A stretch of 64,000 bases of DNA from Planktothrix paucivesiculata PCC 9631. GTDB taxonomy: Bacteria; Cyanobacteriota; Cyanobacteriia; Cyanobacteriales; Microcoleaceae. Positions 1-64,000 of the stretch are shown in pieces; within the stretch, counting starts at the first letter, position 1; each line of letters opens with the position of its first letter. The notes under the pieces were generated by a model. That model was not told where the DNA came from. It saw only the letters and a program-made list of their open reading frames with translations, and ran no database searches. The position numbers and the translations under genes are program-made. Location of the stretch: positions 175,218 to 239,217 of the forward strand of contig NZ_LR735018.1 of NCBI RefSeq assembly GCF_900009265.2, read 5' to 3'.

Positions 1-753
1 AGGGGGAGCGGGTTGTGGAGTTGTTAAGTAGGGTTGCCAAGTTAGGCCGGGTTGCTCGGTTTCTTGAAGGGGAATTTCACTGGAGGATGTTGCTAAGATC
101 AAATCAAATAGGATTTTGTTGCCCTCACTCATGCGGGGGGCGACATAAATGAATTGACCCAAGGTTTGTAAATGTTCTCGAATGGTATTGACTCTAATGC
201 CCTGGGCAGAAAGTTCGTTAGTCGGTGTGAAAACAAAGTGCCAGAGGTGTTCCCCGTTGCTTAGGGCTTGATCAAGTTCTTTTTGTTCTTGGGGTTTAAG
301 TTTTAATTCTAGGGGAGTGACTAAGCCGGAGGGGGATTGCTGTTCGTTAGGAATTACCGCCTTTAGTTGGTTAATGCTGTCGGTAATATCCGGTGGCGGG
401 GTTTGGGAGTGTTGACAACTGATGACTTGTTCGAGTAGTTTGGTTCCCTTAATTAAGGCATCAAATCCTTCAGCAGATAGGGCAATTTGTTGATCGCGTA
501 ATACTCGTAAATAGCTTTCCATTTCATGGGCTAATTCTTCCGCCAAACCCACTCCCACCATTCCTGATAACCCTTTAATGGAATGGAAACAACGGAACAA
601 TTCATTGAGGCTAGAGCGTTCAATATGAGATTGATCAATCCAGGATTCAAGGGTTAGAAGTTCTCGTCTGACGACGGCTAAATGTTCTTCACATTCTGCA
701 AAATAATCTTCTAAAAAGTCCTCGAAAAAATTATTTTCAGTTGAATTAGACAC
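1..753 (-). CDS. CheA-type Hpt-domain protein, N-terminal part (cut by window edge)
   Basis: A reading frame stays open from a GTG start at 753 to the window edge (251 codons). A stop codon lies three codons upstream of the GTG, with only CTG and ATT codons between, so GTG is the only credible start. The N-terminus is acidic and helical. A histidine phosphotransfer motif, HSIKG followed by LSGMVGVGLAEELAHE, sits near residue 45 and is the P1 domain of CheA-like kinases. A Pro-rich linker follows, then a region resembling the later CheA modules, but the kinase core is outside the window. It lies 171 bp downstream of a CheY gene on the same strand, as in cyanobacterial pilus/phototaxis chemosensory operons. 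CheA identity is inferred from the P1 domain and context. Confidence 0.8.
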   Translation of the reverse strand, partial: MSNSTENNFFEDFLEDYFAECEEHLAVVRRELLTLESWIDQSHIERSSLNELFRCFHSIKGLSGMVGVGLAEELAHEMESYLRVLRDQQIALSAEGFDALIKGTKLLEQVISCQHSQTPPPDITDSINQLKAVIPNEQQSPSGLVTPLELKLKPQEQKELDQALSNGEHLWHFVFTPTNELSAQGIRVNTIREHLQTLGQFIYVAPRMSEGNKILFDLILATSSSEIPLQETEQPGLTWQPYLTTPQPAPP

Positions 754-761
754 AATAATCA

Positions 762-799
762 GTTATCATTTATCGGTGATTAGTTATCATTTATCAGTG
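762..799. repeat. Short direct repeat, 17-bp unit twice
   Basis: Two 17-bp units (762-778 and 783-799) of GTTATCATTTATCRGTG differ at one base and have a 21-bp period. A degenerate third copy (GGTTATCAGTG) lies near 833. They sit between the CheY and CheA-type genes and no coding function is visible. Confidence 0.7.
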
Positions 800-924
800 T
801 AAAAGTTATCGGTAATCGGGATGAGAGCCACGGGTTATCAGTGTAAGTTTGGTCAAAGATTAGCGTAAGATTTGAAATTTAATTTTTGACTGATTCTGTG
901 ATTGATGCTTACACCGATCACTGA

Positions 925-1308
925 TTACTCATGACTGACCACTGAATTGAGTAGTTCTTGAATATGACTGGCAAGGAATTTAGGTTGAAAGGGTTTGGTT
1001 AAATAGCAAGCTGCCCCGGCGGCGATCGCTTCAGTTCGACTTTTTTCATCACCTTTTGTGGTGAGAATCACAATCGGGGTATCGTGATAACTCGGATGTG
1101 CCAAAACAAATCTTAGAACTTCTAAACCGTGCATATCGGGCATATTCAGATCTAAAATCATTAAGTCGAAGGGAGCAATTTCCATTTTTTCAATCGCTTC
1201 TAAACCATTCTCAGCTTCACTAAAACTGACATCAGTTAAATCTCGTAAGGAGACGATGACCATTTTTCGCATCGTTGCCGAATCATCAACGACTAAAATA
1301 CGTTTCAT
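925..1308 (-). CDS. CheY-like single-domain response regulator
   Basis: This is a stand-alone receiver domain of 127 residues. The N-terminal acidic pair is in ILVVDDS, the phosphoacceptor Asp is in LMILDLNMPD, the switch Thr is in VILTTKG, and the conserved Lys is in YLTKPF. No output domain follows, so it should act by protein contact, as CheY or PilG does. The ATG at 1308 is chosen because AAGGAG lies 8 nt upstream. A frame reaching back to 1350 adds 14 residues unlike the family. It precedes the CheA-type Hpt gene on the same strand and probably forms a phosphorelay with it. Family confidence is high; the motility role is inferred. Confidence 0.9.
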   Translation of the reverse strand: MKRILVVDDSATMRKMVIVSLRDLTDVSFSEAENGLEAIEKMEIAPFDLMILDLNMPDMHGLEVLRFVLAHPSYHDTPIVILTTKGDEKSRTEAIAAGAACYLTKPFQPKFLASHIQELLNSVVSHE

Positions 1309-1792
1309 AACACGAACTCCTTGAGGGGATAGGGCACAAATAGTTTGCATTTTTATCGCTCCTATATTGGCATAGTAGATGCCGATTTGGGTATGTTTAC
1401 CATCCGGTCATAACTAGGAAGTTAATCAGATGGGTTTTTTAACGTCTCCCCTCACCTATTTTCAGGGATCAAGACTAGAAAAAGACTCTGATTGCTCCTG
1501 TTTTAAAAAATTCTGCTTGGGTCGATTTTGCCCGCTATTAACGGGGACAGCTTTCCCCCTAAAAATCACGATGTTTCAATTATAAATCAACTTATTCGAT
1601 AAAATATCAACCCTGTTTGAAAAGTTAACAGTTCACCAGTTTCCATCGGACTAAATTTGTTCTGGAATTCCCTTTTGGGACATTAAATCCCCCTAGTTGG
1701 CTAATCTTGTCTTCTCCGAGGATGATGAAGTCGCGTTAAACTGTAAATAGAGGTAATCAAAAACCGTACACCGTCAAAGGAAGAACAGCGTC
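1309..1792. other. Non-coding spacer between cheY-like gene and vipp1
   Basis: This 484-bp divergent spacer is AT-rich with several short A/T tracts and must carry promoters for both flanking genes. No ORF with coding character, tRNA or strong terminator hairpin is visible. Confidence 0.5.
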
Positions 1793-2554
1793 ATGGGATT
1801 ATTTGATCGCATTAGCCGTCTTGTCAGAGCCAATTTGAATGATCTGGTTAACAAAGCCGAAGACCCAGAGAAGATTCTGGAACAGGCGATCATTGATATG
1901 CAGGAAGATCTGGTGCAGTTGCGTCAGGCCGTTGCTCAAGCGATCGCCACTCAAAAACGCAGTGAACAACAGTATAACCAAGCCCAGTCCCAAGCAAATC
2001 AATGGGAGTCTCGCGCCAAGTTAGCCCTGCAAAAAGGGGAAGAAGGGTTAGCTAGAGAAGCCTTACAGCGCAAAAAAGGCTACACGGAAACGGCTAATAC
2101 CATTAAATTGACTCTGGATCAACAATTGGGTCAGGTGGATGCCCTCAAGCGCAATTTAATTCAGTTGGAGAGCAAAATTTCCGAAGCCAAAACCAAGAAA
2201 AATATGCTCAAAGCCCGGGCGCAAGCAGCTAAGGCCAATGAGCAGTTACAGGGTTTATTGGGGGGTATTAATCCCAGTGGAGCGACCGCAGCCTTTGAAC
2301 GGATGGAAGAAAAGGTGATGCAGTTGGAAGCCCGTTCCGAAGCGGCCAAAGAATTGGGGGGTTCGGATTTTGAAAGCAAATTTGCCGCCTTGGAAGCCGG
2401 AAGCGATGTGGATGATGAATTAATGGCCCTGAAAGCTGCGATTTCTGGTGGCCCCGCTCCCCACTCCCTACCCCCGGGAGAAACAGCGGCAACCCCTAAT
2501 GTTCCTGTGGATGATGAGTTGGAAAAGCTGAAAGAGGAGTTAAAGAAAATGTAA
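1793..2554 (+). CDS. vipp1: Vipp1/IM30 membrane-remodelling protein (PspA family)
   Basis: The 253-residue protein begins MGLFDRISRLVRANLNDLV, the amphipathic helix that binds membranes in PspA/Vipp1 proteins. A long, almost uninterrupted coiled coil follows (about residues 25-215). The C-terminus carries an extra short helix (VDDELEKLKEELKKM) separated by a Pro/Ala-rich linker. That extension distinguishes thylakoid-associated Vipp1 from bacterial PspA. The DDEL motif occurs twice, before and after the linker. Vipp1 forms ESCRT-III-like rings and supports thylakoid biogenesis and membrane repair. It stands alone without psp regulators. Assignment rests on family architecture and is strong. 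Confidence 0.93.
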   Translation: MGLFDRISRLVRANLNDLVNKAEDPEKILEQAIIDMQEDLVQLRQAVAQAIATQKRSEQQYNQAQSQANQWESRAKLALQKGEEGLAREALQRKKGYTETANTIKLTLDQQLGQVDALKRNLIQLESKISEAKTKKNMLKARAQAAKANEQLQGLLGGINPSGATAAFERMEEKVMQLEARSEAAKELGGSDFESKFAALEAGSDVDDELMALKAAISGGPAPHSLPPGETAATPNVPVDDELEKLKEELKKM

Positions 2555-2872
2555 GCGTGAATTCCTTGGTTTTATCGGGTTTGGGCTTTTTGTCAGGGGT
2601 CAAGGGTAACGGAGTGTTACAGTCGCCATTGACTCCCAAAGTTTGATGGAAAGCCCTTGTCTGGAAATAGGGTAATGGGTAATGGGTAATGGGTAATGGG
2701 TAATGGGTAATGGGTAATGGGTAGTGGGGAATACTGCTATTTGGAAAAAACTCCGGTTCCTTAAGTCATCTTTGAAAATTTGGTTGTATAGTGATAATCA
2801 GTTTGATCCGGTACTTATACTTAATAACCGAATCGGCTCCTGCATTTAATTTTTATCCCCCAGTTTAACTCA
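2555..2872. other. Spacer after vipp1 containing a heptamer array
   Basis: This 318-bp gap holds the GGGTAAT tandem array at 2670-2725 and otherwise shows no ORF or RNA gene. Confidence 0.6.
2670..2725. repeat. Tandem heptamer repeat (GGGTAAT)n
   Basis: Seven perfect GGGTAAT units are followed by one GGGTAGT unit. The same heptamer recurs at 29606-29652 and, on the opposite strand, near 61490-61514. Such short tandemly repeated repeats are common in filamentous cyanobacteria. Confidence 0.95.
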
Positions 2873-3124
2873 ATGATGGCTAAGGTACGTTTACTGATTC
2901 TTAGTTCCTTTGCGGCGGGCTTTGGGCTTTGCTCGATTGTTTTTTCGGTTTTTACGATGATTTCGGAATTCAATTTTTCCACGGTATTTAGGTCTATTTT
3001 AACCTTGGGATTTTTTGTAATTAATATTTTATTTACTTTACATTATTACGGATTAATTTTTAAAGAATTTAAGTTAATTAATAAGATTAAAGCACAGCTT
3101 AAACGATTTAATTATAATTTTTAA
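2873..3124 (+). CDS. Small two-helix membrane protein, function unknown
   Basis: This is an 83-residue protein. A hydrophobic N-terminal helix (LLILSSFAAGFGLCSIVFSV) and a second hydrophobic segment (about residues 41-62) suggest two membrane passes. A short basic, Lys/Phe-rich tail (KIKAQLKRFNYNF) follows and probably faces the cytoplasm. Two ATG codons in a row start the frame and either could be used. It stands alone between vipp1 and the glutaredoxin gene. I do not recognise the family. The frame has AT-rich codon use like its neighbours, but the evidence for expression is only the ORF and its membrane-like composition. Confidence 0.55.
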   Translation: MMAKVRLLILSSFAAGFGLCSIVFSVFTMISEFNFSTVFRSILTLGFFVINILFTLHYYGLIFKEFKLINKIKAQLKRFNYNF

Positions 3125-3207
3125 TTAAAGTTTAGGCGATCGCCACCATAAAATTAGAAATCGGTTAAAGTTAAAATTAAAGTCTGTTTATCCCCAGGAA
3201 TTTACTT

Positions 3208-3522
3208 ATGTTAGATGCTCTTAATGCTTTATTCGGTCGCCATCCTGAACGAAATCAAGCGACTGTTGAAATTTATACCTGGCAAACTTGTCCCTATTGT
3301 ATTCGGGCTAAATTATTATTATGGTGGAAAGGAGTTAATTTCACCGAATATAAAATAGATGGAGATGATGCCGCCCGAAATCAAATGGCTGAACGGGCGA
3401 AGGGAGGGCGCACAGTTCCCCAAATCTTTATTAACGATCATCATATTGGAGGTTGTAATGATCTTTATCAATTGGATGGAGAAAAAAAATTAGACCCCCT
3501 ATTAGCTGAACCTGCTTTATAA
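3208..3522 (+). CDS. grxC: Glutaredoxin (GrxC type)
   Basis: A dithiol glutaredoxin of 104 residues. The active site is TCPYC at about residues 27-31, inside the opening beta-alpha unit (VEIYTWQTCPYCIRAKLLL). The cis-Pro motif is in GGRTVPQIFIN and the glutathione-binding GGCNDLYQL motif follows, so all features of GSH-dependent reduction of protein disulfides are present. It is about 15-20 residues longer than minimal glutaredoxins because of an N-terminal extension (MLDALNALFGRHPERNQ). It should act in the cytosol and can also serve as a hydrogen donor for ribonucleotide reductase. It stands alone. Assignment is secure at family level. Confidence 0.92.
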   Translation: MLDALNALFGRHPERNQATVEIYTWQTCPYCIRAKLLLWWKGVNFTEYKIDGDDAARNQMAERAKGGRTVPQIFINDHHIGGCNDLYQLDGEKKLDPLLAEPAL

Positions 3523-3533
3523 GTTGTGGAGCC

Positions 3534-3580
3534 GTTGTTGGGCTTGAGCCAACTCTTGATTAGGGTTAAAGCCCAACAAC
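3534..3580. repeat. Inverted repeat TTGTTGGGCTT/AAGCCCAACAA, copy 1
   Basis: A 12-bp perfect inverted repeat (GTTGTTGGGCTT at 3534-3545 and AAGCCCAACAAC at 3569-3580) flanks a 23-nt loop just after the glutaredoxin stop codon. The same arms recur at 17006-17074, so this is a dispersed palindromic element and not simply a gene-specific terminator. It may still stop transcription here. Confidence 0.8.
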
Positions 3581-3701
3581 TTAGGGCTAAATATTTTTTT
3601 TGATTAACAAGACGTTAAATTGTGGCAAAAACAATATAAATTAATAGAGTAAGCAAATTGAGAAACTACAATTCATAATTTATATTCGTGGAGCAAAAGA
3701 T

Positions 3702-5771
3702 ATGTCAGAAACTGTCAGAAACTTCCGTAATGTTGCCATTGTTGGCCCCTATTTAAGTGGTAAAACCACACTCCTAGAGAGTATTTTATCGGTGAGTGGA
3801 GCTATCTCTCGCAAAGGAACAGCTAAGGAGACGAATAGGGTTGGGGATAGTTCTCCAGAAGCGAAAGAACGAAATATGAGTGTAGAAGTGAATGCCGCTA
3901 GTACCGAATATGGCGGCATTCGCTTTACCTTTTTAGACTGTCCGGGTTCTGTAGAATTTGTCCAAGAAACCTATAATGCTTTAATTGGTACGGGATTAGC
4001 TATTGTGGTTTGTGAAGCTGATCCCGGTCGGATTTTAACCCTATCTCCCCTGTTCAAATTCTTAGATGATTGGGAAATTCCCCATCTAGTTTTTGTTAAT
4101 AAAATGGATCGGGTTTGTACCAATGAGGAACGCTGCGTTAATAGTTTTACCGAAATCCTAAATGCTTTAAAATCCGTTTCCACTCGCCCCATTATTCCCC
4201 AACAATATCCCATTGGTCATAGTGAACAATTAGTCGGTTTTATTGATTTAATTACGGAACAAGCCTATCATTATCATTCCGGCGCTGCTTCCGATCCCGT
4301 GCCCCTTCCCGAGTCTTTAAAAGAGGCTGAACACGCTGCCCGTCAAGCCATGTTAGAGGAGTTGGCGAACTTTGACGATCATTTATTAGAAGAACTATTA
4401 GAAGAAATTGAACCGCCTCAAGATGAAATTGTTAAAGATTTAAAAATGGAATTGGGGGCGGATTTAATTGTCCCGGTCTTAATTGGGGTGGCCGAACAGG
4501 ATCAGGGGGTGCGGGCGCTGCTGGATGCGTTAGTTCGGGAAGCTCCAGAACCAACAATTACCGCAGAACGTCGGGGGCTAAAATCCTCGGAAGGCTTGCC
4601 CATTGCCCAAGTTTTGAAAACCTATTATACCCCCCAAGGCGGTAAACTTTCCCTGGTGCGGGTTTGGCAGGGGGAACTCACCGAAGGCATGACCTTAAAT
4701 GGGGTACGGCCCGGGGGAATGTATCGGATGACCGGACAACAAACCCAAAACGTACAAACGGCACAAACTGGGGAAATTGTGGCTTTGGGACGGATGGAAG
4801 GAATTCAAACCGGAGATACCTTAACTTCCGAACCCAATGGGTTAAAAAATCCCTTGCCCAAAGCAAGTTTATTACCTGCGGTTTATGGATGGGCAATTAC
4901 CCCGGAAAATCGCAAGGATGAGGTTAAAATTAGTGCGGCTTTATCTAAAATGTTAGATGAAGATCGGGCATTAAATTGGGAACAAAATAGTGATACCCAC
5001 GAAATTATTTTATGGGGTCAAGGTCAAATTCATTTGCAAGTAACTTTAGATCGGTTACGGCGTAAATATAATTTACCTATGGTTTCCCATGTACCCAGTG
5101 TTCCCTATAAAGAAACTATTCGCAAAACCACTAATTCCCATGGTCGCTATAAACATCAAAGTGGGGGTCATGGACAGTTTGGAGATGTGTATTTAGATAT
5201 TAAACCTCAAACCCGGGGCGAGGGATTTAATTTTGGTGAAAGCATTGTGGGGGGTGTGGTTCCCCGTCAATATATTCCGGGGGTGGAAACGGGAGTTCGA
5301 GATTATTTAAACCAAGGGCCGTTAGGGTTTCCCGTAGTAGATATCGCGGTGACATTAACGAATGGTTCCTATCATGCGGTTGATAGTTCGGAACAGGCTT
5401 TTAAACAAGCTGCTCGGTTAGCGATGCAGTCGGGAATGGAGAAATGCGAGCCAATTTTATTGGAACCCATAACATCGGTTGAAATTTGCGCGCCCAGTGA
5501 TTTTACTTCCCAAATGTTTCAGTTAATTACCGGACGTCGGGGGCAAATTTTAGGTTATGAACCGATGTCGGACTGGAAGGGATGGGATAAGATTTCTGCT
5601 TATATTCCTCAAGCAGAAATGCAGGATTTAATTGTAGAATTGCGTTCTTTAACTTTAGGAGTGGGTTATTTTAATTGGCAATTTGATCGTTTACAGGAAG
5701 TTCCTGAAAAGTTAACGGAACGGATTTTAGCAACGGTGAAGGGAAATGGCAATGGTAATGGGAAATCATAA
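3702..5771 (+). CDS. Elongation factor G-like GTPase (EF-G paralogue)
   Basis: A 689-residue translation-factor GTPase with the EF-G domain order. The P-loop is GPYLSGKTT at residues 15-23, the switch II motif is LDCPGS (Cys replacing the usual Thr) and NKMD gives guanine specificity. A beta-barrel domain II and C-terminal domains IV and V follow (SGGHGQFGDVYLDIKP). The switch I segment reads ERNMSVEV instead of the ERGITI of true EF-G, which marks it as the divergent paralogue found across cyanobacteria. The C-terminus ends in a GNGNGNGKS tail. It lies alone, not in the str operon with rps12/rps7/tuf, again arguing against the housekeeping EF-G. Its function could be a specialised translocase or ribosome-recycling factor; this is unresolved. 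Confidence 0.85.
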   Translation: MSETVRNFRNVAIVGPYLSGKTTLLESILSVSGAISRKGTAKETNRVGDSSPEAKERNMSVEVNAASTEYGGIRFTFLDCPGSVEFVQETYNALIGTGLAIVVCEADPGRILTLSPLFKFLDDWEIPHLVFVNKMDRVCTNEERCVNSFTEILNALKSVSTRPIIPQQYPIGHSEQLVGFIDLITEQAYHYHSGAASDPVPLPESLKEAEHAARQAMLEELANFDDHLLEELLEEIEPPQDEIVKDLKMELGADLIVPVLIGVAEQDQGVRALLDALVREAPEPTITAERRGLKSSEGLPIAQVLKTYYTPQGGKLSLVRVWQGELTEGMTLNGVRPGGMYRMTGQQTQNVQTAQTGEIVALGRMEGIQTGDTLTSEPNGLKNPLPKASLLPAVYGWAITPENRKDEVKISAALSKMLDEDRALNWEQNSDTHEIILWGQGQIHLQVTLDRLRRKYNLPMVSHVPSVPYKETIRKTTNSHGRYKHQSGGHGQFGDVYLDIKPQTRGEGFNFGESIVGGVVPRQYIPGVETGVRDYLNQGPLGFPVVDIAVTLTNGSYHAVDSSEQAFKQAARLAMQSGMEKCEPILLEPITSVEICAPSDFTSQMFQLITGRRGQILGYEPMSDWKGWDKISAYIPQAEMQDLIVELRSLTLGVGYFNWQFDRLQEVPEKLTERILATVKGNGNGNGKS

Positions 5772-5872
5772 CTTTTAAATCCCAACAGGGGAATAACAAT
5801 AAAGTGTGATGTTTCCCTGTTTTCCTAATATTTACAGGACTTCGCCCCTTGGGGTATGTCACCCTAGATGTG

Positions 5873-5894
5873 GGGGTAATTCATGAATTACCCC
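5873..5894. repeat. Perfect 22-bp palindrome upstream of lysS
   Basis: GGGGTAATTCA is followed directly by its exact reverse complement, centred on TCATGA. It lies between the EF-G-like gene and lysS and could form a hairpin terminator or be a remnant of a dispersed element. The surrounding bases look like other repeat debris in this window. Confidence 0.75.
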
Positions 5895-6042
5895 TACTTT
5901 TTATGGCGGTGATGTGTGTCAGTCCTAATATTTAAAAAATAGGCTTTACCCAATAGTCGAGGAAAACGGCATGATTTGAAACCATAACCCATCGATGTTA
6001 TCATAAAAGGTTAGGCTTAAATTGATATAGGAAATCATAAAC

Positions 6043-7602
6043 ATGGCGACCAATGAAACCCGCAATGAAGTAGAAGTTCGTTTTCAGAAAGTCAATGAAT
6101 TGAGAGAATTAGGAATAGAACCCTATCCGAGTCACTCGGTTGAACGGTCACATACGACCCAAGAGATTAAAGATTTATTTGCACAACCTGGGAAAACCTT
6201 AAACGATGGAGAAAGTGACCCCGATGCTATTCCTTTAAAAGTTTGTGGACGAATTACTTTTAAACGGGATAGTGGCAGTATTGGGTTTATTGGGTTAACC
6301 GATATTGCGGGAACTATTCAACTCAAACTAGAGAAAAAAATAGTCACGGGTGAAACGGGATTATCTTTTAATCAGGTGAAAAAATATCTCGATTTAGGGG
6401 ATTTTATTGCCGCCGATGGTATTGGTTGTCGCACCAACCGAGGGGAATTATCCGTACAAGTGGAACGGATTTTTATTGTTTCTAAAGCAACGATGCCCTT
6501 TCCTGATTCCTATTATGGAATTAATGATCCTGAACTGTGTCGTCGAAATCGAGAAATTGATTTAGTTAGTAACCCTAAATCCTTAGAAACCTTTAAAGCT
6601 AGGAATCAAATAATTAAAAAAATTCGGACTTATTTATGGGATAATAGTTTTGAGGAATTGGAAACCCCAGTATTACAAGCGATTTATGGCGGGGCGGCGG
6701 CCCGTCCTTTTGTTACCCATCATAATGCTTTAGATATTAATTTATATTTGCGAATTGCCACGGAACTCCATTTAAAACGGGCTATTTGTGGCGGGTTTGA
6801 AAGGGTCTTTGAAATTGGGCGAGTGTTTAGGAATGAAGGGATTGATAGCACCCATAACCCGGAATTTACCTCCATTGAATTATATCAAGCCTACGCGGAT
6901 TATTTTGATTTAATGACTTTGATAGAGGATTTAATTTGTGCGGTGGCGGCGGAGCTTTTTGGGGATAATATGGAATTTAACTATCAAGGAGATGGGATTA
7001 GTTTAGAACGGAAATATAATTATTCTGAACAATATCCTACCTTTACGGGAACCCATTGGAAAGTTCAAACCATGGTAGAAGCGGTACGGGAAAAAACTGG
7101 GTTAGATTTTGATACTTTAGACCTAAATGAAGCCTTGAAAGCGGCGGAAACTCTAGGGTTAAATTTATCCAAACTGGAAATCCAAAGTTTAGGATATGTG
7201 CTTTATGCGGTGTTCGATAAATTAGTTTCACCTGAATTACTTCAGCCAACTTTTATTACTGAATTTCCGGTGGAAGTCAGTCCCCTAGCCAAACGTCATC
7301 GTTCTAAACCGGGATTTGTAGAAAGGTTTGAGTTATTTATTCACGGGACGGAATACTCTAATGGGTTTTCGGAATTGAATGATCCCAAAGACCAACGCCA
7401 ACGATTTGAAGAACAATTAGCTCAGAAAAATGCTGGGGATGAAGAAGCTCATCCGATGGATGAAGACTTTATTCAAGCGCTATCTTTAGGAATGCCAAAT
7501 TGTGGCGGAATGGGGATTGGAATTGATCGATTAGTGATGTTATTTACTAATACTGCGAGTATTCGAGATGTGATTATGTTCCCCACCATGCGAACTTTAT
7601 AA
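6043..7602 (+). CDS. lysS: Lysyl-tRNA synthetase, class II
   Basis: A full-length 519-residue enzyme that charges tRNA-Lys. The N-terminal OB-fold anticodon-binding domain spans about residues 60-170 (VCGRITFKRDSGSIGFI). The class II catalytic core follows: motif 2 is FERVFEIGRVFRNEGID and motif 3 is GMGIGIDRLVMLFT near the C-terminus. Lysine-specific signatures such as HNPEFTSIELYQAYAD are present. Length matches the bacterial family (about 500 residues) and no domain is missing. The ATG at 6043 gives a normal N-terminus. It appears monocistronic, with small conserved genes after it. Assignment is very strong. Confidence 0.97.
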   Translation: MATNETRNEVEVRFQKVNELRELGIEPYPSHSVERSHTTQEIKDLFAQPGKTLNDGESDPDAIPLKVCGRITFKRDSGSIGFIGLTDIAGTIQLKLEKKIVTGETGLSFNQVKKYLDLGDFIAADGIGCRTNRGELSVQVERIFIVSKATMPFPDSYYGINDPELCRRNREIDLVSNPKSLETFKARNQIIKKIRTYLWDNSFEELETPVLQAIYGGAAARPFVTHHNALDINLYLRIATELHLKRAICGGFERVFEIGRVFRNEGIDSTHNPEFTSIELYQAYADYFDLMTLIEDLICAVAAELFGDNMEFNYQGDGISLERKYNYSEQYPTFTGTHWKVQTMVEAVREKTGLDFDTLDLNEALKAAETLGLNLSKLEIQSLGYVLYAVFDKLVSPELLQPTFITEFPVEVSPLAKRHRSKPGFVERFELFIHGTEYSNGFSELNDPKDQRQRFEEQLAQKNAGDEEAHPMDEDFIQALSLGMPNCGGMGIGIDRLVMLFTNTASIRDVIMFPTMRTL

Positions 7603-7699
7603 ACCCCAACTCACGCCCCGCTCTGCTTGCTAAGGGGGGGCTTTGGTTGGGTGCGTAAGTCCTGATGAAATTATGTTTTAACTAGGAAAAACTCAATTT

Positions 7700-7882
7700 A
7701 TGGAACGTTCAAAAATTATTGCTTATATTACGGGTGCGATTTCAATTCTTTTGGCGTTAGCTTATTTATTAATCGTGTCTGTATTAGATTTCCGAGGTGA
7801 AATGCTACCCGCACCCGTGAGTCAAATTCCATCGGCTGTATTTATTGAAAATATAGTTAATCAATTGGGCGTCAACTTTTAA
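7700..7882 (+). CDS. Small single-pass membrane protein, unknown
   Basis: This 60-residue protein has one clear transmembrane helix near the N-terminus (AYITGAISILLALAYLLIV). A short soluble tail with a Pro-rich stretch (MLPAPVSQIPSAVF) follows. It begins 97 bp after lysS on the same strand and could be co-transcribed with it. The composition looks like a real small membrane protein. I do not recognise a named family, and no function can be proposed from sequence alone. Confidence 0.65.
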   Translation: MERSKIIAYITGAISILLALAYLLIVSVLDFRGEMLPAPVSQIPSAVFIENIVNQLGVNF

Positions 7883-7973
7883 TTGTTCACGCCAATTGAA
7901 AATTAGAGGAATGGAGGCTATTAATCCTAAAATTTTTGTTACCTTATCCTGGGTATTTTAAGCGATAGATGGG

Positions 7974-8192
7974 CTATTCAACAGTGGAAATTTCGTCTAC
8001 AACTTCGATTTGTTTCCGAGTAATAGCCCGATAAATTCGAGAGAGCGATCGCAATTCTTCTTCTGTTAAATTATCATCAAAAATTGCGGCTAATAGTCCA
8101 TAACGGTCAGCTAAGGTAACCTGACCTGTTTCGTGAATTTTGGCGAATAATTCACTGAGTCCTGACTCAATCAAGCAAATGGGTGCTTCCAT
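7974..8192 (-). CDS. Small conserved-looking protein, unknown
   Basis: The ATG at 8192 gives 72 residues starting MEAPICLIESGLSELF. A GTG 66 bp upstream would add 22 residues of low-complexity His/Pro/Thr sequence and is less likely. The body is helical and acidic, with a LTEEELRSLSRIYRAI segment and no membrane helix. The pattern (helix, DRYGLLAAIFDD, then charged helix) suggests a small regulatory or assembly protein. I cannot name the family. It is convergent with the 60-residue membrane protein gene, 91 bp away. Confidence 0.6.
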   Translation of the reverse strand: MEAPICLIESGLSELFAKIHETGQVTLADRYGLLAAIFDDNLTEEELRSLSRIYRAITRKQIEVVDEISTVE

Positions 8193-8466
8193 GATCTGGT
8201 GGGTTGGGGTAGCGGAATTGATGTGATGACGGGGAATTGAACATCTTTCAAAGTCCACAGTTTCAGCAGAAATTCAGTTCAATTTTAGCTGTGAGTCCCA
8301 GGAAAATTGTTGAATTAGGAGGCGGGTGGCGTTGAACTTTATTCTCATTATTTCAAAGTTTGGGATTTAGGGGCGTGATTAAACTTCAGGAGGAATTGTG
8401 ATTCTTTGGAGATAATTTTGTGATCTAAATCACCGATAGTCAGCGATTTGTCTGATGGATGATAAC

Positions 8467-8673
8467 TTAGTTTAATTTTAAAGCACTGACAGGAACATCA
8501 TCCCAGGATTCAACGATTCTTAATACCGCCACCCAACCCTCTTGTTTTTGGGTTTCCGTGAGGTCTTTTTGAAAGGATTCGTGACAGTCTTGAGCTTGCT
8601 TTTCATCAGAACAAGCAATACAAGAGTAGACTATTCCAGTTGGGTCAAGTTGTTCATTTACCCAAATAATCAT
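8467..8673 (-). CDS. Small soluble protein, unknown
   Basis: Starting at the ATG at 8673 (GAGGAG 10 nt upstream) the product is 68 residues, beginning MIIWVNEQLDPTGIVYSC. An alternative start at 8691 adds six residues and places the Shine-Dalgarno inside the gene, so it is rejected. The sequence has alternating strand and helix and two Cys residues in YSCIACSDEKQAQDCHE, three in all within 18 residues. No known motif is recognised. It is in the same orientation as the GNAT gene upstream, which ends 68 bp away, and could be co-transcribed. Confidence 0.62.
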   Translation of the reverse strand: MIIWVNEQLDPTGIVYSCIACSDEKQAQDCHESFQKDLTETQKQEGWVAVLRIVESWDDVPVSALKLN

Positions 8674-8741
8674 TGTAGGTTTTCTCCTCATCTCATATTA
8701 GTAAATTGCCTTCATTTTATATTAAATCGCGAATAATTTGC

Positions 8742-9263
<522 letters not shown>

Positions 9264-9298
9264 TCATTATACACCAATTTTAATCCCTCATCAATTGA

Positions 9299-10297
9299 TT
9301 ATCTGATCCACCCTTTGAGGCGTTCTGCAACATTAGGACGGCGCAATTTTCGCATGGCTCGGGCTTGAATTTGTCGGACTCGTTCCCGCGATAAATTATA
9401 AACTGCACTGACTTCTTCTAAGGTATAGGGAACCCCCGTCACTAATCCAAACCGCAGGGCTAAAACGTCTTTTTCCCGTTCGGTTAAAACCGTGGCTAAA
9501 ACCTCTAATAAATCCTGACGCATCATGACTTCATTCATTTGGTCTTCAGGGGTTTGGGTTTCTTGATCCTCCAAAATATCCATTAATTCTGAGGTTTCCT
9601 CCGAACCAATCCGATGATTTAAAGAGAGGGATTTGCGGTGAACTTGTTCGAGTAATACTACTTGTTCTGGGCTAATTCCCATCGCCGTAGCCAGTTCTGT
9701 TTGAGTGGGTTTTCGATGCAGCGATCGCTTTAATTCTTGATAGCTTAACTTCATTTTATTTAACTGTTCAACAATATGAACAGGTAGGCGAATTGTCCGC
9801 CCTTGATTGGCAATAGTTCGGGTAATGCCTTGACGAATCCACCAATAGGCATAGGTGGAGAATTTATATCCTTTATCGGGATCAAATTTTTCTGTGGCGC
9901 GGTTGAGTCCTAATGCTCCTTCCTGAATCAAATCTAATAAGGGAACACCTCGATTAATATAACGTTTAGCAATAGAAACTACTAACCGTAAATTAGAACT
10001 AATCATGCGATTTTTGGCTGCATTTCCCGACAGTAAACAATGTTTGAGTTCTATTTCGGTGACTCCCACTAAAGTTGCCAGTTCGGCGGGAGTGGGTAAA
10101 CGTCCTAATTCCAGGGTAAGTTGAGTTTGTAGGGCTTCAATTTTAACTAAACTTTGAATATGACGGGCGAGTTCTATTTCTTCATTAGGTTTGAGTAAAG
10201 GATAACGCGCCATTCGTTTGAACAGTGCGGCGATGGCGTCATCTCCAGATGCAGTCGCTTCCATAATCGGAAAAAGTGTAGCATTCTGTGGATTCAT
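9299..10297 (-). CDS. Group 2 RNA polymerase sigma-70 factor
   Basis: A 332-residue alternative sigma factor. Region 1.2 appears as EEIELARHIQ, region 2 as SNLRLVVSIAKRYINRGVPL plus DLIQEGALGL and the -10 recognition helix YAYWWIRQGITRTIANQGR. Region 3 is HRKPTQTELATAMGIS and region 4 has the helix-turn-helix LEEVSAVYNLSRERVRQIQA. The long N-terminal region 1.1 of the principal sigma is absent, so it is a group 2 factor (SigB/C/D/E type); the exact subtype is unassigned. The ATG at 10297 has GGGAGG 6 nt upstream. The ATG at 10324 has no such site and adds nine residues. Group 2 sigmas in cyanobacteria respond to nutrient, light or stress. Confidence 0.93.
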   Translation of the reverse strand: MNPQNATLFPIMEATASGDDAIAALFKRMARYPLLKPNEEIELARHIQSLVKIEALQTQLTLELGRLPTPAELATLVGVTEIELKHCLLSGNAAKNRMISSNLRLVVSIAKRYINRGVPLLDLIQEGALGLNRATEKFDPDKGYKFSTYAYWWIRQGITRTIANQGRTIRLPVHIVEQLNKMKLSYQELKRSLHRKPTQTELATAMGISPEQVVLLEQVHRKSLSLNHRIGSEETSELMDILEDQETQTPEDQMNEVMMRQDLLEVLATVLTEREKDVLALRFGLVTGVPYTLEEVSAVYNLSRERVRQIQARAMRKLRRPNVAERLKGWIR

Positions 10298-10529
10298 TGT
10301 ATCCTCCCGGTTAAGATTCGCCATGACAGAATGGTTTTGGCGATCTAAAATTTGAACAGTCCGCTTTGAGTTTTTCGCATCATAATCATCTTCAATCCCA
10401 TGAGAAGATCAGGAAATACTCGTGATAACTCTTTGATGCTCATTCTATTATAGAACCCATTGAGAGCGTTAATCGGTGCTGATCAGAGGATTTCTGGTTT
10501 TCAGTCTAAAGACTGATATAAGAAACAGC

Positions 10530-12002
10530 TTAAAAATCAAAGTAAATATAGGGTAAACCGCCTTCGGGTGCTAATAACCAAACGGTAAAGAAACTCAAGG
10601 GAACTAAGGCTAATTTTACTGTCCAATTTAATTCTAATTTTAACCCTCGGTTGAGGAGCGTGGTCATCGCCATTAATCCAAAAACAGAGGATAATAATAT
10701 CACCAGATGCTGTCTTTCCAAACCCAACGCTTCCACATAAACTTTATGGGCAAACTGGACATCGGCGGTATGACCCCATAAACGATTAATCACTAACCAA
10801 GAATCGGTTAAATTGGGAAGTCTGAAAAAAATCCAAGTGGTAAATACCATTAATTGAGTCATAAACCAAGCGATTAAAATTCCGGGTAAACTTTTCCAAA
10901 TCCAATTTATTGATAATTTATTAGATAGGGCTTCTGTGAGTCGATTAACCATTAATGCTAACCCATGTAATCCTCCCCAAATAATGAATCCCCAGGCGGC
11001 ACCGTGCCAAATTCCGGCGATTAACATAACCAGGATTAAATTCAAACAAGTGCGGAATAATCCCACCCGAGAACCGCCCAAGGGAAAGTATAAATAATTG
11101 CGTAACCAATCCCCTAATGTAATATGCCAACGACGCCAAAAATCTCCGATACTGGTGCTGAAATAGGGAGAATCAAAGTTAATTGGTAAACTTAATCCTA
11201 AGAGTAATGCAGTTCCTCGGGCTAGGTCTACATAACCACTAAAATCTAGGTACAATTGCAACCCATAGGCAAAAATTGCTAACCATAAATCCCCACTTCC
11301 AGCCCGTTGTAAATTACTAAAACTCAGATCAACTAAAATGCCAATATTATCCGCTAAAAGCCCTTTTTTAATTGCCCCCCTAGCCAGTAACCATAATCCA
11401 TCGGCTATTTGTTCGGGTACGGGAAATTTCAGGGTTTTAAACTGATTATTTAGGTGATGATAACGAGTGATTGGCCCGGAGATGAGTTTGGCAAAAAATA
11501 GTTTATAAGCGGTAAATTCTAGGAGGGAAGTGGCGGCGGGTGCGCCTCGATAAACATCGACTAAATAAGCAATTAATTCAAAGCAGAAGAAACTTAATCC
11601 CAAGGGGGCAATAACATATTGATCAATCCAATTTCCGGTATTAATAATAATAGGAATATTCCAGATTGTTCCCAGGTTACTGAAAATAAAAGGTAAATAT
11701 TTAAACCCAACTAAAATTAAGATATTAGTGAGAATTCCTAAGATCAGTAAAAAGAAGCGACGACGATTCCAAGAAATATGAGGGATTTCCCATTCTTGAG
11801 GTTCGACAATGGTTAATGCTAAACCAAAGTTAAATACTGTCCAAAGTAAGAGTAAGGGAATATATTGAATTTGTAGGGTAGAATAGAAAACCAAACTGGA
11901 GATTAATAGGATAAAAAGTTGCCAGGATTTCCAAGGAATTATCCAATATAATCCTAATAAAATTAATAAAAATAGTCCGTAGGTAATTGAAATAAAGGTC
12001 AT
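10530..12002 (-). CDS. MBOAT-family membrane O-acyltransferase (AlgI-like)
   Basis: A 490-residue polytopic protein with about ten hydrophobic segments. The AlgI/DltB-type core is clear: FDSPYFSTSIGDFWRRWHIT, then LRNYLYFPLGGSR, and the presumed catalytic His in IAGIWHGAAWGFIIWGGLHG. These enzymes move acyl groups across the membrane onto exopolysaccharide or other surface polymers. No SGNH partner (AlgJ/AlgX-like) lies in the neighbouring genes, so the substrate is open. It starts at the ATG at 12002, directly before the first transmembrane helix. The next gene upstream is the adenylate cyclase on the same strand, 121 bp away. Confidence 0.9.
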   Translation of the reverse strand: MTFISITYGLFLLILLGLYWIIPWKSWQLFILLISSLVFYSTLQIQYIPLLLLWTVFNFGLALTIVEPQEWEIPHISWNRRRFFLLILGILTNILILVGFKYLPFIFSNLGTIWNIPIIINTGNWIDQYVIAPLGLSFFCFELIAYLVDVYRGAPAATSLLEFTAYKLFFAKLISGPITRYHHLNNQFKTLKFPVPEQIADGLWLLARGAIKKGLLADNIGILVDLSFSNLQRAGSGDLWLAIFAYGLQLYLDFSGYVDLARGTALLLGLSLPINFDSPYFSTSIGDFWRRWHITLGDWLRNYLYFPLGGSRVGLFRTCLNLILVMLIAGIWHGAAWGFIIWGGLHGLALMVNRLTEALSNKLSINWIWKSLPGILIAWFMTQLMVFTTWIFFRLPNLTDSWLVINRLWGHTADVQFAHKVYVEALGLERQHLVILLSSVFGLMAMTTLLNRGLKLELNWTVKLALVPLSFFTVWLLAPEGGLPYIYFDF

Positions 12003-12123
12003 GAATTATTGTGGGAATAAAATTTTAAGGGGTGGCATCACAAACGGAGGATGAGAATATCTGTCTATCGTTGCTTTTGTTATTATATCGGGAATGGGTC
12101 ATAGATTAATCAGGAGAGAGAAT

Positions 12124-13527
12124 TTATTGTTTCCCCATTAACCAATAGGTTCGCATTTCGCCTTTACCTTTGATGGTAATTATGCCTCTTTCTTCGAGTA
12201 AGTAACTATCTTTAATTTTTTGATAGGTGGTGTGACTGACCTGAATTTGTCCGGGTAAACCTTGAGATTCCATCCGAGAGGCAATATTAACCGCATCTCC
12301 CCATAAATCATAACTGAATTTTTTTAATCCGATTACTCCAGCAACTACTGGCCCTGTATTAATCCCAATTCTAAGATTTAATAATTGACTATCATTATAC
12401 CTAAATGTTTGAATGATTTGTTGCATTTCTAGGGCCATTTCTGCGATCGCTGTGGCATGATTCGATTTAGGAATGGGGATACCCCCAGCCACCATATAAG
12501 CATCCCCAATAGTTTTAATTTTTTCTAATTCATATTTATCTGCCAGGCGATCAAATTCCGAGAAAATTTCATTCAAAATGGTTACTATTTGTGTGGGAGA
12601 ACTGCGAGAAGATATGCCAGTAAAATCTGTTAAATCGGCAAATAAAATCGTCGTTTCTTCAAATCGATCGGCAATACATCCCTGATTTTTTTTGAGTTTT
12701 TCCGCGATCGCTAGGGGTAAAATATTCAGTAATAATTTCTCGGATTTGTCTTTTTCTAATCGTAGTTCAGCTTCGGCTTGATTTCTTTCTAAGGTAGCTT
12801 GGTAAATTTTTTCAAACATGGTTTTAAAGGTGACAATAACATCCCCTAGTTCATCATTTCTTTCAGTTAAACTTGAATAAAATCTGGGGACGGGTTTGTT
12901 ATCAACAATTGCTTTTCCGGCTTCAATCAAATCTAAACGGAGTTTGATAATTGGCAGAATCACATTTTTCCCTAATACAAATAAAGTCGCTGAGGTAACA
13001 AAAACCGAAATAATTAATACTAAACCCGCAATTCTTAAAATATAAGCATAAACTTGGGTCTGAATATCAGAAGCATCATGACGAATAATCACAATATATT
13101 TATGTTTGCTCAAAACCGTATTACCAGCTACATCATAGCGATCGCCTTTCGGCTGACGTAAATATAATTTTTTCCCCTCTATAGCTTGGGAAAATGTTAG
13201 AGTAGGAGACTCACCAAATTGACCCATTAACTCCCCCGTGGGCTGATAAACCGCTCCTCCCAAAATATCAGGATTCAAATGGTGTAAATGGCTCAACTGT
13301 TTTAATAGTTCAGTATTAGAACTATAAGGATAGGTTTCAACCATCCAGGCAATTTTACTCGCAGACATAGCAGGAAGTTGTCTTAAAAGTTCCTGCTGAT
13401 ATCGATAGACTGAAGGAATCAGAATCACAATTTCGATTATGACTAAGCTCAAAAATACCCAAATGGCAATCTTTCGAGAAAGACGGGCATTCAAAAGTTT
13501 TAAAAATAATTTAACTTGTTCAGACAT
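12124..13527 (-). CDS. Membrane-bound class III adenylate cyclase with HAMP
   Basis: The 467-residue protein starts at the ATG at 13527 (AGGAG 10 nt upstream). An upstream TTG frame adds 23 residues and is rejected. Order: an N-terminal transmembrane helix (IAIWVFLSLVIIEIVILI), a periplasmic sensor region of about 130 residues, a second helix (IAGLVLIISVFVTSATLFVL), a HAMP linker, then the cyclase domain. Metal ligands lie in FADLTDF and GDAYM. The base-selecting Lys in EKIKTIGD and Asp in YDLWGDAVNIASRM indicate ATP, hence cAMP. The periplasmic part may sense an external cue. Regulation otherwise unknown. Confidence 0.9.
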   Translation of the reverse strand: MSEQVKLFLKLLNARLSRKIAIWVFLSLVIIEIVILIPSVYRYQQELLRQLPAMSASKIAWMVETYPYSSNTELLKQLSHLHHLNPDILGGAVYQPTGELMGQFGESPTLTFSQAIEGKKLYLRQPKGDRYDVAGNTVLSKHKYIVIIRHDASDIQTQVYAYILRIAGLVLIISVFVTSATLFVLGKNVILPIIKLRLDLIEAGKAIVDNKPVPRFYSSLTERNDELGDVIVTFKTMFEKIYQATLERNQAEAELRLEKDKSEKLLLNILPLAIAEKLKKNQGCIADRFEETTILFADLTDFTGISSRSSPTQIVTILNEIFSEFDRLADKYELEKIKTIGDAYMVAGGIPIPKSNHATAIAEMALEMQQIIQTFRYNDSQLLNLRIGINTGPVVAGVIGLKKFSYDLWGDAVNIASRMESQGLPGQIQVSHTTYQKIKDSYLLEERGIITIKGKGEMRTYWLMGKQ

Positions 13528-13811
13528 CAATGGCTTACTCCTACAAATATCTTGTTTTAAATTAACAATAATTCCAGTCCTGTCTCCTCCACGCAAAATC
13601 TAATTTCAGGTCACTTGTAGAATCAATTTAAAATCTCTATATCATTAATACCTGTATCTTTATAATTGTAGAACTTCTGCACTCTTAGAAAATATTTTAT
13701 CTAAATAACTCCCATCAGGGAACCCTGAACTAATGTTAAGCTAGATTGAGGTAAAATCGGGATAATTTTAATTAAAATAATTTTCAGCATGAACACAACA
13801 GAGGTTAACTG

Positions 13812-15110
13812 ATGACCATAGAGCCAAATTCATCCCCATCCCATCCCCAAGGACTTGAGGATACTCCCGAAACCCTCAATGGCGCGACGCCTAAACCCGC
13901 CGTTGAGCCTTCAGAAGCGGAAACCTTGACGGAGGCGGAGGCGATCCCAGCTTCCCCGGCGGACTCTTGGGAAATCGAAACCGAAAACCGGACTTTGGAG
14001 AATCGGCCGAATCAAGTATCGGGTTCGGTGGTGGTGCTATCGGCGATGGCATTGATGATTTTAGGGTTGGGAATTGATAATATTGGATTAGGATATGTCG
14101 GAGCTTTGACCACATTAGCCGTGTCTTTGCGCTTAGTTTGGTCAAACTGGGCTAAAGCTTGGCAAACATTAATTCCCCCGATTTGGCGCAATTTAATTAT
14201 TGCTTGTATTGGAATTTTAGGCTCCTTAATTGGGTTAGTTATTTTCAGTAATGCGAATACTCCCAATGAGGTAAGTAATATTACAATTAATTGGGATGCC
14301 ATTGGCGCTTTAGGGGATTTAGGAGGAGCATTAGGTCAAATTTTAATTGCTGTTATTGCCGTTTATGTGGCTTGGAGACAGTATATTATTTCTCGGGATT
14401 TAACGATTCAACAAAACCGAATTACCCAACAACAAACCATTGATGCTTATTTTCAAGGGGTTTCTGATTTAGCCCTAGGAGAACAGGGATTATTAGAAGA
14501 TTGGCCCCAGGAAAGAGTGATTGCAGAAGGACGAACTTCAGCGATTATTAAAAGTGTAGATGCTGAAGGAAAAGCCAAAATTCTTAGGTTTTTATCTCAA
14601 GCTCGATTAATTACTCCGTTACAACGTGATCGCCATCTGGGACGTCCGATGTTAGATGGTAATGGTAATTATGCTGAAGATCGTGCCCATGGGGTGCGGG
14701 TGGTTGATTTGGGTGCAATGTTAGCGGGGGCAGATTTATCTCAAACCGACCTACGACGCACGGATTTAACTGATACTAATTTAGTCAAAGCTAATTTAAC
14801 CGGATGTAATTTAGTCCGCGCTAATTTAGCCCGTTCTATTCTGTATGAAGCTGATTTATCGAATACAAATTTACGTTCGGTTAAACTTTTTTATGGCCCT
14901 GTAGAAACAGCTTCTCCCCGCAGTCGAAAATTAATTCCAAATTTTGATACGGGAGAATATACGGGGGCTGTGGTGGAGAATGCTGACTTTACGAGCGTTG
15001 ATAATTTATCAGAAGAAAATCGTTATTATTGTTGTGCATGGTGCGGTTCTCAATCTCGAAAAACGATTCCCGGAGGGTGCGAAGGTATTCCTAATAAGTT
15101 AGGTCGCTGA
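13812..15110 (+). CDS. Membrane-anchored pentapeptide-repeat protein
   Basis: A 432-residue protein. The first about 75 residues are Pro/Glu/Thr-rich and disordered. Three or four hydrophobic helices follow (VVLSAMALMILGLGIDN, LIIACIGILGSLIGLVIF and LGQILIAVIAVYVAW). A soluble helical region comes next, then eight or so A(D/N)Lxx pentapeptides (LAGADLSQTDLRRTDLTDTN) that should form a right-handed beta helix. The extreme C-terminus is Cys-rich (CCAWCGSQ, then GGC) and looks like a small metal or redox motif. Function is not known. It is divergent from the cyclase gene and convergent with the patatin gene, ending 31 bp from the latter. Confidence 0.85.
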   Translation: MTIEPNSSPSHPQGLEDTPETLNGATPKPAVEPSEAETLTEAEAIPASPADSWEIETENRTLENRPNQVSGSVVVLSAMALMILGLGIDNIGLGYVGALTTLAVSLRLVWSNWAKAWQTLIPPIWRNLIIACIGILGSLIGLVIFSNANTPNEVSNITINWDAIGALGDLGGALGQILIAVIAVYVAWRQYIISRDLTIQQNRITQQQTIDAYFQGVSDLALGEQGLLEDWPQERVIAEGRTSAIIKSVDAEGKAKILRFLSQARLITPLQRDRHLGRPMLDGNGNYAEDRAHGVRVVDLGAMLAGADLSQTDLRRTDLTDTNLVKANLTGCNLVRANLARSILYEADLSNTNLRSVKLFYGPVETASPRSRKLIPNFDTGEYTGAVVENADFTSVDNLSEENRYYCCAWCGSQSRKTIPGGCEGIPNKLGR

Positions 15111-15141
15111 TTATGGTTAGAAGGGGTTTGGTCTGCAAACC

Positions 15142-16977
15142 CTATTTGTGATTAATTCTTTCCCAGAAAATTTCGAGAATTTGAGTTAATCCTAAACCTA
15201 CGGTTAATAAAAGTTCGATGAATAGAAATAACGGCAATAAAATTACTTGAAATAACCGTAGCAAAACTTTTTTACTGCGGTTCATTTTGGCTTGGGCTGT
15301 GATCATTCTTCCCCCCCGGACTAAGATTCGGATTAAGCGAATTCTATAGCTAATTTTTAAGTCTTTAATCTTGGGATTATCAAATTGAACTTGACCAGAA
15401 TCAAAAATTTCATTTAACCTTAAAATAGAATTTTGGGTATCAATTTGATTAAAATTTAAGTGTAACCAAGTTAACCCACAAAGTCTTCCTAAAATAAAAT
15501 CCTGTTCTCGATATTTTTGATCAAAAAATCCTCCAAAAGCACTGAGAAAATCCGAGGCTAAGAGTTGATCGACATCGGTGGGTTTCTCGACAAGAGGAGT
15601 TTTAAATAAATAGCGGAATTTTTGATAGAGATTCTCTAATTGCTCTCGCGTTTCTATATTTTCAATCCCTGGAATTTGATTCAGAATTAACGGTGTAATC
15701 GGTGATAGTTGGATATGATGATAGGGAATTGCTTTTTCCAGGTCAGTTTTAATTTTAGAGGTGGTTTCTTCGGATTCGTTTGTGGATAAAGTTTCTAAAA
15801 GGGATAATATATTGGCTTTATAATCCACCTGTTGATTGATTTCTACAATCTGTTTTAACTGCATAGCATCCTGTTGAAGAGAAGGAATTTTTAACCCATC
15901 AAATAACAAATCTAATAGATTAAAATTATTCTTTTTTAAACTAGGTTTACTTTCTAAATTGTCTAAAGAATAGGGAGCAACATAAGCATAAATTCGCTGA
16001 TCTCGTTCCGCTTTAATTTTGCTGTTAAAATCATGACTAAATTTAATAAAATCTGCACCTTCTTCTTGAATTAAATACTCTGAATCCGGCAAAGAACTTA
16101 AATAAATCCTGGCTTCTAAATCAATGGCTTTGAGAATCGGTAAATTATCTAAAATTCCCCCGTCACTATACCAAAACTTGAGTTTTTCTCCATTTTCCTC
16201 TGTACAAAGCATGGGTAAATCTGGATCTAGTTGCTGTTTCCCGGAATCATCACAAATTTTAAAATAAGCAGGACTGAGATTTTTTAAGTTATAACTTTTA
16301 ATACTTGATGAATCTTGAATGGGAGGGAAAGCAACAGGAAAAGCCCCGGAAATTAGGCTGGTATCTAGGACTTTCCCCCAAATTTTTTGTAAGCGATCGC
16401 CTTGACGATTTAAGTCGGAATGAAACAAAAACCGCCGAGTTTCTGCATGGTTAACCGCAGGAATACCGGAAAAATTGCGACATTTGTTTTCATAGGTGAC
16501 AAGCAGCCCTTGTAAATTTGTCACCGTCATTACTAAGGCTAAGGGTTGATGGACTTTAAGTTTATCGGTATTTTCAGTAATTAAATTAGCAATATTTTTA
16601 ATCCCTTTTTGAGATAATAAACTTTCATTTTGACTGTTAAATAAATTCTTTAAAACTTGACGGTAATCTTCAATGGCGAAGACCGTATCAATATCTTTCA
16701 TATCGGCTTTTTCTACCCAAGCTCTTTGTAAGAGATTTTGGGATTCATACTCAGTATCAGTAATCTCTCGATTCAATAAATAATAAGCGGTAATGGCTCC
16801 GGTCATGGCGCCCGCCGATGCTCCGGTAATCAAATCAATTAACAGGGGAGAATTGTCTTTTCTAGCTTGTCTAACTAATTCAAAACATACCCCCGCCATA
16901 TAAGCTCCGAGGGCAATTCCTCCTGATAAATTCAAGGAAATTGGACAGGGGTTGGGAGTCGTATTTTCTAGGGTCAT
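15142..16977 (-). CDS. Patatin-like phospholipase
   Basis: A 611-residue patatin-domain protein. The oxyanion loop GGIALGAYMAGV and nucleophile elbow GASAG lie in the first 55 residues, and the catalytic Asp is in SDGGILDNLP. This Ser/Asp dyad hydrolyses lipid acyl esters. The C-terminal third is unrelated, basic, and ends in a hydrophobic helix (LLRLFQVILLPLFLFIELLL) that probably anchors it to a membrane. It is longer than minimal patatins (about 300-350 residues). The substrate is not predictable. It starts at the ATG at 16977. Downstream, at 15110, it is convergent with the pentapeptide gene. Confidence 0.88.
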   Translation of the reverse strand: MTLENTTPNPCPISLNLSGGIALGAYMAGVCFELVRQARKDNSPLLIDLITGASAGAMTGAITAYYLLNREITDTEYESQNLLQRAWVEKADMKDIDTVFAIEDYRQVLKNLFNSQNESLLSQKGIKNIANLITENTDKLKVHQPLALVMTVTNLQGLLVTYENKCRNFSGIPAVNHAETRRFLFHSDLNRQGDRLQKIWGKVLDTSLISGAFPVAFPPIQDSSSIKSYNLKNLSPAYFKICDDSGKQQLDPDLPMLCTEENGEKLKFWYSDGGILDNLPILKAIDLEARIYLSSLPDSEYLIQEEGADFIKFSHDFNSKIKAERDQRIYAYVAPYSLDNLESKPSLKKNNFNLLDLLFDGLKIPSLQQDAMQLKQIVEINQQVDYKANILSLLETLSTNESEETTSKIKTDLEKAIPYHHIQLSPITPLILNQIPGIENIETREQLENLYQKFRYLFKTPLVEKPTDVDQLLASDFLSAFGGFFDQKYREQDFILGRLCGLTWLHLNFNQIDTQNSILRLNEIFDSGQVQFDNPKIKDLKISYRIRLIRILVRGGRMITAQAKMNRSKKVLLRLFQVILLPLFLFIELLLTVGLGLTQILEIFWERINHK

Positions 16978-17005
16978 AACTATTAAAATTTCCAGAAAGG
17001 CACTA

Positions 17006-17074
17006 TTGTTGGGCTTTAACCCATTCTTCTTAGGGAGTTTATCCTAACAATTAGGAAGGGCTAAAGCCCAACAA
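17006..17074. repeat. Inverted repeat TTGTTGGGCTTTA/TAAAGCCCAACAA, copy 2
   Basis: Thirteen-base arms (17006-17018 and 17062-17074) pair perfectly around a loop of 43 nt. The arms match the element at 3534-3580. It lies between the TPR gene and the patatin gene. It is best read as a dispersed palindromic element. Confidence 0.85.
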
Positions 17075-17093
17075 CGAGCCAACAACGGGGATA

Positions 17094-19562
17094 TTAAGAT
17101 TGGAGTTTCGCTTTCGGACGCAAAAACTTAATAATGGCATATAAATCCGGGTCGGTTTTGGCTTCCTCTCGATAACGGGGGCTCAGATCAATCGCTTGCT
17201 CTAAATTTTCCACCGCCAATTCCGTTTGACGTTGTTGGGCATAAATAATGGCTTTGTTATAATAAGCATCGGCATAATCGGGCTTTAAAGTTAATGTCCG
17301 ATCCAAACTTTCTAAGGCTTCTTTTCCCCGTTTTAACTTAATTAAAACATACCCTCGATAATTCCAGACTTTAGAATTATCGGGATCAAATTCAATCGCC
17401 TTATCAAAGGAGGTTGCCGCATCTTGATATCTTTCAATTGCTTGTAAGGCCATGCCTCGATTTAACCAAGCTACAGCATCTTCTGGTTTGGCTTTCACCG
17501 CTTGATCAAAGGCTTCAAAGGCATCTTGATGTTTTTGTAATTTGCCATAGGCGACGCCTAAATCGACCCAGGCTTGGTGATAGTCTGGTTTGATTTCTAG
17601 GGCTTTTTTATAGGATGCGATCGCCTCATTTTGACGTTTTAAACGACTTAACGCCATGCCTCGATTCAGCCAGGATCGATAATCATTAGGCTGCAATTCT
17701 ACCACTTGATGAAAAGTTGCTAAAGCATCTTCATAACGACCTTCAGCAAATAATAAATTTCCCCGTTGAACATAATCATCAACGTTCAAAAATAACTCCG
17801 GTTTATTGGATTTTAACCGATCCAATTGATCCGTAATGGTATCAATTTTCTGCATCATTTCTGACACCGCCGAATCCATTAAATCCGTCGGAGATACGGC
17901 TAATAATTGTTGGAGAATTTCGTCTTTTCTAGTTAAGGCTTCCGACTGCATTGCGACTAATTCTTGGAAAATTCCGGCTTTTTGAGTATTAGCATCGGCT
18001 TGAACTTCCGCAATCTGTTCGGTTAACATTAAATCAAATTTATCTAACTTGTTAAAAGTAGACTCCTTGCGGGTTTGTAAATCTCCTCTTAACTGTTCAA
18101 TTACTCCAGTCACATCTTGATCAAACTTCTCTAACCGTTGAACAATCCGTTCTTTTTGAGTTTTCCATCCGGTTTGACTATCGGCAATAATGGCGGCATA
18201 TTCCGCTTCTAACTGTTGTAATCTTTGTAACTTTTCATCCACTTGACCTTGGATTTGTTGTTGATAGGTTGCTAGTTGGGTTTCTGCTTGCTGTTCTAAC
18301 TGTTGAATCCGTTGGAGTTTCTGCTCCATTTGCCCTTGAATTCTGCCTTGGGATTCGGAGAGTTTAGTCACCGCATCATTGCCAAATTTCTCTAAATTTT
18401 TCAGGGCTAAATCAATTTGTTCTTGGGCTTTTTGTTCGGATTTAACTCTAATTTCTTCGAGTTGCGGGGCGAAATCCGTTTCATAGCGTTCTAAACGGGC
18501 AAAGACCCGATCTTTTTGGGTTTCCGCCTGTTTTTGCAGTTGGGATAATTCCTGAGCTAATTCGGTTTCAATTTGTTGTAAATTCTTACCTACGGTATTC
18601 TTTTGACCTTCGACATCGGTTTGCCAACCGGATAGGGTGGTTTTAAATTCCGTACCTACCTGTTCAAGAGTTTTGAATAGGCGATCGCGTTGATTTTGAA
18701 CTTGAACTTGTAACTCGGATAATTGATTGGTTAAGGCGGTTTCTGATTGTTTGAAATTCTCTAAAACCGTATTTTTTTGACCGTCTACATCCGCCCGTAA
18801 CCCAGCAACATGATTAGCGTAATTTGTTCCCAGTTGATCTAAATTTTGTAAGATTAAATCCTGTTGATTACTAGCTCGATTTTGTAACTCGGCTAGTTGT
18901 TGAGAAAACTCAATTTCTAAGCGATGCAATTCTTGTCCAACCGCTTGAGTTTCCTGTTGAAAATTTTGTAATGCTCCTTGACGAACTTGGGATAATTCCG
19001 TTAACCATTCCCCAATTTGTTGACGATGGCTTCCTAATTCATCCTCAAAATCATCAGCTTCTGCATTCAGGTCTTGAGCAATTCGATCAGTTTCTTGAAT
19101 TACCGCTTGCATTTGTTGATTGGCGGCGGCAATTTTTCCTTCTAAATCCCCTAATTCATTCAGATGATTTTTAACAATAACGGTTACTTCTCGGACAACA
19201 GAACGCCGTAATAACCATAATCCCATTAGGGTTGCTGCTAATAAAATCCCTAACAATCCTAACAAGAGATTAAACAGGGTCATGGTCTGTTTAAAAGTCC
19301 GTTGAGCTTCGGCTTGGACTTGTTCCTGTAAAACCTGCTGTTGTCGCAGTTGTTCCAATTCCAGCCGCTCTTTAGGGGAGACTTTTTCTGTTGGAGTGGT
19401 GGGTTTGGTTTCGGGAGACCTGGGCGACGGAGACTGAGCCAGGCTAACTCCGCTTGAAAGTAAGACTAACGTTAGAATAGCGCTGCTACGCGATATCCAC
19501 ACCCACAAATTTAGGTGTTTACTAGAGATCACACCCGCATTAACCCGTTGATAATTTTGCAT
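17094..19562 (-). CDS. Secreted/membrane coiled-coil protein with C-terminal TPRs
   Basis: From the ATG at 19562 the product is 822 residues. A frame 39 bp longer begins with TTG and is less likely. The N-terminus has a signal-like hydrophobic stretch (SAILTLVLLSSGVSLAQ), then a Pro-rich linker and one strong transmembrane helix (LFNLLLGLLGILLAATLMGLWLL). About 400 residues of Gln/Glu-rich coiled coil follow, with repeated QTDVEGQKNTV-like blocks. The C-terminal third contains at least six tetratricopeptide repeats (AWVDLGVAYGKLQKHQDAFE and so on). It is likely a scaffold facing the cytoplasm or periplasm. No enzyme domain. Partner unknown. Divergent from the repeat-protein gene at 19770. Confidence 0.85.
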   Translation of the reverse strand: MQNYQRVNAGVISSKHLNLWVWISRSSAILTLVLLSSGVSLAQSPSPRSPETKPTTPTEKVSPKERLELEQLRQQQVLQEQVQAEAQRTFKQTMTLFNLLLGLLGILLAATLMGLWLLRRSVVREVTVIVKNHLNELGDLEGKIAAANQQMQAVIQETDRIAQDLNAEADDFEDELGSHRQQIGEWLTELSQVRQGALQNFQQETQAVGQELHRLEIEFSQQLAELQNRASNQQDLILQNLDQLGTNYANHVAGLRADVDGQKNTVLENFKQSETALTNQLSELQVQVQNQRDRLFKTLEQVGTEFKTTLSGWQTDVEGQKNTVGKNLQQIETELAQELSQLQKQAETQKDRVFARLERYETDFAPQLEEIRVKSEQKAQEQIDLALKNLEKFGNDAVTKLSESQGRIQGQMEQKLQRIQQLEQQAETQLATYQQQIQGQVDEKLQRLQQLEAEYAAIIADSQTGWKTQKERIVQRLEKFDQDVTGVIEQLRGDLQTRKESTFNKLDKFDLMLTEQIAEVQADANTQKAGIFQELVAMQSEALTRKDEILQQLLAVSPTDLMDSAVSEMMQKIDTITDQLDRLKSNKPELFLNVDDYVQRGNLLFAEGRYEDALATFHQVVELQPNDYRSWLNRGMALSRLKRQNEAIASYKKALEIKPDYHQAWVDLGVAYGKLQKHQDAFEAFDQAVKAKPEDAVAWLNRGMALQAIERYQDAATSFDKAIEFDPDNSKVWNYRGYVLIKLKRGKEALESLDRTLTLKPDYADAYYNKAIIYAQQRQTELAVENLEQAIDLSPRYREEAKTDPDLYAIIKFLRPKAKLQS

Positions 19563-19769
19563 GAATAGCTTTGTCTGCTTAACCAAGTCCGAGTTCTCCA
19601 ACCCATTCCCTCTAGTTTACTCTACATTCCAGATTTGACAAAAAAACGAGACGCAAACCCCTTGGGGATAAGTCGGTAGGGATTTCAGATTTCAGTCCCA
19701 GTGGAGCGATTGTTTGGCTTCAGCCATAGTGATATAATTTAATCAAATAAATCAAGAGGTTATAAGCTA

Positions 19770-19994
19770 ATGTCTACTTCTACTCATTCTCAACCGAATG
19801 GAGATCTCAATACTGACCCTTATACCAATCCCCATCCTGAACCTGTAATAGATCCGAATCTTGATCCCTATACAACTCCTGAATCTGATTCCGATGTTAG
19901 TGCAGACCCTAATTTAGAACCCTATACTAATCTTCATCCTGAACCTGTAATAGATCCGAATCTTGATCCCTATACAAATCCTGAATCTGAATAG
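19770..19994 (+). CDS. Short acidic repeat protein, unknown
   Basis: A 74-residue frame made of two imperfect 34-residue repeats built from DPYTNPHPEPVIDPNLDPYT. It is very rich in Asp, Pro, Asn and Thr and has no hydrophobic core, so it should be disordered. The DNA repeat is 43 bp identical (19833-19875 and 19935-19977), offset by 102 bp. Because the spacing is a multiple of three, the frame survives. AT-rich sequence just upstream could supply a promoter. It is uncertain whether the gene is functional or a repeat expansion. I see no known family. Confidence 0.5.
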   Translation: MSTSTHSQPNGDLNTDPYTNPHPEPVIDPNLDPYTTPESDSDVSADPNLEPYTNLHPEPVIDPNLDPYTNPESE

Positions 19995-20074
19995 GAATTT
20001 TTTGTTGTGATCCAGTTGATCTGATTCAGACTGCGCTCAATCAACTGAACCTAGATTTTTTTATAGGTATGATT

Positions 20075-20650
20075 CTAACTCAAATTTTCAAGACTTTCAA
20101 CAGCTTCTAAAACTTTTAAATAGTAAGCAATATTTCCTGTTTTTTTAAATAAACTAGCTACTTTCTGCAAATCAGCAATAGCTTCTTGGATATTTCCTAG
20201 ATCTCGATGGGTTAATACTCGATTATAGTAGGCTTCAGCATTGTTTTCGTCATAATTTATTGCTTGATTATAACTAGATAAGGCTAACAAATTCTTCCCT
20301 GATTTTCTTAAAATATTGCCTCGGTTATAATAAGCTGTAGAATTCTTAGGGTCGATTTCAATGGCTTTATCACAATCTTGAATTGCTTTTTCAAGATTCC
20401 CTAACTTCAAATAACAAACTCCTCGACTAATATAAGTTGCCGAACTATTTGGTTTAATCATTAAAACCAGACTAAAATTTTCAATAGCTCCTTTATACTC
20501 TCCCTTTTGTGCTTTTTTCAAACCTTGATCATGAATCTCTTTGATATTATTTTTATCTAATGTTTGCATTTTTTTCTTTAAAATCAGATATTCTTCGGGA
20601 GTTAATGTTTCAATAATTTGTAAGAGCGCATCAATGAGTTTATTGTTCAT
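20075..20650 (-). CDS. Tetratricopeptide-repeat protein
   Basis: A 191-residue soluble protein. After about 35 helical residues come four TPR units: GLKKAQKGEYKGAIENFSLV, YISRGVCYLKLGNLEKAIQD, AYYNRGNILRKSGKNLLALS and AYYNRVLTHRDLGNIQEAIA. Each has the usual W/Y-L-G-Y-A-P pattern. No signal peptide. It should act as a protein-interaction scaffold; the partner is unknown. It lies between dxr (149 bp away, same strand) and the acidic repeat gene. Start ATG at 20650. Confidence 0.85.
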   Translation of the reverse strand: MNNKLIDALLQIIETLTPEEYLILKKKMQTLDKNNIKEIHDQGLKKAQKGEYKGAIENFSLVLMIKPNSSATYISRGVCYLKLGNLEKAIQDCDKAIEIDPKNSTAYYNRGNILRKSGKNLLALSSYNQAINYDENNAEAYYNRVLTHRDLGNIQEAIADLQKVASLFKKTGNIAYYLKVLEAVESLENLS

Positions 20651-20799
20651 AATATTGAGAATATAAAAATGAGTTGAATCCCAAAAAATACCTAGATCAT
20701 TTGTAGGGGCAAGGCGTGCCTCAACCCTACAGTTTTTGTGATCTCAGGAAATTGATAAAAGCGATTCAAATTTTAGCGGGTTAGCCCTTTTATTAAAAC

Positions 20800-21984
20800 T
20801 TAAACCGCTATTTTTTGATGAAGTTTTTCAGAAGCTGCAATTACTTCTTGTCTTGACCAACGATCTGCTTCTATAATATCTTCTAAAGTTGGATCTTGAC
20901 GATTATCAATGCGATGGCGATCGCAAGTTAATTCAATCACACGAGGAATATCTAAAAACTCAATTTTTTCTTCTAAAAATAAAGCAACTGCCTGTTCATT
21001 TGCCGCATTTAAAACCGCAGGCATCGAACCCCCAGCCCGTCCTGCTGCATAGGCTAAAGACATACAAGGATATTTTTGATCATCCGGTGCTTTAAAGGTT
21101 AAATTCCCGGCTTTAACCAGATCCAAACGTTCCCAATTCGTATAAATTCTTTCCGGCCAAGACATGGCATATAAAATCGGCAAACGCATATCCGGCCAAC
21201 CCAATTGGGCTAAAACCGAGGTATCTTGTAACTCAATTAAGGAGTGAATAATACTCTGGGGATGAATCACAATTTCTATATCATCATAATCTAATCCAAA
21301 CAAGAAATGCGCTTCAATTACTTCTAAACCTTTATTCATCATCGTGGCTGAATCAACGGTAATTTTTTTGCCCATTGACCAGTTAGGATGGGTAATCGCA
21401 TCGGCGACGGTGACTTCTTTTAATTTTTCGACGGGCCAATCTCTAAAAGCACCCCCAGAAGCTGTTAATATAATTCGTCTTAATCCCGCTTGGGGAACTC
21501 CTTGTAAACATTGAAAAATGGCTGAATGTTCCGAGTCCGCAGGTAATAATTTTACCCCATGTTTTTTGATTAAAGGATTGACAACTGGCCCCCCGGCAAT
21601 TAAAGTTTCTTTATTAGCCAGGGCGATATCTTTTCCGGCTTCAATCGCGGCAATGGTGGGCAATAAACCCGCACAACCGACGATTCCCGTCACGACGGCT
21701 TCCGAGTCCCCATAACGGGCAACTTCAATTATTCCTTCATCCCCTGCCACTAAAATGGGTTGGGGGTTAATATCAGTAATCAGGGCTTTTAATTCGGGTA
21801 ACTGGTCAGGATTGGAAATGGCGACGATACTGGGGCGAAAGGCTCTAATTTGTTGGGCTAATAGGGTAATATTCCGTCCGGCAGCAAGTCCCACAATCCG
21901 AAACTGTTCGGGATATTCGGCTACAATCTCTAAGGTTTGAGTCCCGATGGAACCTGTGGAACCCAGAAGTGTAATTGCTTTCAT
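20800..21984 (-). CDS. dxr: 1-deoxy-D-xylulose 5-phosphate reductoisomerase
   Basis: A 394-residue enzyme of the methylerythritol phosphate isoprenoid pathway that converts DXP to MEP with NADPH. The N-terminal Rossmann motif is [13 protein letters not shown]. The divalent-metal and substrate residues are in [35 protein letters not shown] and [16 protein letters not shown]. Length matches the family and the C-terminal helical domain is complete. Products feed carotenoids, the phytol chain and quinones. It stands alone, divergent from the DUF2079 gene. Start ATG at 21984. Confidence 0.97.
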
Positions 21985-22166
21985 CTTTTCTTAACAAGTA
22001 TTTGATATAACCATAGTACGATGGTTGTTCCCCATTGCCCAATTCCACCCGGAATCGAGTTGGGGATATCATCTAAGGATTAAAAAATTGAGGTGTAATC
22101 AAAGATTCTATTGTTCAGAAGATTCACTCTCAGGTAGACTGAATTTCGTTGTGATTAATCAATAAA

Positions 22167-23675
22167 ATGCAAACCCACCCAGACCATCCTGAACCTTCAA
22201 CGGCGATAGAGACTAACGGCCTATTTTCCCTTTCTATCTGGAAAGTTATGGGAATTGGCACAATTATTTTATTTTTATATAGCAGTTTACGTCACTTTTT
22301 ATTTCAGTCTACTGCCTATGATCTAGGAATTTATGATCAAATAATATACTTAATTAGTATAGGAAGTCAACCTATTTCTTCTTTTTTAGGGTTTCATTTT
22401 TTTGGCGATCATGGCGCGATCGCAATTTATCCTTTAGCGTTATTATACAAAATTTATCCCAGTGTTTATTGGTTATTTTTAGTTCAAGCCATTTGTTTGG
22501 GAGTTGGGACAGGATTAACCTGGAAATTAGCTCAATTAGCTGGATTAAATCAACGATTAAGTTTAGCAGTTGCGATCGCCTATTTGCTCTATCCTGAAAT
22601 TTTTAATATTAATTTATTTGATTTTCACCCGGATGTTTTAGCTGTGCCCGCAATTTTTGGAGCAATTTTAGCTGCAAAACAGAAAAAAATCATCTGGTTT
22701 ATTCTAGCTGTGATTTGGATATTAGCCTGTAAAGCTGTTTTTGCCTTAACGGTAATTGCTATAGGATTTTGGTTGATCTTTTTTGAACAACGGCGTTTCT
22801 ATGGGATGATTGCCATGGCTTTAGGCATCGCTTGGTTTTTAATTGTTACTCAGATTATGATTCCTTTTTATAGTGGTCAAGAAGCCGCTGGGGTGTCTCG
22901 ATATGCCTATTTAGGAAGTTCGGTTTTAGAGGTAATTTTTAATACTTTTACTAAACCGCAGTTAATTTTAGGAAGATTATTTTCTCTGGATACCTTTATT
23001 TATTTATTAGAATTTAGTGTAGCCGTGATTTGGTGGTTAAATCCTAAAAAGTTTATTTTATTAGTTCCCGCTACTCCAACTTTATTACTCAATATTTTAT
23101 CCGTTGACCCCATGCAACGGAGTTTAATCTATCAATATTCTCTCCCCGCTTTACCGTTTTTATTATTAGTCATGATTCAAACTTTAGCGGAAGAAAAACC
23201 AGGACTCGCCAATGGGTTATGGAGTTTATGGAATCAATTTCAGACCCCCCCTAACCCGGGGGCTTCTTCTCATCTATTCACAATTCCCCATCAAAAACTA
23301 CCGAAATGGATTATTCTTTGGTCAGCTTTAGTGTTTTTATTATGGGCAGATCATACCCAGGTTTTAGGTTATTTTACTCGGATTAGTAATTGGCCAGCAG
23401 TCGGAAATGCTGTCAGCCAAGTTGAAACATCAGGAGGAGTATTAACTGATAACCGACTCGCCCCCCATTTAACCCATCGTCAAACTATTAAATTGCTCAA
23501 TCAAGTGTCACCAGATTTTGATTTAAAAGAATTTGATTATGTGATTTTAAATTTGCGCCATCCTTGGCCAGATACCAAAGATTTAGGCGAAAAATATGCC
23601 ACTCAATTAAAAGCAAAACCTAACTTTAAATTAACCTATGAACAGGATGATGTGTTAGTGTTTAAACGGAATTAA
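22167..23675 (+). CDS. DUF2079-type polytopic membrane protein
   Basis: A 502-residue integral membrane protein with roughly ten hydrophobic helices. The pattern YDLGIYDQIIYLISIGSQP, then FGDHGAIAIYPLALLYKIYP and LFDFHPDVLAVPAIFGAIL, is typical of the DUF2079 group, which is distantly related to GT-C glycosyltransferases or lipid-linked sugar transferases. Acidic residues in the first loop (TAYDLGIYDQ) are in the position expected for a GT-C catalytic Asp. Substrate unknown. The last four bases overlap the end of the convergent kinase gene. Start ATG at 22167. Confidence 0.8.
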   Translation: MQTHPDHPEPSTAIETNGLFSLSIWKVMGIGTIILFLYSSLRHFLFQSTAYDLGIYDQIIYLISIGSQPISSFLGFHFFGDHGAIAIYPLALLYKIYPSVYWLFLVQAICLGVGTGLTWKLAQLAGLNQRLSLAVAIAYLLYPEIFNINLFDFHPDVLAVPAIFGAILAAKQKKIIWFILAVIWILACKAVFALTVIAIGFWLIFFEQRRFYGMIAMALGIAWFLIVTQIMIPFYSGQEAAGVSRYAYLGSSVLEVIFNTFTKPQLILGRLFSLDTFIYLLEFSVAVIWWLNPKKFILLVPATPTLLLNILSVDPMQRSLIYQYSLPALPFLLLVMIQTLAEEKPGLANGLWSLWNQFQTPPNPGASSHLFTIPHQKLPKWIILWSALVFLLWADHTQVLGYFTRISNWPAVGNAVSQVETSGGVLTDNRLAPHLTHRQTIKLLNQVSPDFDLKEFDYVILNLRHPWPDTKDLGEKYATQLKAKPNFKLTYEQDDVLVFKRN

Positions 23676-25705
23676 CAGGGAATTTCAATGATAAATTCTG
23701 TCCCCTGGTCTTTTTTGCTAGTAAATTCTAGTTTTCCACCGTGGGCTTTAACAATGACTTGATAACAAATAGCCAGCCCCATGCCTGTCCCTTGACCGAC
23801 GGGTTTTGTCGTAAAAAATGGATCGAAAACTCGGGATTGAATTTCATCGGGAATTCCTAATCCATTGTCCTGAATTTTAATTCGGATGCAATCTGGACTG
23901 TGATCTTCTGTAGTTAGGGTCACTTGTCCACCTTCGGCAGAATATTTAACCGCATCAATCGCATTATTTAAAATTTGGAAAAACACTTGATTAATTTGGC
24001 TGGGAAAACAATTAACTTTAGGAATTTGTTGATAATTTTTATTGATTTTAATTTGATCCATTCGATGGTCTAATAATCTTAAACTACTTTCTAAACCTTC
24101 GGTTAAATCAACGGATTTCCACTCAGATTCGTTTAAATGGGAGAAATCTTTTAAGCTGTCCACAATCGAACGAATTCGCACACTTCCCTGTTCCATGGAA
24201 TCAATTAACTGGGGAAAGTCCTCTTGAATAAAATCGAGTTCTATTTCCTCACCGATTTGATTTAAAAAATCTCCGACTTCTGGACTAAACTCTCGACATT
24301 TATTCACAATTTCGAGCAAGTTTTGAACGTAGTTTCTGGCGTGGGAAATGTTAGCATAGATAAAGTTATTGGGGTTATTAATTTCATGGGCAATTCCAGC
24401 CACCATTTGACCCAAACTTGATAGTTTTTCACTTTGAATTAATTGAATTTGGGTGGTTTTTAATTCTTCTAAGGTGGTTTGTAACTGTTGGGTTTGGAGT
24501 TGATATTGGCAAGCGGTTTCTTGAACTTGGGTATAAAGTTGGGCTTGTTTGATGGCGATCGCCAATTGATCAGCCAGTTGTTTTAAGCCATCAATTTCCC
24601 AATTTTTCCAAGTCCGAGGATTACTACATTCATGGGCAATGAGTAATCCCCAAAGTTGACCCTCCATCTCCGGTTGTTGATCTTCTAATTCGGCACCCAT
24701 GAGAATTGGGACAACTAAATTAGCTCGGACTTGTAACATATCTAAAAAATTCAGATGACAGGGATCTAAATCGGATTTATGGATATCATTGACGGCCCGG
24801 ACTCGTCCATTTTTGTAGAGTTGTCCATGTTGTTCAGGAAAGCAATTATCGGTAATTTTATCCCCAAAAATTGAAGGCCAAGGGACGCGATAATTCTCAA
24901 CTTTAATTTCTCCTTCCCAGCCCTTAATAAATTGATAAATGACTACTCGATCTGTATTGAGAACTTGCCGCACTCCTTGGACGGCGGTATTTAAAATCGC
25001 ATTCAGATCTAAACTACTTCTAATTTGGTTAATCACTAATCTTAATAATGCTTCTTGTTCCCCTTTAGCACGGGTTTCTTGATAGAGTTGGGCGTGATGA
25101 ATGGCGACCGCTAAGGGGGAAGCAATACCGTCTAAAAGTTGAATTTCCCAATCTTCCCATTCCCGTTCCTGGTTGCATTGATGCAGCCCAATAATCCCTT
25201 TGACTTCCCCTTGATAGCGCAGCGCCACCGCTAACATGGATTGGATTTCTAATTGATCAATTAAGGCTTTAGTCGTCTCATCAAAACCAGGAATTTCTTT
25301 AAATTTTGTTATGGCTAAAGGTTGAGATTGAGACAATAAAGCTTGTAAATGGGGGTTGTCATCGACATTGAGCTTAATCCCCAATTGACTTAAATATTCA
25401 CCTTGATTATATTCGTTTTTAGTCGTAAATTCATTATCAGAATGGGATTCTTTAACTAAAATACTAACTCGATTACAGTTAATAATTCGCCCTAAATGTT
25501 GACAAGCAGAACCCAAAACTTGATCTAAATCTAAGGTACTAATAATCTCTTTGTTAATCTGGTTAACCAGATTATAAAACTGCATCTGATGTTCCTCTGT
25601 ATTTCCTGGAGATGTGAGAACTGATGATAATTTTTCAGAATGACTAAAAATAGAATTTTCAGGCAATGAACAGGATGGAGAATGTAAATCAAGCATAGAC
25701 ATCAT
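23672..25705 (-). CDS. GAF-GAF histidine kinase with cyanobacteriochrome-type GAF
   Basis: A 677-residue kinase. GAF1 spans about residues 55-205 and has no chromophore-type Cys. GAF2 (about 225-395) carries the cyanobacteriochrome signatures: DNCF with Cys288 (DXCF motif) and CH at Cys316-His317 within SDLDPCHLNFLDMLQVRAN. A coiled-coil linker leads to the H box (MVAGIAHEINNPNNFIYANI), then an HATPase with N, G1 and G2 boxes (LNNAIDAV, DNGLGIP, GTGMGLAI). No membrane helix, so it is cytosolic. If it binds phycoviolobilin or phycocyanobilin it would be a light-regulated kinase. That chromophore binding is an inference from the Cys pair. No cognate regulator is adjacent. Confidence 0.85.
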   Translation of the reverse strand: MMSMLDLHSPSCSLPENSIFSHSEKLSSVLTSPGNTEEHQMQFYNLVNQINKEIISTLDLDQVLGSACQHLGRIINCNRVSILVKESHSDNEFTTKNEYNQGEYLSQLGIKLNVDDNPHLQALLSQSQPLAITKFKEIPGFDETTKALIDQLEIQSMLAVALRYQGEVKGIIGLHQCNQEREWEDWEIQLLDGIASPLAVAIHHAQLYQETRAKGEQEALLRLVINQIRSSLDLNAILNTAVQGVRQVLNTDRVVIYQFIKGWEGEIKVENYRVPWPSIFGDKITDNCFPEQHGQLYKNGRVRAVNDIHKSDLDPCHLNFLDMLQVRANLVVPILMGAELEDQQPEMEGQLWGLLIAHECSNPRTWKNWEIDGLKQLADQLAIAIKQAQLYTQVQETACQYQLQTQQLQTTLEELKTTQIQLIQSEKLSSLGQMVAGIAHEINNPNNFIYANISHARNYVQNLLEIVNKCREFSPEVGDFLNQIGEEIELDFIQEDFPQLIDSMEQGSVRIRSIVDSLKDFSHLNESEWKSVDLTEGLESSLRLLDHRMDQIKINKNYQQIPKVNCFPSQINQVFFQILNNAIDAVKYSAEGGQVTLTTEDHSPDCIRIKIQDNGLGIPDEIQSRVFDPFFTTKPVGQGTGMGLAICYQVIVKAHGGKLEFTSKKDQGTEFIIEIPC

Positions 25706-25930
25706 AATGTCCCCAATAATAATTGAATAAAATCCGATAACTTTCTAGTCAGTGCGGCACTTTAAAAATTAGATGTTTCCTAGCTTGAGATGAAAAAAAT
25801 CCGGGGTTAAGGGGGGTGAGATCAGGATCTTTGTGACAATGGAGTTTGCAGATGCACGGTCAACCCTTAAACGTTCTGTAAAGATATTTTACAATATTGT
25901 TACATGAATTGAAGGTATTCCTAAAGATAG

Positions 25931-26677
25931 ATGTGTAAATACCCTGAATTTCACTCATTCGCGAGTCGTCCCTGGTTAGGGTTGATGCTGGGAAATTCTC
26001 GACGCCATTGGGCCAAGTTATTAGGTCAAACCCTATTAGAGACTTGGGACGAGGACAATGCCGAGCCGCCCCAGGCTCCCCAACAGGATTTGCCCTTAAT
26101 TGTGGCTTCGGTAGTCGGTGAACCCAGGCAATACGGGGCCGGATTCTCCCAGGTACAGGTTTTGACCTTAGCCGATATTCCCCTCAAAGGAATTTATTCC
26201 ACCCTGGGGATTGATCGGGCCCTAGGGGTCTTAGGAGGGGGAACCCACTATGGATGGCCCATTTTAGTGATTGATGCGGGAACGGCCCTCACCTTCACCG
26301 CCGCCGATGCCCATCAACAGTTAGTCGGAGGTGCTATCCTGCCCGGTTTAGGGCTACAACGGTCTTCCCTGACGCTGAAAACCGCCGCATTGCCCAGGAT
26401 TGAGTTCCCTCCCCATCTACCGCCACGCTGGGCCACCGACACCCCAGAGGCAATTCAGAGTGGAATTATTTATACCCTGGTGGCGGGAATGCGGGATTTT
26501 ATCGAAGCCTGGCAAAAACAATATCCCCAGGGGGCGATGGTGATTACCGGAGGCGATCGCAATTTGTTACTTTCCTACTTTACCAAGCAGTTTCCGGATA
26601 AGAGTATCCATCCTGTGGCCGATCGTGATCTAATATTTCGGGGGATGGCGGCTCTGAAAAATGAACCTGATGGGTGA
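25931..26677 (+). CDS. coaX: Type III pantothenate kinase
   Basis: A 248-residue kinase of the CoaX family, the first step of coenzyme A synthesis. The phosphate loop is the variant GLMLGNSRRHWAKL found in cyanobacteria. The second ATP/pantothenate motif is VIDAGTALTFT and the GGAILPGLGLQ segment completes the ASKHA fold. The GGDRN motif lies near the C-terminus. Length is typical. Its last 98 bp overlap the 3' end of the convergent hydrolase gene. Start ATG at 25931; nothing upstream argues for a longer form. Confidence 0.92.
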   Translation: MCKYPEFHSFASRPWLGLMLGNSRRHWAKLLGQTLLETWDEDNAEPPQAPQQDLPLIVASVVGEPRQYGAGFSQVQVLTLADIPLKGIYSTLGIDRALGVLGGGTHYGWPILVIDAGTALTFTAADAHQQLVGGAILPGLGLQRSSLTLKTAALPRIEFPPHLPPRWATDTPEAIQSGIIYTLVAGMRDFIEAWQKQYPQGAMVITGGDRNLLLSYFTKQFPDKSIHPVADRDLIFRGMAALKNEPDG

Positions 26678-27479
26678 TAAATTCCCGAATATATTGGGCG
26701 ATAACTTCTGGCATTTGTAGAGGTAAATTCGGTTTTCCGCCCTCAATTTTATGATATTGAGCTATCGGTGCGATCTCCGAAAATATTTGACTCTGCTTTA
26801 AGGCAGTGGCCGTATCTTCATCTCCTTGTAAAACCAACGTGGGTAATTTCAACGACTCCAGAGGTTTATTCAATATTTCCTCTTGAATTTCTGCCCAGCG
26901 ACGACGGTATAATAGTTGACTGGCAACGGGCCATTCTAATAGGATTTGGCGATCGCTAAACCAAGCCCTAATTTTTTTTCCCTGTCCGAACAGAAACGCT
27001 AAGGGATAAATCAGTTTTAAAAACCCCGCCAAGGGGGAAAAGTTAGAGGCTAATTGCCGCTTCCATCCCCATTCCTTTTTATAATTGGGAAAAGTTATTC
27101 CCTCGGGGGCAATTACCACTAAACCTTTAACCACTTCGGGATATTTCAAGGCGTAACTGGTTGCTATCCAAGCTCCCAACCCATTACCGACTAAACATAA
27201 TTCTTTAATTTTGAGGGTTTGAATATATTCGGCTAAACACTCAACTTCTAAATTAATTGAAGGGTGAATTTTTGTAAATGATCGGGACTCTCCAGATCCC
27301 AAGGTATCCGGTGCAAAACAATGGTGATCCAGACTTAAATGCTGCATCAATGGAACCCACTGACTGCTATCAGTCCAAGACCCATGCAGAAAAATAATTG
27401 CCGGGCCGTCACCGACCTCCCGCCAGAAAATCTGCCCCTGGGACACTTGAATCCGAAAATGATGAAATAATTGATACAT
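26580..27479 (-). CDS. Alpha/beta-hydrolase-fold protein lacking the catalytic Ser and His
   Basis: A 299-residue protein with the alpha/beta-hydrolase frame: GDGPAIIFLHGSW (oxyanion loop) and PDTLGSGES, then the elbow region LVGNGLGAW. Here the nucleophile position of GxSxG is Gly (codon GGG). The acid Asp is probably in LVLQGDEDT, but the usual C-terminal His is replaced: the segment reads IEGGKPNLPLQ where GGH is expected. So Ser and His are both absent, arguing that it is not an esterase or haloalkane dehalogenase in the normal sense. The fold is otherwise intact, so it may be a binding protein. It converges on coaX with a 98-bp overlap. Confidence 0.8.
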   Translation of the reverse strand: MYQLFHHFRIQVSQGQIFWREVGDGPAIIFLHGSWTDSSQWVPLMQHLSLDHHCFAPDTLGSGESRSFTKIHPSINLEVECLAEYIQTLKIKELCLVGNGLGAWIATSYALKYPEVVKGLVVIAPEGITFPNYKKEWGWKRQLASNFSPLAGFLKLIYPLAFLFGQGKKIRAWFSDRQILLEWPVASQLLYRRRWAEIQEEILNKPLESLKLPTLVLQGDEDTATALKQSQIFSEIAPIAQYHKIEGGKPNLPLQMPEVIAQYIREFITHQVHFSEPPSPEILDHDRPQDGYSYPETAW

Positions 27480-27508
27480 CCTAAATTTTTAATATTGTGG
27501 ACAAAACC

Positions 27509-27976
27509 CTAAGCTAAGGTCGTTAAACCCTCTAAATAGTCCTGAAGATGTCGTTCACAGTCATGGCTAAAATCGGAGGGGAGGGATGTAACCCGAAAGG
27601 CTTTCACCTCCGTAATTTCCTGGATGTCCTGCACTTGAAAGTTACCTTGAACATCTGCTTCGACGACCACACAAATAGAATGAACTCGCGGATCTCGATC
27701 AGGGGCAGAATAGACCCCCACCAAACGGCGAATTTTAACCAATTCTAACCCAGTTTCCTCCGCTAGTTCTCGTTTAATTGTGGTGGGGATATCTTCACCC
27801 CAGTCTACCATTCCCCCAGGTAAAGCCCATTTACCATTATCTCGACGGCGCACCAGCACAATTTTGCCATCGGGTAAAATCGGAATAATACTGGTTCCGG
27901 GGATAGGATGACGAAAAATAATCCCTAATACGGTTTGTCCAAACTTCCAAACATATTTGGCAAAGGATACCACCAA
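27509..27976 (-). CDS. NUDIX hydrolase
   Basis: A 155-residue Nudix protein. The box G-x5-E-x7-REUxEExGU is complete as GGMVDWGEDIPTTIKRELAE followed by ETGLEL. The RRRDNGKWALPGG lead-in resembles ADP-ribose/NADH pyrophosphatases or MutT-type sanitising enzymes. The frame starts at a non-ATG codon: TTG at 27976 or GTG at 27973, with GAGGAG about 10 nt upstream and no suitable ATG nearby. The upstream 25 residues (FAKYVWKFGQTVLGIIFRHP) are hydrophobic and could give membrane association. Downstream, 29 bp away, is the hydrolase-fold gene on the same strand, so the two may form a short operon. Confidence 0.9.
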   Translation of the reverse strand: MVVSFAKYVWKFGQTVLGIIFRHPIPGTSIIPILPDGKIVLVRRRDNGKWALPGGMVDWGEDIPTTIKRELAEETGLELVKIRRLVGVYSAPDRDPRVHSICVVVEADVQGNFQVQDIQEITEVKAFRVTSLPSDFSHDCERHLQDYLEGLTTLA

Positions 27977-28071
27977 AGTGTTTTTTCTCCTCTAATTAAA
28001 AAAATAGACAGGTTTTGAGTTATTTCTACTCATTAGCCTATCTTGATGATCAGTAAAGAATCAGGAAAATC

Positions 28072-28542
28072 CTAGGTTTTCCCCAGGGTTTGTAGAATTT
28101 CTAGGCTATGGGTTTCCGGTTTAACTTTACGATAAATTGTTTCTATCCGACCCTCGCTATCAATCACAAAAGTATGGCGAAACACCCCGATAAATTCTTT
28201 CCCCATAAATTTTTTCAGTCCGTAACTCCCATATTGGGTTGCGACTTTTCCCCCTTCATCAACTAATAGGGGAAAGGGTAACTGATATTTATTAATAAAT
28301 TTGCGATGGGCCGCCGAATTATCCGTACTAATTCCCAGGACAATAGTATTTTTTTCTTGGTATTCTCCGTAATTATCCCGAAACCCACAGGCTTCTTTTG
28401 TACATCCCGGGGTATTATCCCGGGGGTAAAAATATAAAACTACCCTTTTCCCGCGAAAATCACTCAGACGGATAGGGTTTTCATCGCTATCAGGTAGAAC
28501 AAAGTCCGGTGCTAAATCACCGGGGTTCAGGGTGATATCCAT
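28072..28542 (-). CDS. bcp: Thioredoxin-dependent peroxiredoxin (PrxQ/BCP)
   Basis: A 156-residue peroxiredoxin of the BCP/PrxQ class. The peroxidatic Cys lies in the NTPGCTKEACGF motif and the second (resolving) Cys follows five residues later, the atypical 2-Cys arrangement of PrxQ. The N-terminal strand GDLAPDFVLPDSDENPI and the Arg-bearing VFRHTFVIDSEG motif are present. It reduces H2O2 and lipid hydroperoxides using thioredoxin, important under photo-oxidative stress. Start ATG at 28542. It shares orientation with the NUDIX gene 95 bp downstream. Confidence 0.95.
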   Translation of the reverse strand: MDITLNPGDLAPDFVLPDSDENPIRLSDFRGKRVVLYFYPRDNTPGCTKEACGFRDNYGEYQEKNTIVLGISTDNSAAHRKFINKYQLPFPLLVDEGGKVATQYGSYGLKKFMGKEFIGVFRHTFVIDSEGRIETIYRKVKPETHSLEILQTLGKT

Positions 28543-28598
28543 GTTTAAATGATTTTAATATGGGGTGATCGGGGTACAAAAACCTTTAAATAATGATA

Positions 28599-28614
28599 AA
28601 GCCCTAAAGGGCTT
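28599..28614 (-). terminator. Hairpin downstream of tRNA-Leu
   Basis: AAGCCC-TTTA-GGGCTT on the minus strand forms a six-pair hairpin 34 bp past the tRNA 3' end, followed by a T-rich run. It is a plausible intrinsic terminator for the tRNA transcript. Confidence 0.5.
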
Positions 28615-28647
28615 ACTACGAGAGTGAAGCTCTTTAAGGCTTTGAAG

Positions 28648-28729
28648 TGGGCGGGAAGAGACTTGAACTCTTATGACCGAAGCCGCCGCATTTTGAGTGC
28701 GGTGCGTCTACCAATTCCGCCACCCGCCC
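28648..28729 (-). tRNA. tRNA-Leu (anticodon CAA)
   Basis: An 82-nt tRNA. The 7-bp acceptor stem is GGGCGGG with CCCGCCC, discriminator A. The D arm carries GGTAGACGC. The anticodon stem CCGCA/TGCGG holds loop CTCAAAA, anticodon CAA, reading UUG. A long class II variable arm (CGGCTTCGG region) marks Leu. T arm AAGAG/CTCTT with loop TTCAAGT. The 3' CCA is not encoded. Its first 22 nt overlap the 3' end of the M48 peptidase frame. Confidence 0.95.
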
Positions 28730-29583
28730 TTTTGGTTGGCTTCACCATCATACACCATAAACTTTCGTTTTAGCAAGTCCTGATAATTTGAACTACTCGA
28801 CCAACGATCAATTTCTCTGGCCCGTAGCACCGGGAGAGGGTGGCTTAATTGGGCTGTTTGGGCTTGTTTAAGCAGTTCTCCGAGTTCGGTACTACTAATT
28901 TGATCATAGGTTCTAGCTTGGGCGACAAAGGCATCTAAGTTGAGTTGGGGGGCTAAACTGGGAGAGCCTCCCGACAATTTCATTAATACCGACATCACTA
29001 TTCTGGGATCTTGGGTGGCGAGTAAGGCCGCGCGATCGCAAGTAAATTCGGCACAGCGTACCCATTCCATTAACTGAGTTTGTAAACCCTGGGCCAACAT
29101 TGTTCCCCAGGGGGATAATTGATTAGCCGCTAATACCACTAAATTCGCCAAAGTTAAATAAACCCCATGTTCACACTTTAAATGTCCCAACTCATGGGCA
29201 ATCACCGCTTGAATTTCATCTGGAGTTAATAATTCAATTAAGGAGGTATGAATCACAATAAAAGGCTGTTTTCCCCGCATGGCAAAGGTATAGGCATTGG
29301 GAACAGGATTTTGGCGAATATACAGTTGCGGAGGCTCTAAATCTAAGATTTTGCAAGCGTCTAATAATAATTGATGCAAATGAGGTAACTGTTTTTCACT
29401 CACCAAAATACTAGAGGCGATATTTTCTAAATAAAAAAACTGTTCTCCCACACCTCCTAACAATTGTCGCACTAACAAATCTAAACCCGGAAATTGTTTT
29501 AAGGTATTCGTGGCTTGTAAATCCAACGGATGGCGGAAATGATCAGCCCGTAGCCCAATTAAAGGAATAGTTGAGAATGTCAT
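28708..29583 (-). CDS. M48 (HtpX-like) metallopeptidase
   Basis: A 291-residue protein from the ATG at 29583. A 27-residue extension upstream is simply translated heptamer repeat (PITHYPL units) and is rejected. The zinc motif HELGH lies in VIAHELGHLKCEHG, with a following Glu in the expected helix (RCAEFTCDRAALL) as third ligand. A hydrophobic segment (LTLANLVVLAANQL) may tether it to the membrane. The last six codons and the stop lie inside the adjacent tRNA-Leu gene: the stop TAG is in the tRNA D arm. Likely role is membrane-protein quality control, inferred from the family. Confidence 0.88.
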   Translation of the reverse strand: MTFSTIPLIGLRADHFRHPLDLQATNTLKQFPGLDLLVRQLLGGVGEQFFYLENIASSILVSEKQLPHLHQLLLDACKILDLEPPQLYIRQNPVPNAYTFAMRGKQPFIVIHTSLIELLTPDEIQAVIAHELGHLKCEHGVYLTLANLVVLAANQLSPWGTMLAQGLQTQLMEWVRCAEFTCDRAALLATQDPRIVMSVLMKLSGGSPSLAPQLNLDAFVAQARTYDQISSTELGELLKQAQTAQLSHPLPVLRAREIDRWSSSSNYQDLLKRKFMVYDGEANQKGGWRNW

Positions 29584-29605
29584 AAGGATTAAGGGGTAAT
29601 AAATA

Positions 29606-29652
29606 GGTAATGGGTAATGGGTAATGGGTAATGGGTAATGGGTAATGGGTAA
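29606..29652. repeat. Tandem heptamer repeat (GGTAATG)n
   Basis: Six full GGTAATG units plus a partial one, in phase with the GGGTAAT array at 2670. They lie immediately upstream of the M48 gene start. Translated on the minus strand they give PITHYPL repeats, which explains a spurious N-terminal extension. Confidence 0.95.
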
Positions 29653-29743
29653 GTACCGAAACAAAAATCATGAAGGTAAAAACATGATAACATTAAATAT
29701 TTGCTACAGATTTAATCAGGATTTGGTGGTTAATAACTATTGC

Positions 29744-29813
29744 CAATTCGTAATTCGTAATTCGTAATTCGTAATTCGTAATTCGTAATTCCCAATTCGT
29801 AATTCCCAATTCC
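29744..29813. repeat. Tandem heptamer repeat (AATTCGT)n
   Basis: A run of AATTCGT heptamers, with some AATTCCC variants towards the end, lies right after the GldG-like gene. The same unit recurs at about 61514-61536, there directly joined to GGGTAAT units. Confidence 0.93.
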
Positions 29814-29816
29814 CTG

Positions 29817-31424
29817 CTAACGTCTTTTCCACCACACAAACACCGCCATTCCAAACCCGAATAAGGGTAAAACCAATAACGCCAACCAACTCAAAGTTTG
29901 TCCTAAAGTTGGGGTCATAGCAATTCGGCGACTGGTGGCTAATTTCGGACGAATAGATAAAGTTTCTTGGTCGGACTGACTCAACCAACTCACGGAATTA
30001 AGAAACACATCGGCATTCAGTTGCTGACCAAACCATCCATTGGTGGCAAATTGGGAATTTCCAAACACGACTAACCGGCTTTCGGGTTTCTCTGGAGATG
30101 GCTGGGAGGATGGTTGAGTTTCCGACTTTTCAGCCTGTTTCTGGGGACGACTCAAGGCAACACCTAGGGAGAGGGGGCCAGGTCGGTCTACTTCCGGGTT
30201 GAGCTTGAGTTCAGGACTTTTGAGATCACTTTCCGCCCAGGTTTGATCATTTGTCCAGATTAAGGGACTCTCCGTAATCCCATCAATAGTGCGGGTTTCC
30301 ACCGGACTGGCGTAGGGATAAATCGAAATTCCATTACCAAAATCTTGAGTAATCGGATGTTTACCATATTCTCGCACAATTGGAACTGTCGGCCCCAACC
30401 CCACTAAACGGCCACCCCCCGACCCATCAATAGCCAGGCGCGGATCAACCTTAACTCCCCATTTTTCTAGGAGTCCATCTAAACCATGATTCGTTTGCGG
30501 GTCTAATAATAATAAAACACTACCTCCTTGCTCTAAATAGGTTTCTAGGGCTTTAACTTCTCCTTCAAATAATTTACGTTGAGGACTCGCCAAAATAATC
30601 ACATCCGCATCCGAGGGAACAGCCGTTTGTTCGGCTAAATTTAACGGTTCGGCGATAAAATTCTTTTCAGTTAAACTTTTTATAGCCTCGGATAATCCTC
30701 CCTGTCCTTCGGTTAAGGGTCGTTCTCCATGACCTTGGATCAAGTAAACTTTGGAAGTACGGTTACTGAATAATTGTTCAATATTATTGGTCAGTTTTAA
30801 TTCAGTTAAAGGTTCTAAGGCTTCTTTTCTAACCCGTTGTCGTTTTTCTCCTGACTCTAAATAGATTTCGCCAAACTCTTTCACCCCAAATTGTTGCGCT
30901 AGTCCGGGTTGAGCTTGGGGGTCGATAAATTCATACTGAAAATTTTTACCGCCCAGGCGTTGATAGTTGGTTAATAGTTCTTGAATTTGGGGATTTTTTC
31001 CTCGATCAAAAACCCAAACTTTTACAGGTTGTTCAACGGTTTTAACTAGATTTTGGGTTTGGGGAGACAGGGTAAATTGTTGATTTTCGGTTAAATCAAG
31101 GCGGAAGTTATTTCTAATGGCGACAAAATTAATTAATCCTAAAATTAGGAATACAGAAACCGTCGAAGCTAAAGCATTAGTTCCAGCTTGGGTAGATCGG
31201 CGACTCCAATAAGGAGTTTGAGACTGATCCTGGGGTTTAAAATAGGCTTGGAATAAAAACCATAATCCTAAAATGACAACTCCGGTAATGATTAAGATTA
31301 AAGGAATCGGTTCCCAATTACCAATCACGACCCCCGCAGATAATCCCATGACGATCAAACTAGGGCCAAGCCAGAATAGAAATTGTATAAATTGACGATT
31401 GATTTTAAATTGGGTTTTGATCAT
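29817..31424 (-). CDS. GldG-type ABC exporter substrate-binding/auxiliary membrane protein
   Basis: The 535-residue protein is taken from the ATG at 31424, 4 nt after the permease stop. Frames beginning at 31457 (TTG) or 31454 overlap the permease gene and are less likely. Two N-terminal membrane helices and a third after about residue 80 (LASTVSVFLILGLINFVA) precede a large extracytoplasmic region. That region has the pattern VKVWVFDRGKNPQIQELLTN, then RTSKVYLIQGHGERP and DVIILASPQRKLFEGEV, followed by VLLLLDPQ. A final C-terminal helix (LALLVLPLFGFGMAVFVWW) ends in WKRR. This is the GldG/DUF4350-like partner of GldA/GldF exporters. Substrate unknown. Last gene of the three-gene operon. Confidence 0.85.
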   Translation of the reverse strand: MIKTQFKINRQFIQFLFWLGPSLIVMGLSAGVVIGNWEPIPLILIITGVVILGLWFLFQAYFKPQDQSQTPYWSRRSTQAGTNALASTVSVFLILGLINFVAIRNNFRLDLTENQQFTLSPQTQNLVKTVEQPVKVWVFDRGKNPQIQELLTNYQRLGGKNFQYEFIDPQAQPGLAQQFGVKEFGEIYLESGEKRQRVRKEALEPLTELKLTNNIEQLFSNRTSKVYLIQGHGERPLTEGQGGLSEAIKSLTEKNFIAEPLNLAEQTAVPSDADVIILASPQRKLFEGEVKALETYLEQGGSVLLLLDPQTNHGLDGLLEKWGVKVDPRLAIDGSGGGRLVGLGPTVPIVREYGKHPITQDFGNGISIYPYASPVETRTIDGITESPLIWTNDQTWAESDLKSPELKLNPEVDRPGPLSLGVALSRPQKQAEKSETQPSSQPSPEKPESRLVVFGNSQFATNGWFGQQLNADVFLNSVSWLSQSDQETLSIRPKLATSRRIAMTPTLGQTLSWLALLVLPLFGFGMAVFVWWKRR

Positions 31425-31428
31425 ATTA

Positions 31429-32229
31429 TTAAGAACGTTGAAAACGTAAAGCATCAATGGACTGTGCTGTTAGAAATACTCCTAAAATAATATAACTGGC
31501 TAACAGGACTATACTACTACTATCCACAATTCCTCGGATAAAGTTAGTGTAACTAGAAATTAGAGATAATTGTTTTAACCCCTCTCCTAATACTCCCCCC
31601 AGACTTCCACCAATTAAGTCAATTACCCAGAGAAATAAAACCAGCGCAAAGGTAAATACCGCCGCCAAAATTGTACTATCGGTCAGGGAAGAAATAAACA
31701 TCCCCAGGGATAAAATTCCCGCCGCTAATAAAATTAACCCCAAATGAGCCAATAAAAATAACCCGGGAGAAACCGGTGGTTGAGATGCGTTGAAGGCTAA
31801 GGCTTGCAATCCCATTAAGGGTAAAATCATCGTTATATAAAACGTCAGCACCCCTAACAATTTTCCCGTAGCGATCGCCCAATTTGTGATCGGAGAAGTG
31901 GCTAATAATTCCAAAGTTCCCAGTTTCCGTTCTTCTGCATATAAACCCATGGACAACATCGGTAACACAAATAACGATAAGGTTCCAATCAAACGCAAAT
32001 ACACTTGTAAAAATTCATAGGGTAAATCAATCGGTGGCTCAGTAATTCCCATGTAATCTCGCTGTGCAACCTGTTGAATTAACCCCTCTGGCCCTAATAA
32101 AATTTCTATAAAAAAGTATCCGGTAATTAGCCAAAAAACTCCAGCAATGGCATAGGCTAAGGGAGAGGCAAAATATCCCTGTAATTCCTTGCGATAAATT
32201 GCCATAATATTGTTCAAAATTATTAACAT
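31429..32229 (-). CDS. ABC-2 type permease (GldF-like)
   Basis: A 266-residue integral membrane protein with six hydrophobic segments. The cytoplasmic N-terminus reads IYRKELQGYFASPLAYAI and the conserved ERKLGTLELLATSPI motif is the coupling helix of ABC-2 permeases. It starts either at the ATG at 32229, two bases after the ATPase stop and with GAGG about 10 nt upstream, or at an ATG eight codons in (32205), which fits the conserved start better. It pairs with the ATPase upstream and the GldG-like protein downstream. Confidence 0.88.
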   Translation of the reverse strand: MLIILNNIMAIYRKELQGYFASPLAYAIAGVFWLITGYFFIEILLGPEGLIQQVAQRDYMGITEPPIDLPYEFLQVYLRLIGTLSLFVLPMLSMGLYAEERKLGTLELLATSPITNWAIATGKLLGVLTFYITMILPLMGLQALAFNASQPPVSPGLFLLAHLGLILLAAGILSLGMFISSLTDSTILAAVFTFALVLFLWVIDLIGGSLGGVLGEGLKQLSLISSYTNFIRGIVDSSSIVLLASYIILGVFLTAQSIDALRFQRS

Positions 32230-32231
32230 AA

Positions 32232-33335
32232 TTATTCTTCCTCCCGATCTAATGTGGAATTTTGAGGTTGAGAATCAGGATTTTCTATATTTTTAGATTC
32301 CTCATTCCCCAATTGCGAACTAATATTTTCCTCCGTTTCTATATCCTCTAGGGTCTGGGAATCTTTTGTTGTGACCACCTCTATTTTTTCGGGCTGAGTT
32401 TGGGTAGTTAACTCTAAAAATACATCTTCCAAACTCGCACGAGTCCGCCGCAGTTCATAGACTTTCAAATCCGATGCCAATAACATCGCTAAAATTTCCG
32501 GTGCTGGTTCTTGATCTAGTTCACAACCCAACCGCCATATCCCTCGGTTTAAATCCCCTAAATTACCCACTTTTTCAATAACTTTTACCCCCGATATCTG
32601 TTTCAACTCGGCTAATTTTTCCGCCTCTATTTCTCCGTCGAGTTCTACTTCATATCCCGAACCTCCCGTCAACTGTTCCATCAGGGTTTCCGGTGTCCCC
32701 GTTGCCACAATTTCACCTCGATTAATAATCGCCACTTGGCTACAGGTCATACTCACTTCCGGTAAAATATGAGTTGACAAAATAATCGTATGATTCCCGG
32801 CTAAACTCTTAATTAAATTTCGGACTTCAATAATTTGTCGCGGGTCTAACCCAACCGTGGGTTCATCTAATACAATTACAGGCGGATCATGGACAATAGC
32901 TTGGGCAATTCCGACCCGTTGACGGTAGCCTTTGGATAATTTTTTAATTAGGGATTTTCGCCTTTCCCATAATCCGCATTTTCTCATCGCCGTTTCTACA
33001 TTGGTTTTGCGATCGCCCGCCGAAACTTGTTTAATCTGGGCGACAAAATACAAATAACTTTCCACGGTCATATCGGGATATAACGGCGGATTTTCCGGCA
33101 AATAACCAATCCGTTGTCGCACATCCATGGATTTTTCATGCACATCAAACCCGGCAATTCTCGCAGTTCCACTGGTTGCCGGAAGATAGGCCGATAAAAT
33201 TCGCAGGGTGGTGGTTTTTCCCGCCCCATTCGGCCCTAAAAATCCTAAGATTGCCCCAGGTTCCACCGCAAAGGAAACATCCCGCAGCGCTACAGTAGAA
33301 CCGTAGGTTTTACACAACTTTTCAACTTCAATCAT
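32232..33335 (-). CDS. ABC transporter ATP-binding protein (GldA-like)
   Basis: A 367-residue nucleotide-binding subunit. Walker A is GPNGAGKTTT at about residue 38, the signature is LSKGYRQRVG, Walker B is VIVLDEPTVGLDP, and the switch His is in ILSTHILPEV. The C-terminal 60 residues are an acidic, Gln/Glu-rich tail (DIETEENISSQLGNEESKN) beyond the usual end of the family, possibly regulatory. It is the first gene of a tight operon with permease and GldG-type partner. The direction is probably export. Substrate unresolved. Confidence 0.92.
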   Translation of the reverse strand: MIEVEKLCKTYGSTVALRDVSFAVEPGAILGFLGPNGAGKTTTLRILSAYLPATSGTARIAGFDVHEKSMDVRQRIGYLPENPPLYPDMTVESYLYFVAQIKQVSAGDRKTNVETAMRKCGLWERRKSLIKKLSKGYRQRVGIAQAIVHDPPVIVLDEPTVGLDPRQIIEVRNLIKSLAGNHTIILSTHILPEVSMTCSQVAIINRGEIVATGTPETLMEQLTGGSGYEVELDGEIEAEKLAELKQISGVKVIEKVGNLGDLNRGIWRLGCELDQEPAPEILAMLLASDLKVYELRRTRASLEDVFLELTTQTQPEKIEVVTTKDSQTLEDIETEENISSQLGNEESKNIENPDSQPQNSTLDREEE

Positions 33336-33560
33336 GCTGACCGCTAGAGCAACGTCTCTTACTTTAGCTTGAAACGGACATTCAATTATCTACTATTATT
33401 TTTAACTCTATTATCTCCCATCCCCAAGGCAAAACAAATAAGTAAAAATAATAAATCTGTACAGATGATTTTAAAATTTCAAACACTCAGAATTGTAAAC
33501 AACTGTAAACTGCCAAATTATTGAGAATAATTCTCATATTTCTGACGATAAATCAGGGGG

Positions 33561-33589
33561 TTGACAGGTTGAGCCCGAAGATGTAAAAT
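33561..33589 (+). promoter_or_regulatory. Candidate sigma-70 promoter
   Basis: TTGACA (33561-33566), a 17-bp spacer, then TAAAAT (33584-33589). This is a near-consensus pair. It points towards the SH3-domain gene with a long leader, or towards an unannotated small RNA. Confidence 0.55.
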
Positions 33590-33778
33590 TTTTGTCAAGA
33601 TACCATAGTGGTGTTTTTGTGTAAAAAATATAAAATAGTAGCTACAAGTCCCAACTTATTGTTGATTTAGGCAATTTTATGCTGAGTTTAGGCAGCATTT
33701 CTGCAAAAAAATTCCGGGCTTGATCCCCCTCGTGAAATATTTTTGATTGTTACGAAGTGTAAATATTTGTAATTTTTA

Positions 33779-33806
33779 TTGACAAAATTAAAAAATTGTG
33801 TATCTT
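33779..33806 (+). promoter_or_regulatory. Candidate sigma-70 promoter, second
   Basis: TTGACA (33779-33784), a 16-bp spacer, then TATCTT (33801-33806), about 150 bp upstream of the SH3-domain gene. It is weaker than the upstream candidate. Confidence 0.4.
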
Positions 33807-33960
33807 GATATCAAGGATTAAGTATTCTTTTTCCTGCGTGCTAGAATAGCAAAATAATTAAAAGTCATAAACCCAATTAATGGAGCATCTGGATCTCAGA
33901 ATTCTCCCAAATTTTTGAAACCCTCGGTGAAGTCAAAATCAAATTACACCCCGAATAAAA

Positions 33961-34440
33961 ATGCGATTAATTATTACTCACACAACCCTGTTAAAATTGC
34001 ATCCTGTTGATTCCTCAACCTTAACAGAGGCTCAAAAAATCAATTTTCCGCTCGGGAGTCGCTTAATCCTAAGCAGCTACGAGGATCATAACCCCGATCA
34101 TTACAAACTTACATTAGTTGCATCTTTAGGAAGTGGCAAAGATAAAAGTATGGTTTGGTATGTCTACAAACCCCATGCTTTTATTCTACCTTCTGACCGA
34201 GAGTTTGCCACCGTGAACTTATCCACGGACACCCATCTTAATGTACGTTCATCTCCTAATGTTGTTTCTGATAATATAATTTATAAAATCCCTAATCATG
34301 TCGATGTAGAATTAATTGAATGTTGCTTTAATCAGCAATTATGGTGGTTAGGAAAACCTTTAGGTGATGATAAAAAAGCCTATGGTTGGATATCAGGAAA
34401 ATATTTAAACCTTTATACTCCAGAAGGGTGTTCGCTGTAG
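33961..34440 (+). CDS. SH3-domain protein, unknown role
   Basis: A 159-residue protein. The N-terminal half (VDSSTLTEAQKINFPLGSRL) resembles the cell-wall-binding or SH3-like modules seen in cyanobacterial peptidase and lysin fusions. The C-terminal half is a bacterial SH3 domain (ATVNLSTDTHLNVRSSPNVV, then AYGWISGKYLNL). No signal peptide or catalytic motif is visible. It probably binds peptidoglycan or another protein and may be a partner of a hydrolase encoded elsewhere. The long AT-rich leader upstream is noted separately. Start ATG at 33961. Confidence 0.75.
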   Translation: MRLIITHTTLLKLHPVDSSTLTEAQKINFPLGSRLILSSYEDHNPDHYKLTLVASLGSGKDKSMVWYVYKPHAFILPSDREFATVNLSTDTHLNVRSSPNVVSDNIIYKIPNHVDVELIECCFNQQLWWLGKPLGDDKKAYGWISGKYLNLYTPEGCSL

Positions 34441-34536
34441 TGGTTTTCCTAATTAATCCAATTTTTAATCTAGGGTTAAAAAGCGGTCAGTTTTTAAATT
34501 AGGCGATCGCTTTTTAAACCTTGATCAAATATTGAG

Positions 34537-35445
34537 TTATCCCGCCCGAAACCAACCATTGAGAGTGAAGCGTCCATCCTCAAACCGTTGGGACGGACAA
34601 CTGACAGGCATCACCTCATGTTTGCAACGACTATCAAAAAAAACAATACTATTATTATGGGGTTCAATATCCATAAATTCCCGTTCATTTAAGGCATAAC
34701 CATTTTGCCATTCCGTGGCATACAATCTTAAATTTCCCCCGGAAAAGTTTTTAGGTTCTCTATAAAAATAATAGACATAAGTAATAATACGAGTATTAGT
34801 TTCGGGACTCCCTGAATCATTATGAATTTTATAAAAACACCCGTCATTATGGGCGGTTAATTGCATTTCCACCTGAGAAACGGTAAAGGGTGAAAGGTTT
34901 AACTGAGTCAGCACAGAAGGAATTGTAGCAATGAGTTTTTTACGCAGTAATTCATAGAAATCGGGAAACAAAGTCGCATAGAGAATAGAGGATTTTCGAT
35001 AATTACTGGCTTGAGTAGTTGTTTTAGACCCCACAAATTTATCCGGTTGTTTGAAAGCAATTTTTAAGGCTTCTTTGTGTTCTTGAGGTTTTAAAAAATT
35101 TTCAATCTGCACATAATTAGCAGGTAAAATTTCCAGATTGTTCTCCGCTAGAATTGGAGCGGAAGGGGGGAGAAGTTCAACGGGGGTTGTAGCGGGTTGG
35201 GAAATAGGAGAAGCGTTAAAATTTGTGGATGAAGTGAGTAGGGATGGAGATTGTAGAAGTTCCAGGGGACTAACGGAAGAACATCCCGACAGTTCTAATA
35301 TTTTTAAGGCAATATTCGCTCGTTCAGTCGAAGAAACTGCTGGATCTTGAAGTAGGGTTTCTAGGGTGGTAATTGATTGATTAATTAAATGTTTGAGTCT
35401 TTCTATCGGAATTAGATCAGCAGTTGTAGGACGGATAGTATTCAT
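34537..35445 (-). CDS. 2OG-Fe(II) oxygenase (prolyl 4-hydroxylase-like)
   Basis: A 302-residue protein from the ATG at 35445; the longer frame begins with TTG and is rejected. The C-terminal double-stranded beta-helix has the iron triad HND (in YKIHNDSGSPETNTR) and a distal His in CKHEVMPVS, plus the 2-oxoglutarate Arg in RFTLNGWF. It matches the procollagen prolyl-hydroxylase branch. The N-terminal 100 residues are helical with a Pro/Ser-rich linker and no recognised domain. Substrate unknown. It stands alone downstream of nrdB, same strand orientation. Confidence 0.85.
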   Translation of the reverse strand: MNTIRPTTADLIPIERLKHLINQSITTLETLLQDPAVSSTERANIALKILELSGCSSVSPLELLQSPSLLTSSTNFNASPISQPATTPVELLPPSAPILAENNLEILPANYVQIENFLKPQEHKEALKIAFKQPDKFVGSKTTTQASNYRKSSILYATLFPDFYELLRKKLIATIPSVLTQLNLSPFTVSQVEMQLTAHNDGCFYKIHNDSGSPETNTRIITYVYYFYREPKNFSGGNLRLYATEWQNGYALNEREFMDIEPHNNSIVFFDSRCKHEVMPVSCPSQRFEDGRFTLNGWFRAG

Positions 35446-35547
35446 ACGGAGTTCGAGCAAAAACCATTAGAAAGCTATTTTCTCTATAGTGGCATAAATT
35501 TTAGGATTGGGGTAGAGAAATGCAACAGAGCCACCGAGAGCCACAAG

Positions 35548-35571
35548 AGAGACGCGCCATGGCACGTCTCT
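35548..35571. repeat. 24-bp near-palindrome centred on CCATGG, copy 1
   Basis: AGAGACGCGCCA followed by TGGCACGTCTCT, arms differing at one base. It lies in the spacer after nrdB. A second copy sits inside the HAD gene at 55664-55687. Confidence 0.85.
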
Positions 35572-35579
35572 ACAATCGG

Positions 35580-38500
35580 TTAGATTTCGTCCCAACCACT
35601 GACACCAGAAGACATCACATAACTGGTGACGCTGGCTTCAAAGAAATTGGCTTTAGTATGGGCTTCTTTTTTAGTATCCGAGAAGCGTTCTAAATGGGTA
35701 TAGGGACTTTTACTGTACTTTTTATCGGTATAAAGAGGCTCTAAACCGATAGACCGTAACCGAATATTGGCTAGATATTTGGTGTATTGTTCGGTACTAT
35801 ATTCCGTGATTCCCAAGATATTATTTCCGACAATATGATTCGTCCATTTACATTCATGTTCAACGGCGGTATTGTTAGAGTCGATTAAGAAGTTACCCTC
35901 CTAACCTCTCCTTCAGAACCGTGCATGAGACTTTCACCTCACACGGCTCCTTGATAATTCCATCCTTGTTATGGATACGATTTAAAACGGTTTATTGTCG
36001 TAATTCTTGATTAAAGAACCATCATTAGCCGTTTTTGTGTCGTGACAATGTTTATGCAAAAGTTGCAGGTTATCATAGGTGTCTTTACCACCTAATGATT
36101 TGGGTTTTATATGGTCAACTTCTACACTGTCTGTACTTGTAAAATACAAATCACAGTTAAGACAAATACCCTTTTGTTTCTTGATTAATTTTGAAACCCT
36201 GTTTGGGGTTTCTGGATATTCGCCCCGTCGTTTACTCCAATAAATCCAGTTTCCATCAAACGGACTAGCTTTACCCTTAACCTTTGTATGCCTGGCGATT
36301 GGTGTACTGCTATGGGTGGTTAATTTTAATCCGTCTTCTGTACTGAAACACCAATTTTTGTTTCCTACTGTTCTCCAGTATTTGTCTTTATTGATGTTCC
36401 CTTTTCCCCTTGTTTTTGCCCAGGCTCTTAACTTGTCATAAGTTAGTGCATCCACCTTATTAAAGGTTTCTTTACTGACCACCGTTGAGTAATAATTTGA
36501 CCACCCTCTAATAATTGGATTCAGCTTACTAATTAAAGCAGCTTGTGGGGCGTTCTTATGAGTTTTTATTACTTCAGCTATTTTGACAAGATGAGTCTTA
36601 ATTTTGGCTTTTGAGGGTGTGATTAGTGTTGTAAAACCTAGTGGTATTCCATTGCTACTGATTGCACTTCGGTAGTTTCCTACTTTATGTTGTTGTATAT
36701 GGAACCCCAAGAACTCAAACCCAACACTTCCCTCAATTTCGTTAAGAGTGTGGGTTAGCCTTGTTTTACTGGGTTTTAATTCCAGTCCCATGTCACCTAA
36801 CCAATCATCAATTATTTCTTGACATTTTTTGACAACACTTAAATCCTCATGGATTATTACAAAGTCATCAGCGTAACGGATTAGACTAAGGGATTTACGA
36901 TTGGTTCGTTTACCTCCTTTTAGAGTCTCTGCATATCGCTTAACTCTTTCTTCCATACCATGTAGGGCAATATTCGCAAGTAAGGGTGAAATAATCCCTC
37001 CTTGTGGTGTACCATCATTGGTAGGAAAAAGTTCTTTTCCGTCCATGTACCCTGCTTTTAGCCATGATTTTACTAATCGGCTTAAAGTAGGGTATGTGTG
37101 TATTTTGTCAATTAGTGATTTATGGTTTATGCGGTCAAAGCATTTGGCAATATCAGCATCTAGCACATATTTGGCTTTTTGTTTAATACTGATAAATATT
37201 GCATCAATCGCATCATGACAGGAACGTCCTGGTCTGAAGCCATAACTATTTGGCTCGAATTTAGCCTCCCATTCTGGTTCTAACGCTAGTTTGACTAACG
37301 CTTGCAATGCACGGTCGTTGATTGTGGGTAATCCTAATGGACGGGTTTCTGTTGAACCAGGTTTAGGTATTTCAACTCTGCGAGTTGGTTTAGCTTTATT
37401 AGTTAACTTTAGTCGTCCTACAAGGTTTATACGTTGCTTTGGGGTTAGAGATTTAACTCCATCCACTCCCGCCGTATTTTTACCTTGGTTATCTTGTGTT
37501 ACCCGACGTACAGCGATACATTTTGCTGACCAAGACCTAATCAGGGTCTTTTGAAGTTTGCGAACTGCTTTCACATCGCCTCGTCCACTCGCTTGAAATA
37601 TTCTCTTTTGCAACTTAAAAGTTACCTTTTCTAGCTTGCGCCAGTTAAGGTCTTTCCACTCCACCGTCTGTTTTTTATTCAGCGTTTTAGATATATTCAT
37701 TGCTACTTGTTCTATTTCTTTGGAATTACCGAGTATCTGTCAGCATATCCCTTGCATTACCAAGGGCATTCGCTTTTGATACCATCCCTTCCCTAACTAT
37801 CATTCGTTAGCTACTTACTGGTTATCGACCTTTTACCAGAGATGATTAGGGGTTACTTCGTTCCGATTACACATTTGTTTGAAGTCTTTAGCGTGATGCT
37901 ATCCACCGGGTTTATTGGGCGGTGCTTATAAGTCGGATGTTCAACCGCTTATGCCCTATCCTTGCCTTTTGGCTTGGTGTTATCAGGTTTATTCCTGATT
38001 TAGCCATTACACCATTCTTACGTTTCGATGGTTCAGACACATCTTTGCTTACGCTACGCATGGACTTCTTGCTCGGTAGTTACTGGATTTGGCTTCTAGT
38101 AGTTCTACCTTTTAACCCCGCTTTAATCTGTTGGTTGCTACCCAAACAAACTAGGGGTTATGCTTTCACCTGGGCACTTGAGGGATGGGACTTACAGCCA
38201 CAGCTGTTCACCCATAAATGTAATCAGTTGTCACTAACTGCCTTAGCAGCTAGGCTAACCTTCCCGTAAGCCTTTCGACTTACTTTGGGTTAAACGAATC
38301 GCACGAACATTTCATAAATCTGATCAACGGAGTGAGTAAACACTTCCATGGCTTCAGGAATTAATTTCTGGAATAACCGAACATGAGAAAGTTCATCCTT
38401 AATATTCAACAAGGGTCGTTAGTCCTTGCCCGTTCTGGAGAAGAACTGCTGAAAGTCACCTTTCAGAATAGACTATATCATCTTCCTAATAGGAAGCCCC

Positions 38501-41500
38501 CCGTTTCGTAGCACTTGCTACTACGCTTTTACCGCTAGTCGTTGCACCTTTAGAATCAATAACTTCCCAAGCATCAATCCATGTTTTTATAAATATATAA
38601 TGACAGGGGAAAGTTAATTTTTCTACTTGGCTCAGGATTGTCTCAATTGAGAGTTTCCCTGAATTAGAGGGGTTTTCGATTCACGTTACCGTGAAAAGCC
38701 GCTATGAATTTAACGGTTAATCATTTTGAAAATATCAGCAGATCCCGGCATTAACATCCGTGAAGCTAAATTGTAGAAGTAGATAACGCTACTACCCATC
38801 CTTTCAGTAGGGGCTAGAACATACCATTATCTTTGTCTCAATTCAAAATAGGTAAAACAATTGAGTTAAAGATACTCACCCTCTGTTCGTTGAACCTTCT
38901 CCTTTTATGCGGAGCTTGGCTGCTGATTACCCATTGTAAAGATTAGATCCCTTGCGGCTTCCAATCAATCCTTTAACTTTTTTCTGCTCTCGCACAGCCG
39001 CGCTTATCATTTCTAATTTCGCTTTGGTATAAAGGCTTTAGGGAGTTCCAGCAATTTGATGAGTTGTCACTAACATCTCGCGGTGCTAGGGGGCCACTAA
39101 TTTAACCCATTGTAGAAGTAAATCCCTTCTAACATATAGTCCGCTAATAGGGAAATAAAGTAATTTTCCAGGGTGGGATTGTTAGAGTCGATAGGAGCGT
39201 TACCACTCCTACCTCTCCTTCAGAACCGTGCTTGAGACTTTCACCTCACACGGCTCCTTGATAATTCCACCTTTGTTATAGGTACGATTCAAAACGGTTG
39301 ATTGTCATAATTCTCAACTGTTTTAGTTAAAGAACCATCACTAGCCGTCTTTGTGTCGTGACAATGTTTGTGTAGAAGTTGAAGGTTATCGTAGGTATCT
39401 TTACCACCTAACGATTTAGGTATAATATGGTCAACTTCTACAATATCTGTACTTGTAAAATACAGACCACAGTGAGGACAAATACCTTTTTGTTTCTTAA
39501 TAAGTGTTGCCACTCTTTTAGGAGTTTCTGGATATTCGCCTCGTCGTTTACTCCAGTAAATCCAGTCTCCATTAAACGGACTAGCTTCACCTTTAATCTT
39601 TGTATGCCTTACGATTGGCGTACTGCTATGGGTGAGTAATTCTAATCCATCTTCTGTACTGAAACACCAATTTCTGTCATCTACTGTTTTCCAGTATTTG
39701 TCTTTATTGATGTTCCCTTTTCCCCTCCTTCTTGCCCAAGCTCTTAACTTGTCGTAAGTTAGGCGGTCAACCTTTGAGAAGGTTTCTTTACTAACTGTTG
39801 TTGAATAATAGTTTGACCAACCTCTAATAATAGGGTTCAGCTTACTAATTAAGGCAGCTTGAGGTGCGGTTTTATGGGAGTCTATTACTTCAGCTATCTT
39901 GACAAGATGAGTCTTTATTTTGGCTTTTGAGGGTGTGATTAATGTACTAAAACCTAGTGGTATTCCATTCGGGTTGTTGGCACATCGGTAGTTACCTACT
40001 TTGTGTTGTTGTACATGGAATCCTAAGAACTCAAATCCAACATTCCCATCAATTTCATTGAGGGTGTGGGTTAGTTTTGTTTTACTTGGTTTTAATTCCA
40101 ATCCCATGTCACTTAACCAGTCAGCGATTATCTCTTGACACTTTTTGACTACGTTTAAATCCTCATGGATTATTACGAAATCATCAGCGTAACGGATTAG
40201 ACTAAGAGCCTGACGATTTCTCGCTTTTTTCCCTTTTAGAGTTTCGGCGTATTGCTTAACTCTTTCTTCCATACCATGTAGGGCAATATTCGCAAGTAAG
40301 GGTGAAATTACCCCTCCTTGTGGTGTACCATCATTGGTAGGAAAAAGTTCTTTTCCGTCCATGTACCCTGCCTTGAGCCATGTCTTGATTTGACGGCTTA
40401 ATGTAGGGTATGTGTGTATTTTGGAGATTAATGCTTTGTGGTTTATGCGGTCGAAACATTTGGAGATATCAGCATCAAGTACATATTTGGACTTGTATCT
40501 AATATTCAAAAATATTGCTTCTCTTGCATCGTGGCATGAACGTCCTGGTCTAAAACCATAACTGTTTGGCTCAAATTTAGCCTCCCATTCTGGTTCTAAC
40601 GCTAGTTTTACTAACGCTTGCAATGCGCGGTCGTTGATTGTGGGTATTCCTAATGGACGGGTTTCGGTTGTACCAGGTTTAGGTATTTCAACTCTGCGAG
40701 TTGGTTTAACTTTATTGGTTAACTTTAATCGTCCTACCAAGTTCATACGTTGCTTCGGGGTTAGGGATTTAATTCCGTCCACTCCTGCCGTATTTCGTCC
40801 TTGGTTATCTTGTGTTACCCTGCGAACCGCGATACATTTAGCACTCCAGGAATTAATCAGGGTCTTTTGAAGTTTACGAACTGCTTTAACATCGCCTCGT
40901 TCACTCGCTCGAAATATGCGCTTTTGCAACTTAAAAGTTACCTTTTCCAGTTTGCGCCAGTTAAGGTCTTTCCACTCCACCGTCAGATTGTTCTGCGTTT
41001 TAGATATATTCATTGCTACTTGTTCTATTTCTTTGGAATTACCGAGTATCTGTCTGCATATCTTTTGCCATTACAGCAAAGCATTCGCTTTTGATACCAT
41101 CCCTTCCCTATATATCGTTCGTTAGCTACTTACTGGATTTCGACCTCTCCAGAGATATATAGGGGTTACTTCGTTCCGATTACACATTATTGAAGTCTTT
41201 AGCGTGATGTTATCCACCGGGTTTATTGGGCGGTGCTTATAAGTCGGAAGGAAAACCGCTTATGCCCTATCCTTGCCTTTTGGCTTGGTGTTTATCAAGT
41301 TTTTAACCTTGATTTAGCCATTACACCATTACAATTAACGATGATTCAGATACATCTTTGCTTGCGCTACGCATGGACTTCTTGCTCGATAGTTACCAGT
41401 TTTGGCTACCAGTAGTTCTACCTTTTAACCCCGCTTTAATCTGTTGGTTGCTACCCAATCAAACTAGGGGTTATGCTTTCACCTCAGCACTTGAGGGGTG

Positions 41501-42418
41501 GGACTTAATTCACCGAATTTCACCCACAAATGTAATCAGTTATCACCAGTCTTAATAACTGGGTTAACCGTCCCATAAGTCTTTTTCAACTTATTTTAGG
41601 TTAAACGAATCGCACATCCATATATTGTTGATAAATCCCGGCAATGAATTCACAGCGATCGCGCAAAACACTATCGGTTTTCCAAAACTCATAAACAAAG
41701 GTTCTCCGATCGGATGGAATAATCGTTTCAATCATGTATTGATAACTCTGATTGTGCATCGCCTCCTGAGAAGTTTGTTCCGCCATACAAAGACTAATTT
41801 CTGGGGCAGTTACACAACTTTTGAGGTGAGGAATATTGCAGGTTTGAACAGAATCTAAGAACGTTAAATAACTTAAAATTCCATCAAACGCCCAACGTTC
41901 ATCGGGAGTTAAGTTAACATAATCCACGACATCCTGAGTAATATCTAACTTTTCAGGTCATTGGTGTTCAGTTAGATTCGCTAAGTCTAACCCGCTTGAT
42001 TTAAGCTGCCATAAGTCACCTTATGGATCGGACTATCTCATCATCCTTTTAATATAAAAAGGAGTCCCCCGCTTCGACTGTCAATCGCTTACAGCCTACT
42101 CCCTTATAGGGTTAGTCTCTACACCTTCTACTATTTTTAATAGCAGCTTGGCACGGTATTGTCTGTCACCGAAAGAAATTTTTTTTATAGATAATAAAAA
42201 TTTCTCTTTCACAGATCCAGAGTTTCACCGTTTTCAAGGGATTTAGTCTGAGCTACCTAATTAACCCAGAAATTCTCGCGCATTTGTTTATACAAACCCA
42301 CCGCCCAGGAATAACGCACATCATTTAATTGCATTAAATTTGTGGTTTCCCCAAACCAAATAGAACGATGATTAATATCATCATTTCCATTCGGATTGAA
42401 AATCGGATTTATGGGCAT
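35580..42418 (-). CDS. nrdB: Ribonucleotide reductase class Ia beta subunit, split by five introns
   Basis: The gene has six exons: 42264-42418, 41616-41958, 39104-39180, 38713-38794, 38305-38397 and 35580-35873. They sum to 1044 nt and translate to 347 residues without a stop, beginning MPINPIFNPNGND and ending SGVSGWDEI. Iron ligands are visible: Asp in LTFLDSV, Glu and His in EAMHNQSY, Glu in YMLEGIYF, and Glu/His in DELSHV. The radical Tyr is the Y of HNQSY. NrdB houses the diferric-tyrosyl cofactor and works with NrdA to make dNTPs. It is not a pseudogene: all junctions restore the conserved frame. Translation requires removal of three group I and two group II introns. It is downstream of nrdA in an apparent operon. 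Confidence 0.95.
35874..38304 (-). mobile_element. Group II intron 2 in nrdB, with RT/maturase ORF
   Basis: A 2431-nt intron. The 5' end is GTGCG at 38304 and the 3' end is AC before the exon codon AAT. Domain V is at 35916-35949 and has the standard fold (GAGCCGTGTGAGG, GAAA-type loop, pairing CACGGTTC). Domain VI follows. The maturase gene lies in domain IV (35982-37700); domains I-III occupy about 37701-38304. The 5' exon ends ATGTTC, encoding Met-Phe in QIYEMF, and the next exon starts AAT (Asn). Confidence 0.93.
35982..37700 (-). CDS. Group II intron-encoded reverse transcriptase/maturase (intron 2)
   Basis: A 572-residue IEP. The RT domain starts near residue 60; conserved blocks include AGVDG and PLGLPTINDRALQALV, and the catalytic YADD is at residues 276-279 (SLIRYADDFVI). 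The X/maturase domain has IIRGWSNYYS. The C-terminus carries an HNH endonuclease with two CxxC-type zinc knuckles (CLNCDLYF and HKHCH around VDHIKP). It should promote splicing of its own intron and retrohoming. It is closely similar to the IEP of intron 1 over its whole length, with scattered substitutions. Start ATG at 37700. Confidence 0.95.
   Translation of the reverse strand: MNISKTLNKKQTVEWKDLNWRKLEKVTFKLQKRIFQASGRGDVKAVRKLQKTLIRSWSAKCIAVRRVTQDNQGKNTAGVDGVKSLTPKQRINLVGRLKLTNKAKPTRRVEIPKPGSTETRPLGLPTINDRALQALVKLALEPEWEAKFEPNSYGFRPGRSCHDAIDAIFISIKQKAKYVLDADIAKCFDRINHKSLIDKIHTYPTLSRLVKSWLKAGYMDGKELFPTNDGTPQGGIISPLLANIALHGMEERVKRYAETLKGGKRTNRKSLSLIRYADDFVIIHEDLSVVKKCQEIIDDWLGDMGLELKPSKTRLTHTLNEIEGSVGFEFLGFHIQQHKVGNYRSAISSNGIPLGFTTLITPSKAKIKTHLVKIAEVIKTHKNAPQAALISKLNPIIRGWSNYYSTVVSKETFNKVDALTYDKLRAWAKTRGKGNINKDKYWRTVGNKNWCFSTEDGLKLTTHSSTPIARHTKVKGKASPFDGNWIYWSKRRGEYPETPNRVSKLIKKQKGICLNCDLYFTSTDSVEVDHIKPKSLGGKDTYDNLQLLHKHCHDTKTANDGSLIKNYDNKPF
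38398..38712 (-). ncRNA. Group I intron 3 in nrdB (ORF-less)
   Basis: A 315-nt intron. The 5' exon ends in T (CGT, Arg) and the intron ends in G (ATTAAG) directly before GAT, as group I introns require. Core elements are visible on the minus strand: P-like CAGGGAAACTC, Q-like AATCCTGAGCCAAG, R-like GCAACGACTAGCGG (38532-38545) and S-like GATATAGTC (38471-38479). It inserts between the Arg and Asp codons of MINR|DELSHV, next to metal ligands. No homing endonuclease ORF. Confidence 0.88.
38795..39103 (-). ncRNA. Group I intron 2 in nrdB (ORF-less)
   Basis: A 309-nt intron splitting the Phe codon of EGIYFYNG(F). The 5' exon ends GGGTT and the intron ends GGG before TAGTAGC. Core elements on the minus strand: P-like AAATTGCTGGAA, Q-like AATCAGCAGCCAAG, R-like CAACGAACAGAGGG (38879-38892) and S-like GGTATGTTCTAG (38814-38825). 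The R and S parts can pair through GAACA/TGTTC to form P7. The junction is the only one that restores the family Phe. No ORF. Confidence 0.82.
39181..41615 (-). mobile_element. Group II intron 1 in nrdB, with RT/maturase ORF
   Basis: A 2435-nt intron with 5' GTGCG at 41615 and 3' AC before AAT at 39180. Domain V is at 39223-39256, identical in type to that of intron 2 apart from one base. The maturase ORF (39289-41013) sits in domain IV. Domains I-III fill 41014-41615. It interrupts YMD|NPTLENYF of the beta subunit. The overall resemblance to intron 2 indicates a common recent ancestor and a copy event within one gene. Confidence 0.93.
39289..41013 (-). CDS. Group II intron-encoded reverse transcriptase/maturase (intron 1)
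   Basis: A 574-residue protein with the same domain order as the IEP of intron 2: RT blocks with YADD (SLIRYADDFVII), X domain (IIRGWSNYYSTTVSKE), and C-terminal HNH (ICPHCGLYF, VDHIIPKSLGG, HKHCHDTK). The N-terminus lacks one Lys present in intron 2 (SKTQNNLTV). Substitutions relative to intron 2 are scattered and no stop or frameshift is seen, so both copies look functional. It may cross-act on the other intron because domain V and core sequences are nearly the same; that is inference. Start ATG at 41013. Confidence 0.95.
   Translation of the reverse strand: MNISKTQNNLTVEWKDLNWRKLEKVTFKLQKRIFRASERGDVKAVRKLQKTLINSWSAKCIAVRRVTQDNQGRNTAGVDGIKSLTPKQRMNLVGRLKLTNKVKPTRRVEIPKPGTTETRPLGIPTINDRALQALVKLALEPEWEAKFEPNSYGFRPGRSCHDAREAIFLNIRYKSKYVLDADISKCFDRINHKALISKIHTYPTLSRQIKTWLKAGYMDGKELFPTNDGTPQGGVISPLLANIALHGMEERVKQYAETLKGKKARNRQALSLIRYADDFVIIHEDLNVVKKCQEIIADWLSDMGLELKPSKTKLTHTLNEIDGNVGFEFLGFHVQQHKVGNYRCANNPNGIPLGFSTLITPSKAKIKTHLVKIAEVIDSHKTAPQAALISKLNPIIRGWSNYYSTTVSKETFSKVDRLTYDKLRAWARRRGKGNINKDKYWKTVDDRNWCFSTEDGLELLTHSSTPIVRHTKIKGEASPFNGDWIYWSKRRGEYPETPKRVATLIKKQKGICPHCGLYFTSTDIVEVDHIIPKSLGGKDTYDNLQLLHKHCHDTKTASDGSLTKTVENYDNQPF
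41959..42263 (-). ncRNA. Group I intron 1 in nrdB (ORF-less)
   Basis: A 305-nt intron between the first and second base pairs of the Val53-region codon: exon 1 ends GGGT and exon 2 resumes ACCTGAAAAG, giving FWV|PEKLDI. The intron ends in G. Core elements on the minus strand: P-like AACGGTGAAACTC, Q-like AATACCGTGCCAAG, R-like GTAGAGACTAACCC (42109-42122) and S-like GAGATAGTCCG (42029-42039). No ORF. A boundary shift of one base is possible. Confidence 0.87.
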
Positions 42419-42558
42419 AGTTAAGGGCTTTTTACGCCCATTTTTGTTCAGGGGTGAGGATGAAGCAAAGTCTAAAGTCATACTCGTAAAGTCAAGGAAT
42501 TTAAGATAACTTTCCTCCACCAGTATGACATAGTTCTATAACGTTAGCCTGTTAGCCT

Positions 42559-44817
42559 TTAATTAGCGCAAGCAACGCAACCATCATCGGCTTCTTTGAA
42601 ACTATCACGCTGTACCGTTCTGACATAATAAACCGCCTTACAGCCCTCTTGCCAAGCTAAGATTAAGGTATCAAAAATATCCTTAGCTTTGATAGCGCGA
42701 TCGGGTTCATCAGGAAAATAAACGCCCTCATTCAAATTAAACATTAATTCCATGGAAATTCCGGTATCAATCCACTTTTGAACAGTGGCAACGGCTTTAA
42801 CAACAATTTGTTGATTTAGGCTTTTATTTTCCGGGTAAAACCAAAAATGATCCTGAAGAAAAGGCGGAGCAATGGGAACCGTTCCTTTTGCCCATTTGTC
42901 ATAGAAAAAACGACTATAACAGGGCAAAATACTAGCGGTACATCCTTGAACTAAGGAAGAAGATGTATTCGGGGCGATCGCGGTAATATGAGAATTACGA
43001 ATCCCATATTTTTGAATATCTAAACTCAATTGTTGCCAGCGTTCTTTCTGCGCCGCGTGTTGCAAAAACCACTCTACGGGTTTCGCCCCAATTAACTTTC
43101 CTTGACTCCAAGCACTGCCTTGAAATGCCGGATAATACCCCCGTTCCTTAGCCAGTTCCATGGAGGTTTGAGTGCAATAGAAACCGATATCCTCAAACAG
43201 ATGACTAATTTCGTTTAAATGGTTATAGGTTAAGCGATTTTTGGCTAACCAATCGGCTAACCCCATCGCCCCGACCCCAATCGTCCGATATTTTTGGTTA
43301 TGGGTTTTACTAGCTGTAAAGGGTGTGTTAGTAATTTCAATCGTATTATCTAACATTCGCACCGCAATTTCACAGACTTCTGGCAGTTCTTCCTGTTCAA
43401 TATTAGCTAAATTCAAGGAATCCAAGTTGCAAGTGTGTGCTTCTTCTCCGGGTTTAACATTCGACCAGCTTTCTTGGCACAAATTCCCCCCCGGAATATA
43501 GCCTTCATGTTGATTAGGATTCGCTCGATTTGAAGTATCTTTAAACCATAAATACGGCATTCCCGTTTCCACTTGGGAACGCATGATTAACTTAAATAAA
43601 TCCCGAGCATTAACCTTCTTATAAAGGGTGATTTCCGTATCTAAGTTTGCTTCTATTTTTTGATAAACACTTTCAAAGGATTCCCCCCAAGTTGTGGCTA
43701 ATTCAATCCCCAGTTTTTCCCTAACTTCATAGGGATCAACCAGTGTCCAATCTTCTCGACTGATCACCCGACGCATGAACTCATCAGGAATCACTAATTG
43801 AGGAAAAATATCATAAGCTTTGCGACGTTGATCGCCATTTTCGGTCTGCATTTCTAGGAATTCAGGAACATCTAAATGCCAGACATCTAAACTCACCGTA
43901 ATTGCCCCCGCCCGACGTCCGCCTTGATTCACCGCGATCGCCGTATCATTTAATAATTTAATCCAAGGAATCACACCCCCCGAGGTGTTTTGTTTTCCCA
44001 TCACCCAACTACCCGTTGACCGCACTCGGCTGACATTTGTGCCCACACCGCCGCCATTTTTTGAAATTCTAGCGGCATCTTTAATGGCATCAAAAATGCT
44101 TTCCAAATTATCATCCATTGCCGTAATAAAACAGCTACTCAGGGAGCCGTGAGGAATCCTTAAATTTGCTAAAATTGGCGTAGCCAAGGAAACTTTACGT
44201 TGAGCGATCGCTTGATAAAACTTTCTCGCCCAAAATAACCGCTTTTCAGATTTTTCTACAATTGCTAATAGCAACGCACAGGTTAATAGAGCTTCTTGGG
44301 GCAATTCATCCGTTAATAAATAGCGTTTACTTAACAAAACAGCCCCAGCATAATCATAATCTTTGTCCCATTCGGGCTTAATCCAACTTCCGGCTTCTTG
44401 AAGTTCTTCGGCGGTGTAAGTCAGAATCCGAACGTCATAGTGTCCCTGTTCAACTTTATTATGAACCGTTCTGCAATAGTCGCCGTACTCATAGCCCCGA
44501 CGGACTAAGGTATCTTTCCATACGCTCCAAATATGCAGTCTTCCGGCTACATAACGCCAGTTTGGGTCAGAGGGACTACATAACTCTAAGGCGCAATTAA
44601 TTAAATTATCCTGAATTTCTCGGGTAGTCACACCATGGCGCAGACGGGTGGTTAGTCCCGCTTCTAGGGTAATCGGATTCGCCTCCATTCCCTCACAAGC
44701 CCAGTTAACAACTTCTCGAATTTTAGAGACATCCAATGGGGCCAGACTACCATCTCGTTTAATGACTTTAATATTTTTATTAGGGGTGATGGTAAGGGAT
44801 GGTGATGTTGATTGCAT
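42559..44817 (-). CDS. nrdA: Ribonucleotide reductase class Ia alpha subunit
   Basis: A 752-residue large subunit from the ATG at 44817; the longer frame starts TTG. An N-terminal ATP cone (IKVIKRDGSLAPLD) implies allosteric control of overall activity. Catalytic residues are visible: SSCFI (redox Cys), NLCQES (Asn, Cys and Glu of the active site) and IAPNTSSS. The C-terminal tail CVACAN carries the CxxC pair that relays electrons from thioredoxin or glutaredoxin. It reduces ribonucleotides with NrdB. No intein or intron is present, unlike nrdB, since the length is normal. nrdB begins 140 bp downstream on the same strand. Confidence 0.97.
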   Translation of the reverse strand: MQSTSPSLTITPNKNIKVIKRDGSLAPLDVSKIREVVNWACEGMEANPITLEAGLTTRLRHGVTTREIQDNLINCALELCSPSDPNWRYVAGRLHIWSVWKDTLVRRGYEYGDYCRTVHNKVEQGHYDVRILTYTAEELQEAGSWIKPEWDKDYDYAGAVLLSKRYLLTDELPQEALLTCALLLAIVEKSEKRLFWARKFYQAIAQRKVSLATPILANLRIPHGSLSSCFITAMDDNLESIFDAIKDAARISKNGGGVGTNVSRVRSTGSWVMGKQNTSGGVIPWIKLLNDTAIAVNQGGRRAGAITVSLDVWHLDVPEFLEMQTENGDQRRKAYDIFPQLVIPDEFMRRVISREDWTLVDPYEVREKLGIELATTWGESFESVYQKIEANLDTEITLYKKVNARDLFKLIMRSQVETGMPYLWFKDTSNRANPNQHEGYIPGGNLCQESWSNVKPGEEAHTCNLDSLNLANIEQEELPEVCEIAVRMLDNTIEITNTPFTASKTHNQKYRTIGVGAMGLADWLAKNRLTYNHLNEISHLFEDIGFYCTQTSMELAKERGYYPAFQGSAWSQGKLIGAKPVEWFLQHAAQKERWQQLSLDIQKYGIRNSHITAIAPNTSSSLVQGCTASILPCYSRFFYDKWAKGTVPIAPPFLQDHFWFYPENKSLNQQIVVKAVATVQKWIDTGISMELMFNLNEGVYFPDEPDRAIKAKDIFDTLILAWQEGCKAVYYVRTVQRDSFKEADDGCVACAN

Positions 44818-44872
44818 AGTCAATATTTTTACCCAATGCTATAATGAATTGACGCCTTACCACTGTACTCTA

Positions 44873-44888
44873 ATTCCATATTTAGTGA
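44873..44888 (-). promoter_or_regulatory. NrdR-like box, proximal
   Basis: On the minus strand the 16-mer reads TCACTAAATATGGAAT, matching the NrdR consensus (aCaCwAtATaTwGtgt) at 11 positions. It lies 56 bp upstream of the nrdA start and 41 bp from the distal box. Confidence 0.55.
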
Positions 44889-44913
44889 CAGGGATTGACA
44901 GAAATCTTATTTT

Positions 44914-44929
44914 ACGCTATATTTAGCGT
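44914..44929 (-). promoter_or_regulatory. NrdR-like box, distal
   Basis: ACGCTAAATATAGCGT on the minus strand is a 16-bp palindrome except for the centre and fits the NrdR consensus closely (CNC, A/T core, GNG). The pair of boxes is about four helical turns apart. NrdR represses nrd operons when dATP is high, so autoregulated dNTP supply is likely. Confidence 0.65.
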
Positions 44930-45072
44930 GACATTTGGTAACTTTACTTAAAATTAGGTTTATTAGTATTATTAAGTTGCCAAAAAAAACAACCCCCAAT
45001 TTGGAGTTAAGTTTCCCTAGAGAGAGAGTCTAGGAGTGGGTTATCTCAAAATATTGAATCGTTATTAATCGT

Positions 45073-46968
45073 CTAAATTAGTCCTGTAGGTGCGGGTTTA
45101 CACTGAGAAAAAGATGGGTTTATGCAGCGAGATGAAGATTTTACCTGATCTTCATGGGGTTGAGTTGATGGAATTTCAATAATAAACTCGGCTCCCTCAC
45201 CAGGAGAAGAACAACAGGTAATACGACCTTGATGCTGTTGAACAATGATTTGATAACTAATGGATAATCCCAACCCCGTACCACAACCCACAGGCTTTGT
45301 TGTAAAAAATGGGTCAAATAAATGGGGTTTTACAGACTCCATAACTCCCACACCACTGTCTTTAATCCGAATTACAACAGTTCCAGCATCGGTTAGCTGG
45401 GTGCGAATCCAAATTTTAGGAGAAACTGGATGCACCGTGGGGTCTCTTTCTGATTTTTTATCCTCTATATAAATGGGTAATGATAGGAAGTCTAAAGCAT
45501 CAATGGCATTATTTAAAATGTGTAAAAAAACCTGGTTGAGTTGACTAGCATAGCAAGTGATTTTGGGGAAGTCACCATATTCTTTAATCACCTCAATCGG
45601 AGGGTAGGTTTCAATTCCCCGCAGGCGATGTTGTAATAACAGTAATGTGCTATCTATTCCTTCATGAATATCCACTAATTTTGCTGAGGCTTCATCCAAT
45701 CGCGCAAAATTTCTTAAAGACAAAACAATTTTCTGAACTCGCTCCGATCCAGATTTCATAGAACTGAATAATTGTTGTAAATCCTTCATCACAAAATCTA
45801 AATCTATATCTTCCTCTAGGTCTTTAATTTTAGTATTAGGCAAAAACTCTTGGCGATAAGTTTCAATTAAACTAGCTAAAGATGTTACATAACCCGCAGC
45901 ATGGCTAATATTACCATAAATAAAATTAATCGGATTGTTGATTTCATGGGCAATTCCGGCAACCAACTGCCCTAAACTTACCATTTTTTCATTTTGTACC
46001 AATTGAGTTTGGGCTTGCTTGAGATTATTTAATGCCTTTTCAATCTGTTTTTTTTGAGCGATTAAGAGCGCTTGAGCTTGTAAACGTTCCGCCTCCAAAC
46101 GTTTACGATCAGAAATATCTCGAACAATCACTAAAACCTCATCCCGTCCACTGGGTACACATCGAGCTTCATAGGCATACCAAGTCCCATTAACCTGCTG
46201 TACATACTCCCCAATCTGGATTTTTGATTGAGACAGGGTTTGTTCTGCATAATGACTGATCCAAATCATTAAGTCCTCTGATAGAATTTCAGAAATGGGT
46301 TTACCGATAAAACTAGGGCTAAAATCGGGAAAATTAGCCATAGCAGGCGTCGGAGACTGGAGCCATGTTTCCCCCGTAGCATCCGGTAAGGTCACACCCG
46401 CGCGATAATCTAACACAATACCATTCCTACTGATCCGCAGGATGACATCAGGTAGGGCATTGAGGAGGGCAAGATTTTTGACTTCACTACTTTCTAAAGC
46501 CTCTTGAATCCGTTGTCTTTGTTCAATTTCCCGTTGTAGCGAAAGGCTTTTTTTTTGGAGATCGATTTGGAGTGATCGCAATTTTAATTGATTATCAATC
46601 CGAGAAATAACCTCTTCAACTTGAAACGGTTTAGTAATATAATCTATGCCGCCGACTTCAAAAGATTTTACTTTGTCGAGGGCATCTCCTAGACAACTAA
46701 TAAAAATAATCGGGATATCTCGGGTTTTCTGATTTGCCTTCAGATGCTGACACAATTCATAGCCATTCATGTCGGGCATTTTTATATCTAGTAAAATAAT
46801 ATCGGGCAAAGTCGTTTCACAGGAAAGTAACGCCAATGATCCATTTAATGCCTTACGAACAATATAACCTTTTTCTGTTAACATTTTTGATAAAACTCGG
46901 AGATTGTCCGGCACATCGTCAACCACTAAAATATTGGGTTTCTCAAAATTGCCACAAGAGTGATTCAT
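45073..46968 (-). CDS. Receiver-PAS-histidine kinase hybrid
   Basis: A 631-residue protein. N-terminal receiver with Asp61 (IILLDIKMPDMNG) and the KPF switch region. A PAS/PAC-type sensor follows (about residues 165-290; DRKRLEAERL linker). Then a HisKA H box (LVAGIAHEINNPINFIYGNI) and HATPase (LNNAIDAL, DSGVGV, GTGLGLSI). The receiver-first order fits a kinase controlled by an upstream relay. The last 25 residues are Pro/Cys-rich. It is divergent from the gene at 47249, sharing a 280-bp spacer. Both ends resemble the cyanobacteriochrome-type kinase at 23672 in H box and HATPase. Start ATG at 46968. Confidence 0.88.
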   Translation of the reverse strand: MNHSCGNFEKPNILVVDDVPDNLRVLSKMLTEKGYIVRKALNGSLALLSCETTLPDIILLDIKMPDMNGYELCQHLKANQKTRDIPIIFISCLGDALDKVKSFEVGGIDYITKPFQVEEVISRIDNQLKLRSLQIDLQKKSLSLQREIEQRQRIQEALESSEVKNLALLNALPDVILRISRNGIVLDYRAGVTLPDATGETWLQSPTPAMANFPDFSPSFIGKPISEILSEDLMIWISHYAEQTLSQSKIQIGEYVQQVNGTWYAYEARCVPSGRDEVLVIVRDISDRKRLEAERLQAQALLIAQKKQIEKALNNLKQAQTQLVQNEKMVSLGQLVAGIAHEINNPINFIYGNISHAAGYVTSLASLIETYRQEFLPNTKIKDLEEDIDLDFVMKDLQQLFSSMKSGSERVQKIVLSLRNFARLDEASAKLVDIHEGIDSTLLLLQHRLRGIETYPPIEVIKEYGDFPKITCYASQLNQVFLHILNNAIDALDFLSLPIYIEDKKSERDPTVHPVSPKIWIRTQLTDAGTVVIRIKDSGVGVMESVKPHLFDPFFTTKPVGCGTGLGLSISYQIIVQQHQGRITCCSSPGEGAEFIIEIPSTQPHEDQVKSSSRCINPSFSQCKPAPTGLI

Positions 46969-47248
46969 GGCTTATATACTCCAATTCTGCAAATACAGAT
47001 ATAAGATCATTGAGATATCTAAGAACTCAAGGAATATTATACCCGTTAATTTGCTGACCATGCTGATATTAAATAAAGAATTATTGTAGAATTTGTGAAA
47101 AAATATAAAATAGTCCAGATTTTGAGCGTGAGAGAAATGCCCCATATAAAAACAGGGCAAGTTCTAAATTGTTTCCATCCCCCTAAAGACTGAAAATCAG
47201 TAATCGGTGGCTGGTAAGCTTTATGATCAATTGATTTGAGGAAAAACA

Positions 47249-49969
47249 ATGAGTTTACTGAAAACTCAGCTATTGCCAGCGAGTATTTTAGTGGTTGACG
47301 ATGATCTCAATACCTTGAGATTATTGCAGGAAATTTTGATCCCCATCGGGTATAATGTTCGACCGATTCAAGATAGCCAGAGGGTTTTATCCCTGGCCCG
47401 GACTCAAGCACCCGACTTAATTTTACTGAATATTATGATGCCCATTGTCAACGGCTTTGAAATTTTTACCCAACTTAAGGCGGACGAAATTACCTCCCAC
47501 ATTCCGGTGATCTTTTTAAGTTCGTCAAACGAAGCAGAGCATAAAATCAAAGCCTTTTCTCTGGGGGGAGTGGACTACATAACAAAACCCTTTCACCCGC
47601 AAGAAATAATTGCCCGGATTGAAAATCAATTGCAAATTGTTCGGTTACAAAAAGAGCTAAAAGATCAAAATAAAAGACTACAAAAAGAGATTCAAGAGCG
47701 TCAGTTAATGGAAAAAAAGCTCTATTCGGATCAAGAAGAAATACATGGTTTTTTTGAAGCCATGACCGATCTGGTTTTAATGGTCGATATAGAAGGAAAT
47801 ACGATTAAAGTGGTTCCCACCAATCCCGAAAAACTCTATCCCCCAGGAACAAATATCCTCGGCCAAACTATTCAACTCCTTTTTGAAGACCCGAGTGAAA
47901 TCTTTCGTAGCCATATCCAACAAGCACTAACCCTGCAACAGGTGGTTAATTATGAATATAGTTTAAACATCGACCAGCAAATCATTTGGTTTTCCGCTAG
48001 TATTGCCCCAACTTCAGCCAATACCGTCGCCTGGGTCGCCCGTGATATTAGCGAACGCAAGCAAGCTGAAAAGGAAATTTCAGCCTCCAGAGAACGACTA
48101 GAGTTAGTTCTAAAAACCTGCCAAGAAGGCTTTTGGGACTGGGATTTTGTTACAGGAGAAATCTATTTTTCCCCTCGTTATAAAGAAATACTAGGTTATG
48201 AAAACGACGAATTACCCAATCATTTATCTACATGGAAAAAGGTCATTTTTGCAGAGGATTTTACCCAGGCTTTAAAGATGATAGAAGATTACAATGCGGG
48301 TCATATTCCTAAATTTTTAGCCACCCAACGATTTTATCATAAAAATGGTTCTATAGTTTATATTCTTTCCCGAGCGATTCATCTCAAAGATCAGACGGGA
48401 AAAATTATTCGGATGATTGGAACTCATACGGATATCACCCCCATTAAACAAACAGAAGAAGCCCTACAACAGGCCGTATTAGTCGCGGATGCAGCCAACC
48501 GCTCTAAAAGTGAATTTCTCGCCTCCATGAGTCATGAATTAAGAACTCCTTTGAATGCAATTTTAGGCTTTAGCCAAATTATGAGTCGGGAAAATTCCCT
48601 CTCGATTGACCATCAGAAAAACCTGAATATTATCAATCAAGCCGGAGAACATCTACTCGCGCTCATTGATGATATTTTAGAAGTCTCTAAAATTGAAGCG
48701 GGTCGGAGCAATTTTAACGAAAGTAGCTTTAATATTCGGCAACTGCTCAATAGCCTAGAACAAATGTTGCAATTAAAAGCCTTATCCAAAGGATTGAAAT
48801 TAATATTCCAATTCGATACTCATCTCCCCAAATATGTGATCACCGATGAAGGCAAACTCCGACAAGTTTTACTTAATCTTTTGGGAAATGCGATTAAGTT
48901 TACACAAACGGGGTGTGTCATGCTGAGGGTGTCTGTAATTTATCCTGAAAATCCTCAATCTCCCCACACCCAAACCTTGATGCTTAATTTTGAAATTGAG
49001 GATACTGGCTCAGGGATTTCCCCGGAAGAAATGCACCTATTATTTCAAGCCTTTGGACAAACAGAAACGGGTCGAAAATCTCAGCAAGGAACAGGTTTAG
49101 GATTAAAAATTAGCCAAAAATATGTACAGTTAATGGGAGGAAAAATTACAGCGACCAGTATATTAAATCAAGGAAGTATTTTTAGCTTTGATATTACGGT
49201 GGGTTTGGCGGAGGAGACATCGGTTTCATCCCCTCAATTGAATTGTCAAGTTGTGGGTCTAGCTCCCAATCAACCCGAATATCGAATTTTGATCACCGAT
49301 GATGTAGCAGAAAGTCGCCTGTTATTAGACAAAATTCTAACACCCATTGGTTTTTTAGTGCGGCAAACGGATAATGGCGCGGATACGGTGAAACTTTGGC
49401 AAGAATGGCAACCCCATTTGATTTTAATGGATATGCAGATGCCGATTATGGACGGTCATGAAGCGACTCGACAGATTAGACTCGAGGAAAAAAAACGAGT
49501 CTTGGAACACTGTTCATCCCTACCCCATGATTCGTCAAATTTGCCACCAAAAACCGTGATTTTTGCCCTAACAGCCAGTAGTTTTGATGAGCAACGGAAA
49601 CTGATGATTTCAGAGGGTTGTGATGATTTAGTTCGTAAACCGTTTCAAATTAATACTTTATTAGACAAAATTAGGGAATATCTGGGATTAGAATATGAAT
49701 ATAAATTTATCAACCAACCCGAGGACAATTCAGAAATAGTTTCTCAACAAATTAGTCAGGTTGATTTATCCAATCTATTATCTAAAATGCCAAAAGACTG
49801 GATCAAAAAACTCCATTATGGAGCATCAGAATGTAGCGATTATGTGGTTTTAAAATTACTCGAACAAATTCCTGATGATAATGCCATCTTAACCCACGCG
49901 CTCAGGGATTTAGCTGAAAATTTTCAGTTTGCTCAAATTATCCGCTTTGCAGAGAAAAATTTTAACTAA
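47249..49969 (+). CDS. Hybrid histidine kinase REC-PAS-PAS-HK-REC
   Basis: A 906-residue protein. N-terminal receiver (residues 10-130): the acidic pair is in ILVVDDDL, but the phosphoacceptor is Asn61 (LILLNIMMPIVNG), so it cannot be phosphorylated in the normal way. Two PAS/PAC modules follow (residues about 165-280 and 285-405), the second ending in the IIRMIGTHTDITPIKQTEEA motif. The kinase core has the H box SMSHELRTPLNAIL and GTGLGLKI. A C-terminal receiver with Asp in LILMDMQMPIMDG follows, then a helical extension. So it is a phosphorelay kinase with a degenerate first receiver. Start ATG at 47249 with GAGG upstream. Confidence 0.9.
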   Translation: MSLLKTQLLPASILVVDDDLNTLRLLQEILIPIGYNVRPIQDSQRVLSLARTQAPDLILLNIMMPIVNGFEIFTQLKADEITSHIPVIFLSSSNEAEHKIKAFSLGGVDYITKPFHPQEIIARIENQLQIVRLQKELKDQNKRLQKEIQERQLMEKKLYSDQEEIHGFFEAMTDLVLMVDIEGNTIKVVPTNPEKLYPPGTNILGQTIQLLFEDPSEIFRSHIQQALTLQQVVNYEYSLNIDQQIIWFSASIAPTSANTVAWVARDISERKQAEKEISASRERLELVLKTCQEGFWDWDFVTGEIYFSPRYKEILGYENDELPNHLSTWKKVIFAEDFTQALKMIEDYNAGHIPKFLATQRFYHKNGSIVYILSRAIHLKDQTGKIIRMIGTHTDITPIKQTEEALQQAVLVADAANRSKSEFLASMSHELRTPLNAILGFSQIMSRENSLSIDHQKNLNIINQAGEHLLALIDDILEVSKIEAGRSNFNESSFNIRQLLNSLEQMLQLKALSKGLKLIFQFDTHLPKYVITDEGKLRQVLLNLLGNAIKFTQTGCVMLRVSVIYPENPQSPHTQTLMLNFEIEDTGSGISPEEMHLLFQAFGQTETGRKSQQGTGLGLKISQKYVQLMGGKITATSILNQGSIFSFDITVGLAEETSVSSPQLNCQVVGLAPNQPEYRILITDDVAESRLLLDKILTPIGFLVRQTDNGADTVKLWQEWQPHLILMDMQMPIMDGHEATRQIRLEEKKRVLEHCSSLPHDSSNLPPKTVIFALTASSFDEQRKLMISEGCDDLVRKPFQINTLLDKIREYLGLEYEYKFINQPEDNSEIVSQQISQVDLSNLLSKMPKDWIKKLHYGASECSDYVVLKLLEQIPDDNAILTHALRDLAENFQFAQIIRFAEKNFN

Positions 49970-50369
49970 AACCATCTTGCTTAATACCCAGCATCCCCTC
50001 AACAGTCTATATTTCTTACCTATTTACCAGGCTACAAAAAGAAAGAGAGAGTCGCCTTGGCAACTCTCCCTACCATCAGGGTGCATCTACATACCACAAT
50101 ATAACCTTTTTAGCGTGGGGGGTCAAGCCCCCTATTTAAAGATTGTGTAAAAAATTGTTAGCAATTGCTAAGGTTTTGTAAAAATATCCCCGGGGGCCGT
50201 GGGGATAGTCGGCTGGAAGTCTCCCCACCATCGACAGTTAACGGTCATTAGCCTGACTTTTGCAAAGCTTAACTGGGTGATAGGTTTTTTAATAAATCTT
50301 TACCATTAATCCATGCCACAATAGAAAACAGCTTAAAAAGTCCTAACCAATTATCTAGGGAGGTCATGA
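49970..50369. other. Spacer upstream of flavodiiron genes
   Basis: A 400-bp gap with no gene visible. It contains a perfect 14-bp palindrome TTAGCAATTGCTAA (50158-50171) about 200 bp upstream of the flavodiiron start, and a GGGG/CCCC hairpin near 50117-50132. The start codon is preceded by GGGAGG. Confidence 0.5.
50158..50171. promoter_or_regulatory. 14-bp palindrome upstream of flavodiiron operon
   Basis: TTAGCAATTGCTAA is a perfect palindrome. It could be an operator, but no regulator is identified. It may equally be chance or part of a transcript hairpin. Confidence 0.3.
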
Positions 50370-52100
50370 ATGGTAGCCCTCACTGATCGCGTAAAACAAA
50401 ATCGTTTAACAATTGAAGTTCAAGAGATTGCTGTTGATACCACGGCGATTCGTTCCCTGGATTGGGATCGGGAAAGATTTGATATAGAATTTGGCCTGCA
50501 AAATGGTACAACCTATAATTCATTTATCATTCGCGGGGAAAAAACCGCCCTGGTTGATACCTCCCATGCCAAATTCCGTCCCCTGTATTTAGATACCCTC
50601 AAGGAATTAATTAATCCTGCGGATATTGACTATTTAATTATTAGTCATACCGAACCCGATCATAGTGGGTTAGTTAAAGATGTCCTGGCAATTGCCCCTA
50701 ACGTGACGGTTGTAGGGTCGAAAGTAGCCATTCAATTTTTAGAAAATTTAATTCATACGCCTTTTCAAAGCCAATTAGTTAAAAGTGGCGAAACCTTAGA
50801 TTTAGGCAATGATCATGTTTTAGAATTTGTTTCCGCCCCGAATTTACACTGGCCGGATACTATTTTTACCTTTGATCGGAAAAGTCAAACGTTATTTACT
50901 TGCGATGCGTTTGGAATGCACTATTGTTCCGATCAAACCTACGACGAGAACTTAACCGCCCTGGAACCGGATTTTCACTTTTATTATGAGTGTTTAATGG
51001 CTCCTAATGCTCGTTCGGTCATTAATGCGATGAAACGCATGGAACCTTTAGGAGAAATTACCACCATTGCCACCGGACACGGGCCCCTATTAAGGCATAA
51101 TTTAGCAGAATTAAAAGGACGGTATTGGAAATGGAGTCACGAACAAACTAAATCGGAAACAGCCGTGGCGGTGTTTTATTTCTCCGATTATGGTTATAGC
51201 GATCGCCTCTCCCAAGCCATTGCCCACGGGATTACCAAAACCGGTGTCGCTGTTGAAATGATGGATTTACGCACGGCTGAAGCGACAGAAGTGCGGGAAT
51301 TAGTCATGAGTTCTGCGGGATTTATTATTGGAATGCCTCCAGTTTCTGGTTTGGGTTCGGAACTCGCAGGCGAAACAATTAACACCATTATTGCATCGGC
51401 TCATAATAAACAATCCTACGGTTTATATGAGTCGGGCGGGGGCAATGATCTGTCATTATATCCCTTGCAAGTTAAACTCAATGATGCCGGATTAAAACAA
51501 GCCTTTCCTTCAATTCGGATTACGGAAACTCCCCAAGATACCACCTATCAAACCTGTGATGAAGCGGGAACCGATATCGGACAATGGTTGAGTCGAGATA
51601 AAACCGTTAAGCAGATGAAATCCATTGATAGCAACTTAGATAAAGCCCTAGGACGCTTAAGCGGTGGATTGTATATTATTACGGCTCAAAAAGGCGAAGT
51701 TAGTAGTGCGATGTTAGCCTCCTGGGTGACTCAAGCCAGTTTTCAACCCCTAGGATTAACTATTGCAGTCGCCAAAGATCGGGCTATTGAAGCCTTAATG
51801 CAAGTTGATGATCAATTTGTGCTCAATGTTTTGGCAGAAAGTAATTATCAAAAACTGATGCGACACTTCTTAAAACGATTCACTCCCGGGGCGGATCGGT
51901 TTGAAGGAATTAATACCCAAACTGCTAATAATGGCAGTCCGATTCTAACAGATTCCTTGGCTTATTTAGAATGTCAAGTCCAGAGTCGGATGGAATTAAG
52001 TGATCATTGGATTGTTTACGCCACCGTTGATAATGGACGAGTCAGCGATCCAGATGTGCTCCCGGCGGTTCACCATCGCAAAGTCGGAAATCATTATTAA
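50370..52100 (+). CDS. flv3: Flavodiiron protein, canonical metal site (Flv3-type)
   Basis: A 576-residue protein with the cyanobacterial three-module layout: metallo-beta-lactamase diiron domain (to about residue 250), flavodoxin (AVFYFSDYGYSDRLSQAI) and C-terminal flavin-reductase domain. The diiron ligands are complete: HTEPDH, HWPD, CDAFG and GHGP. Such canonical sites occur in Flv3 (and Flv4); Flv3 is preferred because the partner downstream is Flv1-like and no intervening sll0218-type gene is present. The enzyme reduces O2 to water downstream of PSI. Start ATG at 50370 with GGGAGG 7 nt upstream. Downstream gene is its likely heterodimer partner. Confidence 0.85.
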   Translation: MVALTDRVKQNRLTIEVQEIAVDTTAIRSLDWDRERFDIEFGLQNGTTYNSFIIRGEKTALVDTSHAKFRPLYLDTLKELINPADIDYLIISHTEPDHSGLVKDVLAIAPNVTVVGSKVAIQFLENLIHTPFQSQLVKSGETLDLGNDHVLEFVSAPNLHWPDTIFTFDRKSQTLFTCDAFGMHYCSDQTYDENLTALEPDFHFYYECLMAPNARSVINAMKRMEPLGEITTIATGHGPLLRHNLAELKGRYWKWSHEQTKSETAVAVFYFSDYGYSDRLSQAIAHGITKTGVAVEMMDLRTAEATEVRELVMSSAGFIIGMPPVSGLGSELAGETINTIIASAHNKQSYGLYESGGGNDLSLYPLQVKLNDAGLKQAFPSIRITETPQDTTYQTCDEAGTDIGQWLSRDKTVKQMKSIDSNLDKALGRLSGGLYIITAQKGEVSSAMLASWVTQASFQPLGLTIAVAKDRAIEALMQVDDQFVLNVLAESNYQKLMRHFLKRFTPGADRFEGINTQTANNGSPILTDSLAYLECQVQSRMELSDHWIVYATVDNGRVSDPDVLPAVHHRKVGNHY

Positions 52101-52126
52101 CCCTGATTAGATCCCCCCTCTTAATA

Positions 52127-52240
52127 AGAGCAGGGGGGGCAGGGGAGGCAAGGGAGCAGGGGGAGCAGGGGGCACTTCGACAGGCTCAGTGGCCGCAGGG
52201 GAGGCGGGGGGAGCAGGGGAGGCAGGGGAGGCAGGCGGAT
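52127..52240. repeat. G-rich direct repeats between the flavodiiron genes
   Basis: Irregular units of GGGGGAGCA and GGGGAGGCA run through the 183-bp spacer, with an embedded ACTTCGACAGGCTCAGTG element (52174-52191) that is related to repeats in tnpB (59555-59575, 59022-59038). The G-runs could form unusual structure. Confidence 0.85.
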
Positions 52241-52283
52241 CGATGCTTAGGAGAGATCAAAAAACTTTTTTTAATACAAGATT

Positions 52284-54008
52284 ATGGATAATCAAAAACC
52301 TCGGGATGTTCAAGTTTTTTTAATTGGAAATAATACAAAAGTATTGCGATCGCGCACTTGGGATCGGTTAAAATTTGAAGTTGAATATTCTCTGCAACGG
52401 GGAACAACGGCGAATAGTTATATTATTGAAGCCGATCAAACTGTGATTATCGATCCCCCCGGAGAATCCTTTACCCAGAATTATATTGAAGCGTTACAAA
52501 CTCGCGGGAATTTGGAACAGTTGAATTATATTATTTTGGGTCACTTTAATGCTAATCGAGGGGCGACATTAAAGGCTTTATTAGAACTATCACCTAATGC
52601 CACATTTGTTTGTTCAAATCCGGCTGCTTTAGCATTACGAGAATATTTTGAAGACGATAATTTAAAAATTTTAACCATCAAAGGCGAAGAAACCTTAGAT
52701 TTAGGTCAAGGTCATCAATTGCAGTTTGTTTTAACTCCCACTCCTCGCTGGCCAGATGGGATTTTAACCTATGATCCAGCCACGGAAATTTTATTCTGCG
52801 ATAAGCTATTTGGGGCGCACGTTTGTGGGGATCAAGTATTTGATGAAGGCTGGTCAGTGTATAGCGATGATCGAAGGTTTTATTATGACTGTCTTCATGC
52901 GGCCCAGGCTAAATACGTTCTTTCCACCCTCGATAAAATTAAAGAATTACCCGAAATTCAACTCTATGGAACTGGTCATGGGCCGTTAGTTAAATATGGT
53001 AAAACAGAATTAACCAATTTATATCGAGATTGGAGTGAAAAACAGAAATCTCAGGACTTAACGGTTGCCTTATTATATGCCTCAGCCTATGGAAATACCG
53101 CCACAGTTGCCCAAGCGATCGCCCAGGGATTAACAAAATCAGATATTACCGTAGAATTAATTAATTGTGAATATGCTAAATCCTCAGAAATTGAAGAAGC
53201 CCTAGAAAAATGTGATGGATTTATTATTGGTTCTCCCACCCTCGGAGGTCACGCGCCTACTCAAGTTCAAACCGCTTTAGGGGTAATTTTAAATACAGCT
53301 TCAACCAATAAATTAGCGGGGGTTTTTGGTTCCTATGGATGGAGTGGAGAAGCCATTGATTTATTAGAAAGTCGCTTAAAAGATGCGGGTTATAAATTTG
53401 GTTTTGAACCGATCCGAGTAAAATTTGCCCCTACGGATATTACTCTCCAAACCTGTAATGAAGCGGCGGTTGATTTTGCTCAAACCCTCAAACGCACCCA
53501 AAAACGCCGGGCGTTTCGTCCCACTGCTACGTCCTCGGGGGCCGATCGCACCGCCCAAGCCTTGGGGCGGGTGGTGGGTTCCTTGTGTGTCGTGTCCGGG
53601 CGTCGGGGGGAGATGTACAGCGCCATGTTAGCCTCCTGGGTGTCCCAGGCTACCTTTAACCCCCCGGGGTTTACCGTGGCAGTGGCTAAGGATCGGGCTT
53701 TGGAACCCTTAACTCATGTTGGCGATCGTTTTGTGCTGAATATTTTGCAGGAAGGCAGACAATTACGGAAACATTTTCTCAAGCGTTTTGAACCGGGAGA
53801 AAATCGTTTTGTGGGCATAGAAACGGAAGAAGCATCAAATGGATGTTTAATTTTAAAAGATGCCTTAGCCTATCTTGATTGTGAGGTAAAAAATCGGATG
53901 GAATGTGGTGATCATTGGGTAATTTATGCCACTGTTCATCAGGGTCAAGTATTGAATCCAGATGGGGTCACAGCCGTTCATTATCGCAAGACTGGAACCC
54001 AGTATTAA
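52284..54008 (+). CDS. flv1: Flavodiiron protein, non-canonical metal site (Flv1-type)
   Basis: A 574-residue paralogue of the preceding protein with the same three modules. The diiron ligands are altered: the HxExDH motif is GHFNANRG and the next ligand HWPD is RWPD, while CDKLFG and GHGP remain. This matches Flv1/Flv2-type subunits, which work as the partner of canonical Flv3 or Flv4. The flavodoxin (VALLYASAYGNTATVAQAI) and flavin-reductase modules (SAMLASWVSQATFNPPGFTV) look intact. It is in the same orientation as flv3, separated by a repeat-filled 183-bp spacer, so the two are probably co-expressed. Confidence 0.85.
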   Translation: MDNQKPRDVQVFLIGNNTKVLRSRTWDRLKFEVEYSLQRGTTANSYIIEADQTVIIDPPGESFTQNYIEALQTRGNLEQLNYIILGHFNANRGATLKALLELSPNATFVCSNPAALALREYFEDDNLKILTIKGEETLDLGQGHQLQFVLTPTPRWPDGILTYDPATEILFCDKLFGAHVCGDQVFDEGWSVYSDDRRFYYDCLHAAQAKYVLSTLDKIKELPEIQLYGTGHGPLVKYGKTELTNLYRDWSEKQKSQDLTVALLYASAYGNTATVAQAIAQGLTKSDITVELINCEYAKSSEIEEALEKCDGFIIGSPTLGGHAPTQVQTALGVILNTASTNKLAGVFGSYGWSGEAIDLLESRLKDAGYKFGFEPIRVKFAPTDITLQTCNEAAVDFAQTLKRTQKRRAFRPTATSSGADRTAQALGRVVGSLCVVSGRRGEMYSAMLASWVSQATFNPPGFTVAVAKDRALEPLTHVGDRFVLNILQEGRQLRKHFLKRFEPGENRFVGIETEEASNGCLILKDALAYLDCEVKNRMECGDHWVIYATVHQGQVLNPDGVTAVHYRKTGTQY

Positions 54009-54142
54009 TTTTTTTGGGTAGGGCTGATTTAGAATATTCAACAGTTGGGTTTTATATTCTTATCTAAACCCTATCCGAAAACGAGAATAAACAACATTTT
54101 ATTCCCATGGGGTTGCTATATGATTAAGTTTTAAAAGCAAAT

Positions 54143-55363
54143 TTAGGCAATACTGCCCCGTTTTCTGGCTTCCTTATAGGAAATTCCCACATTTTTTAAT
54201 CCTGCTTTAATCATTTCTTGTTCTAACATCGTAAAAAATCGAGTGCGATCGCCTCCTTTTACCACCGCTTGATTATGGGCCTCTGCTAACACCACCGGAT
54301 AACCATATCCCTTTTGAACTTGTGCTATCACCATTCCCAATGCTAACTCCAATTGGTCAGAATTTTCCACCACCCAAGCCGGAAGTTCCAAACGGGCGAT
54401 TTCACTACCCATATTCACATAACAAAAATAGATTTGATGATGTTCATATAACTCTAAAATTGATGAATTAGAACGCCAGAAAGGACTACGTTGACCGGGT
54501 TTTAATTGGGATTCCCATAATACCGTATCTCGTAACGGTTCAAAAACTTGACAAGGGGCTTTTTTCTCGGCTCCCGTGGAAATTATACCCCCTATCCCCG
54601 GACAATATTGTAAACAATTGGGTTGATCAAAGGGACAGGATTCTAAGCGTAAAAACGATAAACTTTCACTACTCCGAGAAGCACTTACATACCCAATTAA
54701 CGGAATACCCGCTAACCGTAACTGTTCCCAGGATTCTAAAATCGGTAATAAAATTAAATCTCTCGCTTCTGAAGGTAATTGCTCTAAAAACCAATAGACT
54801 AGGGAACCATCCACTAAGGCTAAAGTAGGAACTTTTAACTGTTGATTTGGTGCAATTTCTAATAATTGATTTCCTGATTCTGCTAAAATAATTGCTTCCG
54901 ATACCGCCCGACGATAGCCCATCCATTCTTCGGTTTTAATTCCCCATTGCCGGGATAAATATAAGTCTTCCGGGCGATAATAAATTTCAGGAATACTATC
55001 TAAAATTGGATGCCGACTTTGACCATAATGCAAAATGACTCGCCCCACATTAATTAAATAACAATAGGCAATTTCATGAGCACTCGGCGCAATTTGCGAA
55101 CCATCCGTGGCAAAAACCGTATGGGCGGCAGGAGGTGCATTAATCTCAGGACAATAACTTAAAGGTTCTAACGGAGTTGCGGGTTTAAAGATTAGTCTCG
55201 GTTTAAATTCTTCATAATTCCGCATTAATTGATCATCATTTAACTTGGCTTTTTCGATTAACCCTAAAGCGATTTCAATGCGTTTGCGGGATGCTTCAGC
55301 TTCTCGGTTAATATGTTGGCTCATGCCTTGCATTTGTTGAGATAATTTTGTTAAATCTAACAT
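54143..55363 (-). CDS. NurA-domain nuclease-like protein
   Basis: A 406-residue protein with the NurA fold. Metal-binding motifs are FATDGSQIAPSAHEIAYCYL (DGS) and ALVDGSLVYWFLEQL, and a third acidic patch is in VVLAEAHNQAVVKGGDR. NurA proteins are 5'-3' nucleases that work with HerA helicase in DNA end resection in archaea; bacterial homologues are less studied. No herA is nearby. N-terminus is helical (LTKLSQQMQGMSQHINREAE) and charged. It ends 134 bp from flv1, convergent. Activity is inferred. Confidence 0.82.
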   Translation of the reverse strand: MLDLTKLSQQMQGMSQHINREAEASRKRIEIALGLIEKAKLNDDQLMRNYEEFKPRLIFKPATPLEPLSYCPEINAPPAAHTVFATDGSQIAPSAHEIAYCYLINVGRVILHYGQSRHPILDSIPEIYYRPEDLYLSRQWGIKTEEWMGYRRAVSEAIILAESGNQLLEIAPNQQLKVPTLALVDGSLVYWFLEQLPSEARDLILLPILESWEQLRLAGIPLIGYVSASRSSESLSFLRLESCPFDQPNCLQYCPGIGGIISTGAEKKAPCQVFEPLRDTVLWESQLKPGQRSPFWRSNSSILELYEHHQIYFCYVNMGSEIARLELPAWVVENSDQLELALGMVIAQVQKGYGYPVVLAEAHNQAVVKGGDRTRFFTMLEQEMIKAGLKNVGISYKEARKRGSIA

Positions 55364-55428
55364 AAATCCGTAGGAGCGGTTTCCGTAATAATCTTTAATT
55401 ATAACAAAAACCCAATTTCTGGTTACCT

Positions 55429-55512
55429 GGTTCTACCGGGGAATGCTAACAGGAGGCTCTGCCTCCGATCATAGCAGGCGGAGCCTGCAAGTAAGTATTA
55501 CTAGGTAGAACC
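55429..55512. repeat. Palindromic MITE-like element
   Basis: Nine-base terminal arms GGTTCTACC (55429-55437) and GGTAGAACC (55504-55512) enclose two short hairpins, GGAGGC-TCT-GCCTCC (55452-55466) and GCAGGC-GGA-GCCTGC (55474-55488). No ORF. It looks like a small dispersed element or a structured spacer RNA. Confidence 0.65.
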
Positions 55513-55530
55513 TAGCAACAAGAAATGAAG

Positions 55531-56370
55531 CTATTCAACAGTCAACCACCCGGAAAAGTCTTGACTAAATTGAGATAAAGATAATAAATTAATCCTTGAA
55601 GATTCCGCAGCTAAATCCCTTTCTGGTTGAAGATTATAACCCCAATCTGCCAAAAACAATTGTAGAGACGTGCCATGGCGCGTCTCTCTTTCCTCTAATA
55701 TTGGTCGCGTCTCTACGTTTAAATCGGGTTGTTGTTGCACCGATAATAAGGTTTGTAAGCGATCTTCAATAAACCAAATATGCGGAGTCGGTTCAATACT
55801 TGCAAATAACTCGCGTAAAATTGCATACTTAGGGCGTTTATAGCCTTTACCAAAAAGTTGATTTTCGGGAATAGTAACCCCTTGTTCCTGGAGCAGCGAT
55901 CGCACAAATCTTTCCTCTTTCGTGGTAATAATATAAACAGGAAAATTATCTTCAATCAGAGGTTTAATCCTTTCAATCACACCCGGATAAAACCGATGCA
56001 ATCCTAACCAACCGGATAAATCCGTATTAATCCATTCATCCCGAACCCTATCTAAATGGGGGCCTATTATTTCCGCCTGTAATTGTTCTTCCGTAATAAT
56101 ATTGTGAGCAATTTCTGACCAATTCTGTAAAATTTCAGTTTCAGAAATTCCCAAAACTAAAGCCCGAATTAAAACAGGCATTTCCCAACCAATTTCAATC
56201 ACCGGGCGGGTTCGATAGAATAAAGGAGCCAATGCTTCGGGTGAAACGCCGGTCGGCACTGACCAAAGTTGACAATAGGTTTGCCAGGCGGTTTGAAAAT
56301 ATTCCAGCAGTCCGTCACAAAGAACCCCATCAAAATCCAGCGCCAGTAAAGTTGGTTTATCGTTTATCAT
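55531..56370 (-). CDS. HAD-superfamily hydrolase
   Basis: A 279-residue phosphatase-like protein. Motif I is ALDFDGVLCDG (nucleophile and acid Asp), motif II is YIITTKEER, motif III Lys in GYKRPKYAIL, and motif IV in HIWFIEDRLQTLL. All four are in order. A cap domain lies between I and II. Near residues 225-240 the sequence contains ERETRHGTSLQ, encoded by a dispersed 24-bp palindrome (55664-55687) inserted in frame. Substrate unknown. ATG at 56370. It is divergent from the 88-residue gene. Confidence 0.85.
   Translation of the reverse strand: MINDKPTLLALDFDGVLCDGLLEYFQTAWQTYCQLWSVPTGVSPEALAPLFYRTRPVIEIGWEMPVLIRALVLGISETEILQNWSEIAHNIITEEQLQAEIIGPHLDRVRDEWINTDLSGWLGLHRFYPGVIERIKPLIEDNFPVYIITTKEERFVRSLLQEQGVTIPENQLFGKGYKRPKYAILRELFASIEPTPHIWFIEDRLQTLLSVQQQPDLNVETRPILEERETRHGTSLQLFLADWGYNLQPERDLAAESSRINLLSLSQFSQDFSGWLTVE
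55664..55687. repeat. 24-bp near-palindrome, copy 2, in frame inside HAD gene
   Basis: The same element as 35548-35571, here reading AGAGACGTGCCA then TGGCGCGTCTCT on the plus strand. It encodes ETRHGTSL in the HAD protein. A related fragment (TCGCGTCTCTACG) lies at about 55703-55716. Confidence 0.9.
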
Positions 56371-56467
56371 GAAACTTTAATTTGAAATTGACAATTTCGG
56401 AATTAACTCAACTTATATTAAATTGACACCGTTTTTTTCCTCTAAAATTTGTAATTGAGGGTCAACT

Positions 56468-56734
56468 ATGGTACAAGCCTTTCAACTCCAAACCGAATTT
56501 CTGGCTAACCCTCAAACCCTCTCCCATCAGCTTAATGCCGACTTAATTAGGGTGGCTAAACAGATCTATCATGCCTATGTAGAAGTCCACGCTCAACGAA
56601 TGCGGCGGCCCTTGGGAGTTGCCATCAATCCTAGCAATTATCGCAGTTGTTTATTATTTTCATCGGGTCAACCGATTTTGCTCCCCGGGGAATATTTTAT
56701 CCCCTTTGAACAGATTGAAGCCGATTTGTTTTAA
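56468..56734 (+). CDS. Small protein upstream of prepilin peptidase, unknown
   Basis: An 88-residue soluble protein starting MVQAFQLQTEFLANPQTLS. It is mostly helical with a basic stretch (HAQRMRRPLGVAINPSNYRS) and a hydrophobic C-terminal strand (PILLPGEYFIPFEQI). No known motif is recognised. It ends 28 bp before the prepilin peptidase on the same strand, so co-transcription is likely. Confidence 0.6.
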   Translation: MVQAFQLQTEFLANPQTLSHQLNADLIRVAKQIYHAYVEVHAQRMRRPLGVAINPSNYRSCLLFSSGQPILLPGEYFIPFEQIEADLF

Positions 56735-56762
56735 CCGCCTAAGTCAGAAATCGAGATTAAGC

Positions 56763-57566
56763 ATGAATATTGTACTGAGTTTACCTGCCTATTTAATTGT
56801 GTTTGCCCTGGGAGCATCAATTGGCAGTTTTCTCAACGTCGTGATTTATCGAATTCCGGCGGGTTTATCCATACTGCATCCCCCCTCTCGCTGTCCCCAC
56901 TGTTTAACCCGGTTGAGTCCCTCAGAAAATATTCCCGTCTTCGGTTGGCTGTGGTTACAGGGACGTTGTAAACATTGCCATGCACCAATTTCGAGCCGAT
57001 ATCCGATTGTAGAAGCGACTACGGGATGTTTATTCTTAGTAATATTTTTAAGCTTTTCCACCCTCCCCCAGATATTAGGGTATTGGGTATTATTCAGTTG
57101 GTTAATTGCCCTATCCCTAATTGATTTAGATACCTATACCCTGCCGAATGTTCTCACCCAGTCGGGGTTAGTCTTGGGGTTGGGGTTTCAACTCAGCCAG
57201 TCCCCATCTCCCAGTTACGGGTTAATCACGGGGATAATTGGGGCAGTTCTGGGATTATGGTTATTTGACATCATATCTTTTGTGGCAACCCTGGTAATAG
57301 GACAAACGGCCATGGGGGCAGGAGATAGTAAACTAGCGGCGATGATGGGGGCTTGGCTGGGGTGGAAATATTTACTCGTAGCCGGATTTATTGCGTGCTT
57401 ATTTGGGGCTGTGGTGGGAGGAGGAGCGATCGCACTAGGTTTAATCAGTCGCCGTCAACCCATCCCCTTCGGCCCATTTCTAGCCCTGGGTACGGCTATT
57501 ACTGCCCTCTGGGGATATCAAATCCTCTCCACCTATCTAGGCTTATTTTTTCCCCTTGTCAATTGA
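56763..57566 (+). CDS. pilD: Type 4 prepilin leader peptidase / N-methyltransferase
   Basis: A 268-residue polytopic aspartic protease. The start is the ATG at 56763; a longer frame from 56619 overlaps the upstream gene and lacks the family start. Cytoplasmic methyltransferase-type domain with two CxxC pairs (CPHCLTRLSPSE and CKHC). The catalytic Asp pairs lie in LIDLDTYTLPN and GAGDSKLAAMMGAWLG. Eight or so helices follow in order. It cleaves and methylates type IV pilin precursors. The downstream gene on the same strand is a DUF2007-type protein. Function is firm. Confidence 0.93.
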   Translation: MNIVLSLPAYLIVFALGASIGSFLNVVIYRIPAGLSILHPPSRCPHCLTRLSPSENIPVFGWLWLQGRCKHCHAPISSRYPIVEATTGCLFLVIFLSFSTLPQILGYWVLFSWLIALSLIDLDTYTLPNVLTQSGLVLGLGFQLSQSPSPSYGLITGIIGAVLGLWLFDIISFVATLVIGQTAMGAGDSKLAAMMGAWLGWKYLLVAGFIACLFGAVVGGGAIALGLISRRQPIPFGPFLALGTAITALWGYQILSTYLGLFFPLVN

Positions 57567-57572
57567 AATACC

Positions 57573-57794
57573 ATGTCTTGGATTACCATTCATACAACGG
57601 CTCTGCGATGGGAAGCTGAATTAATGCAGCAAGTCCTAGAAGCCCAGGATATTCCTACCCGGGTAATTGACTTAGGGGTCTGTTCTTCCCTGGGGATGGG
57701 CAGCCCGGTAGGGCTACAAGTTCCCCTAGCTAATCGATGGGAGGCATTGCTCCTATTAAGTCCCATTGATGAAGAATTAGAATCTGTAGATTAA
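57573..57794 (+). CDS. DUF2007-like small protein
   Basis: A 73-residue protein that resembles the DUF2007 (putative signal-transducing) group: strand-helix-strand pattern SWITIHTTALRWEAELMQQV, then VLEAQDIPTRVIDLG and LQVPLANRWEALLLL. It lies 6 bp after pilD, so it is probably co-translated. Its role is unknown. Start ATG at 57573. Confidence 0.7.
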   Translation: MSWITIHTTALRWEAELMQQVLEAQDIPTRVIDLGVCSSLGMGSPVGLQVPLANRWEALLLLSPIDEELESVD

Positions 57795-57929
57795 ACGTTA
57801 AGACTTGCTATAGATCGTTCTATCATGATATAGATTTTAAATTTAACCCTGGGGCGAACGGAAATCCCCCAATTTCCCAAGGCCTCGCAGTCTTAAAATT
57901 AGAAACAGCAAAAGTCAAAACAATTTTTA

Positions 57930-58892
57930 ATGTCCCTATTTGATTGGTTTGCAAATCGGCGCAAATTATTACCGAACACTCCTGAACCCCAGGAACGGGA
58001 AATTGCTGATGGGCTATGGGTGAAGTGTGAAAAGTGCAATGCTTTAACATACACCAAAGACCTACAAGCCAATAATAAGGTTTGTTTGGAATGCGGTCAT
58101 CATTTCATGGTCAATAGCGATGAGCGGATTGGGCAATTGATTGATCCGAATACCTGGATGGCCTTAGATGCCGAAATGTATGCGGTTGATCCGCTAAAAT
58201 TCCGCGATCGCAAATCCTACAGTGACCGACTGCGAGAAACCCGGGAAAAAACCGGATTATCCGATGCGGTACAAACCGGAATTGGCTTACTTGATGGTGA
58301 GCCCGTGGCCCTGGGAGTCATGGACTTTCGGTTTATGGGCGGCAGCATGGGTTCAGTGGTCGGGGAAAAACTCACCCGTCTGATTGAACATGGCAGTAAT
58401 GAAGGCTATCCTGTGGTGATTATCTGTGCCTCTGGAGGCGCGAGGATGCAGGAGGGAATGTTAAGTCTGATGCAGATGGCGAAAATCTCCGCCGCCTTGC
58501 ACCGCCACCGCAAATCCCGACTGCTGTATATTCCCGTCCTCACCCATCCCACCACCGGAGGGGTAACGGCTAGTTTTGCCATGTTAGGGGATATGATTTT
58601 AGCCGAGCCGAAAGCGACTATTGGTTTTGCCGGAAGACGGGTAATTGAACAAACCCTGAGAGAGAAGTTACCTGATGATTTCCAAACCTCAGAATACCTA
58701 TTGAATTATGGGTTTGTGGATGCCATTGTTCCCCGTACCCAACTGAAAAAAACCCTGGCCCAATTGATTCGTCTGCATCGTCTTCCCCAAACCTCTGAGC
58801 CTTTATCCCATACGGCTGAAGTTATCCCCCTAACTTCGGGTCATACACCCGTAGATTTGTCTCAGGGCGTCTCACCCTCTAAGTCTGTCTAG
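57930..58892 (+). CDS. accD: Acetyl-CoA carboxylase carboxyltransferase subunit beta
   Basis: A 320-residue beta subunit. The N-terminal zinc ribbon is CEKCNALTY with CLECGHHF. The crotonase-fold carboxyltransferase follows: [45 protein letters not shown] and [11 protein letters not shown]. It pairs with AccA to move carboxyl from biotin-AccB to acetyl-CoA, making malonyl-CoA for fatty acid synthesis. Length is typical. Start ATG at 57930. Nothing in the sequence shows its own promoter beyond an AT-rich upstream region. Confidence 0.97.
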
Positions 58893-58975
58893 CGGCAACT
58901 GTTGATCGGTGTTCCGTGGCGATCGCGATCAAATTGTTGGTTTTCACAAAATACCAAAGGTTCCTTTGACATCCA

Positions 58976-58997
58976 CCCCGCCGTAAAACAGGCGGGG
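58976..58997. repeat. IS605-family right-end hairpin
   Basis: CCCCGCC and GGCGGGG arms (58976-58982 and 58991-58997) around an 8-nt loop. It is downstream of tnpB and typical of the subterminal hairpins recognised by TnpA, and it is the 3' part of the guide (omega) RNA region. Confidence 0.7.
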
Positions 58998-59009
58998 ATT
59001 CCATCTATT

Positions 59010-60269
59010 TCAACAAATCAACCCTTCGACAAACTCAGGAGACAACTGCTGAAATTCTGGACGGGTTGACGCTTCGCCGAGATGTGCTTTCTTTGCAGAA
59101 AGTCTTACCTTCTCTCCACGTCCGTTTAGAGTCTCCGAAAGCCCTCCGGCGACTAAAATATTAATTGCAGCGTTAATATCTCGATCATGAAAAGTGCCGC
59201 AATTCAAACAAATCCACTCTCTAACATTTAGCTCTTTTTTGCCACCTTTAAAACCACACCAAGAACAAGTTTGAGAAGTAGGAATCCATCTATCAATCAC
59301 TCGAAAATCCCGCCCGTACATGACTGATTTAGCTTCTAACATAGTTCTAAAACTACGCCAACCTAAATCGCTAATAGCACGGGATAGTTTTCGGTTCTTA
59401 ATCATCCCTGACACATTCAAATCTTCTAAGACTATTGTTTGATTTTCACGAATAATCTTAGTTGACAGTTTATGTAAAAAATCATTCCTGGTATCAGAAA
59501 TTTTAGCATGAAGTTTAGCTAGTTTCTTTCTAGCAACTTCCCTCCTTTTACTGCTACTTCGACTCCGCTCAGTACAGGCCTTCTGTTTCCTTGACAAATT
59601 ACGCTGTAATCTCCTTAAACGCTTTAACTGTTTTTTTAAAGGTTTAGGTGATTTAACTTTTTCACCGTTACTTAGTGTGGCAAAATCAGTGATTCCTAAG
59701 TCAATTCCAACACTGCGTCCATTCTTGGGTAATTGTTGAGGATTAAATTCAACTACAAAGCTAACAAAGTATCGATCAGCACTATCTTTAATCAGGGTAG
59801 AACTAGAAGGGGCTGCGGGTAATTCTCTACTCCAAATCACTTTGATATCACCTATTTTAGCTAGGTGAATGTAATCAGAATTAGGATAGAGTTTAAAACC
59901 GTTATCCATAAATCTAGCTGATTGCTTAGATTTACGTTTCTTGAATTTAGGAGGTTTAACTTTTTTACCTTTTCTTTGCCCTTTACAGGATTTAAAAAAA
60001 TTTGAATAAGCCTGCTCTAAATCTCTCAAAGACTGCTGTAAGGGAACAGATGAAACTTCTGTTAACCATTCTTTTTCCTCGGTTTTCTTGAGTTCTGTAA
60101 GTCTTTTAGAAAGTTCATTACTAGAAGGTTTTTTGTTTCCGTTTTGATACTCTTGTTGGCAATATGCTAAGGCATCGTTAAAAACCACCCGACAGCAACC
60201 GAACAATTGGGATATCAGGCCCTTTTGTTGGTCAGTTGGGTAGATTCTGTACCGATACCTGACTTTCAT
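59010..60269 (-). CDS. tnpB: TnpB (OrfB) of an IS200/IS605-type element
   Basis: A 419-residue RuvC-like nuclease, ancestor class of Cas12. Catalytic acids are present: Asp in VGIDLGITDFAT, Glu in IVLEDLNVSG and Asp in FHDRDINAAINI. The zinc ribbon is CSWCGFKGG...CLNCG. No tnpA is in the window, so the element is a non-autonomous IS605 relative. Near residue 230 it carries an extra ACTERSRSS segment encoded by a dispersed repeat. The C-terminus (SPEFVEGLIC) is encoded by a related repeat. If expressed it may use an RNA guide from the right end; this is inferred. Start ATG at 60269. Confidence 0.93.
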   Translation of the reverse strand: MKVRYRYRIYPTDQQKGLISQLFGCCRVVFNDALAYCQQEYQNGNKKPSSNELSKRLTELKKTEEKEWLTEVSSVPLQQSLRDLEQAYSNFFKSCKGQRKGKKVKPPKFKKRKSKQSARFMDNGFKLYPNSDYIHLAKIGDIKVIWSRELPAAPSSSTLIKDSADRYFVSFVVEFNPQQLPKNGRSVGIDLGITDFATLSNGEKVKSPKPLKKQLKRLRRLQRNLSRKQKACTERSRSSSKRREVARKKLAKLHAKISDTRNDFLHKLSTKIIRENQTIVLEDLNVSGMIKNRKLSRAISDLGWRSFRTMLEAKSVMYGRDFRVIDRWIPTSQTCSWCGFKGGKKELNVREWICLNCGTFHDRDINAAINILVAGGLSETLNGRGEKVRLSAKKAHLGEASTRPEFQQLSPEFVEGLIC

Positions 60270-60323
60270 TGTTTTTGTTGCTCACGATCACTTCTTTAGT
60301 ATACTCTAAAATAGAATAAAAAG

Positions 60324-60340
60324 CCGTCGTAGAAAGACGG
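60324..60340. repeat. IS605-family left-end hairpin
   Basis: CCGTC and GACGG arms (60324-60328, 60336-60340) around a 7-nt loop (GTAGAAA), just upstream of tnpB. Confidence 0.65.
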
Positions 60341-60398
60341 GGTTTTAAACCCATTTTTCTGATAATTTTTGATCAAGACCTATTGTTTAAACAGACCT

Positions 60399-60587
60399 AT
60401 GGGTTTTGCCGACCTGTCGATCACGGAAATAGCAGAGGACTACAATCTCCCCGTTGAGGCCGTACTCCAACTGTGTGACCAATTGGGAATTGCTTATCAA
60501 CATTCTCAAACCCGTTTAGCCCTGGAGGATGCTAAGGCTTTGATGTCCAAAATCACGGCTCAAGGTCAGTCTCCAGAGTCCCAATAG
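60399..60587 (+). CDS. Small protein with IF2-N-like helical motif
   Basis: The ATG at 60399 gives 62 residues, starting MGFADLSITEIAEDYNLPVE; the TTG at 60369 would add ten. The helix-turn-helix-like segment EIAEDYNLPVEAVLQLCDQLGIA resembles IF-2 N-terminal modules or small DNA-binding proteins. It has no membrane segment. Downstream psbV is 208 bp away on the same strand. Function unknown. Confidence 0.65.
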   Translation: MGFADLSITEIAEDYNLPVEAVLQLCDQLGIAYQHSQTRLALEDAKALMSKITAQGQSPESQ

Positions 60588-60795
60588 TTCAATCACCGGT
60601 TAACCCTCTGTGAAATTATATTTCGGAAACGGTGAAAAGTGGTAAATAACAATAGACGATTGACAAATGACGATCAGCTAATCACCGGGATCAGGGACAT
60701 TGAATATCTGAACCCAAACTAAACTAACTTCTGTTCGCGGATCAAGCCAAGACTGGATTTAGCCTTTAATTACTAACTTAGTCATAAGGAGAACT

Positions 60796-61287
60796 ATGCT
60801 AAAAAGATACTTTTGGCTGGCAATAGCCACTGTATTTTTCACCTTTCAACTGTTTGTCACGAATGCCAATGCGGTAGACTTGACCCAAGAACTTCGGACT
60901 TTACCCCTGAATGACCAAGGCCAAACCGTTGTTCTGAGTGAAAAACAACTGAAAAAGGGTAAAAACCTATTCAATAAGGCTTGCGCTTCCTGTCACGCTT
61001 TAGGGATGACCAAAACCAATCCTGATATTAACCTCAGTCCTGCCACCTTAGCAGGAGCATCCCCCTCCCGCGATAATATTGTCGCCCTGATCGACTTTAT
61101 CAAAAATCCCACGACCTATGATGGGCTAGAAGAAATTTCCGAAACCCACCCCAGCACCAAGAGTTCAGATATTTTCGTCGTCATGCGAAATCTGACAGAA
61201 GATGATTTATATAATCTGGCTGGATATCTATTATTAGAACCCAAAGTTCGTCCTGAACAATGGGGTGGTGGTAAATACCTGCGCTAA
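60796..61287 (+). CDS. psbV: Photosystem II cytochrome c-550
   Basis: A 163-residue extrinsic PSII subunit. Signal peptide with the cleavage region NANAVDL (about residue 26). Heme c motif CASCHALG at about residues 63-67 and the distal axial His in ETHPSTKSSDIF. The ending RPEQWGGGKYLR is typical. It stabilises the oxygen-evolving Mn cluster on the lumen side. Start ATG at 60796, preceded by AAGGAG about 7 nt upstream. A 209-bp upstream region holds no other gene. It is convergent with petE. Confidence 0.96.
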   Translation: MLKRYFWLAIATVFFTFQLFVTNANAVDLTQELRTLPLNDQGQTVVLSEKQLKKGKNLFNKACASCHALGMTKTNPDINLSPATLAGASPSRDNIVALIDFIKNPTTYDGLEEISETHPSTKSSDIFVVMRNLTEDDLYNLAGYLLLEPKVRPEQWGGGKYLR

Positions 61288-61649
61288 CATCGGTTAATAG
61301 TTGACAATTTTAGACTTTAGGTTTTAGGTTAGGGATAATTTTAAGGTTTTAGCTTTCCCCCCATTTAGTAGGGAAACTCAGACAAAATTATCTTAAATTT
61401 AAAATCTAAAGTCTAAAGTTTTAAAAGACTATAACTATAGAAATCCCCTGCATCGCGTGTAGGAAAAAAACTTGAACTGTTTTCCTCCCCATTACCCATT
61501 ACCCATTACCCATTCGTAATTCGTAATTCGTAATTCCCCATTCACTGCTATATATAAAATATTTGGGCAGTCTCTTGTTAGTTTGATTACTAACAAAAAA
61601 CCACCCAAAATTAATTATTAATTCAATAAGTAAAGTGACTGGACTCTAA
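61288..61649. other. Spacer between psbV and petE with both heptamer families
   Basis: A 362-bp convergent spacer. Around 61490-61536 it carries ATTACCC heptamers directly joined to AATTCGT heptamers. Two imperfect hairpins in the first half could terminate psbV. No ORF is visible. Confidence 0.6.
61490..61536. repeat. Composite heptamer array (ATTACCC + AATTCGT)
   Basis: Three to four ATTACCC units (reverse complement of GGGTAAT) run directly into AATTCGT units, linking the two heptamer families otherwise found separately at 2670, 29606 and 29744. Confidence 0.85.
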
Positions 61650-62063
61650 TTATTTTTTCAGAACAATTTCACCGGTCATACCCGCGCCACGGTGGGGTTC
61701 ACAGTAGTAGGAATAGACACCAGCAGGCATATCATCGGTGAAGGCAACTTCAAAGGACTCACCGGGTTTTTGAAGTAATGCTTTATGGGAAAGTTTCACC
61801 GCCACATCTGCATCGGGAGATTTGGATTTATCAAAAACTGCATTATGGGGAGGGAGTTTGTTATTGACAAATTTAACAACATCACCCGGTTTGACTTCTA
61901 CTTTGCTCGGATCAAATTTTAACATCCCCGAATCAGCACCCATTTTAACAGTAAAGGTTTCTGCGGAGGCTTGACCCACACCAAAAACAAAGGTGCTAAT
62001 CATTAAAAAGGCCACAGACAAAACTAGGGCGACCCGCTTGGACACTGAAACCATCTGATTCAT
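61650..62063 (-). CDS. petE: Plastocyanin
   Basis: A 137-residue precursor. The signal peptide ([23 protein letters not shown]) ends near residue 33, followed by the mature start AETFTVKMG. Copper ligands: His in LPPHNAVF, then Cys, His and Met in [11 protein letters not shown]. The protein carries electrons from cytochrome b6f to PSI in the lumen. Start ATG at 62063 with GAGG about 10 nt upstream; a second ATG three codons later is possible. The upstream 134 bp include a plausible promoter but no gene. Confidence 0.97.
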
Positions 62064-62221
62064 AACTTGCCTCTAAAAAATGTAACTTTTTAAGCGTTGA
62101 GGAACATCCTACCATAAACTATGACAACCTGTCGTATTGAAAAACAACCTTGGCAAGTGGGCAAAAAATCTGTCACAATCTTTAACAATTACTATTATTG
62201 TCCCGTGCCCCAATCTCAACA

Positions 62222-62470
62222 ATGGCAAAAAAGCAAAAATTCCCCTATCTATTAGGGTCTAAATGGACATCTCATCAAAAAACCTGGGGTTGGAGGCATT
62301 TCCAAGTCGCAAACCGCAAAAATCAAGGCAAATGGGTATTTGCCGAAATGGTGGCATCCTGTGACCCCAAGGTGAGATTTTGGTTAAATGCCCAACAACT
62401 TCAAGACCGCGCTTTATGGCAACCCGGATGGCAGTCTACCCAGGAATTAGAAGACCTTGAATCAGTTTAA
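62222..62470 (+). CDS. TIGR02450-type Trp-rich small protein
   Basis: From the ATG at 62222 the product is 82 residues, starting MAKKQKFPYLLGSKWTSH; the TTG at 62198 is rejected. The pattern of repeated Trp (SKWTSHQKTWGWRHFQV, WVFAEMVA, FWLNAQ, LWQPGW) is that of the small Trp-rich conserved family TIGR02450. It is probably an RNA- or protein-binding module; the function is unknown. Its last 14 bp overlap the start of the next gene. Confidence 0.72.
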   Translation: MAKKQKFPYLLGSKWTSHQKTWGWRHFQVANRKNQGKWVFAEMVASCDPKVRFWLNAQQLQDRALWQPGWQSTQELEDLESV

Positions 62471-63092
62471 ATCCACCCCTTCGGCCCAACTTCAGGCGAC
62501 CCTTGAGCTTTTGCAACAAGCGACCGAAAGCCTGCAAGACCTGTTAGAAAACCCGATTTCTCAAGACCATCACCATGAGGTAATTAACCAGATTGAAACT
62601 CAATTAAATCAGGCTTTAATTACCTTAAAAACAACGGAAAATCCACCGAATTTAGATCATATTCCTCCCGAGATTTTAAAACAAATAGAAAGTTTAGAAA
62701 TCTCCTGGGAAAGTCTGGATATTCAGAGGGCTTTATCTAACCATCATTTGAGTCAAATTATCGGAATTATCACCGAAATTAATAATAAATCGGAACAAAT
62801 TAGAAACAGAAAAGACTATTTTTTAGCCCGTCTTCCCCAAATTCCTATCGAAAAATTAGGGCCTAGGGTTCCTATTGTTACGGCGGCGGATTTTTTACCC
62901 GATTATGAACCTTTACCACAGGATAAAAGAGAAGAACTAAAAGCTAAATATCATATTAATCAATTGATTCAAAAACGCCAGCAATCTCGTTATTCTTTAT
63001 TTGAAAGAATTAAACAAGCTGAAAAATCGCTAAGTCCCCAGACTCAACTGTCAGAAAATAATCAAGATCTTGAAGATGATTTGCCTTTTTAA
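62457..63092 (+). CDS. Coiled-coil protein with SSB-like C-terminal tip
   Basis: A 211-residue protein with a TTG start at 62457 that overlaps the previous gene by 14 bp. No ATG or GTG near this point is in frame, and the protein contains no other Met. The body is helical and rich in Gln, Leu and Glu (about residues 15-120 coiled coil). The C-terminus ends LEDDLPF, close to the DDDIPF tip of single-stranded DNA-binding proteins, which recruits repair enzymes. It may be a DNA-associated protein, but that inference rests on the tail only. Co-translated with the Trp-rich gene. Confidence 0.65.
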   Translation: MNQFKSTPSAQLQATLELLQQATESLQDLLENPISQDHHHEVINQIETQLNQALITLKTTENPPNLDHIPPEILKQIESLEISWESLDIQRALSNHHLSQIIGIITEINNKSEQIRNRKDYFLARLPQIPIEKLGPRVPIVTAADFLPDYEPLPQDKREELKAKYHINQLIQKRQQSRYSLFERIKQAEKSLSPQTQLSENNQDLEDDLPF

Positions 63093-63141
63093 AGATTCAG
63101 GTTATAATGGAGCCATATCCTTTTTTTATAAAAGAGTAAAA

Positions 63142-63390
63142 ATGTCTAAATCCGACGCTAAAAATCCCGCAACTCCCGATGAATCGTCTCAGTCTGGAGA
63201 TGCTTTAGAAATTGTTAGTATTAGTCTGGATGAACTGCAAGCAAAGAATTCTAATCAAGAGGGTTTATCTCAAGATAAACTCAATCAAGTGGCTGAACAA
63301 ATTAACGCTGATTTGCAAGAAAATAAAGCTCCAAATTGGCAAGTCGAAACTAATTGGAATGAAACCAAAGTTAGAGTTAATTTAGATTAA
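63142..63390 (+). CDS. Small acidic protein, unknown
   Basis: The ATG at 63142 gives 82 residues (MSKSDAKNPATP); a longer frame from 63070 overlaps the previous gene. It is acidic and polar with helical stretches (ISLDELQAKN, QDKLNQVAEQIN) and a C-terminal strand (NWNETKVRVNLD). No motif is recognised. It may be the last gene of a small operon with the preceding two. Confidence 0.6.
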   Translation: MSKSDAKNPATPDESSQSGDALEIVSISLDELQAKNSNQEGLSQDKLNQVAEQINADLQENKAPNWQVETNWNETKVRVNLD

Positions 63391-63398
63391 AAATACCT

Positions 63399-63547
63399 GT
63401 AGGGGCGGGTTTCATAAAAATTATTGTTAATAACACATAAGTCCCCAAAACCCGCCCGACCCCACAATTAATATTCAATCAATCAAGAAAGGGCGGGTTT
63501 AGATAGTTTTTTGTGCTGATTAGAGATTGACTTGAACCCGCCCCTAC
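63399..63547. repeat. Dispersed GC-rich inverted repeat element
   Basis: Terminal arms GTAGGGGCGGGTT (63399-63411) and AACCCGCCCCTAC (63535-63547) are a 13-bp perfect inverted repeat. Inside are related shorter arms, AACCCGCCC and GGGCGGGTT. No ORF. It resembles non-autonomous MITE-like elements, GC-rich against an AT-rich background. Confidence 0.8.
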
Positions 63548-63569
63548 GGTTTTTTTTACTTAATTAACA

Positions 63570-64000
63570 TTAAAATAAAATTCCTTCTGCAACTTTGATC
63601 ACATTTCCCCCGACTTCTACTTGAATTAAATCTCCTGTTTTTTCGGCTTTTAATAATAGTAAAGAGGGACGGTCAATTTCATATCCCTGTTCTACTCTAA
63701 TATTAACTTGATCATAACCAAAATAATTATAATTTGACAGATATCCTGCTAAACAACCATTAGCACTTCCAGTGGCGGGATCTTCTGTAATTCCTAAAGC
63801 GGGGGCAAACATTCTCGCACAAAGATGATTATTTTGGTTATGGGTTTCAGGACAAAAGATAAAAATTTCCTTTGCTATTGTTGTTTGAATAAACCCAGAA
63901 TAATGTTCAATATTCACCTTAGCTTGTTTTAACGCAGATTGAGTTTTTAACGGAACAATAATAAATGGAATCCCCGTAGAAACCTCTTGAATGGGATAAT
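63570..64000 (-). CDS. PhzF-family isomerase, C-terminal part (5' end outside window)
   Basis: The frame is open from the window edge to a stop at 63570 (143 codons visible). The diagnostic motif EDPATGSANGCLAGYL is the PhzF C-terminal active-site region. Flanking segments such as GIPFIIVPLKT and CARMFAPALG also match. PhzF proteins are DAP-epimerase-like isomerases; the cyanobacterial substrate is unknown. An internal GTG start at 63917 is not needed since the frame continues upstream. Confidence 0.88.
   Translation of the reverse strand, partial: YPIQEVSTGIPFIIVPLKTQSALKQAKVNIEHYSGFIQTTIAKEIFIFCPETHNQNNHLCARMFAPALGITEDPATGSANGCLAGYLSNYNYFGYDQVNIRVEQGYEIDRPSLLLLKAEKTGDLIQVEVGGNVIKVAEGILF

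Follow-up and report, generated by a model that had tools for sequence, protein, structure and literature searches.

The nrdB gene of Planktothrix paucivesiculata PCC 9631 is, with a probability of roughly 90%, a working gene that has been colonised by five self-splicing introns, three of group I and two of group II, and that yields a 344-residue NrdB, the small subunit of ribonucleotide reductase (the enzyme that supplies the building blocks of DNA), once its exons are joined. To our knowledge, it is rare for a protein-coding gene of a bacterium to contain more than one or two introns. The gene lies in the window, i.e., the whole 64,000-nucleotide stretch of DNA analysed here, which is part of contig C133 (NZ_LR735018.1) of a draft genome of 6.15 Mb in 184 contigs (97.5% complete; labelled G000). 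Intron classes, boundaries, reading frame, selection and relatives were all established computationally. The features are listed below, with insertion sites numbered along the spliced coding sequence (cds).

35580..42418, minus strand: nrdB, six exons with three group I and two group II introns between them
42264..42418, minus strand: nrdB exon 1, 155 nt, codons 1-51 and two bases
41959..42263, minus strand: intron 1, group I, 305 nt, site cds 155, beside the Trp51 codon
41616..41958, minus strand: nrdB exon 2, 343 nt
39181..41615, minus strand: intron 2, group II, 2435 nt, site cds 498, GTGCG...TCTAAC
39289..41013, minus strand: protein encoded by intron 2, 574 aa, with reverse transcriptase, maturase and HNH domains
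39105..39180, minus strand: nrdB exon 3 (corrected), 76 nt
38787..39104, minus strand: intron 3, group I (corrected), 318 nt, site cds 574, directly after EGIYFYNG
38713..38786, minus strand: nrdB exon 4 (corrected), 74 nt
38398..38712, minus strand: intron 4, group I, 315 nt, site cds 648, directly before the DELSH motif
38305..38397, minus strand: nrdB exon 5, 93 nt
35874..38304, minus strand: intron 5, group II, 2431 nt, site cds 741
35982..37700, minus strand: protein encoded by intron 5, 572 aa, with reverse transcriptase, maturase and HNH domains
35580..35873, minus strand: nrdB exon 6, 294 nt including the stop codon
42559..44823, minus strand: nrdA, large subunit, uninterrupted, directly upstream of nrdB, 754 aa

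The corrected exons (155, 343, 76, 74, 93 and 294 nt) form a coding sequence of 1035 nt for 344 aa, and the introns (305, 2435, 318, 315 and 2431 nt) take up 5804 of the 6839 nt, or 84.9% of the gene. An earlier note, made from the letters of this DNA, had placed nrdB correctly by coordinates and strand, with the right layout of six exons and the right classes and order of introns (I-II-I-I-II), as judged by cmscan and a frame check. Its estimate of about 85% intron also stands, as do its lengths of 305, 2435, 315 and 2431 nt; its third intron of 309 nt becomes 318 nt after correction, and its intron total of 5795 nt becomes 5804 nt.

On the minus strand, the group I model RF00028 (gathering score 50) matches intron 1 at 42009-42273 (66.9 bits), intron 3 at 38795-39113 (66.5 bits) and intron 4 at 38449-38722 (99.7 bits), while RF00029, the model of group II domains V/VI, matches intron 2 at 39181-39258 (65.0 bits) and intron 5 at 35874-35951 (63.7 bits). 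All five matches exceed the Rfam gathering score, with E-values from 1.3e-24 to 3.5e-10, so the covariance-model check that the earlier note had proposed came out in favour of every group I and group II segment. Group II introns begin with GUGYG and end with AY, and introns 2 and 5 both fit this pattern (GTGCG...AC); their encoded proteins score above the cut-offs of PF00078, PF08388, PF01844 and TIGR04416. In group I introns, the 5′ exon ends in a U that is paired with a G of the guide, and the intron itself ends in G. Both features are found in all three group I introns, in intron 3 with its corrected boundaries. The open reading frame list contains no ORF of 60 aa or more within introns 1, 3 and 4.

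The boundaries of the third intron need correction, which makes the predicted NrdB product 344 rather than 347 residues long. As first drawn, the exons (155, 343, 77, 82, 93 and 294 nt) do sum to 1044 nt and leave an open frame of 347 residues; the claim that they rejoin exactly to an intact NrdB fails at one junction, where the joint reads YNGF-SSV-IYFYN and so brings in three additional residues, SSV. We compared this junction across 80 loci, of which 79 have a match over it (the 80th, by elimination L092, is split there). SSV is missing from all 79, YNGF running directly into IYFYN or variants of it, and the congeners without an intron at site 574 (G045, G048 and G049) likewise lack SSV. 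Because of this absence, the third intron appears to have been drawn 9 nt too short. Placing the 3′ splice site 9 nt downstream and moving the 5′ joint by one base, to the exon end GGGT, gives GGGT/TAAATTAG...GTAGTAGCG/TTATC (slashes mark the splice sites), with an exon-final T, an intron-final G and a coding sequence of 1035 nt. The corrected intron begins with TAA, as introns 1 and 4 do.

A 309-nt intron would instead leave SSV in a 347-residue NrdB as a small intron-derived scar. That joint also keeps the frame open and also has an exon-final T and an intron-final G, and since the guide could pair one base further, the 5′ splice site alone does not decide between 309 and 318 nt. We nevertheless consider such a scar quite unlikely, given the 79 covering loci without SSV and the 3′ end of the intron: TAGTNGCG ends 12 of the 14 listed site-574 introns, distant genomes included (TATT in the other two, G313 and G293), and only the shifted joint gives the canonical length.

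With the 318-nt intron removed, the 344-aa frame aligns without gaps to 65 uninterrupted nrdB genes (from the 80 loci), and the spliced product exceeds the cut-offs of PF00268 (5.8e-68) and NF007184 (353.3 bits; cut-off 310). The motifs FLDS, EAMHNQSY, LEGIYFY and RDELSH are all present in it; we take these to be the metal and radical motifs, with a presumed assignment to residues of E. coli R2. The closest NrdB among the named records is that of Planktothrix sp. UBA8402 (L067; 97% identity in the best segment). Annotators should be warned that a split nrdB is easily reported as fragments or missed, because a profile search with PF00268 detected only two of the six exons.

Profile searches of the assembly located PF00268 at this locus only, as the two pieces, and PF02867 in the adjoining nrdA only; PF13597 (anaerobic ribonucleotide reductase, RNR) had no match in this 97.5% complete draft. 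The same three profiles found matches in 7, 11 and 6 of 14 named control genomes, respectively. A protein search returned six NrdB matches from the genome itself, all within this locus. No second small, large (NrdA/NrdJ) or anaerobic (NrdD) RNR subunit was thus found in the draft assembly, nor was the intact second nrdB that the earlier note had named as an objection to its own reading; as the assembly is a draft in 184 contigs, a second RNR could possibly lie in the missing sequence. The spliced coding sequence has dN/dS values of 0.007 to 0.070 against eight resolved congeners, which indicates that selection acts on the nrdB product and that purifying selection on the exons is strong. Since no other RNR subunit was found in the draft, exact splicing is probably obligatory. 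The earlier note's central claim, that a single and probably essential gene is interrupted by three introns of group I and two of group II, is supported by the covariance scores and by the finding of no other RNR in the draft.

A gene that is 84.9% intron, with weakened guide pairing in intron 2 (described below), might also be a decaying pseudogene overrun by introns in a cell that relies on another RNR. This is very improbable in view of the absence of any other RNR from the assembly, the low dN/dS values, the open frame of all exons and the split state of nrdB in all ten genomes of the genus that were searched. Early stop codons were also scored: 49 of 59 introns reach an in-frame stop within six codons past the 5′ splice site, compared with 30% of random intron starts, copies at the same site not being independent of each other.

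The EBS1 and EBS2 guide loops of the group II introns were located by eye on a five-copy alignment that included the same introns, which makes the resulting ranks somewhat favourable. In intron 5, EBS1 (GAACAT, 37937-37942) forms six of six pairs with IBS1 (ATGTTC), and with EBS1 and EBS2 combined its own site ranks first of 1020 positions of the coding sequence; the site-192 group II introns of the relatives G045 and G051 also rank their own site first of 1020. In intron 2, EBS1 (41248-41253) forms four of six pairs, the EBS2 loop (41331-41338) pairs, and the combined rank is 10 of 1020, while its homologue in G046 ranks its own site second. Given this incomplete EBS1 pairing and lower rank, splicing of intron 2 may be inefficient or may depend on different contacts, and its guide fit is the weakest point of the self-splicing reading.

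Group II domain V has 10 matches in the genome, two of which are those in nrdB. As assemblers can be led astray by repeats, repeated group II copies might have been misjoined into nrdB. An artefact of this kind is highly improbable: G046 carries intron 2 at the identical base (cds 498), on a contig of 5.46 Mb; the guides of intron 5 fit site 741, which is occupied only in this genome among the stretches read, better than any of the other positions; and the copies in introns 2 and 5 are 87% identical to each other, not the same. CL-type group II introns are tied to cyanobacteria in passages of PMC8919778. Elsewhere in the genome, two domain V matches lie on the same strand at G000:C137:109440-112040, with starts 2523 nt apart, or about one intron length, a spacing that suggests tandem or nested group II introns.

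Among the group I introns, all 12 copies at site 155 show pairing between the guide and the six bases at the end of the exon. The P1 helix of intron 1 is CUGGGU/GCUCAG, with the internal guide sequence at 42248-42253 and two wobble pairs in this strain. P1 covaries with the exon at this site: in three of the 12 copies, a G-to-A change in the exon is matched by a C-to-T change in the guide. The P1 helices of introns 3 and 4 are short, with four continuous pairs including the U-G pair. For intron 4, the top window of our script (ACGGTAA) is without U-G, and the covariance alignment takes the GCGGC window.

Longer group I introns were found in relatives at all four group I sites, with ORFs of 177 to 297 aa (17 introns). 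Four of the five intron ORFs that were scanned contain a Pfam endonuclease (sites 369, 574 and 648), namely LAGLIDADG_2 at site 648 of G045, HNH_3 at site 648 of G046 and site 369 of G050, and GIY-YIG at site 574 of G051. The ORF at site 155 of G046 had no Pfam endonuclease, the only match being Cas12f1-like_TNB below the cut-off (17.8 of 26.3 bits); to the eye it is HNH-like, a likeness that we do not count as a result. The short group I introns of PCC 9631 look like introns that lost, or never had, an endonuclease. At site 648, G045 (L129) has LAGLIDADG_2 and G046 (L130) has HNH_3, the ORF of G048 (L132) being near-identical to that of G046. Since the parts that these introns have in common with intron 4 are 88 to 95% identical and the endonucleases differ, the sequences suggest endonuclease replacement at this site.

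Phage records with matching stretches numbered 12 for intron 1, 101 for intron 3 and 193 for intron 4, none of them covering 80% of the query; the intron 3 query included exon 4 and some flanking bases too, and the listed matches all fall within the intron. Two phage neighbourhoods were opened, in one of which the match adjoins an intron-associated endonuclease gene and in the other lies between two DNA polymerase III alpha annotations. Such shared stretches make intron movement through phages possible. Two more group I introns were observed in the genome, L168 (G000:C133:383148-383392) and L169 (G000:C112:196999-197248), and ARAGORN reported no tRNA at either.

Comparison with related strains, another check that had been proposed, removes the impression of a one-strain freak, nrdB being split in 10 of 10 searched genomes of the genus. 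There are five introns in PCC 9631, four in each of G045, G046 and G051, three in G048 and in G050, two in G047 and in G053, and one in G049 (genome 73% complete); G052 has one as well as a group II intron at which its contig breaks. Both classes occur together in seven of the ten (G000, G045, G046, G047, G051, G052 and G053). The spliced nrdB sequences of G045, G046, G048 and G051 are 97.0-97.6% identical in DNA to that of this strain and yet carry different intron sets, which points to recent gain or loss.

In the stretches resolved, group I introns are confined to four sites (cds 155, 369, 574 and 648), which are occupied in several families of the order. Group II introns were found at sites 82, 93, 100, 150, 157, 192, 204, 278, 498, 574, 741 and near 846, each occupied in one or two genomes among those read; the one near 846 is that of G052, put together from pieces, and the site-93 intron, which the script labelled "other", is matched by RF00029. 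Splicing in silico gave a coding sequence of exactly 1035 nt without stops in 26 of 32 stretches. The six stretches without a clean spliced sequence (G052, G208, G245, G282, G375 and G377) are not counted as support; G052 is broken at its group II intron, with the other half (L137) left out, and the 5′ part of G208, at a contig end, was not found. The Rfam search of further relatives covered 18 of 20 stretches (L151 and L159 were left out for size). With RF00028, the introns at site 155 reach 29.6 bits in G046 and 31.5 bits in G050, below the gathering score of 50, and those at site 648 of G116 and G242 have no RF00028 match listed at E <= 0.01; the group I class of these introns is assigned from their place, their ends and their alignment with same-site copies.

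Across the order, a NrdB match was obtained in 171 of 388 genomes, in more than one piece in 56 of the 171 rows. The figure of 56 is no exact count of split genes, as at least three of these genomes (G311, G332 and G372) also have a full-length match and the single-piece matches of G375 and G377 are partial. Among the 80 named loci, 67 have nrdB in one piece. Outside the genus, nrdB falls into at most four pieces (G160, G257 and G313), though very short exons may be missed, and no genome read exceeds PCC 9631 in its number of nrdB introns.

In the protein, the four group I sites correspond to NFW/V, NQS/Y, YNG/F and NR/DELSH, which presumably surround the metal ligands of R2, its radical Tyr and the Trp of radical transfer. 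Within 10 nt of these four sites, the DNA is conserved to a higher degree than at random positions (p = 0.02, based on 65 of the 80 loci); the ten group II sites tested do not stand out in this way (p = 0.18; sites 574 and near 846 lie outside the set). The earlier idea that RNR active-site codons are a magnet for such elements fits the group I introns only. As a candidate rule, a preference of both classes for conserved DNA was suggestive for group I and was dropped for group II on the same values.

We propose that five ribozymes fold within the nrdB transcript, which may be common to nrdB and nrdA. The small introns of group I, three in number, would cut themselves out with an external guanosine, the 5′ exon ending in U being held by the internal guide sequence and the intron ending in G, and the two group II introns would leave as lariats, probably aided by their own encoded maturases. 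Joining of the exons would then give a class I beta subunit of 344 residues. The probable ancestors of these ORF-less group I introns are introns that homing endonucleases carried into a few conserved sites. The group II introns would have come by retrohoming, the guide sequences of each adapted to its own site, and within the genus nrdB would keep gaining and exactly losing introns. Splicing in the cell, the order of events, the need for maturases and the direction of gain and loss are what we infer from these data. It seems unlikely that the five-intron state is used, in a regulatory sense, as well as tolerated.

Introns and inteins in cyanobacterial RNR genes are already known; what looks new is that a single bacterial gene contains five introns drawn from the two classes, with turnover between close species. 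A literature search by titles and the starts of abstracts, with subscription papers mostly outside its scope, gave no report, among the matches listed, of introns in Planktothrix nrdB, of cyanobacterial RNR genes that hold both classes, of any bacterial gene that both classes interrupt, or of one with five introns from the two of them. Passages of PMC12702839, PMC1995217 and PMC3984707 refer to the group I intron of Nostoc punctiforme RIR, likewise in a cyanobacterial ribonucleotide reductase gene; by these passages that gene has one intron, whereas nrdB here has five, three of group I and two of group II, and is split in each of the ten genomes of its genus that were searched. Introns in cyanobacterial, Bacillus and phage RNR genes, with more than 100 group I introns curated from RNR entries, are covered in passages of PMC1995217, PMC3984707, PMC12702839 and PMC2795772. 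A title among the references of PMC4649490 names a cyanobacterial RNR gene with inteins and group II introns, which resembles the present gene in having several intervening elements; unlike it, nrdB combines group I with group II introns, and its spliced frame is without insertion.

The phage RNR introns described in passages of PMC1995217 (T-even nrdB, Twort nrdE and SPbeta bnrdF) are also self-splicing introns with homing endonucleases in RNR genes, and introns 1, 3 and 4 have sequence stretches in common with phage genomes, several of them beside annotated homing endonucleases. Those are group I introns in phage genes, whereas the gene described here is chromosomal and holds both classes. 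Cyanobacterial LSU rRNA genes are similar in that they carry several group I introns per gene, some with endonucleases, according to passages of PMC1995217; nrdB differs in being translated, and group II introns are not named for LSU rRNA in those passages. An apparently sole, essential gene would here depend on the precise removal of five introns from its RNA by ribozymes of two unrelated types, and with different sets in close species, gain, loss and the exactness of removal can be traced in a single gene.

Several arrangements in the relatives were observed besides. In G051 (L135), a group II intron is inserted at cds 150, 5 nt upstream of a group I site (155) that has no intron in G051 and is occupied in six of the other nine genomes of the genus, PCC 9631 included; one intron may block another's target here. 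At site 574 of G293 (L147), a group II intron (1188-3734) abuts a group I intron (3735-4207), the order being exon GGGT, the group II intron (GTGCGG...TTTAAC) at the group I 5′ splice site, and then TAGATTAG. The group II intron probably must leave before the group I P1 helix can form, and the arrangement is possibly a mixed twintron in a bacterial gene. In a co-conversion test, sliding identity rises at site 574 in intron-bearing pairs, but it also does so against G049, which is without an intron there. Near nrdB of G377 (L158), a cobalamin riboswitch (RF00174, 59.9 bits) is located at 2746-2893 on the plus strand, opposite to that of nrdB.
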